A stretch of DNA of 46,358 nucleotides, taken from NCBI GenBank assembly GCA_938084175.1, contig CALKDR010000028.1:1-46358 (forward strand), read 5' to 3'. This document shows, piece by piece, positions 1-46,358 of the stretch. A program made the position numbers and the translations under genes. The notes beneath the pieces are model-generated. The model was given only the letters and a program-made list of their open reading frames with translations, was not told the DNA's origin and did no database searches. Source of the DNA: an uncultured Campylobacterales bacterium. GTDB lineage: Bacteria > Campylobacterota > Campylobacteria > Campylobacterales > Arcobacteraceae. Position 1 is the first letter of the stretch. Every line of letters starts with the position of its first letter.

Positions 1-105
1 AAGAGGCAATACCCAGTTCCATTCCGAACCTGGAAGTCAAGCTCTTCATCGCTGATAATACTGCAGGGTCCCCTTGTGGAAACGTAGGCCGCTGCCAGCT
101 CTTGA
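1..105 (+). rRNA. rrf: 5S ribosomal RNA, 3' part
   Basis: The first bases carry the conserved 5S core (CCATTCCGAACCTGGAAGT) followed by the GGAAACGTAGG-type loop and a closing strand ending CTCTTGAG. The 5' part of the gene lies before the window. The 3' end is estimated at about 105 because the strand that pairs with it is not visible. A strong terminator follows directly, so this is the end of an rRNA operon transcribed on the plus strand. Confidence 0.93.
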
Positions 106-116
106 GTATTTACACC

Positions 117-168
117 AAAAGCTTAGCTTATTCAACTCTTCGTTGTTTATGCTAAGCTTTTTTTTTGC
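117..168 (+). terminator. Rho-independent terminator of the rRNA operon
   Basis: An 11-bp perfect stem (AAAAGCTTAGC at 117-127 with GCTAAGCTTTT at 151-161) is followed by a T run to 166. A smaller inner stem (CAAC/GTTG) sits in the loop. It lies about 12 bases past the 5S end. The stem is close in sequence to the terminator after the tRNA cluster at 22516-22567. Confidence 0.9.
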
Positions 169-219
169 ATAAAAAAAGGTCAATCTTTCGACTAACCTTT
201 CAATTATTTATCAATTCTT

Positions 220-1164
220 CTAATTATATGAACCTTTATTAAAATAAATTCCAAAATTAAATCTTATTGCATATCTAGGTTTAAAATTATTTTCATCCCT
301 ATAGTAATTTTCAGGAACAGCATCAACATATAACCATTTTTTTATGAAATGTCTATAATTAACTTTTGCACTATGTCTTTTTATTCTAAGATTACTATCG
401 ATATTATTGATATTACTTGTAAAACTATATGTTAAATAGTTTTTAGAGTTAATTTCTTGATTTAAATATATAGAAGGGATCACTTCACTATCTGCTTTCT
501 CTCCTGATTGCCAATAGTACTCAGTGTAATGATGTAATGAATAATACTCATTAAGCTGCTTATCAAGGCTTACAAATGATGTTGACTCAAGTTTCTTCAC
601 TACTGATTCTTTTATATTCTGACCAACAGTAAAATCAATATCATTATAAATATTTTCCCAAGTCTTATTTGCACTTAATTTGATAAATGGATCTAATTTA
701 TTGTGTAGTTTTATTCCGACTTTTGCTTTTAGTTTTACATCTTTTTTTAAAGTATCGTAACTAAGTCCTAAGTTAAAATCATCATTTGCATTTGAATTAT
801 GATTTTCAATGAAATCTTTATTTTCATCAACTTCATCACTTTCAAAAACTAATCTGAAATTATCTTTTAATTTAGGCAGTTTTAGTCTGATTTTTACTTT
901 CTGATCAAAACTTACATTTCCATGCTGGTTTTGAAAAGCTGATAATTCAAGGAGTCCATAAGCAGATGAATACCTTTTAATATCAAGTTTTTTACTATCA
1001 TCGACATAATTATCTAAATTACTAGACATATCTATTAAGTAATTATGAATATCTTTTCTATAATCATTTGTATTACTTATAAAACTTTCTAAAACGGATG
1101 TCTCACTATTTGCTGAAACATTTACAGTACTTATTAAAAGAAGGGGGAGTAATAATTTTTTCAT
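220..1164 (-). CDS. Probable outer-membrane beta-barrel protein
   Basis: 314 residues. It begins with a clear signal peptide (MKKLLLPLLLISTVNVSANS, cleavage near residue 18). The mature part is rich in alternating polar and aromatic residues, has no long hydrophobic segment, and ends in a run of strand-like stretches (RYAIRFNFGIYFNKGSYN), as in porin-like barrels. I do not recognise a named family. It is last in the minus-strand run that starts at tlyA, 27 bases after yihY, so it is probably co-transcribed. The function is unknown; an export or surface role is inferred only from the signal peptide and strand pattern. The terminal residue is Asn rather than the usual Phe, which weakens the barrel call slightly. 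Confidence 0.6.
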   Translation of the reverse strand: MKKLLLPLLLISTVNVSANSETSVLESFISNTNDYRKDIHNYLIDMSSNLDNYVDDSKKLDIKRYSSAYGLLELSAFQNQHGNVSFDQKVKIRLKLPKLKDNFRLVFESDEVDENKDFIENHNSNANDDFNLGLSYDTLKKDVKLKAKVGIKLHNKLDPFIKLSANKTWENIYNDIDFTVGQNIKESVVKKLESTSFVSLDKQLNEYYSLHHYTEYYWQSGEKADSEVIPSIYLNQEINSKNYLTYSFTSNINNIDSNLRIKRHSAKVNYRHFIKKWLYVDAVPENYYRDENNFKPRYAIRFNFGIYFNKGSYN

Positions 1165-1191
1165 AATTAATTGTACATTATTTATTATTAA

Positions 1192-1968
1192 TTAATTACT
1201 TCTTTGGCTAAGTAAAGCTTGTAAATTTAGTTTATGACACATTTTAATACCATATAAATAAATTATCCACGATATATAAATCCAAAAGAAGGTAAATAAT
1301 AACGTAGCTAGTGAACCATAAATAGTAGTATATGTCTTATTATAAATTACATAATAAATAAATAGGTTTTTAGTTAGTGATAGACTAACTAAAGTAATAA
1401 AGGATGAAAATAAAGCTGCTTTATTATCTATTTTTCTATTTACACTAAATTTGAATAATATATAAAAAATCAACCATGAAAATATATATGAAATAAATGT
1501 ATTGAAAATAGTGTTATTGTAAAAAGACATTATTATATTTAGAATAATAAATACAACAGGAATTAAAACTAAGAATATTGAATAAAAAATAAAAGAAATA
1601 TGTAAAGCTTTTCTTTTTGTTTTGTGTATTTTATTTACTATATATTCATAATCTTTAAAAAACATAATAAATACAAAAAGCATATAAATAATTCCAATAC
1701 TTCCTAATTCATTGGAATTTGATATATAGTTTTTTAATGAATTAATTATATCTTCTGAGTGTGTTGGATTAATGATATCAAATATAAATGAAGTGAAAAT
1801 TTCAAGATAACTATCGAATTCTTGAAAGTTTGAGATTATTGCTATTAGTAAAGCAATAATAGGGAGAATTGAAAAAATAGTAAAAAAACTCAATGATGCT
1901 GCATAATATGTAGTATCATCATTAAAAAAAGAATCTAATAAATTAAGACTCTTTTTTAATAAGTTCAT
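1192..1968 (-). CDS. YihY/BrkB family inner-membrane protein
   Basis: 258 residues, mostly hydrophobic, with about six membrane segments. The N-terminus has the family signature: a short amphipathic start, then YYAASLSFFTIFSILPIIAL. Old annotations call this family ribonuclease BN (rbn), which is a known misassignment, so no symbol is given. The start codon overlaps the glcD stop by one base (TAATG), which suggests translational coupling. As I recall, glcD also sits beside this family in Campylobacter jejuni. The role in the cell is not established; a transport or envelope function is a guess. Confidence 0.85.
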   Translation of the reverse strand: MNLLKKSLNLLDSFFNDDTTYYAASLSFFTIFSILPIIALLIAIISNFQEFDSYLEIFTSFIFDIINPTHSEDIINSLKNYISNSNELGSIGIIYMLFVFIMFFKDYEYIVNKIHKTKRKALHISFIFYSIFLVLIPVVFIILNIIMSFYNNTIFNTFISYIFSWLIFYILFKFSVNRKIDNKAALFSSFITLVSLSLTKNLFIYYVIYNKTYTTIYGSLATLLFTFFWIYISWIIYLYGIKMCHKLNLQALLSQRSN

Positions 1969-3353
1969 TATAAACCCATTTTACTTGGATTTAAAATATT
2001 CTTTGGATCAAAGGCTTTTTTAATAGCTCTAAATAGATCCATTTCTGCATCATTAAAGGCAATTGACATAAATGGAGCTTTAGAAGTTCCAATACCATGT
2101 TCACCACTTAATGTTCCGCCCATATCTACAACTAGCTGAAAAATCTCTTCTATTGCTTTATGACCATCTTGCATTTCTTTTTCATTGTTTTTATCTTTTA
2201 CCATTACATTAACATGAATGTTTCCATCTCCTGCATGTCCAAAACAAGGAACTTGGAAACCATATTTCTCACCAATTTTATAAATCTCTGCAAGTGCAAT
2301 TGGTAACTTTGATCTTGGAACTGAAATATCTTCATTAAGTTTTTTTGTTCCATAAATTGTAACAGCAGGTGATGCATTTCTTCTTGCAAACCAAAGCTTA
2401 TTACCTTCTTCCTCATTTTCAGCAACCAAGAAATCACTTGATCCATTCTCTTCAAATGACTCTTTTAGTGTATTTAATTGGAAAGTAACTTCATCTTCTA
2501 AGTTTCCATCAACATCACCAATTAAAATAGCTCCTGCATCTTCAGGTAAGTCTACATTTAATTTGTCTCTTAAAGCTTTAATTACAAGTGCATCTAAAAA
2601 TTCCATAGCAACAGGATTTGCACCTTTTGCAAGTGATTTAAATACTGCATTCATAGCATTTTCAACACTTGGGAATATTCCCATATATGTTTTTTTATGT
2701 CTTGGTTTTGGAATAAGTTTTAAAGTGATTTCTGTAATTATTGCTAATGTTCCTTCACTTGCTATTAAAATACCTGCTGTGTTATATCCAGCAACATCCT
2801 TAATAGTTTTTTTACCTGCTTTAATTATTTCACCATTTGGTAAAACAGCTCTTAATGCCATTACATAATCTTTTGTAATTCCATATTTAGCAGCTCTCAT
2901 TCCACCTGCATTTTCTGAAACATTTCCACCTAAAGTAGAGTAGTTTTCACTAGCAGGATCTGGGGGATAAAATAGACCAACAGCTTCTACAGCTTTTTGA
3001 AAGTCCATATTTACAAGTCCTGGTTGAACAACTCCAACCATATTTTCCATATCAATTTCTAATAATTTATCCATATGTCTTTCTAAACAAAGTGTAATTC
3101 CACCATTTGCAGGTAAAGCTCCACCTGTAAATCCAGAACCAGCACCTCTTGGAACAATTACAATTTCGTGCTCATTACAGTATTTTAATATGTCTGAGAT
3201 TTCTTGTTCATTTCTTGGAAAAACTACTGCATCTGGTTCAAACCTTGATTTTGTAGCATCATAAGAATATGCGATTAAATGTGCTTTATCGCTTTTTATA
3301 TTTTCTGTCCCAACTATATTAGTTAGGAAGTCTAAATGTTTTTGTTCTATCAT
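1968..3353 (-). CDS. glcD: FAD-linked 2-hydroxyacid oxidase, GlcD-type (glycolate/D-lactate oxidase)
   Basis: 461 residues, typical for the vanillyl-alcohol-oxidase type flavoproteins. The N-terminal FAD domain has PRGAGSGFTGGALP (about residues 68-81) and NAGGMRAAKYG (about 148-158). The C-terminal part has the metal and substrate motif FGHAGDGNIHVNV and the SGEHGIG motif near the end. It should oxidise glycolate or D-lactate and pass electrons to the quinone pool or to partner subunits; no glcE or glcF is adjacent. Both ends overlap the neighbouring genes by one base (TAATG), linking pgbA-like, glcD and yihY. Helicobacter pylori carries glcD next to pgbA (HP0509 and HP0508, from memory), which supports the pair. 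The exact substrate cannot be read from sequence. Confidence 0.92.
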   Translation of the reverse strand: MIEQKHLDFLTNIVGTENIKSDKAHLIAYSYDATKSRFEPDAVVFPRNEQEISDILKYCNEHEIVIVPRGAGSGFTGGALPANGGITLCLERHMDKLLEIDMENMVGVVQPGLVNMDFQKAVEAVGLFYPPDPASENYSTLGGNVSENAGGMRAAKYGITKDYVMALRAVLPNGEIIKAGKKTIKDVAGYNTAGILIASEGTLAIITEITLKLIPKPRHKKTYMGIFPSVENAMNAVFKSLAKGANPVAMEFLDALVIKALRDKLNVDLPEDAGAILIGDVDGNLEDEVTFQLNTLKESFEENGSSDFLVAENEEEGNKLWFARRNASPAVTIYGTKKLNEDISVPRSKLPIALAEIYKIGEKYGFQVPCFGHAGDGNIHVNVMVKDKNNEKEMQDGHKAIEEIFQLVVDMGGTLSGEHGIGTSKAPFMSIAFNDAEMDLFRAIKKAFDPKNILNPSKMGL

Positions 3354-4354
3354 TATTTTAATCCTAATAGTTTTTTATAATATTCATCATATGTTAAATC
3401 TTTTTTATTTTCAAATAAGTTAAAATTAAAGTCAAAACTAAAATCTAAATTTGATGTTTCAATATCTGTAACTCTTGTATAAAATGGCATTTCTGTTTTA
3501 TTTGTATCATATGCTATTTCATAACTTGTTAATATTTTTAATGTTTTTGTATCTAAGATATATACATTTTGATTTGCTACTAAAAAGATTGTTCCTAAGT
3601 TTTGGCTAATTGCATAACTTTGAATATACTCTTTTGTTAAATAAGGCATATTATCTATTTTTAGTTTCGTTGCAAAAATATCTGAATGTATAAAGTTATT
3701 GTATTTAAAGTTAGATCTTACTGTTTGGAAAGTTTCTAAATCAGGTGCAATTAAAAGAGAAGCTGTGTATAAATAGTTTAAAACTAAAATATCATTTTTT
3801 TCTACAACTCTATTTGAACTAGGAATAGCATCTTGAACTAAATCATCAAACTTAGAAAACTTAACAACAGATGTATTTTCATTTGATTCTATTACTTGTG
3901 CATTTGCTACAATCAATCTTTTATCATTATCATAAATATGAATTACAACACCACTTTGTCCTACAATTAAATTACCAACATCTATTGTTGTTTCATTGTT
4001 TTGAACATTTGCAATTTTCACACCAATAGCTTTAAAAGATAAATCTTTTTTTGTTCTTAATGCTTTTTTAACTTGATTTTGCGTGTTGTTATTTGTAGCT
4101 ATTTTATCATTTGTTAAAAGATATTGGTAGCTTAAGTTATTAGCAGATGAATCAATTTTAATATCTAAAATATTCCATCCCATTTCTTTCATTTGTTTTA
4201 TTGAATACTTACTATCACATACTCCACCATCTAATGCAGTTGTTTCAATACTTGATGGAGAATTCCAATCTTTTTTAAAACATACAGTTGTTTTAGCATT
4301 TGCTATTGTCATTGACAGTAATACTGATATTGTAATTAGTAAAAGTTTATTCAT
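3353..4354 (-). CDS. PgbA N-terminal-domain protein (plasminogen-binding protein family), exported
   Basis: 333 residues with a signal peptide (MNKLLLITISVLLSMTIANA). The mature start has two cysteines (near positions 25 and 46) that could form a disulfide. The centre has a strand-rich domain with VGNLIVGQSGVVIHIYDN, which I relate to the PgbA N-terminal domain. The assignment depends mainly on position next to glcD, as in H. pylori, and on general domain character. The C-terminal lysine-rich tail that lets Helicobacter PgbA bind plasminogen is not obvious here, so host-factor binding should not be assumed. It lies 11 bases after bcp and overlaps glcD by one base. Confidence 0.65.
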   Translation of the reverse strand: MNKLLLITISVLLSMTIANAKTTVCFKKDWNSPSSIETTALDGGVCDSKYSIKQMKEMGWNILDIKIDSSANNLSYQYLLTNDKIATNNNTQNQVKKALRTKKDLSFKAIGVKIANVQNNETTIDVGNLIVGQSGVVIHIYDNDKRLIVANAQVIESNENTSVVKFSKFDDLVQDAIPSSNRVVEKNDILVLNYLYTASLLIAPDLETFQTVRSNFKYNNFIHSDIFATKLKIDNMPYLTKEYIQSYAISQNLGTIFLVANQNVYILDTKTLKILTSYEIAYDTNKTEMPFYTRVTDIETSNLDFSFDFNFNLFENKKDLTYDEYYKKLLGLK

Positions 4355-4365
4355 TTTGTTAATCC

Positions 4366-4872
4366 TTAGTTTGATTGTAATTCTTGAAGTTTTTCTTTTA
4401 CTTCATCTACATGTAAAAGTTCTATTTTTTCACCTTTTACAGTTTTCTTTTTTCTTACACTTACTTTATCCCAAACAGCTGCGATTTTTCCTTCAGGTGA
4501 TATTATAAAAGTACTTCTAACAACTCCCATATATTCTTTGCCCATAAACTTTTTAAGTTGCCAAACTCCATAATCTTCACACATTTTTTTGTCTTCATCT
4601 GCTAAAAGAGTGATTGATAAATCATATTTTTCTATAAATTTTCTGTGCTTTGCTGTATCATCTGGAGAAACACCTAAAATAACTGCATCTAAATCATCAA
4701 ACTCTAAATGTGAAGTAGTAAAATCACAAGCTTGTGTAGTACAACCAGGAGTTAAGTCTTTTGGGTAAAAATATAATACTATCCATTTTCCATCTAAATC
4801 TCTTGAACAAATCTCAACATCATCTTGGTTTGCTGCACAAAAATCTGGTGCTTTATTTCCTATTTCTAACAT
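4366..4872 (-). CDS. bcp: Thiol peroxidase Bcp (peroxiredoxin)
   Basis: 168 residues. It reduces hydrogen peroxide and organic peroxides using thioredoxin in the cytoplasm. The catalytic block is YFYPKDLTPGCTTQACDF, with peroxidatic Cys44 and a second Cys49 five residues later, the usual Bcp resolving-cysteine arrangement. Downstream VVRSTFIISPEGKI is also typical. It sits between cmoA and the pgbA-like gene with short gaps, so it is probably part of the tlyA-led operon. In a microaerobic lineage a peroxide defence gene in a housekeeping operon is unremarkable. Confidence 0.95.
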   Translation of the reverse strand: MLEIGNKAPDFCAANQDDVEICSRDLDGKWIVLYFYPKDLTPGCTTQACDFTTSHLEFDDLDAVILGVSPDDTAKHRKFIEKYDLSITLLADEDKKMCEDYGVWQLKKFMGKEYMGVVRSTFIISPEGKIAAVWDKVSVRKKKTVKGEKIELLHVDEVKEKLQELQSN

Positions 4873-4891
4873 ATAATTTAATCCTTATATT

Positions 4892-5599
4892 CTATTTTAT
4901 TGCAATAAATGTAGCAAAATTTACCCATTTAAAAATTGTCTCACAATGTGAGAATCCTGCATCTAATATCATTTTTTTATTTTCTTCTTCTGTATATGGT
5001 ATTAAAACGTTTTCTAAAGCTTCTCTTTTTTGAGAGATCTCAAACTCCGAGTAACCTTGTGTTTTTTTAAATTCATAATATTCATCTATGCTTTGTTTAT
5101 TTAGTTTTGAGTCTGAAGAGATTACTTTTTCACTAAAAATAAAAATACCTTTGTCTTTTAATGAATCAAAAATTTTCTTAACTAATTTTTCTCTTTGTAA
5201 TGGTCTAATAAATTGTAATGTATAGTTTGAGAGAATTAGTTTTGCATTTGTATAATCAACATGGTGTAAATCAGAATTTATTAATTCTATATCAACACCA
5301 AATGCTTTAGCTTTTTTTGAAGCTCTGTTTAACATAGCAGCTGAGTTATCAACTCCTATTAGTTTTATTTTTTCATCACAGTGTTTGCTTAATTCGATTA
5401 ATGTTGAAGCTGTAGAACAACCTAAGTCGTATACTTTGTCATTCTCTTCTAAAAAATTACATGCAAAATTAATTGATAATCTTTGCATTTCTTTATAAAA
5501 AGGAACTGATCTATTTAACATATCATCAAATACCGATGCAACTTCTTCATCGAATTCAAATTGTTTTATTATTGATTTTTCAAATACTTTATCTACCAT
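4892..5599 (-). CDS. cmoA: Carboxy-S-adenosyl-L-methionine synthase CmoA
   Basis: 235 residues, normal for the family. It makes carboxy-SAM from SAM and prephenate, the donor used by CmoB to modify uridine 34 of tRNAs. The SAM-binding motif is [18 protein letters not shown] (about residues 57-74), followed by GVDNSAAML. The N-terminus has [20 protein letters not shown], a CmoA hallmark. cmoB is not in this window. It starts two bases after the ribF stop and therefore belongs to the same transcript. Confidence 0.93.
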
Positions 5600-5601
5600 A
5601 A

Positions 5602-6450
5602 TTATATTTTAGCTAAATACTCTTTAGCTTCATTTATATCTGATAATATTTGTTCTTTTAAAGCTTCAAAAGATTCAAATTTTCTATTATCTCTTATTTT
5701 TTTAAAAAACTTTATCTGAATTTCATAATCATCATTTTGTATATTTGAATCCAATATATGTGTTTCAATTGCATAATAACCATCAGTACTAACTCTATGA
5801 CCTAAAAAAGTAATTGAATCATATTCAATATCATTTAAAATAGTCTTTGTAATATAAACACCAGATTGAGGTAATAAAAAATCTTCAACTTTTAAGTTTA
5901 TTGTTGGAACAAAACTTTTTGAACCTAAGCCTTGGCCTTTTATTTGTGTTCCATAAATCTTATATTCTTTAGTTAAAAGTTTATTTGCTGTTTTCAAATC
6001 GCCATTTGAAATGTATTCTCTTATTGTTCTTGAATGCACAGAAATATTATTAATTTTGAATTCATTTACAACAATTACTTCACCATCAAAGACATCTTTT
6101 AGTTGTTGAATACAATAAGCTCTATTTTTACCAAAGCAAAAATCAAAACCTACAACTATTCTTTTTAGCTTTGGATATTCTTCTTTTAAAAGTTCAATAA
6201 ACTTATCGCCAGATAGATGTTTTATATCACCTAAAACATAATAATAAATAGGGTATTTAGAATACTCTTGTCTATATTTTTTAGGCGTTAGTGTTGCATA
6301 TCCTGATTCAATTGATAAAATTGCACCATTTTCATCAAGTCTTTTAAACAACTCTTGATGTGCTGCATGCATTCCATCAAAGCCACCAATTGCTATTGAT
6401 GTGATAGTATTTTTATTTACTAAAGTAGAAAAGTTCTTCTTCATTTCCAT
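5602..6450 (-). CDS. ribF: Bifunctional riboflavin kinase / FAD synthetase
   Basis: 282 residues. It converts riboflavin to FMN and FMN to FAD. The N-terminal adenylyltransferase domain shows [13 protein letters not shown] (HxxH-like motif) and the [11 protein letters not shown] stretch. The C-terminal kinase domain has [13 protein letters not shown] in place of the more common LGFPTANL form. The family is slightly shorter here than in E. coli (about 313). Its start overlaps the tlyA end by 38 bases in another frame. Flavin supply fits the flavoproteins nearby (glcD, the GltB proteins), though this may be coincidence. Confidence 0.93.
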
Positions 6451-7123
6451 CTTTTCCTTGTAGTTTACTCATTGAACAATATTTTAATTCCCAATTTAGT
6501 TTTTTTGTATAATCTATAAATCTAGTTCTTGCATTTTCTATAGCTTTTTTATCTTTTACAACACCCTTTTTATCTCTTTTTACATTAGTTCCTACTTCAA
6601 ATTGGGGCTTAAAAAGAATGATTATTGCTTTGTTTGATAATCTATTTATATCTTCAATTATATTTAATATTGAAATAAATGATACATCACAAGTTACTAT
6701 TTCAAAGTTTTCATCTGACTTAAAATTTCTAATATCTGTATTTTCAAAAAAAGATATTCTTTTTTCATTTTTGATTTTTTCGTGAAGTTGGTTTGAACCT
6801 ACGTCGACACAAGTTACTTTTTTTGCATTATTAAGTAGTAATATTTGTGTAAAACCACCTGTACTACTACCTATATCTAAGGTATTAGTATTTTCAACTT
6901 TTACTTGTGGAATTTCCTCTAAAAAATATTTTAATTTATATGCTGCTCGGCTTACAAAAAAATCATCTTCTAAGAGCTCAATTTTAGAATTTTCTTCAAT
7001 TTGAAAAGAAGATTTTGTTATTACTTTTCCATCAACTTTTATCTTATTTGCTTTTATTAACTCTTGCGCTTTATTTCTACTTTGAATATCAAAATTTATA
7101 GTTATATATTGGTCTAATCTCAT
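6413..7123 (-). CDS. tlyA: TlyA family rRNA 2'-O-methyltransferase / hemolysin-like protein
   Basis: 236 residues. An S4 RNA-binding domain (residues 1-60, MRLDQYITINFDIQSRNKAQ) is followed by a FtsJ/RrmJ-type methyltransferase domain with SAM motif LDIGSSTGGFTQILL (about 83-97). Family members methylate 16S and 23S rRNA and affect capreomycin sensitivity; the hemolysin name is historical. It is the first gene of the minus-strand run. A TATAAT box ends six bases before the ATG and no Shine-Dalgarno is visible, so the message may be leaderless. The 3' end overlaps ribF. Confidence 0.92.
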   Translation of the reverse strand: MRLDQYITINFDIQSRNKAQELIKANKIKVDGKVITKSSFQIEENSKIELLEDDFFVSRAAYKLKYFLEEIPQVKVENTNTLDIGSSTGGFTQILLLNNAKKVTCVDVGSNQLHEKIKNEKRISFFENTDIRNFKSDENFEIVTCDVSFISILNIIEDINRLSNKAIIILFKPQFEVGTNVKRDKKGVVKDKKAIENARTRFIDYTKKLNWELKYCSMSKLQGKDGNEEELFYFSK

Positions 7124-7129
7124 GCTCGT

Positions 7130-7135
7130 ATTATA
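7130..7135 (-). promoter_or_regulatory. TATAAT -10 box directly before tlyA
   Basis: On the minus strand TATAAT is followed by ACGAGC and then the tlyA ATG at 7123. A start site 6-7 bases past the box would fall on the A of the ATG. No clear -35 box is expected in this phylum. The spacing implies a transcript with no 5' leader. Confidence 0.6.
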
Positions 7136-7290
7136 GTTAAATCTTTATCAAAAGCTTATTATTAATTGTGTAAAAGAAGTTATTTTTTTATAAGATATTC
7201 TGCAATTGTGTGTTCATTTATACTTCAAAAGATTATTCCTAAATAAAATTATGATAATATATATTATATAAGACTATAAAAAAGAGGCTA

Positions 7291-7580
7291 GTGTGGCAAC
7301 AAAAGATTCTAAATTTGTAAAAGTAAAAGCGTAGAAATAAAAGGTAAACTTGACAATTGATGTAACTACACTTATTCAGACAAAGAATTTAAAGATTCAA
7401 CAATTTAACTTGTAAAGAATAGTGATAAAAGTGCTATGCAAATATCCAATAGGTTTATACTATTACCATGGATATGGTGTACTAAAAGATGAAAATAAAG
7501 GTATAAGACTTATCAGGAAAACAAAACAAAGAGGTTATATAAGAGCTGAAAGTTTTTTTACTACAAATAATATAAAATAG
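7291..7580 (+). pseudogene. Sel1-repeat protein relic
   Basis: No intact frame crosses this stretch, but translated pieces keep the Sel1/TPR pattern. One frame reads SDKEFKDSTI, then after a stop LVKNSDKSAMQ. A second frame continues with YYYHGYGVLKDENKGI and ends RGYIRAESFF before a TAG at 7578-7580. HGYGVLKD...KGI is the core of a Sel1 repeat. At least three stops and one frameshift are needed to join the parts. It lies just upstream of yigZ. Sel1 proteins vary greatly in copy number in this lineage, so decay of one copy is plausible. Confidence 0.7.
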
Positions 7581-7587
7581 GAAAAAA

Positions 7588-8163
7588 TTGAAATTTATAA
7601 AAGAGAATTTTAATAATACTTACGAAGAAAAAAAGTCAAAATTTATAGCATGTATTATGCCTTATAATAATTTTGAAAAAGTTATGTTTGACTTGAAAAA
7701 TGAACATACAAAAGCTAGGCATTTTGTTTATGCATATAGATATCTAAATGAATTTGACCAAGTTGTAGAAAACTGCAGTGATGATGGTGAGCCAAGAGGT
7801 ACATCAGGAAAACCTTCCCTTGCTGTATTATCAGGTGCTAATATTATAAATACTGCAGTTATAATTGTAAGATACTTTGGTGGGGTAAAGTTAGGAACAG
7901 GCGGTTTAGTTCGTGCTTATTCTTCAAGTGTAAATGAAGTTATAAATATAAGTGAATTCTTTGAATATAAAAAACTCTTACTTACAAAAATTAAATGTGA
8001 TTATTCACAACTCTCAAAACTAGAATATATATTAAAAGAAGAAAATATAAATATTATTACAAAAGAATTTTTAAGTGATATTATTATTACAATAGAACTT
8101 ACAAAAGAAGAGGAAGAAGTACTTTTACTCAAGCTACCTAGAAATATACAAATAATCACATAA
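7588..8163 (+). CDS. yigZ: YigZ/IMPACT family protein
   Basis: 191 residues. The family signature IIVRYFGGVKLGTGGLVRAY (about residues 90-109) is intact, preceded by the ENCSDDGEPRGTSGKP motif. The C-terminal 60 residues form the DUF1949-type domain. The start is TTG at 7588, preceded by AGGAAAAA. The biochemical role of bacterial YigZ is not settled; the eukaryotic homologue IMPACT acts in translation control. It is monocistronic here, following the Sel1 relic and followed by gspD with its own promoter. Confidence 0.88.
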   Translation: MKFIKENFNNTYEEKKSKFIACIMPYNNFEKVMFDLKNEHTKARHFVYAYRYLNEFDQVVENCSDDGEPRGTSGKPSLAVLSGANIINTAVIIVRYFGGVKLGTGGLVRAYSSSVNEVINISEFFEYKKLLLTKIKCDYSQLSKLEYILKEENINIITKEFLSDIIITIELTKEEEEVLLLKLPRNIQIIT

Positions 8164-8202
8164 AAATATTATACTTTTTGTAATTTATTAAATTATTTAT
8201 TG

Positions 8203-8208
8203 TATACT
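8203..8208 (+). promoter_or_regulatory. Probable -10 box of gspD
   Basis: TATACT preceded by TG lies 28 bases before the gspD ATG, with a TTGGAG ribosome site at 8224-8229 between them. The upstream region is AT-rich with no clear -35 box, as is common in Campylobacterota. Confidence 0.5.
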
Positions 8209-8236
8209 TAAACTCAATTATTATTGGAGTTTAATT

Positions 8237-10192
8237 ATGAAACTATCATTTGCTACTTTTATTCTTTTATTTAATTTTATTAGCTTTGCAAGTGAAGAAA
8301 TTAATATTAATTTTAAGAACCTAAAAATTATGGAGTTAATAAAAATTACATCAAAGATTATAGATAAGAATATTTTATTAACAAAAGATATAAAAGGAAC
8401 AGTAGATTTTATTTCAAGTAAACCTTTAAATAAAGAAGATTTAGTAAAAATATTAATTTATTCATTAGAAGATAAAGGCTTTACCCTTGTTGAAGGTAAA
8501 GAGATATTAAGAATAGTAAAATTATCAGAAGTTAGCAAAAATAATGTACCAATTATAAATGGTAATAAAAATAAATTATATTATCAAATGCTTACAGAAA
8601 TATTCCCCGTACACAATGCTAATGCAGATTATATTGCATTAAAAATAAAACATTTAATTTCTAAAGATGCTAAACTTGTAAGTAATAAGGAATCAAATAC
8701 TTTAATTATTACAGATTTTAAAGATAATATTAAAACAATAAAAAAAATTGTAAATATTATTAGCTATGGTGCAAAGAAAAATATAAAAATAATTAAACTA
8801 AAACACCTTAATGCTTTAGATGCAAAAATAAATCTAGATGCTCTTGTTAAATCAATTTACAATGAAAACATTCAAACTCAAAAAGTTGCGATTATTCCTA
8901 ATATTAATAATAATTCTTTAACAATTGTTGCAAAGAATGAAAATATTAAATATTTAAGTAAATACATAAATAATATAGATGCAAAAAGTTTAGAAGAAAA
9001 AAAGATTGTTGAAGTAATCCCTTTAAAAAATATTGAAGCTAAAAATATTATAAAAATTATTGATTCACTAATAAAAAAAGAAAATGATAAAGATGATAAA
9101 CTAAAACCATTATCTTCTATTGATGAAGAATCAAATTCTATTGTTTTAATTGGATTACTTTCAAAAATTGAACATATTAAACTATTAATCGAAAAATTAG
9201 ATAAAGAGAAAGCACAAGTTTATGTGCAAGCTAGAATTATTGAAGTTACAAATAGTTTAGTTGATGAAGTTGGAATTAAATATGGTATTTTAGGAGGTAG
9301 TTCTAGAAGTAAAGGCTTAAGTACTTTTGCTTCTAGTTTAAATGGCGGTAATTCTATTGCTTTTACTCCAAGTGATATAGGACTTTCTATTCCTACTATT
9401 AGTGCAGGATTAGCCCTTGGTGCTTCTATTAGTTTATTAGATCAAGATGGCGCTCTAGATATTGTATCAGAACCTTCAATCTTAGCTATTAATAATAAGG
9501 AGAGTTCAATTTATGTGGGAGAAACAATTTCAGTTAAAACCTCTTCAAGTATAAGCGATGGAGGAACAAAAAATGAAAACTTCAAAAGAGAAGATATTGG
9601 TTTAACATTAAAAGTAAAACCTAGAATCTCAAATGATAACAAAGTTACTTTAGAAATAAATACTATTTTAGAAGATGTAAAAACAACAGTAACAAATAGT
9701 GGAAATGCAGATACAACAAAAAAAGAAGTTAAAACAACAGCTATTGTAAAAAATGGAGAATCTGTAATATTAGGTGGTTTAATAGAAGATAAAGAAGAGT
9801 GGGTTGAGAGTAAAGTCCCTGGAGTTAGCGATGTACCAGTTTTAGGAAAACTATTTACTCATAATAAAACAGATATAAGAAAAAGAAGTTTAGTGATTAT
9901 TGTAACTCCTTATATTATTCCTAAATCAAAAGACTTAACATATGTTAGAAACAAATTAGCAAGACTTAAACTTTTAGAAGATAAGTATTTACAAGATACT
10001 TTAATAAAATTAAAACAAAAACAAATAGATGAAGTTAAGAGTAAAGATTTACAGGCAATTAAATTACAAAGTTTAGAGAAACAGTATCAAGATGCTATAA
10101 ATAAGAAGTTTAAAATTGCAGATAAAGAAAAAGAAGAATTAGATAGACAAAGTGCTCATGAAAAAAGAGTAGCTGAAATTTTAGGGAATTAA
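8237..10192 (+). CDS. gspD: Secretin, type II secretion GspD-like
   Basis: 651 residues. A signal peptide (about residues 1-18) leads to an N0 domain (ININFKNLKIMELIKITSKI), N1-N3 repeats (about 110-330), and the secretin core (about 330-570) with QARIIEV and the C-terminal signature VPGVSDVPVLGKLF followed by RKRSLVIIVTPYIIP. A charged coiled tail of about 75 residues follows. It forms an outer-membrane ring for substrate passage in type II secretion or a related pilus-type machine. No other gsp or pilus gene is adjacent, so its partners must lie elsewhere. A type IV pilus PilQ is the main alternative, but no AMIN domain is visible. Confidence 0.88.
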   Translation: MKLSFATFILLFNFISFASEEININFKNLKIMELIKITSKIIDKNILLTKDIKGTVDFISSKPLNKEDLVKILIYSLEDKGFTLVEGKEILRIVKLSEVSKNNVPIINGNKNKLYYQMLTEIFPVHNANADYIALKIKHLISKDAKLVSNKESNTLIITDFKDNIKTIKKIVNIISYGAKKNIKIIKLKHLNALDAKINLDALVKSIYNENIQTQKVAIIPNINNNSLTIVAKNENIKYLSKYINNIDAKSLEEKKIVEVIPLKNIEAKNIIKIIDSLIKKENDKDDKLKPLSSIDEESNSIVLIGLLSKIEHIKLLIEKLDKEKAQVYVQARIIEVTNSLVDEVGIKYGILGGSSRSKGLSTFASSLNGGNSIAFTPSDIGLSIPTISAGLALGASISLLDQDGALDIVSEPSILAINNKESSIYVGETISVKTSSSISDGGTKNENFKREDIGLTLKVKPRISNDNKVTLEINTILEDVKTTVTNSGNADTTKKEVKTTAIVKNGESVILGGLIEDKEEWVESKVPGVSDVPVLGKLFTHNKTDIRKRSLVIIVTPYIIPKSKDLTYVRNKLARLKLLEDKYLQDTLIKLKQKQIDEVKSKDLQAIKLQSLEKQYQDAINKKFKIADKEKEELDRQSAHEKRVAEILGN

Positions 10193-10216
10193 AAGTATTT
10201 TATTATGTATACTTTT
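10191..10216 (+). terminator. Possible terminator after gspD
   Basis: AAAAGTAT (10191-10198) can pair with ATACTTTT (10209-10216), an 8-bp AT-rich stem directly after the gspD stop. It ends in four T but is weak, so it is only a candidate. It would also serve the converging HNH relic. Confidence 0.4.
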
Positions 10217-10727
10217 AGTTAGATACAAACTTTATTAGAGTATCGTTTAATTGTAAAGAAGCAATTGAGTTCTTAGGATTTGTAGAATTTAAAACCTTAT
10301 TACAATCTGAACATAAAATAATTATATTCTCAAAGTTATAACCTCCACCTTGTGAAATATCTTTAGCAAAAGTTGTAAATACATCTCTAGTTTTAAAGTA
10401 GTTCGACATCTATTACATTTACTCTTATCTCTTTGCCAAGCTAGATCTCTTCTTTCTTTCCAATCACTAGGTGTCTTATGATTTGTATATGATTTCTCTT
10501 CATAACTTGTCCAAAGCTTTTCTCTTTGAATACCTTTTTGTGTCTTTTTTTCATATTCATAATAGAAAAATTGATTTATTATATTCTCAACAATCAAAGT
10601 TTCTCTAATTCCGATATCTTTTTCATTTTTTTATTTTTTCAATTATAGAATAATCAAAATGAATTCTTGGATGTTCATTGTCTAAATAAAGCTTTAACTC
10701 TTTAACAAAAAACTCTAAAGGTCCTTT
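10215..10727 (-). pseudogene. HNH endonuclease gene, broken by frameshifts
   Basis: Read on the minus strand, three segments in different frames join into one HNH-type protein. The first (10727 to about 10625) reads GPLEFFVKELKLYLDNEHPR and stops just after an A-run. The second continues KDIGIRETLIVENIINQFFY and reaches DLAWQRDKSKCNRC, the first zinc/HNH cysteine pair. The third (to 10215) reads TRDVFTTFAKDISQGGGYNF and has the second pair in IILCSDCNKVLNS. Two frameshifts are therefore needed, near 10630 and 10400. No proper start or Shine-Dalgarno is visible. The native role is unknown; a restriction-like or homing nuclease is possible. Confidence 0.72.
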
Positions 10728-10734
10728 TTAAAAC

Positions 10735-11826
10735 CTAAATTATTTCAGGATTAACTTGATGTTTAACTAGTGTTTTATTTACAGAAGTATGTTCACCTGC
10801 TACTAGTTTTTGCAATTCATTTAAATGAATTACAGGTAATATCACATCTCTTCCCGAACACTTTTCTAATGCTTTTCTATTATAATCAAAAATATAAAAA
10901 TCATCATCATTATCAACTAATAAGAAATCTGCATTATTGTCAAAAGCATCCAACATTATAGTTGTAGCAACGCAATATGTTATATCTTGGTTCTTACTGA
11001 AGGTACTTTTTGCTAAATCTAGTTTTAAACTATCAAGATTTAAGAATTTTGCATCTAGTTTATTTAATAAAGATTCGGTCTTATCAGAACTTTTTGATGC
11101 ATAATATGCAATATTAAAATCTTTAAAATCATGTTTGATATCATTTGTATCTTCAAATTTTTCAAAGTCAATAATTAAAGTATTATTTACTCTAAAGTTT
11201 TGTTTTTCTTGTGAAATTAAATTTAATTTCTTTTGAATATCTATAATTTTTTCTTCAACGCTCTTATCAAAATTTAAAATTCTATTTTCTAAACTTGTAT
11301 GAAAAGATGCTCCTGCTTCATGATTATTCAAGGCTTCTAATATTTTACTTTCATTTGATTTATTTGCTGCTATTAAATCACTTGCTAAGATTAAAACAGC
11401 ATCACCTATGTAATCACTTTTGTGATTTAATGTATCAGATGCATAATAATAGTGTTTTAATTCTATATAAGCTTTTTTATCTTCTTCTTTTATAAAGTCA
11501 TTTAACACATTTAGTTTTTCATTGAAGTCATTATCATTAATTATTAAGTCATTTCCTGCTCTTCTTACTGAGATTGGATCTATTGTTAATTCTTTTCCAA
11601 ACTTCTCAACTAATTGAGTTATCGTAACAGATGCTTTTAAATATAAACCATTTACAACAAGATCAAAATTTCCATCATTTTCATATCCGAATGGATTTTC
11701 ATTATTAATAGTATTTAAAATATCTAATAGCGTTTTTTCTGATTTTATTTTTAAAAAATGTTTAGTGTAAAATGGTAAATAATCAGATTTTTTGTCAAAT
11801 TTAAATAAAGAGATTTCTAGTTTCAT
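10735..11826 (-). CDS. Cysteine-free FrdB/SdhB-like plus HdrB/SdhE-like protein (DUF5644-type)
   Basis: 363 residues. Residues 1-115 follow the beta-grasp ferredoxin domain of fumarate reductase FrdB: EISLFKFD and SDYLPFY, then KTLLDILNTI, VVNG, LTIDPIS and the NDLIINDNDF block. Residues 125-200 match the helical domain of FrdB (DYIGDAVLILASDLI, EALNNHEAGASF). Yet there is no cysteine at all in residues 1-284, so every Fe-S ligand is missing. Residues 235-345 resemble a CCG/HdrB module and end ILPVIHLNELQKLVAGE; only Cys285 and Cys323 remain. I think this is the Campylobacterota family listed as DUF5644, but the label is from memory. The frame is intact with a good ribosome site (AAGGTGA). 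Function unknown; a structural or assembly role in a reductase is inferred. Confidence 0.72.
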   Translation of the reverse strand: MKLEISLFKFDKKSDYLPFYTKHFLKIKSEKTLLDILNTINNENPFGYENDGNFDLVVNGLYLKASVTITQLVEKFGKELTIDPISVRRAGNDLIINDNDFNEKLNVLNDFIKEEDKKAYIELKHYYYASDTLNHKSDYIGDAVLILASDLIAANKSNESKILEALNNHEAGASFHTSLENRILNFDKSVEEKIIDIQKKLNLISQEKQNFRVNNTLIIDFEKFEDTNDIKHDFKDFNIAYYASKSSDKTESLLNKLDAKFLNLDSLKLDLAKSTFSKNQDITYCVATTIMLDAFDNNADFLLVDNDDDFYIFDYNRKALEKCSGRDVILPVIHLNELQKLVAGEHTSVNKTLVKHQVNPEII

Positions 11827-11927
11827 TTTAATTGTTCACCTTTTGTATAATTGTTTTGATTTTATTTAATTTATACTTAAAAAAATGATAAGTTATGTGT
11901 TTTTAACCCATCATTACAAAAGGTGTG

Positions 11928-13193
11928 CTATTCCGTAAACCTTTTTACATCTGCACCAATTTTTGTAAGTTTTCCTTCAAGGTCTTCATAACCTCTATCA
12001 AGATGATAAATTCTATGAATACTTGTTTCACCTTTTGCTACTAATGCTGCTAAAACTAAAGCAGAAGATGCTCTTAAATCAGTAGCCATTACATCAGTAC
12101 CGTTTAATGTTCCACTTTTTCCGTTTATTGTAGCAGTGTTACCATTAAGTTGAATATCAGCACCGAGTCTTAATAATTCACTAACATGCATGAATCTATT
12201 TTCAAATAATCTTTCATCAATAGTTGAAGTTCCATTTGCTTGAGTTGCTAATGCCATAAACTGTGCTTGCATATCAGTAGGGAATCCTGGATATTCTGTT
12301 GTAATAATATTTACAGGTTTAATCTCATTTGTAGGAAAAATAGTTAAACTTGTTTTTTCTACTAATATTTCAAAATTCATTTCTTCAAGTTTTGAAGTAA
12401 CCGCTTCTAAATGTAATGGAATAATATTATTGATTTTAATTTTTTCATTTCTTATAGCTGCTGCACACATATATGTACCAGCTTCAATTCTATCTGGAAT
12501 TACATCAAAATCTTTAATTTCAAGAAGCTCTTTATTAGTACCTGTTATTTTTAGTGTAGATGTCCCAATACCTTCTATTTTAACACCTGCACTTGCAATT
12601 ACTTCACAAAGTTGAACAATCTCAGGTTCTTTTGCAGCATTAATAATTGTAGTCTCACCAGAAGCTAAAGCAGCTGCCATAACAATATTTTCAGTTCCAC
12701 CAACTGTAACTTTATCAAATACAATTTTTGCACCTTTTAAACCATCAGGAGCAGTTGCTTCAATATATCCATGATTGATAACAATTTTTGCACCCATTGC
12801 TTCTAAAGCTTTTAAGTGTAAATCAACCGGTCTTTGACCAATTGCACAACCACCTGGAAGTGAAACTTCACAATGTCCAAATCTTGCAAGAATAGGTCCT
12901 AATACTAAAATAGAAGCTCTCATAGTTTTTACAATATCATATGTTGCAGTTGTATTATTTACAGCGGCTGTTGATATATTTGCAGTATGACCATCTTTTG
13001 AAAAAGTACCACCTAGTTTTCCAATAAGCTTTAAAAAAGTATTGATATCAACAACATCAGGTAAATTACCCATTTTAATTTCATTCTTTGCTAGAATTGT
13101 ACATGCTATTAAAGGCAAAGCAGCATTTTTAGCACCTGATATGCTAACTTCTCCAGAAAGTTTATTTTCACCAAGAATTTTTAAATATTCCAT
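11928..13193 (-). CDS. murA: UDP-N-acetylglucosamine 1-carboxyvinyltransferase MurA
   Basis: 421 residues, full length. It catalyses the first committed step of peptidoglycan synthesis, adding enolpyruvate from PEP to UDP-GlcNAc. The N-terminus has [16 protein letters not shown], and the active loop reads [15 protein letters not shown] with catalytic Cys116, the residue that fosfomycin alkylates in this family. The C-terminal part has [14 protein letters not shown]. An AGGAAT ribosome site precedes the ATG. It is transcribed away from the DMT transporter gene. Confidence 0.97.
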
Positions 13194-13329
13194 ATTATTC
13201 CTACTATAAATATATTGTTATTTTACATAAAGTATTAATTTTATCTAAAGTATGCTTTAAAGAATAAAATTAATAATCTTTTTTTAATATATATAGGAAT
13301 ACAATTGCGATTTTAATTTAGGAATAATA

Positions 13330-14214
13330 ATGGATGATCAAGTACTAAAAGGTGCAAAATACATGTTGTTTGCTTCTTTTCTATTCGCTTTTATGGGCGC
13401 AATTGCAAAAGAATTAAGTGAAGGAATGAGCTCAATAGAAGTAGTTTTCTTTAGAAACGTCTTTGGAGTTGTAATAATTTTACTATCAATTTACAGAAAA
13501 CCTTTAACACAAATTGGAGGGCGACCTGGATTATTGATTTTTAGAGGAATGGCTGGTTTTATTGCTTTATTATTTTTCTTTTATAATATTGCTCAAATTC
13601 CTTTAGCAGAAGCTATGACTTTTTCAAAAACATCAACAATATTCTCTGCAATTTTTGCATATTTATTTGTTCAAGAAAAACTTGGATTTAGAGGTTGGTT
13701 AGGTGTATTTGTTGGTTTTATTGGAATACTATTTATGACAGGTTTTGATACAAATAACTTAGAAAAAACTGATTATTTAGGAATACTTTGTGGAGTGGGT
13801 GCAGGATTGGCTTACACTTCAATTAGAGAACTTCGTAAATTTTATGATTCAAGAGCTATTGTTTTGTCCTTTATGACAATTGGAACTGTAGGACCTTTAA
13901 TTTTACTAATAATTGGTTCATTTTATACAAATCCAAATTTAGACTTTTTATTTGCCTCATTTGTTATGCCAAAACCTAATGATTGGTATTTTATTATTGC
14001 TTTAGGAATTACAGCTACTTTGGCACAAATATATATGACAAAAGCTTATTCTTGTGCAAAAGCTGGAATTATTGGAACAATTTCTTATTCAAATATTGCA
14101 TTTTCAATAATATTAGGAATTATATTAGGTGACGCATTCCCTAGTATTTGGATTTCTTTTGGTATACTACTTATAGTTTTAAGTGGACTTTTAGTCTCTA
14201 GTAAAAAAAGCTAG
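13330..14214 (+). CDS. DMT-superfamily (EamA) membrane transporter
   Basis: 294 residues with about ten membrane segments arranged as two EamA repeats (residues 1-140 and 150-292). Typical marks are AFMGAIAKELSEGMSSIEVVF, with an acidic residue after helix 1, and the RGMAGFIALLFFFYNIAQIP stretch. The ATG has an AGGAAT site. The substrate cannot be deduced; relatives export amino acids or nucleotides or import sialic acid. It is the first gene of a plus-strand run and lies 12 bases before the GltB-like gene. Confidence 0.87.
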   Translation: MDDQVLKGAKYMLFASFLFAFMGAIAKELSEGMSSIEVVFFRNVFGVVIILLSIYRKPLTQIGGRPGLLIFRGMAGFIALLFFFYNIAQIPLAEAMTFSKTSTIFSAIFAYLFVQEKLGFRGWLGVFVGFIGILFMTGFDTNNLEKTDYLGILCGVGAGLAYTSIRELRKFYDSRAIVLSFMTIGTVGPLILLIIGSFYTNPNLDFLFASFVMPKPNDWYFIIALGITATLAQIYMTKAYSCAKAGIIGTISYSNIAFSIILGIILGDAFPSIWISFGILLIVLSGLLVSSKKS

Positions 14215-14226
14215 AAAAGGGATATT

Positions 14227-15969
14227 ATGGATTTGGATTTAGAATTAAGTACTTATGAATGGATATTATTTGGACTTGTAATAGTAGCATGGTATGTACA
14301 TGATAAATATGTACAAAGAGATCATCAATTATTAGTAAATTACCCAATTATTGGAAGACTTAGATATGTTTTAGAAGAAGCTAGAGAACCTTTTAGACAA
14401 TATTTTGGTGATGAAAAGTTTTATGAATCAAAAGATAAGTTAGATTGGGTTTATAAAGCTTCAAATGATGCTCCTAATTATGCTTCATTTTCACCATCAC
14501 AACCTTTACCAAAACCTAAGTTTATGATTAGACATGCAAATATTGTTCTAAATGATGATGAAGTTGATCAAGATTTTGAAGTAATATTTGGTGCAAAAAG
14601 AAAAAAACCTTATATTTCAAAATCCATAATAGCAAGATCTGCTATGAGTGATGGTTCTATTTCTCCTGAAGGTACAAGAGCTTTTGTAAGAGGTTCTTTT
14701 ATGGGAGAATTTGCTATTAATTCAGGTGAGGGCGGTGTTACTTCTAACTTCTTTATTACTCACCAAGATTTCAAACCTGAATATATGAAAATTGTACATG
14801 GAAGTGAATTTGCTAAAAAAGTAAAAAATGTTGTGAGTTTTTTCTTTAATGGTGCAATGGCCTCTGATGTATATAGAAGTCTAGTATTTGGAAAAGATAA
14901 GGAAGCTGAAACTTATGTATTTGATTTAAAATCATCTATATTTCATAGAATAAATTGGGATGCTCCTTTAGAAAACTTTCCTAAAGAAGTTCCAAATGAT
15001 ATGGCAGATATTATCTTACAATTAAGTTCAGGTCTTTATGGTGCAAGAGATAAAGATGGAAACTTTGACCCAGATAGATATTCTAAAACAATGAGATTTT
15101 GTCGTATGACTGAAATTAAAATTGCTCAAGGTGCAAAACAAACAGGTGGAAAATTAGCAGCTCATAAGGTAACACCAGCAATTGCATATTATAGAAATGT
15201 AGAAGCATATAAAGATATATTTTCACCTAATAGATTTCCTCATGCTAATACTATTGAAGAACTTTTTGACTTTATTGGAACTTTACAAGAGTTATCAGAT
15301 AAACCAGTTGGTGTTAAAATCGTAATTTCAGATCTTGAAAATATAGAACCATATGCAGCTGAAATAAAAAGAAGAATAGAAATAGGTGATTCACGATACC
15401 CAGATTTTATATCAATTGATGGAGGTTCTGGTGGAAGTGCTACTGCTCCTTTAGAAATGATGGAAAGAGTTGGATTAAATATCAGAGATTCAATTTATTT
15501 AACAGATAAAGTATTAAGTGATTATGGTGTTAGAGATGAAGTTAAATTAATAGCAAGTGGAAAAGTTTTAACTCCCGATGATATTATTATAAATATGGCT
15601 TTAGGTGCTGATTTTATTCAAATTGCACGTGGTTTTATGATGAGTGCTGGTTGTATTAGAGCAAGATATTGTTCAGGAACAACAAAACACGTTTGTCCAG
15701 TTGGATTAGCAACTCAAGATAAAAGTAAAAGAAAAAAATACTTTGTTTACAAACAAGCAAAAAAAGTAAGAAACTACCATAATAACTTATTAAAAAGTGT
15801 AAAAGGTATGCTAGCAATTATGGGATTAAAAAATATTAATCAATTAAACAAACATAGAATTCTTTTTTTAGATAAAGATTCAAGAGTACATGATAATATT
15901 GATAAAGTATTTGAAAGAAGATTAGATATAGGAAAAGATTTGGAGGATGAGTATCATGAACTTAGATAA
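14227..15969 (+). CDS. Membrane-anchored GltB-like FMN-binding glutamate synthase family protein
   Basis: 580 residues. An N-terminal membrane helix (about residues 12-24, WILFGLVIVAW) precedes a GltB-type central and FMN domain: RSAMSDGSISPEGTRAF, NSGEGGVTSNFF, KIAQGAKQTGGKLAAHKV and SIDGGSGGSATAPLEM. The glutaminase domain and the C-terminal GXGXG domain of real glutamate synthase are absent. Three cysteines sit where GltB holds its 3Fe-4S cluster, but the spacing is C476-x5-C482-x7-C490, against C-x5-C-x4-C in the GltB of this window. It is 12 bases after the DMT gene and overlaps the next gene. Electron donor and substrate are unknown. It is unlikely to be a normal glutamate synthase, since gltBD is also present. 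Confidence 0.85.
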   Translation: MDLDLELSTYEWILFGLVIVAWYVHDKYVQRDHQLLVNYPIIGRLRYVLEEAREPFRQYFGDEKFYESKDKLDWVYKASNDAPNYASFSPSQPLPKPKFMIRHANIVLNDDEVDQDFEVIFGAKRKKPYISKSIIARSAMSDGSISPEGTRAFVRGSFMGEFAINSGEGGVTSNFFITHQDFKPEYMKIVHGSEFAKKVKNVVSFFFNGAMASDVYRSLVFGKDKEAETYVFDLKSSIFHRINWDAPLENFPKEVPNDMADIILQLSSGLYGARDKDGNFDPDRYSKTMRFCRMTEIKIAQGAKQTGGKLAAHKVTPAIAYYRNVEAYKDIFSPNRFPHANTIEELFDFIGTLQELSDKPVGVKIVISDLENIEPYAAEIKRRIEIGDSRYPDFISIDGGSGGSATAPLEMMERVGLNIRDSIYLTDKVLSDYGVRDEVKLIASGKVLTPDDIIINMALGADFIQIARGFMMSAGCIRARYCSGTTKHVCPVGLATQDKSKRKKYFVYKQAKKVRNYHNNLLKSVKGMLAIMGLKNINQLNKHRILFLDKDSRVHDNIDKVFERRLDIGKDLEDEYHELR

Positions 15970-16333
15970 GGTTATATCAGGTTTTTTTATAATATTGGCA
16001 ATGACAATAAATTTTGGTTTTTTTTATGGAGATATGCACTCTTTAGAATCTCATAGTAAATATGAATTGTTCGCTGCTATTGTTATTAATATTGTTGCAA
16101 CAACTTTAAAAGTTGGTGATAAAACGCAAATGGGTTCTGTTTTATTAGCAACTTCTCTTGTTGCAGATATTCAGCTGATTGTAGCTGCTATAATATGGAC
16201 TGTTGCTGCTTATGTATATGTAGTTGATGCTGAGATTATTGGAATTATTGTTTCTTTATCAGGTGGTGCTTTATTAGCTAACATTGTATCTGTTTCACTA
16301 TACGTGGGAGATACTCTTAAATCAAAACGATAG
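15956..16333 (+). CDS. Small four-helix membrane protein (DUF6394-like)
   Basis: 125 residues with about four hydrophobic segments (FFIILAMTINFGFFYG; LFAAIVINIVATTL; LIVAAIIWTVAAYV; IGIIVSLSGGALLANIV). Two in-frame ATGs are available. The one at 15956 is chosen because GGAGG (15942-15946) lies nine bases upstream of it, while the ATG at 15947 would touch that site. The gene overlaps the end of the GltB-like gene by 14 bases. I associate it with the DUF6394 family by recollection of this gene order in Arcobacter relatives. Its role is unknown; position suggests a partner of the GltB-like protein or the K+ channel. Confidence 0.7.
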   Translation: MNLDKVISGFFIILAMTINFGFFYGDMHSLESHSKYELFAAIVINIVATTLKVGDKTQMGSVLLATSLVADIQLIVAAIIWTVAAYVYVVDAEIIGIIVSLSGGALLANIVSVSLYVGDTLKSKR

Positions 16334-16348
16334 AAATAGGTAAAGTTT

Positions 16349-18040
16349 TTGAAAAGTAATTCATTATTTATTATATTACAAAGAATGAGAATACCATTCC
16401 TTGTAATTATTGTTACGTATACCATTTCTATTATTGGACTAATTTTAATAGAAGGTGTAGATAAAAATGGTGATCCTTATCATATGGGAATTTTTGATGC
16501 CTTTTATTTTGTAACATATACAGCTACAACTATTGGTTTTGGTGAAACACCTTTTGATTTCACATACTCACAAAGAATTTGGGTTACTGTTACTATTTAT
16601 ATAACTGTATTAGGTTGGTTTTATGCAATTGGGTCCTTAGTTGCCTTGTTAAGAGATAAACTCTTTATACAAGAATTACAGCGAGCTAAATTTGGAAGAC
16701 AAGTAAATAACTTAAAAGATAAATTTATAATTATTCTAGGATATAATCAAATTACAAGTGAAATTATCAAAAAAACACTTGAAAATGGTATCCGAACAGT
16801 TGTAATAGAAAAAGATAGAAATAAAATAAATCATCTGATTTTAGAAAACTTCACACCTACTGTTCCTGTTTTATTTTCTGAAAACTATAATCTTGATGCC
16901 CTAGAATTTGCAGGGATAAAAAAATATAATTGTAAAGCAATTGTATCTTTATTTGAAGATGATGCTTTAAATTTGAAAATTGCTTTAACATCAAAACTAC
17001 TTAACAAACACGTAAGAATTGCAGCAAAATCTACTACAGTTAATCATACTGAAAATTTAAAAGATTTAGATGTTGAAATTATTGCAAATCCTTTTTCAAT
17101 TATTTCTTCTGAAGTTAATATGGCTTTAAGTGCTCCAAATTTATTTAAACTTGAAAAATGGTTATACAAAATTGATAATTTAAGTGCTAGTTTACCAATG
17201 TTTCCCCAAGGAAAATATATTATTTGTGGATATGGAAGAATGGGAAGAAAAATATATGAAAAGCTAAAAGCAAATAACATTGAATCTGAATTAGTAGAAA
17301 TAAATAGAAATGAAATTAACAATTTTTCGCAAGATGAAATGTCTCATATTACTTTTGGAAATGCAGATGATAAGCAAATGCTTACAGATATTGGAATTAC
17401 TGATGCTGTTGCTATAATAGCTGCAACTAATAATGATACAACTAATCTTTCCGTTTTAGCAACTGCAAAAAAATTAAACCCTGATATCATGACAATAGTT
17501 AGGGAAAATGAAATGGAAGATTTTTCTATCTTTAAAAATGCAAATATAAACCATATTTTTATGCCTTCAAAAATACTAATTAATAAAACAGCTAATGCTT
17601 TAATAAATCCATTAGTAGATAAGTTTTTACGATTGATTATTAAAAAAGATGAACAATGGGCTTCTAAAGTTGTAAGAAGATTAGTTGAAGATATAAATGA
17701 AGATCCTTTAATTATGGAAGTATATATTAAATCAAAATATACACCTGAAATAGCCGACTATTTAGAAAAAGGAAATAAGATAACTTTAGATATTTTAGTT
17801 ACCTCTTTGCATAATAAAGAACAGAGAAATAATGTGGTACCATTGCTTTTACAAAGAGAAGGAGAGATACTTCTTCTTCCTATTTTTGAACACAATTTAA
17901 AAATCGGTGATAAGATTTTATTAGCATGTGATGAGCATGCAAAAAGTGATATTGAATACATTTGTCAAAATGCAAATGAGTTTCATTATGCTTTAACAGG
18001 TGAAGAAAAAAGAACATTTTTTAAAGGAAAAAACAAATGA
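16349..18040 (+). CDS. Potassium channel with two RCK (TrkA-type) domains
   Basis: 563 residues. Helix 1 (about residues 16-35), a pore loop with selectivity filter TATTIGFGE (residues 58-66) and helix 2 (about 78-103) form a two-helix channel. Two Rossmann/RCK units follow: FIIILGYNQITSEI (about 126) and YIICGYGRMGRKI (about 289, with GxGxxG). C-terminal regions resemble TrkA-C ligand domains. It should be a ligand-gated K+ channel in the inner membrane. TTG at 16349 is taken as start, eight bases after ATAGG; the ATG at 16385 would cut into helix 1. The stop overlaps the kdsA start (ATGA). GFG rather than GYG in the filter occurs in known K+ channels. Confidence 0.88.
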   Translation: MKSNSLFIILQRMRIPFLVIIVTYTISIIGLILIEGVDKNGDPYHMGIFDAFYFVTYTATTIGFGETPFDFTYSQRIWVTVTIYITVLGWFYAIGSLVALLRDKLFIQELQRAKFGRQVNNLKDKFIIILGYNQITSEIIKKTLENGIRTVVIEKDRNKINHLILENFTPTVPVLFSENYNLDALEFAGIKKYNCKAIVSLFEDDALNLKIALTSKLLNKHVRIAAKSTTVNHTENLKDLDVEIIANPFSIISSEVNMALSAPNLFKLEKWLYKIDNLSASLPMFPQGKYIICGYGRMGRKIYEKLKANNIESELVEINRNEINNFSQDEMSHITFGNADDKQMLTDIGITDAVAIIAATNNDTTNLSVLATAKKLNPDIMTIVRENEMEDFSIFKNANINHIFMPSKILINKTANALINPLVDKFLRLIIKKDEQWASKVVRRLVEDINEDPLIMEVYIKSKYTPEIADYLEKGNKITLDILVTSLHNKEQRNNVVPLLLQREGEILLLPIFEHNLKIGDKILLACDEHAKSDIEYICQNANEFHYALTGEEKRTFFKGKNK

Positions 18041-18837
18041 AAATATTAACAGGACCATGTGTTTTAGAAGATAGAGATACAGTAATGAGAATTGCTGAAA
18101 AATTAATACCATTAAGTGAAGACAAAAGAGTAGAATTTTATTTCAAAGCATCTTTTGATAAAGCAAATAGAACAAGTCTAGACTCATATAGAGGTCCAGG
18201 ATTACAAGAAGGTTTAAAACTTTTTCAAGAAATAAAAGAACAATTTGGATACAAATTAGTAACAGATATTCATGAGTCATGTCAAGCTAAACCTGCAGGT
18301 GAAGTATTAGATATTTTACAAATTCCAGCTTTTTTATGTAGACAAACTGATTTATTAGTTGAAGCTGCTAAAACTAACTGTACTATTAATATAAAAAAAG
18401 GTCAGTTTTTAGCAGCAGGAAGTATGAAGCATCCTGTTGATAAAGTTTTAAGAACTAGAGGAATTGAAGAAGTAAATTACAAAAACTCTAATGAAAATGG
18501 TGTATGGCTTTGTGAAAGAGGAAATGTATTTGGATATGGGGCTTTAGTAGTTGATATGAAAAACCTTATAGCTATGAGAGAATATGCTCCTGTCATTTTT
18601 GATGCAACTCACTCAGCACAAGTACCAAGTACAGGAGGAACAACAGGTGGGAATTCTGCTATTGTTCCAACACTTGCAAAAGCAGCTGCTGCTGTTGGCG
18701 TTGATGGTTTCTTCTTTGAAACACATACCAACCCAAGTGTTGCCTTAAGTGATGGACCAAATATGGTTCAAGTAGATGAATTATATAATGTTATTAATGA
18801 TTTATTTGCTATTCAAAACGCGCTAAACTACAAATAA
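18037..18837 (+). CDS. kdsA: 3-deoxy-8-phosphooctulonate synthase
   Basis: 266 residues. It condenses PEP and arabinose 5-phosphate to Kdo-8-phosphate, the precursor of the LPS inner-core sugar Kdo. Family motifs include FKASFDKANRTSLDSYRGPG, TDIHESCQAKPAGEVLD, QIPAFLCRQTDLL and IFDATHSAQVPSTGG. The N-terminal TGPCVLED carries Cys8 at the place of the metal-binding cysteine of Aquifex KdsA, which suggests the metal-dependent class (inference). Translation is probably coupled to the K+ channel gene through the ATGA overlap. The order kdsA-ribH-nusB-pyrF matches Campylobacter jejuni as I recall it. Confidence 0.96.
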   Translation: MKILTGPCVLEDRDTVMRIAEKLIPLSEDKRVEFYFKASFDKANRTSLDSYRGPGLQEGLKLFQEIKEQFGYKLVTDIHESCQAKPAGEVLDILQIPAFLCRQTDLLVEAAKTNCTINIKKGQFLAAGSMKHPVDKVLRTRGIEEVNYKNSNENGVWLCERGNVFGYGALVVDMKNLIAMREYAPVIFDATHSAQVPSTGGTTGGNSAIVPTLAKAAAAVGVDGFFFETHTNPSVALSDGPNMVQVDELYNVINDLFAIQNALNYK

Positions 18838-18849
18838 ATAAATTTTAGC

Positions 18850-18855
18850 TATAAT
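18850..18855 (+). promoter_or_regulatory. Probable -10 box before ribH
   Basis: A perfect TATAAT preceded by TTTTAGC lies 12 bases past the kdsA stop and 64 bases before the ribH ATG. This suggests that ribH-nusB-pyrF have their own promoter in addition to read-through from kdsA. Confidence 0.55.
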
Positions 18856-18882
18856 CGTTAAAATTAAAATAAATATAATTAA

Positions 18883-18900
18883 GTAATTTTATAAAATTAC
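18883..18900 (+). other. 18-bp palindrome with T-run in the ribH leader
   Basis: GTAATTTTATAAAATTAC is a perfect palindrome, followed by AATTTTTTT and then the GGAG ribosome site. It looks like a weak terminator or attenuator hairpin, although it is so AT-rich that folding would be marginal. A protein-binding operator is an alternative. Confidence 0.4.
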
Positions 18901-18919
18901 AATTTTTTTGGAGAAACAA

Positions 18920-19390
18920 ATGAATATTATTGAAGGTAATTTAAAATTAACTGGTAATGAAAAAATAGCAGTTATTAATGGTAGATTTAATCATATTATT
19001 ACAGATAGATTAGTTGAAGGTGCACAAGATGCATTTAAAAGACATGGTGGAAATGAAGACAATTTAGATTTAATCCTAGTTCCTGGTGCTTTTGAAATTC
19101 CTTTTGCATTAGAAAAAGCTTTACAAAGTGGTAAATATGACGCTATTTGTTGTGTTGGTGCAATTATTAGAGGCTCAACTCCTCATTTTGATTACATTGC
19201 AGCAGAAGCTACAAAAGGAATTGCCACATCTGCTATGAAACATGGTAAACCTGTATCAAATGGTGTTTTAACTACTGATACAATTGAACAAGCAATCGAG
19301 AGAGCTGGTTCAAAAGCAGGAAATAAAGGTGCTGAAGCTATGATTACTATTATTGAAATGTTAGACTTATATAAAGCGATGGACAAATAA
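18920..19390 (+). CDS. ribH: 6,7-dimethyl-8-ribityllumazine synthase
   Basis: 156 residues. It is the penultimate enzyme of riboflavin synthesis and forms large hollow capsids in many species. Motifs: [48 protein letters not shown] and [19 protein letters not shown]. The ATG at 18920 is preferred because GGAG stands ten bases upstream; an upstream TTG at 18908 would place that site inside the gene. The nusB start follows one base after the stop. Product flows to riboflavin and then to RibF at 5602-6450. Confidence 0.96.
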
Positions 19391-19391
19391 A

Positions 19392-19787
19392 TTGGCAACT
19401 AGAACACAAGCAAGAGAATCAGTAATTGGTCTTTTATATGCTTATGATTTAGGTAATGAGGGTATTGTAAAATATGTTGATGATATTTTAGAAGACAAAA
19501 AAATTAGAAATAAACAAAAAGAGTTTGCCTTAAATCTTTTTAACGGTGTTGTTGATAATATTGCCAAAATTGATGAAGAGATTATCTCTCATTTAAATCA
19601 AGGTACATTAAGTGATATTGGTTCAGTTGAAAAATCAATTTTAAGACTTGCCGTTTACGAAATTCAATTTGTTGAACTTGAAAAAGCAATTATTATAAAC
19701 GAAGCAATTGAATTATCAAAAAAATTAGCAAGCGATGGAGCTCCTAAGTTTATGAATGGACTTCTTGATAAAGTTAATAAGTCTTAA
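19392..19787 (+). CDS. nusB: Transcription antitermination factor NusB
   Basis: 131 residues, all-helical. It binds boxA RNA with NusE (S10) in rRNA antitermination. The N-terminus ATRTQARESVIGLLYAYD and the C-terminal INEAIELSKKLASDGAPKF are family hallmarks. The start is TTG at 19392, one base after the ribH stop, so translation is probably coupled. pyrF follows after three bases. The ribH-nusB pairing is widespread in bacteria. Confidence 0.95.
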   Translation: MATRTQARESVIGLLYAYDLGNEGIVKYVDDILEDKKIRNKQKEFALNLFNGVVDNIAKIDEEIISHLNQGTLSDIGSVEKSILRLAVYEIQFVELEKAIIINEAIELSKKLASDGAPKFMNGLLDKVNKS

Positions 19788-19790
19788 TTT

Positions 19791-20489
19791 ATGAGTAAAT
19801 CTATTAAACTTTGTGTATCTTTAGATTTACCAAGTGCTAAAGAAAATTTAGCTCTTGTAGAACAAATAAAAGATTTTGATGTTTGGTTAAAAGTAGGGTT
19901 TAGATCATATATTAGAGATGGAAAAAAGTTTTTAGAAGATATAAAAGCTATTAATCCTAATTTTAAAATATTTTTGGATTTAAAACTTTATGATATACCA
20001 AATACAATGGCTGATGCAGCAGAAGAAATTGCAAAATTTGGTCTAGTTGATATGTGTAACGTTCATGCAAGTGCTGGTAAGCGAGCTATGAGTGAAGTTA
20101 TGAATAGAATTAAAGATATTCCTAATAAACCTCTTGTAATAGCAGTTACTGCTTTAACATCATTTGATAATGATGAATTTAAAGCAATATATAATGAAGA
20201 TATTAACACAAAAGCTACAAAACTTGCGGTTGATACTTATGAATCTGGAGTTGATGGTGTAGTTTGTTCTGCTTTTGAGAGTTTAGATATCAAGAAAAAT
20301 ACTTCAAATGAATTCATTACTTTATGTCCTGGAATTAGACCCTTTGGTGAAGATTCTGGTGATCAAAAAAGAGTAGCTGATATTCCATTTTCAAAAGAAA
20401 ACTTAGTTGATTTTATAGTTGTAGGTCGTCCTATTTATAAATCATCTAATCCAAAAGCTGTAGTAGAAAAAATTCTAGCTAATATCTAG
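19791..20489 (+). CDS. pyrF: Orotidine 5'-phosphate decarboxylase
   Basis: 232 residues. It makes UMP from OMP in pyrimidine synthesis. The catalytic Lys/Asp array is in [16 protein letters not shown] (DxKxxD-type motif), and the phosphate loop shows [17 protein letters not shown] near the C-terminus with [12 protein letters not shown]. It starts three bases after nusB and is the last gene of the plus-strand run. The inverted repeat GAAACC/GGTTTC at 20496-20523 could form a weak end-of-transcript hairpin. Confidence 0.95.
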
Positions 20490-20500
20490 AATAAAGAAAC

Positions 20501-21463
20501 CTAAGCTTTTACAGTTTGGTTTCTTCCTGAATCTTTTGCTTTATGAAGTAAAGAATCTGCTCTATTTATAAAATCATCAACTGATTCATTTTTTCTATAA
20601 TCAGTACATCCTACACTTATTGTTATAGGAAAAGTTATATCACTTATTTTTAAGTTCGAAATTTCTTTTCTTATTCTTTCTGATAATAAATATGCATCTT
20701 GAGTATTTTTATTATAAAATAAGATTAAAAACTCTTCTCCTACATATCTAAACACTAAATCAGATTCTCTTACCTCTTTACTTAAAATACGAGGAATCTC
20801 TTGAATAGCTATATTTCCTACTTGGTGTCCAAAAGTATCGTTGACTCTTTTAGAGAAGTCCATATCAATTAAAAGTAAAGATGAATCCTAATTATATCTA
20901 TTTACAATATTAATTTGTTTTGTACTTTCTCTTAACATTGATCGTCTATTTAAGAGTGATGTTAAAAAGTCTTTACTTACTATTCTTTAACTTTTTTTAT
21001 TTAAATAAGTTGTTATACTAATATAAATACAATAATTAAAGCGAATAACAAAAGTATTATTACAGGGAATGTATTAAGTAAAATAGTTCTTATTCTTTTT
21101 CTTGATTTTGTATATATATTAATCGTAATTTATCTTCAAATAAATTTAATTCAAAAGTATTTTTAACACTCATTAATTCTTCATTTATTTTAAACATTTG
21201 GTTACTAGCAATAATAGAATCATCTTCATTAATTAAATAGACTTTTCCGGGTAAATCAAGATTCATATAAATTCATAATCAAAGTATATTGGTAATGATA
21301 AAATTGATATAAGACCTTTATTTGCTCAATCTTTATAAATTTTTGTTATTATCAAATCTTCACTCTGACTATTTGAAGGAACAGCTTCTGTCCAAAACTC
21401 TTTTGTGTATTGAGCTTGTAAAAACTTTTTATCCCAAACTTCATTTAATGGTGCTATATACAT
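20501..21463 (-). pseudogene. Diguanylate cyclase gene, degraded (sensor domain plus GGDEF)
   Basis: The minus strand keeps a readable order. An N-terminal sensor piece starts at the ATG at 21463 (MYIAPLNEVWDKKFLQAQYT), meets in-frame TGA codons, and changes frame near DLPGKVYLINEDDSIIASN, a Cache-like stretch. A membrane segment is damaged. The GGDEF domain begins DFLTSLLNRRSMLRES, hits an in-frame TAG (NRYN-stop-DSS), and resumes LLLIDMDFSKRVNDTFGHQ to the end. The active site reads RYVGEEF where GGDEF or GGEEF is expected, so the first glycine is also lost. The last 120 codons remain open but would give only a partial, inactive domain. It lies between pyrF and the tRNA cluster. Confidence 0.82.
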
Positions 21464-21515
21464 AAAAATTTATTTTAATGATATACCTTTAAGTATGTTT
21501 TAAGTGATATATAAC

Positions 21516-21521
21516 TATAAT
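21516..21521 (+). promoter_or_regulatory. Probable -10 box of the tRNA cluster
   Basis: A perfect TATAAT 41 bases before the first tRNA, followed by TCCC. No other promoter-like box is evident between here and the tRNAs. The region overlaps no gene. Confidence 0.55.
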
Positions 21522-21562
21522 TCCCATCCAAATTTCGTTGTAAACGAAACTTGTAAAACAGC

Positions 21563-21653
21563 GGACAGTTGGGTGAGCTGGCTTAAACCATATCCCTGCT
21601 AAGGATACGTACTGGCAACGGTACCGAGGGTTCGAATCCCTCACTGTCCGCCA
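21563..21653 (+). tRNA. tRNA-Ser (GCT)
   Basis: 91 bases including encoded CCA. The acceptor stem GGACAGT/ACTGTCC, discriminator G and a long variable arm are typical of serine. The anticodon loop CTGCTAA gives GCT (reads AGC and AGU). It is the first of eight tRNAs in the cluster. Confidence 0.95.
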
Positions 21654-21668
21654 TTTTTGTTTTAACCA

Positions 21669-21745
21669 GGGTCATTAGCTCAGCTGGTTAGAGCACTCGG
21701 CTCATAACCGAGTGGTCGAAGGTTCGAGTCCTTCATGACCCACCA
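21669..21745 (+). tRNA. tRNA with CAT anticodon (elongator Met or Ile2)
   Basis: 77 bases including CCA. The acceptor stem GGGTCAT/ATGACCC is fully paired, so it is not the initiator. The loop CTCATAA gives CAT. Whether it is elongator methionine or the lysidine-modified isoleucine tRNA cannot be decided by eye. Confidence 0.92.
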
Positions 21746-21757
21746 TGTATAGTGTAT

Positions 21758-21834
<77 letters not shown>

Positions 21835-21890
21835 TTATCTAAATAGAAGTAGTAATACTATTTAGACTCATTTTTTATTACTATTAGTGT

Positions 21891-21967
<77 letters not shown>

Positions 21968-21984
21968 CTTTATTATTTTGTTAA

Positions 21985-22061
<77 letters not shown>

Positions 22062-22074
22062 AATATAGCCATGT

Positions 22075-22151
22075 GTCAAGGTAGCTCAGCTGGCTAGAGC
22101 GCTGGTCTCATAAGCCGGAGGTCGAGGGTTCGAGTCCCTCTCTTGACACCA
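22075..22151 (+). tRNA. tRNA with CAT anticodon (Ile2 or elongator Met)
   Basis: 77 bases including CCA. The acceptor GTCAAGG/TCTTGAC has one G-T pair. The anticodon loop CTCATAA gives CAT. With the gene at 21669 it probably forms the elongator Met and Ile2 pair; which is which is not resolved. Confidence 0.92.
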
Positions 22152-22165
22152 TTTATTTTATTGTT

Positions 22166-22243
22166 GCTGGTGTAGCTCAGCTTGGCTAGAGCAGCTGATT
22201 TGTAATCAGCAGGTCGGGGGTTCGAGTCCCTTCACCAGCTCCA
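22166..22243 (+). tRNA. tRNA-Thr (TGT)
   Basis: 78 bases including CCA. The acceptor GCTGGTG/CACCAGC is paired. The stem GCTGA/TCAGC encloses the loop TTTGTAA, giving anticodon TGT. Confidence 0.95.
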
Positions 22244-22283
22244 TTAAATAAAATATATTACAATCGTTTTGAAACTTTATTCT

Positions 22284-22358
22284 TGGGGTATGGCCAAGTG
22301 GTAAGGCAACGGCTTTTGGTGCCGTCATTCGTAGGTTCGAATCCTACTACCCCATCCA
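22284..22358 (+). tRNA. tRNA-Gln (TTG)
   Basis: 75 bases including CCA. The acceptor TGGGGTA/TACCCCA begins with a T-A pair, typical of glutamine tRNA. The stem ACGGC/GCCGT encloses the loop TTTTGGT, giving anticodon TTG. Confidence 0.95.
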
Positions 22359-22431
22359 CTTTTAAAACAAATAATCAAAATGTTTTTTAATGATCTTATT
22401 TTTTAATAAATGCTTTAAAAGTATTTCAAAC

Positions 22432-22508
<77 letters not shown>

Positions 22509-22515
22509 AATTAAT

Positions 22516-22567
22516 AAGCTTTTAGCTATTTGAACTCTTAGTTCTTTTAGCTAGAAGCTTTTTTTTT
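22516..22567 (+). terminator. Rho-independent terminator of the tRNA cluster
   Basis: A 13-bp stem with one G-T pair (AAGCTTTTAGCTA at 22516-22528 with TAGCTAGAAGCTT at 22548-22560) is followed by a T run to 22567. It shares the AAGCTT stem base with the rRNA terminator at 117-168. Confidence 0.9.
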
Positions 22568-22570
22568 GCC

Positions 22571-23095
22571 TTATTTTTAATATGACTTTTTTGGTTAAGT
22601 ACGGAAAGAGTACTATTAATTATTATGAAAAAAAATTATATTATTATTTTTCTTTTTTGTTCAAGTTTTTCTTCCTACTTTTTCTAATTCTAATAGCTCT
22701 AGTAAATACTTACTATAAGATAATTTATTTTTTGATGCACTCGTTGAAATACTTTGATAGTGTCTAGCACTCTTGGTGGTTTAAATACCTTAAAATACTC
22801 TTGTATTTGATCATGAAGCATTTTGATCACTTTGTATTAATACTTCATCATAATGACTTAATTGTATAATATATGATATATCTATATCAATTTTATTCTC
22901 AATATATTTTACATTGTTATTTTTAGAAATATTTTCTAGTAAAAGTATATTTTTATTAAAATATTTTAGCTCTAAAAGTAAAAATAATCGATATTATGTA
23001 GCAAACTCACCAACATTTAGGAGCCATTTTTTTGATTTCAACCGAATATAATAGTGTAATTTACTTTAAATAAATTATAAGAGGTAAAGGATATT
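22571..23095. other. Stretch without an intact gene; probable relic on the minus strand
   Basis: No intact gene is seen. On the minus strand, from about 22990 to 22699, two overlapping frames have coding-like composition: one reads NKNILLLENISKNNNVKYIE and SYIIQLSHYDEVLIQSDQ before a TGA, the other starts at 22821 with MLHDQIQEYFKVFKPPRVLD and ends at 22699. They look like one decayed gene with a frameshift, but no family is recognised. The plus-strand frame at 22582-22767 is low-complexity hydrophobic and not believed. The bases from 23040 onward are leader sequence for the relic at 23096. Confidence 0.45.
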
Positions 23096-23425
23096 ATGCA
23101 ACATGTATTAAGTCAATTAATTAGCAAGAGAGTTGAGTTAAACGGTGAAGTTAAATACTTAAGAGAAAAATTATTTGAAATGGAGAATGTTGTTGATAGT
23201 TTAGATGTGGCTATAAAGGTTTTTTGATCCAGAATTCAACTTAGATGACATTAGAGATAAGCGGTATAAGAAGAGATCTCATATATTTATGCATGGAGAA
23301 GCCAATAGATTGTGCCTCGATGTTTTAAGAAGATTAAGTAGCCCATTAACAATGAAAGAAATAGTTCAAGAGGTTATGAAAAAAAATTAAATTATGAAGA
23401 TTTGGATTTATACAGTTATTTTTAC
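23096..23425 (+). pseudogene. Small coiled-coil protein gene, frameshifted
   Basis: The start is good: ATG at 23096 with AAGG six bases upstream. It reads MQHVLSQLISKRVELNGEVK, a coiled-coil-like segment rich in Glu, Leu and Lys, then stops at a TGA inside a run of six T (about 23218-23224). One T fewer restores IKVFDPEFNLDDIRDKRYKK and a helical part with LTMKEIVQEVMKK. A second slip in an A run near 23380 may have removed the rest (NYEDLDLYSYF). I recall similar small proteins (coiled coil plus winged-helix-like end) in other bacteria but cannot name a family. The transposase relic converges on its 3' end. Confidence 0.6.
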
Positions 23426-23426
23426 A

Positions 23427-23925
23427 CTACCTATTTTTCGGATGATAATAATCAACTAAACTTAGCTTCAAACTTTTAGTAAGTCCACGATGTAAACTAA
23501 TCACATTTTTCATATGAGAAAATACTCCTCCTTCAAGTGCATTTGTTGTATTTTGAATGTGTAGTTTTTTATGATTTCTATAAGTAAACAGATAAGGTAA
23601 GTTAGTTCTTAAACTTCTATGTTATATATTTTTGTATTATTTTCTTTTGATGGAAGTGACACATTTGTATCGGTATATCTTTAAAGCTTTATATAAGCCT
23701 CTCTTACCATCTAAAGTTACACTTTGGATGATATATCCAAGTTCTTGTAGTTCTTCTTTTAAATATTTATAGTCTTTAAGTATTTCACTTTCATCAACAA
23801 TATATTCATCTCTTTGTTTCATTGATTTACAATTTGGATATATCTTATAAATTTTTTTACAGACATTTGTAAATAAACCTTTGTTTACTGCCAATATACC
23901 GAGTTATGGTTAATGTTTTATGCAC
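23427..23925 (-). mobile_element. Transposase relic (DDE, IS256/MULE-like)
   Basis: On the minus strand three frames give parts of one transposase. The first has VDESEILKDYKYLKEELQEL, then IIQSVTLDGKRGLYKAL, the region around the second acidic catalytic residue. After a frameshift near 23670 it reads DIPIQMCHFHQKK, the conserved P-QMCxFH motif. After further stops it reads LRTNLPYLFTYRNHKKLHIQ, TTNALEGGVFSHMKN and SLHRGLTKSLKL. The N-terminal zinc-finger part is reduced to RYIGSKQRFIYKC. About 500 bases survive, under half of a normal element. Terminal repeats are not recognised, so ends are approximate. It separates the coiled-coil relic from the truncated AraC-type gene. Confidence 0.75.
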
Positions 23926-23953
23926 CCTTTTTTAATTAAGTCAAATTTAAGGA

Positions 23954-24220
23954 TTGTCATTATCTAGCAGCTATAGAAGTAATGATTTTAAAACAACAAA
24001 TTCAATCAGTAAGTTAGAAGTTATAGAATCATTATATGCAATCTTTGACTACGAAGGCGTTAATGCTGATATTGCTAAACTTATGACTTATATCTATCAT
24101 TATTGGATGCCAAGTAGTGGATATGAGGCTAAAATACTTCCTTCTTATGCTATTTATCATAAAAACCATTATCTAGAAGAAAATAAGAGTTTTATTTTTG
24201 ATATAATAGAAAAATTTTAA
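23954..24220 (+). pseudogene. C-terminal effector-binding domain of an AraC/GyrI-type regulator, truncated
   Basis: 88 codons are open from a TTG at 23954. The part YAIFDYEGVNADIAKLMTYI followed by HYWMPSSGYEAKILPSYAIY matches the GyrI-like effector domain found at the end of AraC-family regulators (compare the general pattern YAVFxHxG...YxWLPxSGYE..PxxExY). The DNA-binding helix-turn-helix and the first half of the effector domain are missing, and the transposase relic lies immediately upstream. Insertion and deletion probably removed the 5' part. Whether the stub is translated is unclear; AAGG at 23949-23952 is almost in contact with the TTG. Confidence 0.65.
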
Positions 24221-24231
24221 TAAGGTATTAT

Positions 24232-24768
24232 ATGAGCGATAGATTACATGAAATAATGGCAGAAATTAGTGTTTTACACAAAGAATTGATTATTAGTAAA
24301 AAAATCGAAAATGCAAATGAAGTATTTGAATTTATAGAAGCTTCATCATCAGATGTCCAAGAGCATTATCTAAATCTTTTACTGCAATACTATTTTCAAG
24401 AAAATGACTTAAAAAACTTAAAAGAAGTACTTTTAGTTGGTGCAAGATTTGATATGAGATTTGCTGATGTTAAAAATGCATTTTTAAACATAAAAAGAAG
24501 TGGTGAAAATGTTATTGAATTTATGGAAGAATCAATTGTATTTTTAAAAGATACAGATTTAGAGGATAACTTGAGTGAAATGTATGAATATTATATTCAA
24601 AATAAAGCCTTACAAGTTGATTTAGAGCAAGCTTTGGAGCTTATAAAAAGAAATAGATATATTTGTGCTTATTGTTATAAAAATGGGGATAAAGCTTATT
24701 CTAAACTTTTTCTAAATGAAAATTTATTAGAGAGTTTAAAACGAGATTTACCTTATTTATTAACTTAA
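24232..24768 (+). CDS. Unknown helical cytoplasmic protein
   Basis: 178 residues, no signal peptide or membrane segment. The sequence is predicted helical throughout and acidic, with repeated 30-40 residue helical pairs (for example VFEFIEASSSDVQEHYLNLL and YYFQENDLKNLKEVLLVGAR), so an ARM- or TPR-like solenoid is possible. No family is recognised. An AAGGTATT site precedes the ATG, and the gene starts 11 bases after the AraC-type stub. The frame is intact and base use matches the neighbours, so it is probably a real gene. It converges on 24799-25122 with a hairpin between. Confidence 0.6.
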   Translation: MSDRLHEIMAEISVLHKELIISKKIENANEVFEFIEASSSDVQEHYLNLLLQYYFQENDLKNLKEVLLVGARFDMRFADVKNAFLNIKRSGENVIEFMEESIVFLKDTDLEDNLSEMYEYYIQNKALQVDLEQALELIKRNRYICAYCYKNGDKAYSKLFLNENLLESLKRDLPYLLT

Positions 24769-24788
24769 TAAATACTCTTTACAAATAC

Positions 24789-24818
24789 AAATGGGGAATT
24801 AAATTATATTTCCCATTT
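24789..24818. terminator. Possible two-way terminator between converging genes
   Basis: AAATGGGGAA (24789-24798) pairs with TTTCCCATTT (24809-24818) over ten positions with one G-T pair and a ten-base loop. It sits between the stops of two converging genes and overlaps the end of the minus-strand gene. The T-runs are short. Confidence 0.5.
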
Positions 24819-25122
24819 CATCATTTAAATAATTATCAATTACTTTAATAAATTCATCAAAACTTCTTTTTCCCTCTTTATTAAATATTACAATTTCTTC
24901 ACCAAAATCGTCTTGGATAAAATGCTCTTCTTTTAAAATTTTTGAATAAAGTTCTTGTAAATCATCATCACTTTCTTGCTTATTAAATAAAAACCAGTTT
25001 GCAGTAGCTTCTTCTATTCTAATTAGTCCAAAAGTTTTCTTTTCGTCTATATAATCTTGTATTGTTCCATTTTCAAATGACGCACCTACAACTAAATCAT
25101 TTTCATTTAATATCATTTCCAT
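24799..25122 (-). CDS. Unknown small acidic protein
   Basis: 107 residues, strongly acidic, no signal peptide or membrane segment. Recognisable stretches are IDEKKTFGLIRIEEATANWF in the first half and GEEIVIFNKEGKRSFDEFIK in the second. I do not recognise the family. The frame is intact, and the next plus-strand gene is divergent after about 135 bases, enough for both promoters. MEMILNEND offers two ATGs; the first is used here, the second would shorten it by two residues. Confidence 0.55.
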   Translation of the reverse strand: MEMILNENDLVVGASFENGTIQDYIDEKKTFGLIRIEEATANWFLFNKQESDDDLQELYSKILKEEHFIQDDFGEEIVIFNKEGKRSFDEFIKVIDNYLNDEMGNII

Positions 25123-25259
25123 TTTATACCTTTGTTTACATGTTTATTAAAGCGCATTATAATAAAACCTTTGTTACTTCTTGATTAGGTCTTTATTAAG
25201 GATTTGATACAATCACAAGAAAAATCAATAAGGCTTATATTATTAAAAAATTTAGAAAA

Positions 25260-26135
25260 GTGCATATAGAAATTACAAATATATGTAACTTAAAATGTAC
25301 CTTTTGTCCTCCTAAAACTCTTCCTAATGGAATAATGTCATTGGAAAAATTTGATGATATTAATAAGCAATTAAAACCATATACAAAAGAGCTTGCTTAT
25401 CATATGGTAGGTGATCCTTTAGTATTAAAGAATTTAAATGAATATTTAGATATTAGTTTAAAAAATGATTTAAAAGTTAATATTACAACAACAGCTAATA
25501 AAATAAGTTCTTATGATTATCCTGCTTTAATGAATAAAACAATAAAACAAATAAACTTTTCAATAAACTCATATAATGCAAACTCTCATAAAAAATCTCT
25601 AGATGAATACTTAAATCCAATATTAGACTTTGTAAAATATGCACAAACACAAGAACATGAATATTTTATAAACTTTAGAATATGGAATTTAGATGAAAGC
25701 AAAAGTGCAAAAGAGTTTAATACGCAAGTATTTAAAAGAGTAAATGAATGTTTTAATAGCAATATTGATATAGATGAAGTATATAAACAAAGACCTAAAA
25801 ATATTAGAATTGCAAGAAAAATATTTTTTAATTTTGATGAGTATTTTAACTGGCCTAGTTTAGAAAATGACTTTGTATCAGACAAAGGTTTTTGTTATGG
25901 ATTAGAATCTCATTTTGGTATTTTAACATCTGGCGATGTAGTTCCATGTTGCTTGGATCAAAATGCATGTATAAAACTTGGAAATACAAATGATTCACAA
26001 TTAAAAGATATATTAAGTTCAACAAGAGTTAAAAATATTCAAAATGGTTTTAAAAAAGGCGAAGTAGTAGAAGAACTTTGTCAAAAGTGTGAATACAGAA
26101 CTAGATTTGATAAAAATGAAGAGGATATAATTTGA
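25260..26135 (+). CDS. Radical SAM protein with C-terminal SPASM-like cysteines
   Basis: At least 291 residues. The 4Fe-4S motif CNLKCTFC (Cys9, 13, 16) follows HIEITNI, the usual first strand of the barrel. The C-terminal part has a second cysteine set (FCYGLESHFGI, VVPCCLDQNAC, LCQKCEYR) as in SPASM/twitch domains, so one or two extra clusters are likely. GTG at 25260 has only a weak ribosome site. AAGG at 25230-25233 is better placed for the codon ATT at 25239 or 25242, which would add the KKFRKV stretch typical before HIEITN. The substrate is unknown. It overlaps the next gene by four bases, and no precursor peptide gene is seen. Confidence 0.8.
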   Translation: MHIEITNICNLKCTFCPPKTLPNGIMSLEKFDDINKQLKPYTKELAYHMVGDPLVLKNLNEYLDISLKNDLKVNITTTANKISSYDYPALMNKTIKQINFSINSYNANSHKKSLDEYLNPILDFVKYAQTQEHEYFINFRIWNLDESKSAKEFNTQVFKRVNECFNSNIDIDEVYKQRPKNIRIARKIFFNFDEYFNWPSLENDFVSDKGFCYGLESHFGILTSGDVVPCCLDQNACIKLGNTNDSQLKDILSSTRVKNIQNGFKKGEVVEELCQKCEYRTRFDKNEEDII

Positions 26136-26965
26136 GTGAAGTAGAAGTTTTTTCAAAAAGTGTTAAAGATTTTTTAACTCCTAAGATGTTAAGAATTGCA
26201 TTAATACCATTAATTATAGCTATGTTACTTTTATATATATTATTCTTTACAGCAGCTGATTTTGGAATTACTGCCTTACAAGAAATTGCACAAGCTTCTC
26301 AAAATGGTGATGAAATTGTTATTGATGAAGATGCACCTTTTTATTTTTTGTGGGCTACTTATATAATTATATTTTTATTTAAATACTCATTTACTTCTTA
26401 TATTGCTGGTTTTTTATTATATACAATTGGAACAATTGTAGTATTAAACGCATCAGTTATTTTGACTATTATTATAATTGGTTTTTTAACACCGCTTATT
26501 TTAAAAAAGGTACATAAAAGGCATTATTCTCATTTAAAACTTCATGGTTATGGAACTTTGTTATCACCTTTATGGGTATTATTAAAAAGTTCAATGATGA
26601 TGATTTTATTGTTTATTCTTTTTATCCCCTTATATTTTGTGCCACTTATAAATGTAATTGCATTTTCTTTACCCTTATATTACTTTTTTCATAAGCTATT
26701 AAACTATGATGTAAGCTCTACTATATTAAGCAAAGAAGAATATAAACTAATATATAAAGAAGAAGCAAATACCGTTAGATTTAGAACATTGTTTTTATAC
26801 TTTGTTTCAATGATTCCATTTATTACATTATTTACTGCAGTGTTTTATATAATATATTTAGGCCATGGATATTTTATTAAACTTGATGAAATGAATAAAA
26901 AAGATAATTCAAGTATAAAAGAAGATGAAGATTTAAAACAAAGGAATCAAATAGCTAGACTGTGA
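26132..26965 (+). CDS. EI24/CysZ-like integral membrane protein
   Basis: 277 residues with five to six membrane segments (for example IALIPLIIAMLLLYILFF, ILTIIIIGFLTPLIL and MMMILLFILFIPLYFVPLI). The pattern, with an N-terminal KDFLTPKMLRIALIP and a central FLTPLILKKVHKRHY, matches the EI24 domain family that includes CysZ. CysZ carries sulfate, but the similarity seen here is to the broad family, so no symbol is given. The TTG start overlaps the radical SAM stop (TTGAGTG), implying co-translation. A charged tail ends the protein. Confidence 0.75.
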   Translation: MSEVEVFSKSVKDFLTPKMLRIALIPLIIAMLLLYILFFTAADFGITALQEIAQASQNGDEIVIDEDAPFYFLWATYIIIFLFKYSFTSYIAGFLLYTIGTIVVLNASVILTIIIIGFLTPLILKKVHKRHYSHLKLHGYGTLLSPLWVLLKSSMMMILLFILFIPLYFVPLINVIAFSLPLYYFFHKLLNYDVSSTILSKEEYKLIYKEEANTVRFRTLFLYFVSMIPFITLFTAVFYIIYLGHGYFIKLDEMNKKDNSSIKEDEDLKQRNQIARL

Positions 26966-26978
26966 AGTTTAGCTATTT
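26949..26978 (+). terminator. Hairpin at the end of the EI24-like gene
   Basis: AAATAGCTA (26949-26957) pairs perfectly with TAGCTATTT (26970-26978), loop 12 bases, overlapping the last codons. There is no long T-run after it, so terminator function is only plausible. Confidence 0.4.
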
Positions 26979-26987
26979 AAAACTATA

Positions 26988-27220
26988 TTAAAACGCAGCA
27001 GCACTTACGGCAGCTGATGCATCAATACACCAGCTACAGTTAATAACCTGAGCTCCTTATTCATCAATAGTTTGATGCAATTGAATAATTACTTTGGTAT
27101 GTACTGTCAATACTTTGGATGTGCACTTAAAACATTTTTAATTTTTTTGTCATATTCAAAATAAAAATCACTTGAAAACAATACAGTACTTGTAAGTAAA
27201 AATGTTAAAAAATATTTCAT
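26988..27220 (-). pseudogene. Small exported protein gene, broken
   Basis: The ATG at 27220 has a good ribosome site (AAAGGGTG) 15 bases past the response-regulator stop. It begins with a signal peptide (MKYFLTFLLTSTVLFSSDFY) and stops after 37 codons at 27107. Reading on in another frame gives VLTVHTKVIIQLHQTIDE, a TAA where CAA would code Gln, then GAQVINCSWCIDASAAVSAA and a final stop at 26988. One frameshift and one substitution would restore a protein of about 76 residues with a CSWC pair. No family is recognised; GAQVINCSW faintly recalls subtilisin-type proteases but the length argues against it. The 37-codon product could still be made. Confidence 0.55.
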
Positions 27221-27235
27221 TATTCACCCTTTCCT

Positions 27236-27916
27236 TTAATTTAATCTATATCCTGTTCCTTGAATATTTTTCAAAGATTTTAGAGGTAGTTTTTTTCTAA
27301 AGTTTTTTATAAATAATCTCATAGCATTTGGAGTCATAACTGATTCTTCATCCCAAATTAGACTTTCCATTTCTTCATAACTTATGATTCTATTTTTTGT
27401 AATTAGTTGCTTTAAAAATAAAGATTCTTTTTTTGTTAAATTAAACTCTTCTTCATCATTTGAAATAATTGATTTACTAAAATCGAATATCCACTTTTCA
27501 TCAAGATGATATATTTTGCTGTCATCATAACTTTTTATAAATGATTCAAGAGCATTTGAAAGTTTATCGTGAGTAATAGGTTTAACTATATACTTAATTA
27601 AATGCAATTCTGTTGCTTTGAGCATATATTCTAAATCTGTGTGTGCTGAGGTGATGATTATTCTTGTTTTTGAGTCTGATTCTCTAATTTTTTTTATTAA
27701 ATCAAGCCCATTTTCATTACCCATTTGAATATCAGTAACGATTAAATCAGGTTTGTTTTGAATATATTTGGAGTAAGCTTCACTTGCATTTTTAGCTGTA
27801 GTTGTTTCTTTAAAGTAATGATCAAGAATCTCTTTTATATTCTCTCTTATTCCATCTTCATCTTCTACATAAAGCACTTTGAATGCACTAAGTTTATTAA
27901 TTAATATATCTTTCAC
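27236..27916 (-). CDS. Response regulator, receiver plus winged-helix DNA-binding domain
   Basis: 226 residues. The receiver domain (residues 10-125) has the acidic pair in VLYVEDEDG, the phosphate-accepting Asp62 in VTDIQM, the Thr/Ser position in IIITSAHTD and the lysine in IKYIVKPIT. The C-terminal domain (about 140-226) resembles OmpR-type winged helices (FNLTKKESLFLKQLITKNRI and RLFIKNFRKKLP, ending GTGYRLN). It is divergent from the sensor kinase at 27980 with a 63-base gap, so they probably form a pair and the regulator may act on this gap. Downstream on the same strand lies the broken small exported gene. Confidence 0.92.
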   Translation of the reverse strand: MKDILINKLSAFKVLYVEDEDGIRENIKEILDHYFKETTTAKNASEAYSKYIQNKPDLIVTDIQMGNENGLDLIKKIRESDSKTRIIITSAHTDLEYMLKATELHLIKYIVKPITHDKLSNALESFIKSYDDSKIYHLDEKWIFDFSKSIISNDEEEFNLTKKESLFLKQLITKNRIISYEEMESLIWDEESVMTPNAMRLFIKNFRKKLPLKSLKNIQGTGYRLN

Positions 27917-27979
27917 TAATAAAAATCCTTGTCAGAATATTTATGATATTATAGCACAATTAGGTTAATAAGGAAGAGC

Positions 27980-29554
27980 TTGAAATTAATAACGCAAAAG
28001 AATTTATCCAAAATCACTATATATATTTTTATAATAATAATGTCCTCAATGATTTTTATGATTACGTATTTTTATGTAAAAAATACTTATGAAGATTTTG
28101 AATCAGAGATGAAAATTTTTAAAAAAGAGTATTATGAAATAAAGAAAAAAACATTGAAAAAAGAGGTTGATACTGTACTTGATATTCTAAACTATAATGT
28201 AATAAAATCTGATATAGATATAAAAGAACAAAAAGCTGATGCTATACGATTACTTAATAATATTAGATTTGAAAAAAATAAAAGCAACTATTTTTTTGTA
28301 TATGAAATTAAAAAAATAAAAGGTGGAGATGATTTTGCCAAACTTTTGGTAAATCCAAATAGACCTGATATTGTTGGTCAATTAATTTCTACAAATTATA
28401 CAGATACAAATGGAGTTAAATTTCGTGAGAACTTTTTAAGTGATATAAGAAAAAAAGAGGAATCATACACTCAATATACATATAAAAAACCAGGTAGCAA
28501 GGAAGTAAAACAAAAACTTTCATATTTTAAATATTATAAAAATTGGAAATGGGTTTTAGCAGTTGGTGTATATACAGATGATGTTGAAAAAGAAATTTCA
28601 CTAAAAAGAGAACATTTAGAGTCTAGTATTAAAAAGCAAGTAGGGCAGAATGTAGTTTTATTTATAATGTTTTTATCTTTAGGTATTTTAATCTCGATAT
28701 TAGTTTCTCAGAAAATTGATGAAGTGCTAAAAGAGTATGAAGAAAAAGTGAAAGCAAAAACACAAGAATTAGAAAATTTAAATACTACATTAGAAAATAA
28801 AGTAAAAGAAGAACTTGAAAAAAACAGAGAAAAAGAGCAGTTATTAGTACAAAAATCAAAATTTATTGCTTTAGGTGAAATGATATCAAACATTGCTCAC
28901 CAATGGAGACAACCTTTATCTGAGTTATCATCTATTTTAATGTTCATTAAATTTAAACACAGTATAAATGCTCTTGATGATGAAACTATGGAAAAAAAAT
29001 CTCAAGAAGCAGATACTGTTATAAATTATATGTCTCATACTATTGATGATTTTAGAAACTTTTTCATGCCTAAAAAAGAGAAAGAAGAGTTTTATTTACA
29101 TAAAGTTATCGATTCAGTTATGAGAATTGTTTCAAGCTCTCTTGAAAATCATAAGATAAACATAGATATTAATATTGATAAAAATACAAAATTAAAGACT
29201 TTTTTAAATGAATATGAACAAGTTATTCTAAATATATTAAAAAATGCAAAAGATGTTTTAATAGAAAAAAAAATAAAAAACCCACAAATAAAAATCACTG
29301 CATATGAAGAACCTTTATATGTTGTTTTATATATAGAAGATAATGCAGGTGGGATTACAGTTGAACCTAAAGGAAAAATATTTGAACCTTATTTTACTAC
29401 AAAAGATGATAGTAATGGGACAGGAATTGGTTTATATATGTCAAAAATTATTGTAGATAAAAATATGAAAGGTAAATTAAGAGTTAAAAATACAAGAAAT
29501 GGTGCAAAGTTTGGCATTCATATTCCCAAAGATTTTAGTAAAAAAGAGAGTTAA
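27980..29554 (+). CDS. Sensor histidine kinase with periplasmic Cache domain
   Basis: 524 residues. Membrane helix 1 is at about 12-32 and helix 2 at about 225-245. Between them is a single Cache domain (about 45-215) with NYFFVYE, DTNGVKFRENFLSDI and the closing WKWVLAVGVYTDDVEKEI. A coiled coil (246-290) leads to the His box MISNIAHQWRQPLSELSSIL (His307), the variant common in Campylobacterota. The ATPase has the N box (NILKNAKDVL), IEDNAGGI and GTGIGLYMSK. Family members sense small organic ligands such as carboxylates; the ligand here is unknown. The TTG start is preceded by AGGAAGAG. It is the likely partner of the divergent regulator. Confidence 0.93.
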   Translation: MKLITQKNLSKITIYIFIIIMSSMIFMITYFYVKNTYEDFESEMKIFKKEYYEIKKKTLKKEVDTVLDILNYNVIKSDIDIKEQKADAIRLLNNIRFEKNKSNYFFVYEIKKIKGGDDFAKLLVNPNRPDIVGQLISTNYTDTNGVKFRENFLSDIRKKEESYTQYTYKKPGSKEVKQKLSYFKYYKNWKWVLAVGVYTDDVEKEISLKREHLESSIKKQVGQNVVLFIMFLSLGILISILVSQKIDEVLKEYEEKVKAKTQELENLNTTLENKVKEELEKNREKEQLLVQKSKFIALGEMISNIAHQWRQPLSELSSILMFIKFKHSINALDDETMEKKSQEADTVINYMSHTIDDFRNFFMPKKEKEEFYLHKVIDSVMRIVSSSLENHKINIDINIDKNTKLKTFLNEYEQVILNILKNAKDVLIEKKIKNPQIKITAYEEPLYVVLYIEDNAGGITVEPKGKIFEPYFTTKDDSNGTGIGLYMSKIIVDKNMKGKLRVKNTRNGAKFGIHIPKDFSKKES

Positions 29555-29582
29555 TCTTTTTTACTAATTCAAAGAAAAAATC

Positions 29583-29766
29583 TTAGAAATTTTTCCATTG
29601 ATCTGTGTCTTTATTTTCACTTATTATTGTCTTGCTTTTAGTTGAAATTTTTTTATCTTCAAACTCTTTATCCTCTGTATTAATTACAATATCAGCTGCT
29701 ATATTTAATGTATTGCTTACAATATCATCATATAGTTAGTTTTTTTGCAATTGAAGCACCTTTCAT
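29583..29766 (-). pseudogene. Small hydrophilic protein gene with a 4-bp duplication frameshift
   Basis: Starting at the ATG at 29766, the frame reads MKGASIAKKLTI and stops after 12 codons. The break is at a tandem repeat ACTAACTA; removing one ACTA gives KKLYDDIVSNTLNIAADIVI and an open frame to 29583 ending TDQWKNF, a protein of about 60 residues. It follows the 38-residue membrane ORF on the same strand. No family is recognised. A recent disruption is suggested because the rest of the frame is clean. Confidence 0.55.
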
Positions 29767-29786
29767 TTTACTTAAATTATTAGAAA

Positions 29787-29903
29787 TTATTTCTTATTAT
29801 CTCTTTTATATTTCTTTTCTAGTTTAGATGTAAAAAATCCTAGCATAATCACAACAACTGCAACTATGCCAAAACCTATTAGTTCAGATTGTAAATCACT
29901 CAA
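29787..29903 (-). CDS. 38-residue single-helix membrane protein
   Basis: A TTG start at 29903 overlaps the stop of the lipoprotein-like gene (TTGA), a strong sign of coupled translation. The product has a short polar start, one membrane helix (LIGFGIVAVVVIMLGFF, about residues 8-24) and a basic tail (KLEKKYKRDNKK), a one-pass arrangement with the tail probably in the cytoplasm. No family is recognised. It is too short for ordinary gene finders. Confidence is moderate because it depends on a non-ATG start and composition alone. Confidence 0.5.
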   Translation of the reverse strand: MSDLQSELIGFGIVAVVVIMLGFFTSKLEKKYKRDNKK

Positions 29904-30091
29904 AATGGAATCACTGTATCTAATACATCACCAGTTCCTGCGATTGTATCTCCTACAACATCAGGAGTAACTACATTAACAACAGCACCTACTACTTTAA
30001 ATGGTGCCGCTACAATGCTTCCTACTACACAACCTTGAAAATATATCCCTAATAGGGATATAAATATAATTTGAAATACTTTTGTTTTCAT
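29900..30091 (-). CDS. Small putative lipoprotein
   Basis: 63 residues from the ATG at 30091, chosen because AAGG lies six bases upstream; the in-frame ATG at 30124 has no such site. A hydrophobic signal (MKTKVFQIIFISLLGIYFQG) ends at Cys21 in a lipobox-like YFQGC, followed by VVGSIVAAPFKVVGAVVNVV. The pattern of a lipidated cysteine and an APF-VVGAVV stretch resembles small lipoproteins I have seen labelled DUF6726, but this is not certain. The stop overlaps the TTG of the 38-residue ORF. It follows the PEBP-like gene on the same strand. Confidence 0.65.
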   Translation of the reverse strand: MKTKVFQIIFISLLGIYFQGCVVGSIVAAPFKVVGAVVNVVTPDVVGDTIAGTGDVLDTVIPF

Positions 30092-30130
30092 TGAATACCT
30101 TGAAAATTTTTGGAAGTATATCAAAAAATT

Positions 30131-30637
30131 TTAAAAAATACCTAATGTTAAACTAGTCGCATCTAAGATTTTATCTTTATTCATAGCCTTGATTACAACG
30201 CTATAAGTATTACCTTTCCCACCTGAACATGGTGCTAAATAAGCTCCTGGAGTTTTCTTGAATTTTTCTCCTCTATGTTTAACCTCACTTGTAAACCCTG
30301 TAGGTAAAGTAAATGTTTCACCTTGCATTGCAGGAATTGTTAAAGATGTAGAATTTGCAGGTACTTTATAAGAAACAACACCATGACCTCCATCTCTCAT
30401 TCCCCAAAATGTTTCATCACTAAATGTTAACATGATTTTATCTGTATTTGCTGGAATATTTACTAAGTTAATACTTGGAGTTGAACCAGCTTTAGTATTA
30501 AAATTGCTACATACTTCTGATTTTGGAACTGCTGATTTCTTCCAGATATCATCTGCGAATGTTGCGCTTAGATTAGCTGCGTTTAAACTCATAAGTGAAA
30601 GTGTTGTCATTGTTAAAATTGTTGTGATTTTTTTCAT
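30131..30637 (-). CDS. Periplasmic protein distantly like PEBP (YbhB/YbcL)
   Basis: 168 residues with a signal peptide (cut near residue 20, SLMSLNAANLSA). Features recalling the PEBP/YbhB fold: a first part with VPKSEVCSNFN and GSTPSINLVNIPANTDKIML (compare SPPLSWSNVPEGTKS), a HGVVSYKVPANSTSL block where family members have HWVLYNIPA, and GAYLAPCSGGKGNTYSVVIK where they have YGGPCPP..HRY. The aspartates and histidine of the classical ligand pocket are not all present, so this is a divergent member and the function is open. It has its own leader and lies beyond the TRAP terminator. Confidence 0.55.
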   Translation of the reverse strand: MKKITTILTMTTLSLMSLNAANLSATFADDIWKKSAVPKSEVCSNFNTKAGSTPSINLVNIPANTDKIMLTFSDETFWGMRDGGHGVVSYKVPANSTSLTIPAMQGETFTLPTGFTSEVKHRGEKFKKTPGAYLAPCSGGKGNTYSVVIKAMNKDKILDATSLTLGIF

Positions 30638-30722
30638 TTTATATTTCCTTTTTTTTGATAATTATATTCTATGTTATTAAGTTTAACGAAAAGTAAACAA
30701 AAAAATGATTATTTTTTTACAT

Positions 30723-30757
30723 AAAAAAAGGCAAGAATTTTAACTCTTGCCTTTTTA
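30723..30757 (-). terminator. Terminator of the dctPQM operon
   Basis: GGCAAGA (30730-30736) pairs with TCTTGCC (30745-30751) with an eight-base loop, flanked by A7 on the left and T5 on the right, so it can stop transcription in both directions. It lies 28 bases beyond the dctM stop. Confidence 0.85.
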
Positions 30758-30784
30758 TTAAAAAATTTATTTAAAGTTTTGTTA

Positions 30785-32068
30785 TCATCCACCATACATT
30801 AGATTAGGTAACCAAAGAGCAATCTCTGGAATATAAGTAACAAGTAATAATCCAACTAAAATTGTCATCGTCCAAGGGAACGCTGCAACTATAACATCTT
30901 TAATACTCATACCCGTAAGTCCAGAAGTTACAAATAAGTTCAGACCAACAGGTGGTGAAACCATCCCAAGTTCCATATTGATTGTAATTACAATACCAAA
31001 GTGAATTGGATCAATTCCAAGTGCAACTGCAACAGGAAGTAATAATGGAACCATAATCATAATAATAGCACTTGGTTCCATGAATGAACCAGCTAAGATT
31101 AGAAGTATATTTACCATAAGTAAGAACATATATTTATCAACATTTGCTGCAATTAAAGCTTCCGTAATTCCTTGAGGAATATTTTCAATTGTTAAGAAGT
31201 GTGCAAATAGCATTGCATTTGCAATAATAAACATAATCATTGCAGTAGTTTTTGCTGAATCTAAAGCTGTATCAAAAAATTCACTCATTTTAATGTCTTT
31301 ATATACAAAAACAGAAATTACAAATGCCCAAACTGCTGCAACTGCTGCTGCTTCAGTTGGAGTGAAAATACCACCGTAAATACCACCAATAACAATTACA
31401 ATTGTCATAAGTCCCCATGAAGCATCTTTCATTTTTGAAAGTCTTTCTCTAAATGGTGCTGGTTTACTTCTTTTGAAACCAAGTCTAACTGCACCAATAT
31501 AAGTAACAACCATCATCATAATACCTAGCATAATACCAGGAACAACACCTGCCATAAACAGTCTACCAATTGAAACTTCAGCTGTAACACCATATACAAT
31601 TAAAACAATTGAAGGTGGAATTAAAATACCTAAAGAACCAGCAGTTGCAATTGTACCAACGGCGTATTTTTTAGGATAACCAGCTTGCATAATTGCTCCA
31701 AACATAATAGAACCAATTGCAACTACAGTTGCAGGAGATGAACCTGATACTGCTGCAAAAATAATAGATGCAAAAATTGCAGAAATTGGTAAACCACCAG
31801 GAAGGTGTCCTACAATTGATTTTGCAAATTCAATAATTCTGTTAGCAGCACTTCCTTTTGAAAGTAAGTTTCCAGCTAAAATAAACATAGGAATTGCCAT
31901 TAATGAATAATGTTCGATTTTTTCAAACAATAAAGATGCAATCATAATTGGATCTTGATCTGTAAAAATCATAAATGATGCAAAAGTTGCAGCACCTAAA
32001 CATATCGCAATTGGAGCACCTAAAATTACTAGGAAGAAAAATATACCGAATAAAAAAGCTACACTCAC
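30785..32068 (-). CDS. dctM: TRAP transporter large permease DctM
   Basis: 427 residues with about 12 membrane segments. Typical stretches: FLVILGAPIAICLGAATFAS, LLFEKIEHYSLMAIPMFILA (an AIPxFxLAG hallmark), SGSSPATVVAIGSIM and AAVAAVWAFVIS. It uses a sodium gradient to take up an organic acid delivered by DctP. It overlaps dctQ by four bases (ATGA). The closest relatives carry C4-dicarboxylates, but the substrate is not proven by sequence. Confidence 0.95.
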   Translation of the reverse strand: MSVAFLFGIFFFLVILGAPIAICLGAATFASFMIFTDQDPIMIASLLFEKIEHYSLMAIPMFILAGNLLSKGSAANRIIEFAKSIVGHLPGGLPISAIFASIIFAAVSGSSPATVVAIGSIMFGAIMQAGYPKKYAVGTIATAGSLGILIPPSIVLIVYGVTAEVSIGRLFMAGVVPGIMLGIMMMVVTYIGAVRLGFKRSKPAPFRERLSKMKDASWGLMTIVIVIGGIYGGIFTPTEAAAVAAVWAFVISVFVYKDIKMSEFFDTALDSAKTTAMIMFIIANAMLFAHFLTIENIPQGITEALIAANVDKYMFLLMVNILLILAGSFMEPSAIIMIMVPLLLPVAVALGIDPIHFGIVITINMELGMVSPPVGLNLFVTSGLTGMSIKDVIVAAFPWTMTILVGLLLVTYIPEIALWLPNLMYGG

Positions 32069-32682
32069 AGCATTCCTCCTGTTTTCTTTTCGACATCTTT
32101 TACCATGTCATTTAAATTTTTAACATGTTCGTTGTCATTGTTTTTTGAACCAACACCCATACCTGCTAAAACTTGTTCAGCTTCACTTTCAGCTACTACT
32201 TCATGATGTGGTGTTTTTATAATATTAATTATTTTTTCACCAACTCTATATGCTGCAAAAAAGAATGCAACAGGAATAACTAAATAAACACACCACATTG
32301 GCATATCCCATAAATCTATTGATCTTTCATCTAATTCTATTAATAAAAATAGGTATTCATAACCATAATATGCAATTGCTAACAAAAAGACAATTGTTAC
32401 AGTATGTGAAATTAGAAGCATTATTTTTGCAATTTTTGATGGCATGATATCTAATATTACAGTAACTGCAATATGTGCATCTTTTTTAAAACAATAAGCA
32501 GCACCAAAAAAAGCACTCCACAAAAATAAAAAGATTGTAAGTTCGGTTGCCCATACTAATGATGCATCAAAAGCATATCTTGCAACAACATTAGTAAAAG
32601 CAACAGCAACACCGGCTGTTATACCGAATGCTGCTATTGATTGATTAATAAAACCTATAGTTTTACTGATTAAAGAAAACAT
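32065..32682 (-). CDS. dctQ: TRAP transporter small permease DctQ
   Basis: 205 residues with four membrane segments (near residues 13-30, 45-65, 85-108 and 130-150) and a TRAP small-subunit core (LVWATELTIFLFLWSAFFGA; AYCFKKDAHIAV). A 50-residue hydrophilic tail after the fourth helix is longer than usual for DctQ and ends ...VEKKTGGML. It lies two bases after dctP and overlaps dctM, so the three are co-translated. Confidence 0.93.
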   Translation of the reverse strand: MFSLISKTIGFINQSIAAFGITAGVAVAFTNVVARYAFDASLVWATELTIFLFLWSAFFGAAYCFKKDAHIAVTVILDIMPSKIAKIMLLISHTVTIVFLLAIAYYGYEYLFLLIELDERSIDLWDMPMWCVYLVIPVAFFFAAYRVGEKIINIIKTPHHEVVAESEAEQVLAGMGVGSKNNDNEHVKNLNDMVKDVEKKTGGML

Positions 32683-32684
32683 AA

Positions 32685-33680
32685 CTATTTAGTCGCTATT
32701 GTTTTCTCAATTAAATCTTTTCCGATTTTTCTATCAGAATAGAACTCTGGGTAAATTTTGCTAACTGCATTTCTCCAAGCTTCTTTTTGCTCAGGAGTTA
32801 ATTCGTTGATTTCTAATTTACCAGTTTTTTTAGCATACTCTTTAATTAATTCAAATTGTGAATCATTTAATTCAGCTGCATATTGTCTTTCTTTTTCAGT
32901 TGCTTCATTCATAGCTTGTGTTACATTTGCTTGTAAATCAGCTGGTAATGAGTTCCAGAATTTTTTAGACATTACTACTAAGTAACCTAAGTAACCGTGG
33001 TTTGAAACAGTTAAATATTTTTGTACTTCGTGGAATTTTTTTGTATAAATATTTGAAATTGGATTTTCAGCCGCATCAATTACACCTTGTTGTAAACCTG
33101 AATATACTTCAGAAAAAGGCATCATTTGTGGGTTTGCACCAACTGCATGGAATTGTGCTTCTAATACTTTTGAAGACATAATTCTAAATTTTTGACCTTG
33201 CGCATCTGCTGGCATAGTTAAAGCATTCTTATTTGATGATAATTGTTTAAATGCATTATCCCAATAGTTTAAAGCAACAATACCTTTTGCAGTTACTTTA
33301 TCTTTTAAAGCTTGACCAACTTCTCCATCTTGAACATCATGTAAATGCTTTGCATCTCTGAAAATAAATGGCAAATCAAATAATGCTAATTGAGGTACAA
33401 TTTTACCAAATTTAGAAAATGATGGTGCTGCCATTTGAACTGAGTTTAATCTAATTGCTTTTAAAACAGCGTTATCTTTATATAACTGAGATGAAGGATA
33501 AACTTGAACGTCAATCTTTCCTGCTGATAATTCTTCTAATCTTTGTTCAAAGAATCTTGCTGCCTTACCTTTTGGTGTATTATCGCTTACAACATGAGAG
33601 AATTTCAATGTGTAATCTGCCGCCATAGCTGAACTTGCTACCACTGCTGCTGCGATAGTTCCTAATAATAATTTTTTCAT
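32685..33680 (-). CDS. dctP: TRAP transporter substrate-binding protein DctP
   Basis: 331 residues with a signal peptide (MKKLLLGTIAAAVVASSAMA). The mature protein begins DYTLKFSHVVSDNTPKGKAA, a DctP signature. The conserved arginine stretch GQKFRIMSSKVLEAQFHAVG and the PFSEVYSGLQQGVIDAAENP block form the carboxylate site. It captures an organic acid in the periplasm and hands it to DctQM. A strong AGGAG site precedes the ATG. It heads the operon; the promoter must lie in the 33681-34048 gap. Confidence 0.95.
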   Translation of the reverse strand: MKKLLLGTIAAAVVASSAMAADYTLKFSHVVSDNTPKGKAARFFEQRLEELSAGKIDVQVYPSSQLYKDNAVLKAIRLNSVQMAAPSFSKFGKIVPQLALFDLPFIFRDAKHLHDVQDGEVGQALKDKVTAKGIVALNYWDNAFKQLSSNKNALTMPADAQGQKFRIMSSKVLEAQFHAVGANPQMMPFSEVYSGLQQGVIDAAENPISNIYTKKFHEVQKYLTVSNHGYLGYLVVMSKKFWNSLPADLQANVTQAMNEATEKERQYAAELNDSQFELIKEYAKKTGKLEINELTPEQKEAWRNAVSKIYPEFYSDRKIGKDLIEKTIATK

Positions 33681-34048
33681 AATTATATCTCCTTAACTTG
33701 ATATGAAAAAATTATAGTCTAAACTTATGTATCAATTATGTATTTTCACAAAAATTATAAAAGTTTTTTTGTATTAATTAAACATAGAGAAAATAAGTTA
33801 ATTTGAATATTAAAGAAAAAAATAAGTTAGCAAAATAATGTTTATAAAACTTTCATAATAGTTTTTTATTAGTAGCTTATTTGTTACATTTTATTTTTTC
33901 TTACTCCCTTAATATCATTACTTCTAAATAAATAAAAAATTATCAGTGAAAACTTTTGTAAAGATTTTTAACCATATTTTAAACAAATATAAAGTATATT
34001 ATTGCACTTTACTATGGAATATATAAAGAGATTAATATATAAAGGAAA
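33681..34048. other. Divergent promoter region between dctP and gltB
   Basis: 368 bases without a gene. It must hold promoters for both directions. On the gltB side TATATT at 33995-34000 is a reasonable -10 box, with AAGGA just before the gltB ATG. On the dctP side only the AGGAG site is clear. No riboswitch, repeat or extra frame is seen. Confidence 0.6.
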
Positions 34049-37000
34049 ATGATGGGTTGTAATTTAGACTTACTAACTTCTTTTAAAGATAACTGTGGGT
34101 TTGGTCTTGTTGCTGATATGCAAAATAGACAAAGTCATAAGAATTTAGAAGATGCAATAACTTCACTAGAAAGAATGATGCACAGAGGTGCAGTAGCAGC
34201 GGATGGTAAAACTGGAGATGGTTCTGGTTTATTATTATCAATACCTGACTATTTTATGAGAAAAGTAGCAAAAGACGAAGGTGTTGATTTACCGGAAACT
34301 TATGGTGTTGCTATGATTTTTGCAAAAGATTTATCTGATATTGATACATTTGAAGAGTTTTGTGCAAGCAATGACTTAAAAGTTGTATTCAGAAGAACAG
34401 TACCTGTTGATACAGATGCTTTAGGTGCACAAGCACTTGCATCTTTACCAAATATTATTCAAGTATTTGTAGTACCTAATACTTTAATGTCATCAAAGAG
34501 ATTTGATGCTATGCTTTACTTAACAAGAAAAGAGTGCGAGCATAAATTAATAGATCAAAAAGATTTTTATATTCCTACTTTTTCATCTAAAGTTATAGCT
34601 TACAAAGGTCTTATTATGCCTACGCATATTAAGCATTTTTTTGTTGATTTAAGAGATGAAGATTTTAAAATTTCATTTTCATTATTTCACCAAAGATTCT
34701 CAACAAATACACTACCTCAATGGAAATTAGCACAACCATTTAGAGCAATTGCTCATAATGGTGAGATTAACTCTGTTGAAGCAAATAGATTTAATGTTGA
34801 AATCAAATCTGAACAATTAAAATCAGAGATTTTTTCAGATGCAGAAATTGATAGATTATTACCTATCTTGCAAGTTGGCTCTTCAGATTCTGCTTCATTA
34901 GATAATATGTTTGAATTTATGTTAGCAAATGGTGTTGATTTCTTTAAGGCAGCTCGTTCACTAGTTCCTGCTCCTTGGCAAAATGCACCACATATGGATG
35001 CTGATTTAAGAGCATTCTATGAATATACTGCAACTGCAATGGAAGCTTGGGATGGACCAGCAGCAGTATCATTAACAGATGGTAGACATATTGGTTGTTT
35101 AATTGACCGTAATGGTTTAAGACCTTCAAAATATGTAATTACAAAAGATGATAAATTATATATCACTTCTGAGTATGGAACATTGTCTTTAGATGAAGAC
35201 AATATCTTAGAAAGAGGTAGATTACAATCTGGTGAAATGATTGCACTAGATCTTAAGCATGGAAAAGTATTAAAAGAAGATGATATTAATGATTACTTAA
35301 AATCGTCTCAATATTACTCTAAGTGGTTAAATGAAGATATGGATTACATTCAAGAATATATTGAAGATTCATTTTTAAATACAAGTGATTATATCCTTGA
35401 AGATTTAGAGAAGAAACAAAAATATTTTAACATTACATATGAAGCAATTGATCAAATGATTGAACCAATGGCAAAAGATGGAAAAGAACCAGTTGGTTCT
35501 ATGGGTGATGATACTCCTCTTGCATGTTTCTCAGAGGTAAATAGAAACTTTACAGATTTCTTTAAACAAAAATTTGCTCAAGTTACAAACCCTCCAATTG
35601 ATCCATATAGAGAAAAAGTTGTAATGTCTTTAGAAACAGGATTTGGTCAGATTCATAATATTTTATCTGAGCAACCTCAATATGCTAAAAGATTAAAAAC
35701 AACAAGTCCAATTTTAATGAAAGAAAAATTTGATATTTTGTATTCATTTGGATTTAGTGAATCTCCAAGATATGATTCTTATTATAAAAACAGAACTTTC
35801 TCAACTACTTTTAAAACAGACTTGAAAGCTTCATTAGTTGAATTATCAGCAAAAGTTGTAAAATCTGTAAAAGAAGATGGTATTTGTGTTGTTATTTTAG
35901 ATGATAGAAGCATAAGTGAAACAACAAAATTAATTCCAATGGCTATGGCAGTTGGATATATAAATCACCAATTATTAAAAGCAGAAGTTAGACATTCTGT
36001 TTCAATAGTTCCAGTTACAGGTGAAGTTTATGATCCACATATGGCAGCAGTTTTAATCGGATTTGGTGCAACTGCAATTTATCCATATATGATGTATGCT
36101 ACTACTGTTGCATTATATAAAAGTAAGAATTTATCTAAGTATGAACTTCAAAGAATATTAAAAAATACTCAAAAAGCTGTAAATGCTGGACTATTAAAAA
36201 TTATGTCTAAAATGGGAATTTGTACTATTGCTTCATATAGAAATTCAGGATTATTTGATGTAATTGGATTATCTGATGAAATTACTGAAGATTGTTTTGA
36301 AGGTGCTTATACAGACCTTGCAGGACTTACTTATGAAGATATTGAAAAAAGAATAGAAAAATCTCATATTAACGCTTTTGTTGAAGAGAATGATATGTTC
36401 CTTCTTGACTTAGGTGGTTTCTATAAATATTCTAATGGTGGTGAGTATCATGATTATGGTCCAGCTACAACTAAGGCTATGCATAATAAATCTGCAACAA
36501 AAGTAGAAGATATTTCTGATTTTGATAGTTTAAGAGAATTAGTACAAACAAGAGATAAAAAATTTATTAGAGATTTCTTTGAGTTTAATTCAGATAAAAA
36601 AGCTATTGATATTTCAAAAGTTGAATCAACTGATAAAATCTTTAAAAGATTTGCATCTGCAGCAATGTCATGTGGTTCAATTTCTCCTGAAGCTCATGAA
36701 GCAGTAGCACAAGCTATGAATACAATTGGTGGTTCTTCAAACTCAGGTGAGGGTGGAGAAGATGCTAGAAGATTTAATACTTTAAAAAATTCAAAGATTA
36801 AACAAATTGCATCTGGAAGATTTGGGGTTACACCTGGATATTTAAGATCTGCAGAAGAATTACAAATTAAAATTGCACAAGGTGCAAAACCTGGTGAAGG
36901 TGGACAGTTAGCTGGACATAAAGTAACACAACTTATTGCAACACTAAGACATACAGTTGCAGGTGTTACATTAATTTCACCTCCACCGCATCATGATATT

Positions 37001-38488
37001 TATTCTATTGAAGATTTAGCTCAATTAATTTTTGATTTAAAACAAATCAATCCATTAGCTAAAATTACAGTTAAATTAGTATCTTCAATTGGTGTTGGAA
37101 CAATCGCAGCAGGTGTTGCAAAAGCATATGCTGATAAGATTATTATCTCAGGTGGAGATGGTGGAACAGGTGCTGCTCCATTAACTTCACTTAAACATGC
37201 TGGTAATGCTTGGGAAATGGGACTTTCAGAAGCTCATAATGCATTAAAAGCAAATCATTTAAGAGAGTTCGTTCACGTTCAAACTGATGGTGGTTTAAAA
37301 ACTGGTCTTGATGTTGTAAAAGCTGCAATGTTAGGTGCTGAATCTTATGCATTTGGAACGGCTGCTCTTACATTACTTGGATGTAAAATTTTAAGAATTT
37401 GTCATACAAATAAATGTTCAGTTGGAGTTGCTACTCAAGATGAGACATTAAGAAGTCATTTTGAAGGTACTGTTGAGAGATTAATTTCTTACTTTACATT
37501 TATTGCTGAAGATGTTAGGAATATTCTTGCATCATTAGGTTATTCAACAATTGAAGAGATTGTTGGACGATCTGATTTATTAAAAGTAATTGATGATGAT
37601 TTTGCTAAAAAGTTTGATTTCCAAAATATTTTAAGAAGAATTGATGGTATTGATACTTGTCAAAAAGAGACTAATGCTCCTTTTGATGATAATAAATACG
37701 AAAAAGAATTACTTAAAAAAGTTCATAGAACTATTGAAAATCCAAATTCTCCTGTAAAAGTTAACACAGAAATTTCTAACTTAAACAGATCATTTGGTGC
37801 ATTAATTTCTGGAGAAATTGCAAGATTCTACGGTGACTCTGGTTTACCTGATAATTCTATTAATATTAATCTTAATGGAATTGCAGGTCAATCATTTGGT
37901 GCTTTCCTTTCAAGTGGTATGACATTGAACTTGGATGGTGTTGCTAATGATTATGTTGGTAAGGGTATGAATGGTGGAAAAATCATGATTAAACCTAAGC
38001 ATCAAGGTCAAAACTACGCAGGTGGTGGAAATACTTGTCTATATGGAGCAACTGGTGGTAAATTATACATAAGAGCTTCTGTAGGTGAGCGATTTGCAGT
38101 TAGAAACTCAGGATGTATTTCTGTAGTTGAGGGAACTGGTGATAATGCTTGTGAATATATGACAGGTGGAATCGTAGTTATCTTAGGAAATACAGGAATT
38201 AACTTTGGTGCTGGAATGACAGGTGGATTAGGTTTTGTTTATGATCCTGAAAAAGCATTTGTTGATAAAATGAACCAAGAGTTAATTGAAGCTGTTAGAA
38301 TTGATACAGATGATACAGAGAGAGAAAGACTTTATTTAAAAAGATTATTATTAGATTATCTTCATGAAACAGAAAGTAATGAAGCTGATAGAATTTTACA
38401 AAACTTTAGATCAGAAATTAGAAACTTCTGGATGGTAAAACCTAAAAATATGACAGTATTACCACTTGATCCAGATGAGGGAGATTAG
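34049..38488 (+). CDS. gltB: Glutamate synthase large subunit
   Basis: 1479 residues, full length. Class II glutaminase domain (16-430) with catalytic Cys16 (DNCGFGLVADM), so about 15 residues would be cut off as a propeptide. A central domain is followed by the FMN domain (about 870-1220) with SCGSISPEAHEAVA, NSGEGGEDARR, GAKPGEGGQLAGHKV and ISGGDGGTGAAPLTS. The 3Fe-4S ligands are Cys1112, Cys1118 and Cys1123 (GCKILRICHTNKCSVG). The C-terminal GXGXG domain (about 1250-1430) includes GGKIMIKP and GGIVVILGNTGINFGAGMTGG. It makes glutamate from glutamine and 2-oxoglutarate with GltD. Start is the first of two adjacent ATGs. Confidence 0.97.
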   Translation: MMGCNLDLLTSFKDNCGFGLVADMQNRQSHKNLEDAITSLERMMHRGAVAADGKTGDGSGLLLSIPDYFMRKVAKDEGVDLPETYGVAMIFAKDLSDIDTFEEFCASNDLKVVFRRTVPVDTDALGAQALASLPNIIQVFVVPNTLMSSKRFDAMLYLTRKECEHKLIDQKDFYIPTFSSKVIAYKGLIMPTHIKHFFVDLRDEDFKISFSLFHQRFSTNTLPQWKLAQPFRAIAHNGEINSVEANRFNVEIKSEQLKSEIFSDAEIDRLLPILQVGSSDSASLDNMFEFMLANGVDFFKAARSLVPAPWQNAPHMDADLRAFYEYTATAMEAWDGPAAVSLTDGRHIGCLIDRNGLRPSKYVITKDDKLYITSEYGTLSLDEDNILERGRLQSGEMIALDLKHGKVLKEDDINDYLKSSQYYSKWLNEDMDYIQEYIEDSFLNTSDYILEDLEKKQKYFNITYEAIDQMIEPMAKDGKEPVGSMGDDTPLACFSEVNRNFTDFFKQKFAQVTNPPIDPYREKVVMSLETGFGQIHNILSEQPQYAKRLKTTSPILMKEKFDILYSFGFSESPRYDSYYKNRTFSTTFKTDLKASLVELSAKVVKSVKEDGICVVILDDRSISETTKLIPMAMAVGYINHQLLKAEVRHSVSIVPVTGEVYDPHMAAVLIGFGATAIYPYMMYATTVALYKSKNLSKYELQRILKNTQKAVNAGLLKIMSKMGICTIASYRNSGLFDVIGLSDEITEDCFEGAYTDLAGLTYEDIEKRIEKSHINAFVEENDMFLLDLGGFYKYSNGGEYHDYGPATTKAMHNKSATKVEDISDFDSLRELVQTRDKKFIRDFFEFNSDKKAIDISKVESTDKIFKRFASAAMSCGSISPEAHEAVAQAMNTIGGSSNSGEGGEDARRFNTLKNSKIKQIASGRFGVTPGYLRSAEELQIKIAQGAKPGEGGQLAGHKVTQLIATLRHTVAGVTLISPPPHHDIYSIEDLAQLIFDLKQINPLAKITVKLVSSIGVGTIAAGVAKAYADKIIISGGDGGTGAAPLTSLKHAGNAWEMGLSEAHNALKANHLREFVHVQTDGGLKTGLDVVKAAMLGAESYAFGTAALTLLGCKILRICHTNKCSVGVATQDETLRSHFEGTVERLISYFTFIAEDVRNILASLGYSTIEEIVGRSDLLKVIDDDFAKKFDFQNILRRIDGIDTCQKETNAPFDDNKYEKELLKKVHRTIENPNSPVKVNTEISNLNRSFGALISGEIARFYGDSGLPDNSININLNGIAGQSFGAFLSSGMTLNLDGVANDYVGKGMNGGKIMIKPKHQGQNYAGGGNTCLYGATGGKLYIRASVGERFAVRNSGCISVVEGTGDNACEYMTGGIVVILGNTGINFGAGMTGGLGFVYDPEKAFVDKMNQELIEAVRIDTDDTERERLYLKRLLLDYLHETESNEADRILQNFRSEIRNFWMVKPKNMTVLPLDPDEGD

Positions 38489-38491
38489 AAT

Positions 38492-39868
38492 ATGTTAAAT
38501 TTCACAAAATTCGAGAGAATTAATCCTGAAAAAAGAGATGTACTTCAAAGATTGAAAGATTATGGTGAAGTATATCAAGTATTTGGAAAGCAAAGAGCAA
38601 AAGAGCAATCAGATAGATGTATGCAATGTGGTGATCCATATTGTCATACAGGTTGTCCATTAGGAAACTTTATTCCAGCATGGTTAAAACAAACTGCGAC
38701 TAAAAATCCAGATTTAGCATTTGCATTATCGAATGAAACATCTCCTTTCCCTGAAATTTTAGGAAGAATTTGTCCTCAAGATGTACTTTGTGAAGGTGCT
38801 TGTTCTTTAAATACAGGTCATGGTGCTATTTCTATTGGTGCTGTTGAAACTCACATTTCTGAAACTGCATTTGCAAAGGGTATGAAACCTAAGTTCTCTT
38901 CAAAGAAAAAAGATCAAAAAGTTGCCGTAATTGGTTCTGGACCTGCTGGAATTTCTGCTGCTACTTTTCTTTTAAGAAAAGGTTACCAAGTTGAAATGTT
39001 CGAACGAGCTGACAGAGCTGGTGGACTTATGATGTATGGAATCCCAGGATTTAAACTAGATAAAACTACTGTTGATAGAAGAGTTGGTTGGTTAGTTGAA
39101 GCTGGGATGAAATTACACCTTAACTGTGAAATTGGAAAAGATAAATCTTCAAAAGAATTAGAAGATGAATTTGATGCAATTTTCTTAGGACTTGGTGCGA
39201 CTGCTGGAAGGAGTGCAGGAATTGATGGAGAAAAGTCTTCAAATGTTCATCCTGCAATGAATTTTTTAACTGGTGTTCAAAAAAGAAACCTTGGAAAGAA
39301 AAACGTTGATTACATCGATGTAAAAAACAAAAGAGTTGTAGTAATCGGTGGTGGTGATACTGCAATGGACTGTGTTAGAACGTCAGTTAGAGAAGGTGCT
39401 TCAAGTGTTAAATGTCTTTATAGAAGAGATGAAATTAATATGCCTGGATCTAAAAAAGAAGTTGTTAATGCAAAAGAAGAGGGTGTTGAATTCGTATTCA
39501 ATGTAAGCCCTAAAGCTATAAAAACTGAGGGCAATTTAGCACTTGGTGTTGAACTTCTTACTACTTCTATGAGTGAACCAGATGCATCTGGAAGACAAAA
39601 AGTTGTAATAAATGAAGGTAGTGAATATTTAGAAGAAGCTGATGTTGTTATTATGGCATTAGGTTTCTCTCCTGAAGCTCCAGCATTTTTAAAAGATTTA
39701 AATGTAGACACGAATTCTTGGGGTGGAGTAGAAATTAACAAAACTTTCCAAAGTTCAAATACAAAAGTATATGCAGGTGGAGATTGCCAAAGAGGTGCTC
39801 ACTTAGCAGTTACTGCTGCAGCTGATGGTAGAGATGCTGCAAGAGCGATGATACAAACTTTCGCTTAA
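38492..39868 (+). CDS. gltD: Glutamate synthase small subunit
   Basis: 458 residues. An N-terminal Fe-S part has CMQCGDPYCHTGCPLGNFIP and RICPQDVLCEGACSLN. The FAD site is VIGSGPAGISAATFL (about 145-159), and the NADPH site is VVVIGGGDTAMDCVRT. The C-terminus has VYAGGDCQRGAHLAVTAAADG. It passes electrons from NADPH to GltB. It starts three bases after gltB and overlaps the next gene by one base. Confidence 0.96.
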   Translation: MLNFTKFERINPEKRDVLQRLKDYGEVYQVFGKQRAKEQSDRCMQCGDPYCHTGCPLGNFIPAWLKQTATKNPDLAFALSNETSPFPEILGRICPQDVLCEGACSLNTGHGAISIGAVETHISETAFAKGMKPKFSSKKKDQKVAVIGSGPAGISAATFLLRKGYQVEMFERADRAGGLMMYGIPGFKLDKTTVDRRVGWLVEAGMKLHLNCEIGKDKSSKELEDEFDAIFLGLGATAGRSAGIDGEKSSNVHPAMNFLTGVQKRNLGKKNVDYIDVKNKRVVVIGGGDTAMDCVRTSVREGASSVKCLYRRDEINMPGSKKEVVNAKEEGVEFVFNVSPKAIKTEGNLALGVELLTTSMSEPDASGRQKVVINEGSEYLEEADVVIMALGFSPEAPAFLKDLNVDTNSWGGVEINKTFQSSNTKVYAGGDCQRGAHLAVTAAADGRDAARAMIQTFA

Positions 39869-40617
39869 TGGAAGCTCTAATTACAGACCTTTATAAAAAC
39901 TCTTTTATAAAGGCTGTAATATTAGCTAATAAAGAAATATTTACTTACATTAATCACGAACTAAAACAAGAAGATTTGAACTATTCAAAAAAAATCGGAT
40001 ATGGCGGAGATAAAACGCTAAATATCGATTTAATTGCTGAAAATATATTTATTAAATATTTAGAGGTATTTGGAAATATTTACTCAGAAGAATGTGGTAG
40101 ATTGTCTAATGACAAAAAATTTGATATTATAATTGATCCTTTAGATGGTAGTGATAACTTTTCTTCAAATTTACCCTATTATGGTACATCTGTAGCCTTA
40201 CTTTACAAGAAAAAAACTTTAGCAGGATTTGTTTGTAATTTAGTTAATGGTGTTTTAACTTACAAAGCATTTGAAAACGATGTTAAATTTGAGTACTTTT
40301 TAAAATCTCGAAATAGTTTATTATCATCAATTGATAAAAAAATCGGTATTTTTGAAAGAGCTTATGCTTATCCACAAATTTGTACAAAATTAAGACATGA
40401 AAATATTAAATTCAGATCTCCAGGTGCTGTTGCTTTATCTTTATGTGATGCTAAAAACTATGACTTTGTTTTATTTGCAGCTAATATAAGAGAGTTTGAT
40501 ATTTTAGCTTCATTATACATTTGTAATGATCTATTTTTATACAAAACAGATAAATTTGTACTTATCGCACAAAATAAACAAATTTTTAATCAAATTAAAG
40601 AAATTATTAAACAATAA
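39868..40617 (+). CDS. Inositol monophosphatase family protein
   Basis: 249 residues. The metal site is present as IYSEECGRL (the acidic residues of the first motif) and IDPLDGSDNFSSNLPYYGTS (DPxDGxxN). The last motif, normally WDxAA, is reduced to REFDILASLYI, so activity or substrate choice may differ. Family members remove phosphate from inositol phosphate, PAP or fructose bisphosphate. The ATG overlaps the gltD stop by one base (TAATG). A ferredoxin follows after a 45-base gap with its own -10 box. Confidence 0.8.
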   Translation: MEALITDLYKNSFIKAVILANKEIFTYINHELKQEDLNYSKKIGYGGDKTLNIDLIAENIFIKYLEVFGNIYSEECGRLSNDKKFDIIIDPLDGSDNFSSNLPYYGTSVALLYKKKTLAGFVCNLVNGVLTYKAFENDVKFEYFLKSRNSLLSSIDKKIGIFERAYAYPQICTKLRHENIKFRSPGAVALSLCDAKNYDFVLFAANIREFDILASLYICNDLFLYKTDKFVLIAQNKQIFNQIKEIIKQ

Positions 40618-40637
40618 TTAGTTATAACTCCAATATA

Positions 40638-40643
40638 TATAAT
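40638..40643 (+). promoter_or_regulatory. Possible -10 box before the ferredoxin gene
   Basis: TATAAT lies 20 bases before the ferredoxin ATG, with AGGAAAG in between. The leader would be about 13 bases, tight but possible. It would start the fdx-ppx-LPS run separately from gltBD. Confidence 0.4.
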
Positions 40644-40662
40644 TTAATGTAGGAAAGTATAA

Positions 40663-40917
40663 ATGTCATTAATAATTACCGATGAATGTATTGCATGTGA
40701 TGCATGTAGAGAAGAGTGCCCAAACGACGCAATTGAAGAGGGAGATCCAATATACTTAATAGATTCTGACAGATGTACAGAATGTGTGGGGCACTATGAA
40801 GAACCTTCTTGTATAGAAGTTTGTCCAGTTGATTGTATTATAATAGATCCAGATAATCAAGAAACAATGGAAGAATTAAAGTTTAAATTTAAACAATTAG
40901 AAGAAGAAGAAGTTTAA
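40663..40917 (+). CDS. fdx: Ferredoxin, 2[4Fe-4S], YfhL type
   Basis: 84 residues. Cluster 1: CIACDACREECP (Cys9, 12, 15, 19). Cluster 2: CTECVGHYEEPSCIEVCP, i.e. C-x2-C-x8-C-x3-C, the insertion that marks the YfhL/Alvin ferredoxin group. It is a small low-potential electron carrier; partners are not known here. Its stop overlaps the ppx start by one base. In Campylobacter jejuni a ferredoxin also precedes ppx, from memory. Confidence 0.93.
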   Translation: MSLIITDECIACDACREECPNDAIEEGDPIYLIDSDRCTECVGHYEEPSCIEVCPVDCIIIDPDNQETMEELKFKFKQLEEEEV

Positions 40918-42392
40918 TGTCAAAAGTCACAACTATTATAGATATTGGGTCAAACTCAATGCGTATGGTTGTTCTACAAAAAAGTAGTAGATTTGCATTT
41001 AATTTAATAAATGAAACGAAAAGTAGGGTAAAAATTTCTGAGGGCTGTTATGAGAATAATGGAAACCTTCAAGAAATTCCTATGCAACGTGCTTATGAAT
41101 CTATGAAATCTTTTTTAAATATATCCAAATCCCTAAAATCAAGAAAAGTAATTTGTGTTGCAACATCAGCACTTAGAGATGCTCCAAATGCAAAAGTTTT
41201 CTTAAAAAGAATTCAAAAAGATTTTGGATTAAGTATAAAAATTATTGATGGTGAAAAAGAAGCATACTATGGTGGTGTTGCCGCTTTAAATCTTATTCAT
41301 GATGATGATTTTGTTACTGTTGACATTGGTGGTGGTTCTACTGAGTTTTGTTTTGTAAAAGATGGAAATATTGTTAAATCAATTTCTTTAAATATTGGAA
41401 CTGTTCGGATGAAAGAACTGTTTTTTAATAAAAATGATATTGATGGTGCTAGAGCTTATATAATAGATAATTTAAAAAAGATTTTTGAACTAGGAATTGA
41501 AATACCAGATACAATTGTTGGTATTGGTGGAAGTATTAGATCTGTTTCAAAGATTATTATGCAAAGAAATGAATATCCTTTAGATATCTTACATGGGTAT
41601 AAATATAAAGTTTCAAAAGAAGAAGCTTTTTTAGAAGAGATAATAAATGCAAAAGATAATGATGAACTAAAATCTTTAGGTGTTAAAAAAGATAGATTTG
41701 ACACTATAAAAGAAGGTACATTTATTTTTAAGACAATTCTTGATGAGCTTCATATTTCAAAAGTGATTACATCAGGTGCTGGTGTTAGAGAAGGTGTTTA
41801 TTTAAGTGACTTATTAAGAACTTCAAATTGTAAATTTCCTTCAAATTTTAATGTAAGTGTTAGATCATTACTTGATAGATTTGAAATTGATAAAAAACAA
41901 AGTTCATATATGGGAAACAATGCTTCAAAAATGTTTGATGCTTTAAAGCCAATTCACGAACTAGATGATAAATATAAAACATATTTAGTAATTGCGTCAA
42001 AACTTCACTCTATTGGTTCTACACTAAACTTTTATAAATCTAATGACAATGCTTTTGATTTTATTTTAAATGGTTTATCATTTGATTTTCTACATACAAC
42101 TAGAGTTATTATTGCACATTTAATTAAGTTTTCAAAAAAATCTTTACCATCAAAAAAAGATTTAATTAAATATGAAAGTTTACTTCCTGATATTGAAGTT
42201 ATAAGATGGCTTTCTTTTATGATTTCTTTAAATATTGTAACCAACCAAGATTTATCAAGACCAAAAATAGAGTATTCTTTAGATGAAGACAAAAATACTT
42301 TAAGTTTAAAACTTGATAATAAAACTTTTTTTATTAATTCAAATATTGAGAAATTAGAATTACCAAAAGAGTTTAATCTAGAGGTATTATAA
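40917..42392 (+). CDS. ppx: Exopolyphosphatase / guanosine pentaphosphate phosphatase family
   Basis: 491 residues. ASKHA ATPase-like fold with TIIDIGSNSMRMVVLQ at the start, VCVATSALRDAPNAKVFLKR-type second motif and VTVDIGGGSTEF (about 136-147). The C-terminal half (from about 310) is a helical HD-like domain with KLHSIG in place of the usual HD metal residues. It degrades polyphosphate and/or pppGpp; the balance cannot be read from sequence. It overlaps both neighbours by one base. Confidence 0.92.
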   Translation: MSKVTTIIDIGSNSMRMVVLQKSSRFAFNLINETKSRVKISEGCYENNGNLQEIPMQRAYESMKSFLNISKSLKSRKVICVATSALRDAPNAKVFLKRIQKDFGLSIKIIDGEKEAYYGGVAALNLIHDDDFVTVDIGGGSTEFCFVKDGNIVKSISLNIGTVRMKELFFNKNDIDGARAYIIDNLKKIFELGIEIPDTIVGIGGSIRSVSKIIMQRNEYPLDILHGYKYKVSKEEAFLEEIINAKDNDELKSLGVKKDRFDTIKEGTFIFKTILDELHISKVITSGAGVREGVYLSDLLRTSNCKFPSNFNVSVRSLLDRFEIDKKQSSYMGNNASKMFDALKPIHELDDKYKTYLVIASKLHSIGSTLNFYKSNDNAFDFILNGLSFDFLHTTRVIIAHLIKFSKKSLPSKKDLIKYESLLPDIEVIRWLSFMISLNIVTNQDLSRPKIEYSLDEDKNTLSLKLDNKTFFINSNIEKLELPKEFNLEVL

Positions 42393-43297
42393 TGAATAAA
42401 ATTGTTTATAATATCTTCCAAGGTCTTGTATTTATTTTAAGAAAATCGCCAAAATTTTTAAGAAGAGGTTTTTTTAAATTACTTGCAAAATTTGCCTACT
42501 TAGTTGCATTGAAAACCAATAATATAATTGAATTAAACTTAAAACTAATATTTGGCAGAAATATTTCAAAAGAAGAGATAAAAGAAATTCAAAAATATTC
42601 ATATTTTAATATGTTGTTATGGGTTCAATCACTTATTGAAAATCTAGACATTACAAATACTGAGCTAAAAAATAGTGTAAGCATTGAAAACAAAGAGATA
42701 ATTGATAATGTAGTTGAACAAAATAAGCCTATTATTCTAATTTCTGCACATTTTGGAAATATGGAAATGTTAAGTACTTATGTAAATAAAAATGTAATTA
42801 AGCTATGCCAAGTTGCAAGACAGTCTAATTTTAAAGAAATCGATGAGTTTATTATAAAAGCAAGAGAAAAAAGTGGCTCTAAGATTGTATTTAGAGATGG
42901 AGCTGTTAAAAAACTTGTTAAAGCTTTAATAAAAAAACAAGCAGTGTCTTTGATAATTGATCAAAATATTAATTCAAAAGATGGAACTGAAGTAGAATTT
43001 TTAGGTAAAAAAGCATATCAATCTTCTACTTCAGCAACACTAGCAAGAAAGTTTGATGCTGTTATTATTCCTATTGCTATTTTTAATGAAGATGATTATA
43101 AATATAAGATAAAAGTTTATGATGCAATTTTACCTATAAAAACTAATAATGAAGAAAATGATATAAAAGAGCTATCTCAACTTCAAGCTAATGCACTATC
43201 TGATATAATACTTGAAGATAAAAAACAATGGTTTTGGCCTCACAAAAGGTTTAAAAGTCATTACAGAGAGATATATGAAAAGAATACTAATAATTAG
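42392..43297 (+). CDS. Late acyltransferase of lipid A biosynthesis (LpxL/HtrB family)
   Basis: 301 residues. The catalytic motif ISAHFGNMEML (HxxxxE) is followed by the conserved GSKIVFRDGAVKKLVKAL and VSLIIDQN (DQ motif) and GTEVEFLGKKAYQSSTSATL. There is a hydrophobic N-terminal anchor. It adds a secondary acyl chain to Kdo2-lipid A at the inner membrane. Whether it is LpxL or LpxM cannot be decided. Its start follows ppx with a one-base overlap and its end overlaps the ELM1-like gene by 23 bases. Confidence 0.9.
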   Translation: MNKIVYNIFQGLVFILRKSPKFLRRGFFKLLAKFAYLVALKTNNIIELNLKLIFGRNISKEEIKEIQKYSYFNMLLWVQSLIENLDITNTELKNSVSIENKEIIDNVVEQNKPIILISAHFGNMEMLSTYVNKNVIKLCQVARQSNFKEIDEFIIKAREKSGSKIVFRDGAVKKLVKALIKKQAVSLIIDQNINSKDGTEVEFLGKKAYQSSTSATLARKFDAVIIPIAIFNEDDYKYKIKVYDAILPIKTNNEENDIKELSQLQANALSDIILEDKKQWFWPHKRFKSHYREIYEKNTNN

Positions 43298-44144
43298 TGA
43301 TGGGAAACCAGGACACTTAAATCAATCAATAGCCTTTTGTAAAATTAAAAATATAAGTTATGATATCTTAGAAGTAAAATTTAAATTAAAATTTTTAAAA
43401 CTACTTACTTATGCATTAGATAAGTTCGAGCGATATTCAGACGAATTATATAAAGAGTATAAAAAATATAACTTTGAATTTTATGACGCAATTGTTAGTA
43501 CGGGTTCTTCTACTTATTACTTTAATAAATTCATTTCAAAAAAATATAATAAAAAATCAATTGCTTTAATGCTTCCAAAATCTTACAATTATGCTGATTT
43601 TGATTATATTATTGCACAAGAACATGATAATCCTCCAAAACTTGAAAATATAATATCTCTTCCTTTAAATCTATCATATACAAAAGCTAAAGGTATTATT
43701 AAAAGTACTGAAAAATCTATTGGAATAATAATAGGTGGAGATAATAGCATTTTTAAAATGGATGTAGAAAATATTAGAAATGTTTTAAATCTAATTAGTA
43801 AAAATTATGATGGATATTTAAAATATATTACAACATCAAGACGAACATCAAAACAAGTTGAAGATTTAATAAGTGAGTATGACTTTGATTACAAACTGAT
43901 TTATTCAGATACTCCTACAATAAACCCCATTCCTGATTTTATTAAGTTATGTGACAAACTTTTTATTACAATTGATTCTACATCAATGCTTAGTGAAGCT
44001 AGAGCTAATACAAATGCAGAAATTTCTATTATTAATCTAAGATCAAATAAAGTTGATACAAAGTTCCATAATTTAGCAAATATAGTTGATAATATACATA
44101 ATAAATTAGATTTTAAAAAAGTCTTAGAAAAAGTAGTAATATGA
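43275..44144 (+). CDS. ELM1/GtrOC1-like putative nucleoside-diphosphate-sugar epimerase or glycosyltransferase
   Basis: 289 residues from the ATG at 43275, chosen because the product then begins KRILIISDGKPGHLNQSIAF, the normal start of this family, and AGAGAG lies before it. Further marks: AIVSTGSSTYYF, IGIIIGGDNSIFKMD and the closing LFITIDSTSMLSEARA. The family (mitochondrial fission ELM1-like, COG3660) has a GT-B type fold. Members sit in LPS clusters of Campylobacterota, but their reaction is not known to me. It overlaps the genes on both sides. Confidence 0.82.
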   Translation: MKRILIISDGKPGHLNQSIAFCKIKNISYDILEVKFKLKFLKLLTYALDKFERYSDELYKEYKKYNFEFYDAIVSTGSSTYYFNKFISKKYNKKSIALMLPKSYNYADFDYIIAQEHDNPPKLENIISLPLNLSYTKAKGIIKSTEKSIGIIIGGDNSIFKMDVENIRNVLNLISKNYDGYLKYITTSRRTSKQVEDLISEYDFDYKLIYSDTPTINPIPDFIKLCDKLFITIDSTSMLSEARANTNAEISIINLRSNKVDTKFHNLANIVDNIHNKLDFKKVLEKVVI

Positions 44145-45226
44145 AAATATTACAAATTTTACCTGAACTTAATGAGGGTGGAGTTGAAAGAGGAACTGTT
44201 GAATTAAACCGAGAATTTGTAAAACAAGGTTTGACTTCTTTTGTAATTAGTAATGGCGGAAAATTAGAAAATCAAATAAATATTGATGGTGGAAAACATA
44301 TCAAGTTTGATTCTTGCAGTAAAAATATACTTACTCTTTTTTCACGTGTTACTAAGTTAAAAAAGATTTTAGAAGAGCATAATCCTGATATTATTCATGT
44401 AAGAAGTAGAGTTCCTGCATGGTTAGTTTATTTTGCAAATAAAAACTTAAATATTAAAGTCGTAAGTACTGTTCACGGTTTTAATTCTGTTAGCTTTTAT
44501 AGTCGTATTATGACAAAAGCAAATGCAGTTATTTGTGTTAGTAATAGTATAAAAGAGTATATTCAAAAAAATTATAACACGCCAGAAGAAATCATAACAA
44601 TTATTCCTAGAGGAATTGATTTAGAGCTTTTTAATCCTCTAAATATTGATAAGGAATTTATAAAAAGTTTTAAAAAAGAGTATAACTTAGAAGATAAATT
44701 TATAATTTCAAGTGTAGGAAGAGTTACACAATTAAAAGATTACGAAACTTTTATTAAAGCTGTTAATATTGTAAAAAAAGATATACCAAATGTAGTTGCT
44801 TTAATAGTAGGCGGAGTTAGATCTGACAAAGAAGATTATTTAAATAGCTTAAAAGAATTAATAAAAAATCTTGATTTAAAAGATAATATAATATTCACAG
44901 GAAGCCAAGCAAAGGTTTCAGAGATATACTCACTATCAAATGTAGTAATAAGCAGTTCTAAAAAACCAGAGAGTTTTGGTAGAGCTGTTGCTGAATCAAT
45001 TGCTATGAATACAGCTGTTATTGCTACAAATCATGGTGGAGTTAAAGATATAATAATTGAAAATGAAAATGGCTTCTTTTTTGAAGTTGGAGATGAAAAA
45101 GAATTAGCTTCAAAAATTAGAGAATCCAAAAAGTTAAGTTTTGATGGGTATACTTATATTTCTAATACATTTTCTTTGGATAATATGCTTAAAAAGAATT
45201 TAGAAGTTTATAAAAAGGTAATTTAA
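44141..45226 (+). CDS. Glycosyltransferase family 4 (GT-B)
   Basis: 361 residues. The N-terminal acceptor domain begins KILQILPELNEGGVERGTVE, with the GG(V)ER motif typical of GT4. The donor domain has ISSVGRVTQLKDYETFIKA (about 180-200) and the E-x7-E motif in SSKKPESFGRAVAESIAMNT. It transfers a sugar from a nucleotide donor, probably to the LPS core. The ATG overlaps the ELM1-like stop by four bases. Confidence 0.93.
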   Translation: MKILQILPELNEGGVERGTVELNREFVKQGLTSFVISNGGKLENQINIDGGKHIKFDSCSKNILTLFSRVTKLKKILEEHNPDIIHVRSRVPAWLVYFANKNLNIKVVSTVHGFNSVSFYSRIMTKANAVICVSNSIKEYIQKNYNTPEEIITIIPRGIDLELFNPLNIDKEFIKSFKKEYNLEDKFIISSVGRVTQLKDYETFIKAVNIVKKDIPNVVALIVGGVRSDKEDYLNSLKELIKNLDLKDNIIFTGSQAKVSEIYSLSNVVISSSKKPESFGRAVAESIAMNTAVIATNHGGVKDIIIENENGFFFEVGDEKELASKIRESKKLSFDGYTYISNTFSLDNMLKKNLEVYKKVI

Positions 45227-45227
45227 T

Positions 45228-46046
45228 TTGGAATGGATTCTTTTAATTTTTCTTATCATTTTTATTTACTATTCTTATAGATATACTTGGTGGAAGAAAA
45301 CTATAAATTATTCTTACCCTAGAATACTTATGTACCATATGATTAGTGAGCATAAAAAGAAATCAAAATTTAATGGTTTAAGAGTTGACCCTAGCTTATT
45401 TGAGAAACAAATAAAGTATTTAATTGATAATAATTGGTCTTTTTATACAATGAATGAACTTATTGAAAATAAAGACACTTTAGCAAAAAAGTCAATAGCT
45501 ATAACTTTTGATGATGGTTATGAAGATAATTTTACAAATGCATTTAAAATTCTTAAAAAGTATAATATCAAAGCAACAATTTATTTAGTTGTTAATAGAC
45601 ATAATCGTGAATGGTCATCAAAAAGAAAAGCTAAAAATAACGATGGTGAACTAATGTATGAACCTAAAATTAAGGATAGTCAAGTTCAAGAAATGATTGA
45701 TAGTGGCTTAATTGAGATTGCTTCGCATACACTAACTCATGATAATTTAGCATCTATTTCACAAAAACAAAAACTTGATGAAATTTGTAAATCAAAAGAA
45801 ATTATCGAAAACACTTTTAATATAAAATGTGATTCTTTTTGTTATCCTTTTGGAATTATGGATAAAGAAGATTGGAAAATTGTTAAAGATGCCAATTACA
45901 CTAATGCTACTACAACAAAAAAAGGTATTGATGATATCAAAGATGTAAATCCCTATCTTATAAGTAGAATCACAATTAGTGGAAAAGATAACTTTTTTAC
46001 ATTTAAATTAAAGCTTAAAACTGGAAAAAGAGGAATTAACAAATGA
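45228..46046 (+). CDS. Polysaccharide deacetylase family protein, membrane-anchored
   Basis: 272 residues. One N-terminal membrane helix (about 2-16, ILLIFLIIFIYYSY) precedes the NodB-like domain. Motif 1 is AITFDDGYEDN (catalytic Asp-Asp) and motif 2 is ASHTLTHDNL (HxxxH), both intact. SFCYPFG corresponds to motif 3. It removes acetyl groups from amino sugars of a surface glycan. The start is TTG, with AAGG ten bases upstream. It overlaps the next gene by ATGA. Confidence 0.9.
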   Translation: MEWILLIFLIIFIYYSYRYTWWKKTINYSYPRILMYHMISEHKKKSKFNGLRVDPSLFEKQIKYLIDNNWSFYTMNELIENKDTLAKKSIAITFDDGYEDNFTNAFKILKKYNIKATIYLVVNRHNREWSSKRKAKNNDGELMYEPKIKDSQVQEMIDSGLIEIASHTLTHDNLASISQKQKLDEICKSKEIIENTFNIKCDSFCYPFGIMDKEDWKIVKDANYTNATTTKKGIDDIKDVNPYLISRITISGKDNFFTFKLKLKTGKRGINK

Positions 46047-46358
46047 GAGTTTGCCAAGTTTTAGCTGGAAATGAAGATGGAGGATTGGAAAAGCATACTG
46101 TTGAATTATCAAAAGAATTAAAAAGAAGAAATATTGATGTTACTATAATCGCTCATAAAAAGTTTAAAGATGAGTTTGATGGAGTAAAATTTATCTCTTT
46201 TGATCTAACTAAGAGTAGAAATAATATATTTATGTTATTAAGCTTATATAAAATTTTAAAAAAAGAAAACTTTGATATTATTCATACTCAAGCTAACAAA
46301 GCCACATCAATAATTGTAAAATTAAAATATTTTTTAAATTCTAAAATTGTATCAACTT
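46043..46358 (+). CDS. Glycosyltransferase family 4, partial (runs off the window)
   Basis: 105 codons of the N-terminal half, cut by the window edge. It begins RVCQVLAGNEDGGLEKHTVE, again a GT4 start with the GG-E motif, followed by DIIHTQANKA where the acceptor domain usually has a His. It is paralogous to the gene at 44141 and continues the surface-glycan run. The ATG overlaps the deacetylase stop. Confidence 0.85.
   Translation, partial: MRVCQVLAGNEDGGLEKHTVELSKELKRRNIDVTIIAHKKFKDEFDGVKFISFDLTKSRNNIFMLLSLYKILKKENFDIIHTQANKATSIIVKLKYFLNSKIVST

Follow-up and report, generated by a model that had tools for sequence, protein, structure and literature searches.

A conserved SdhB/SdhE-like protein lacking the cluster-ligating cysteines, encoded beside murA in Arcobacteraceae

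The locus and its predicted protein

The DNA analysed here (the window) is a stretch of 46,358 nucleotides from an uncultured Campylobacterales bacterium of the family Arcobacteraceae. It carries a gene for a protein of 363 amino acids which, judged by its sequence, consists of a pseudo-B part (pB, about residues 1–205) related to the iron-sulfur subunit SdhB of complex II and of the second half of a pseudo-E part (pE, about residues 223–363) related to the CCG subunit SdhE. The following features were assigned.

10735..11826, minus strand: gene for the 363-amino-acid cluster-free SdhB/SdhE-like protein, pB plus the C-terminal half of pE (open reading frame)
11515..11826, minus strand: SdhB N-terminal domain without the [2Fe-2S] cysteines, residues 1–104 (sub-threshold Fer2_3 match, profile match to FrdB 1kf6_B, hhalign to SdhB, alignment)
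11212..11514, minus strand: DUF5644, equivalent of the helical domain of SdhB but lacking the 4Fe-4S cysteines, residues 105–205 (sub-threshold Pfam DUF5644 match at 109–201, hhalign, ligand-column counts)
10738..11160, minus strand: equivalent of the second CCG half of SdhE/HdrB with its ligand cysteines lost, residues 223–363 (sub-threshold HdrB-like_C match at 276–356, hhalign to SdhE 132–290, ligand-column counts)
11837..11843, minus strand: Shine-Dalgarno-like AAAGGTG, some 10 nt ahead of the ATG (read from the sequence)
11928..13193, minus strand: murA, immediately upstream on the same strand (NCBIfam TIGR01072, 569 bits; gene contexts)

The gene, called pBE in the following, is transcribed in the direction of murA and follows it at a distance of 101 bp. 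An earlier note on this DNA had described its frame, start and ribosome site as intact; ATG, stop, strand and coordinates proved right, and the Shine-Dalgarno-like element stands upstream. The FrdB-like motifs that had been read from it (SDYLPFY, KTLLDILNTI, LTIDPIS, NDLIINDNDF and others) were all found in the protein, and in the alignment DYLP(F/Y)Y and IxPxSxxRAxxDLxIxxxDF are retained within residues 1–104. The 29 best relatives after the window protein itself share 46–80% identity over the full length. The next gene in the window, an HNH-nuclease-like gene at 10215–10727 on the minus strand, is broken, with matching pieces in different frames of which the longest spans 102 codons from stop to stop. 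In most murA-linked relatives, this HNH gene of about 205 amino acids is intact and stands beside pBE.

Relation to SdhB and SdhE, loss of cysteines and selection

As a single sequence, the window protein stayed below the Pfam cut-offs for Fer2_3 (16.2 bits, E 0.011; cut-off 27), DUF5644 (22.5 bits, E 1e-4; cut-off 25) and HdrB-like_C (30.8 bits, E 3e-7; cut-off 33.4), and curated SdhB/FrdB families gave 11–14 bits against cut-offs of 88–344. Among the 20 members of alignment A1, Fer2_3 and HdrB-like_C were matched by all and DUF5644 by 19 (E up to 1). By profile, the family of DUF5644 and the PDB entry 3KWL covers the whole window protein, though the single copy lies just under both Pfam cut-offs.

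Comparisons of profile with profile (hhalign) aligned pB with real E-type SdhB at 99.9% probability (E 4e-34) over 204 columns and both domains, and full-length split pE with real SdhE at 99.8% (E 3e-28) over 278 columns, that is, the whole length. The C part of the fused form matched SdhE columns 132–290 at 98.3% (E 1.4e-14, 140 columns). In the PDB, the pB profile matched FrdB (1kf6_B, 8e-6) and 3KWL (2e-44), and the pE profile matched HdrB (8rvu, 5e-22) and the second part of 3KWL (9e-19). Split pE also matched the NCBIfam family MFR_anch_SdhE at 2e-7. The window protein resembles FrdB and HdrB more than chance would allow, and these matches of both parts support the FrdB/SdhB and HdrB/SdhE ancestry that the earlier note had claimed.

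The first cysteine of the window protein is C285, and residues 1–284 are cysteine-free as had been noted. The CCG part was said to keep two cysteines, and two are present (C285 and C323, the only ones in the protein), but neither stands at a ligand position. In counts that are partly circular, as rows were labelled real or pseudo by cysteine number (at least 10 Cys or a CIQCG motif being real), the 12 ligand columns of SdhB hold 4 Cys in 1140 cells over 95 pB rows, a few genomes being included twice, and all 12 are present in 26 of 26 real SdhB. In 94 of the 95 pB rows, three of these columns are deleted; two belong to the [2Fe-2S] loop and one to the first 4Fe-4S motif. For the 10 ligand columns of SdhE, counted with five duplicate loci and the loci below L031 excluded, 6 Cys were found in 380 cells over 38 full-length pE, and all 10 in 32 of 32 real SdhE; the five ligand columns retained in the CCG half hold 7 Cys in 300 cells over 60 fused C-halves. 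The circularity is countered because cysteine numbers are two-peaked (0–8 versus 12–14), no row labelled SdhB lies in the pseudo clade, and the DUF5644-part profile, though built from many of these rows, separates one set from the other. Cysteine loss is thus a trait of the pB/pE family as a whole.

No Cys or His is invariant in the 43-row alignment of fused forms or in the 29-row pB alignment. All 20 rows of A1 share H356, and the 12 rows of split pE share, nearly without exception, H269 and C74, a cysteine at a non-ligand position; C74 belongs to the half of pE that is missing from the window form. Two residues ahead of a lost CCG ligand position, split pE (L098, L103, L110 and others) has a nearly invariant single cysteine.

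In a tree of 102 rows, a long branch (SH-aLRT 100) sets off all 75 pB. For this tree, loci were taken from the named set and from L001, L033, L036, L037, L046 and L048, and hits shorter than 150 amino acids or without a B part were excluded. A single row with a pB label fell inside SdhB, namely L112_pB_157; it is a real SdhB at a contig edge and was removed from later pB counts. Homologues carrying the cysteines, which the earlier note had considered as evidence against its reading, occur only in a separate paralogous clade, namely real SdhB/SdhE.

The dN/dS ratio was 0.06–0.18 in ten pairwise comparisons (0.18 for the window gene and its counterpart in genome G002) and 0.02–0.07 for five murA controls. 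The pBE gene is clearly constrained by purifying selection, as the earlier note had supposed in speaking of selection and not decay, and evolves faster than murA. In 32 murA-linked copies, the protein is 354–372 amino acids long. A decayed pB copy with internal stops, the sole such copy among the matches listed, was seen in a genome of the Campylobacter-like genus g43 (G311:C1:1391006-1391581).

Distribution, gene neighbourhoods and complex II in the hosts

With the DUF5644-part profile, pB was found in 161 of 249 sampled Campylobacteria genomes and in 32 of 56 genera of this class. Among fetched genes, this profile gave at least 53.8 bits for pB and at most 25.5 for real SdhB, many of those pB having built the profile; 24 weak matches (E 4e-6 to 1e-3) were treated as real SdhB and scored as pB-absent, and G301 (1e-7) was scored as present. 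By family, pB was present in f20 (15/15), f13 (59/74), f10 (73/92), f1 (6/14), f6 (3/14), f16 (1/18), f18 (1/6), f14 (2/2) and f5 (1/1), with none in f15 (0/7), f4 (0/4), f7 (0/1) and f9 (0/1). A scan of named genomes gave at least 80 loci; among those listed, an intact pB occurs in 71, as a fusion in 50 and as a separate gene in 21. Seven others contain real SdhB and no pB, mostly together with SdhE, and two contain nothing but fragments. The genus names in the titles of these loci are Campylobacterota genera; L119 is titled Proteobacteria, yet branches inside the family.

Form and neighbourhood differ between lineages, where the identities of ThiL, TruD and PepF and the genus equivalences of lettered groups are readings from sequence and gene order. 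Arcobacteraceae of the window's kind carry the fused form beside murA (31 of the 71 intact-pB loci among those listed). Sulfurospirillum (six of the seven so named) and vent Campylobacteraceae have a split pB followed by pE, and these pairs mostly adjoin genes read as truD and thiL, in many cases together with a desulfoferrodoxin gene. In the Campylobacter-like g43, the split or fused genes adjoin the thiL/truD-like genes as well. Helicobacter has two adjacent split genes in seven named loci, and three Helicobacter-like (H. pylori-like) genomes have a fusion of 495–529 amino acids, in both cases mostly beside a PepF-like gene. In several other Arcobacteraceae, Sulfurimonas and Sulfurovum, pB stands beside sdhABE. 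A gene of the desulfoferrodoxin/superoxide-reductase type (6817–7203 in L090; cluster c13 elsewhere) repeatedly follows sdhABE or the pB–pE pair.

An sdhA-like gene lies in the fetched stretch at 27 of 106 pB loci, one of which (L032, five genes away) may be another flavoprotein, and none was found there at the other 79. pB is the immediate neighbour of sdhA in 20 of the 27 loci, 15 times upstream on the same strand and five times divergent, a count that includes four genomes twice (L042/L085, L043/L093, L044/L090, L092/L179) and becomes 16 of 23 when these are counted once. In one locus (L037), pB and sdhA overlap by 4 bp. Neighbourhoods of pB may also persist by descent, as the thiL/truD-like genes stay beside pB where sdhABE was not seen.

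The genome of the window (85% complete) holds one Fer2_3 gene, in an operon read as FrdCAB, whose FrdA has the motif RSHSAAAQGG; this is the only complex II found in it. CCG domains occur there in three other frames as well (254–953 amino acids). The FrdA-type motif was found in 195 of 249 genomes, and pB is present in 151 of the 195 genomes with the motif versus 10 of the 54 without. This association is not independent of phylogeny, because pB presence follows families. The 44 genomes with the FrdA motif and without pB include whole genera (g10 6/6, g52 5/5, g58 5/5, and 9/9 of those with the motif in g51), so complex II does not always need pB. An FrdA- or SdhA-type motif occurs in 159 of 161 pB genomes but also in nearly all genomes and therefore says little. 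Families in which the FrdA motif is rare or missing are mostly without pB (f16 1/18, f15 0/7, f4 0/4) though putative real SdhB was matched there, which weakens a role specific to SdhABE. In FrdA of L191–L193 and L195 (Campylobacter-like g43 and g78), RSHSAAVQGG replaces RSHSAAAQGG. Three Arcobacteraceae genomes of g12 and g14 (G022, G020, G036) have two copies of the FrdA-type motif, which suggests two QFR-type enzymes in some members of this family.

The histidine of the motif serves in FrdA for covalent FAD, and it is retained in the FrdA and SdhA copies that were read. The known flavoprotein chaperone family Sdh5/SdhE/SdhAF2 (PF03937) was found in 0 of 249 Campylobacteria genomes; the same search found it in 2 of 14 controls (E. 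coli and Caulobacter). If FAD is covalent in these Campylobacteria, flavinylation must proceed without this factor. In the W. succinogenes enzyme, the exchange of Ala86 to His is described as sufficient for covalent FAD (PMC2680327). Flavinylation as the sole function of pB was rejected by way of the covalent-FAD motif: RSHSAAAQGG is retained in FrdA of the pB-less genera g10, g51, g52 and g58, so pB cannot be required for flavinylation everywhere.

Possible role and relation to known systems

By its sequence relationships, the window protein is a conserved and selected paralogue, predicted to be cofactor-free, of the B (iron-sulfur) and E (CCG) subunits of E-type complex II. Because all iron-binding cysteines are lost, it cannot carry electrons in the same mode, and ancestry, family-wide cysteine loss and selection together argue for a non-redox role, as the earlier note had proposed, in which it would probably serve some other protein as scaffold, maturation factor or regulator. 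Tentatively, we regard the protein as a binding partner of the complex II flavoprotein, possibly an assembly or holding factor. pBE would bind SdhA, or FrdA where only FrdCAB exists, and would occupy part of the docking surface for B and E, so that the flavoprotein might be matured or protected until the real, cluster-loaded subunits dock. The flavoprotein is the likeliest partner because B and E evolved to bind it and because pB stays beside sdhA in different arrangements. However, the cluster-bearing loops of SdhB face the flavoprotein, and these are exactly what is trimmed in pB. The 79 of 106 pB loci without sdhA in the fetched stretch also speak against this partner, with the relatives of the window by murA and Helicobacter by the PepF-like gene, and so do the many genomes that have complex II and no pB. 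A more specific and rather unlikely proposal is that this class, lacking Sdh5/SdhAF2, might use a cluster-free B/E mimic as a place-holder chaperone that would sit at the iron-sulfur subunits' docking site on FrdA/SdhA and later be exchanged for them. A Tat proofreading chaperone for periplasmic MfrA was also considered and dropped, as the one pB-linked SdhA that was read (L094) starts at the FAD-binding domain and has no Tat leader.

The same loci can be read differently. The SdhB/SdhE scaffold might have been recruited for a role unrelated to complex II, the nearness to sdhA being a relic of its origin by duplication; this is possible, if somewhat doubtful. The many loci without sdhA in the fetched stretch would fit it, as would the patchy absence of pB while the FrdA motif stays, and Tim18 offers a precedent (PMC10238741), but where a lineage has sdhA at this locus, pB is close to it in every arrangement (upstream, divergent or downstream of sdhABE). 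It is unlikely that the protein instead belongs permanently to a respiratory complex, be it complex II or a supercomplex, as a structural or regulatory subunit without catalysis, and is no transient assembly factor. In favour of this, B and E parts stay together in the fused, split and long-fused forms, and 15 of 27 loci have pB directly before sdhA and co-directional with it. Against this, pB is missing from many genomes with the FrdA motif or with putative real SdhB matches, and the W. succinogenes report (PMC2680327) describes the enzyme as SdhA, SdhB and SdhE from a single operon, which would count here if that species carries pB.

That the protein binds another redox cofactor (flavin, haem or metal) and still carries electrons is very improbable. 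The fold of a redox subunit is retained, by homology, and H356 in A1 and C74 and H269 in split pE could speak for it, but such a residual cofactor was rejected because the wide alignments contain no invariant Cys or His. Next to negligible is the chance of a decaying pseudogene or an alignment artefact, to which the G311 copy with internal stops could point. The dN/dS values refute decay, internal stops occur in G311 only among the matches listed, the lengths of the 32 murA-linked copies are 354–372 amino acids, and the structure of a homologue, 3KWL, has been solved. If the partner of pBE is complex II, as we tentatively prefer, Campylobacteria, which lack the known flavoprotein chaperone, would have an assembly or holding mechanism built on copies of an enzyme's electron-transfer subunits from which the cofactors have been removed. 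If it is not, the family would show clearly that a pair of respiratory subunits in bacteria can be taken over for non-redox work. Either way, a conserved protein whose structure has been solved receives a testable identity in Campylobacter, Helicobacter, Arcobacter and Sulfurospirillum relatives.

The family itself is already represented in Pfam (DUF5644 and HdrB-like_C), and 3KWL is the solved structure of an uncharacterised member. The novelty seen in the earlier note is reduced accordingly, as a fusion of FrdB and HdrB also exists in TfrB, while ancestry and cysteine loss stand. The Campylobacter genes of the family are, from gene order, presumably Cj1459 and Cj1460; searches for Cj1459 and for Cj1460 with C. 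jejuni found no literature. In 3KWL, from H. pylori, residues 24–222 match the pB profile and residues 255–514 the pE profile; the H. pylori form (495–514 amino acids) has both pE halves, whereas the window form has the second half only. From its length and the near-identical start of L172, 3KWL is probably HP0468. Passages of a GWAS (PMC6090961) describe HP0468 as of unknown function and, on the authority of another paper, as H2-induced; a table tabulates it as a DUF5644 protein (PMC9570263), and 3KWL is entered elsewhere as of unknown function (PMC3397514). The available passages of these three sources give neither a function nor a relation to FrdB/SdhB for HP0468/3KWL. No account of the family as a cluster-free complex II paralogue was found in the literature searched, and titles and abstract openings on SdhE and non-classical SQR (best 20 of 259), H2-enhanced growth and Frd assembly or paralogues contain no description of it.

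With SdhB and SdhE of E-type complex II (SdhABE/MfrABE), both parts are homologous and loci are shared, but pB/pE lack the 12 SdhB and 10 SdhE ligand cysteines and pB forms a separate clade. TfrB, of the thiol:fumarate reductase of methanogens, likewise joins an FrdB-like and an HdrB-like part in one polypeptide; it differs in being a redox subunit that bears clusters. Its family, NF004898, was matched by one pB member over the N part (5.7e-5). In W. succinogenes, the E-type enzyme is described as consisting of SdhA, SdhB and SdhE from one operon (PMC2680327). With Sdh5/SdhE/SdhAF2, pBE would share the proposed job only, namely binding of the complex II flavoprotein before the complex is completed, and PF03937 is absent among the Pfam matches of the window protein at E up to 10. 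Finally, Tim18 is described, in a paper that also treats complex II assembly factors, as an SDHD paralogue in mitochondrial import (PMC10238741); it is a paralogue of a complex II subunit that acts outside complex II, as pBE might, although it derives from another subunit and belongs to another organism.
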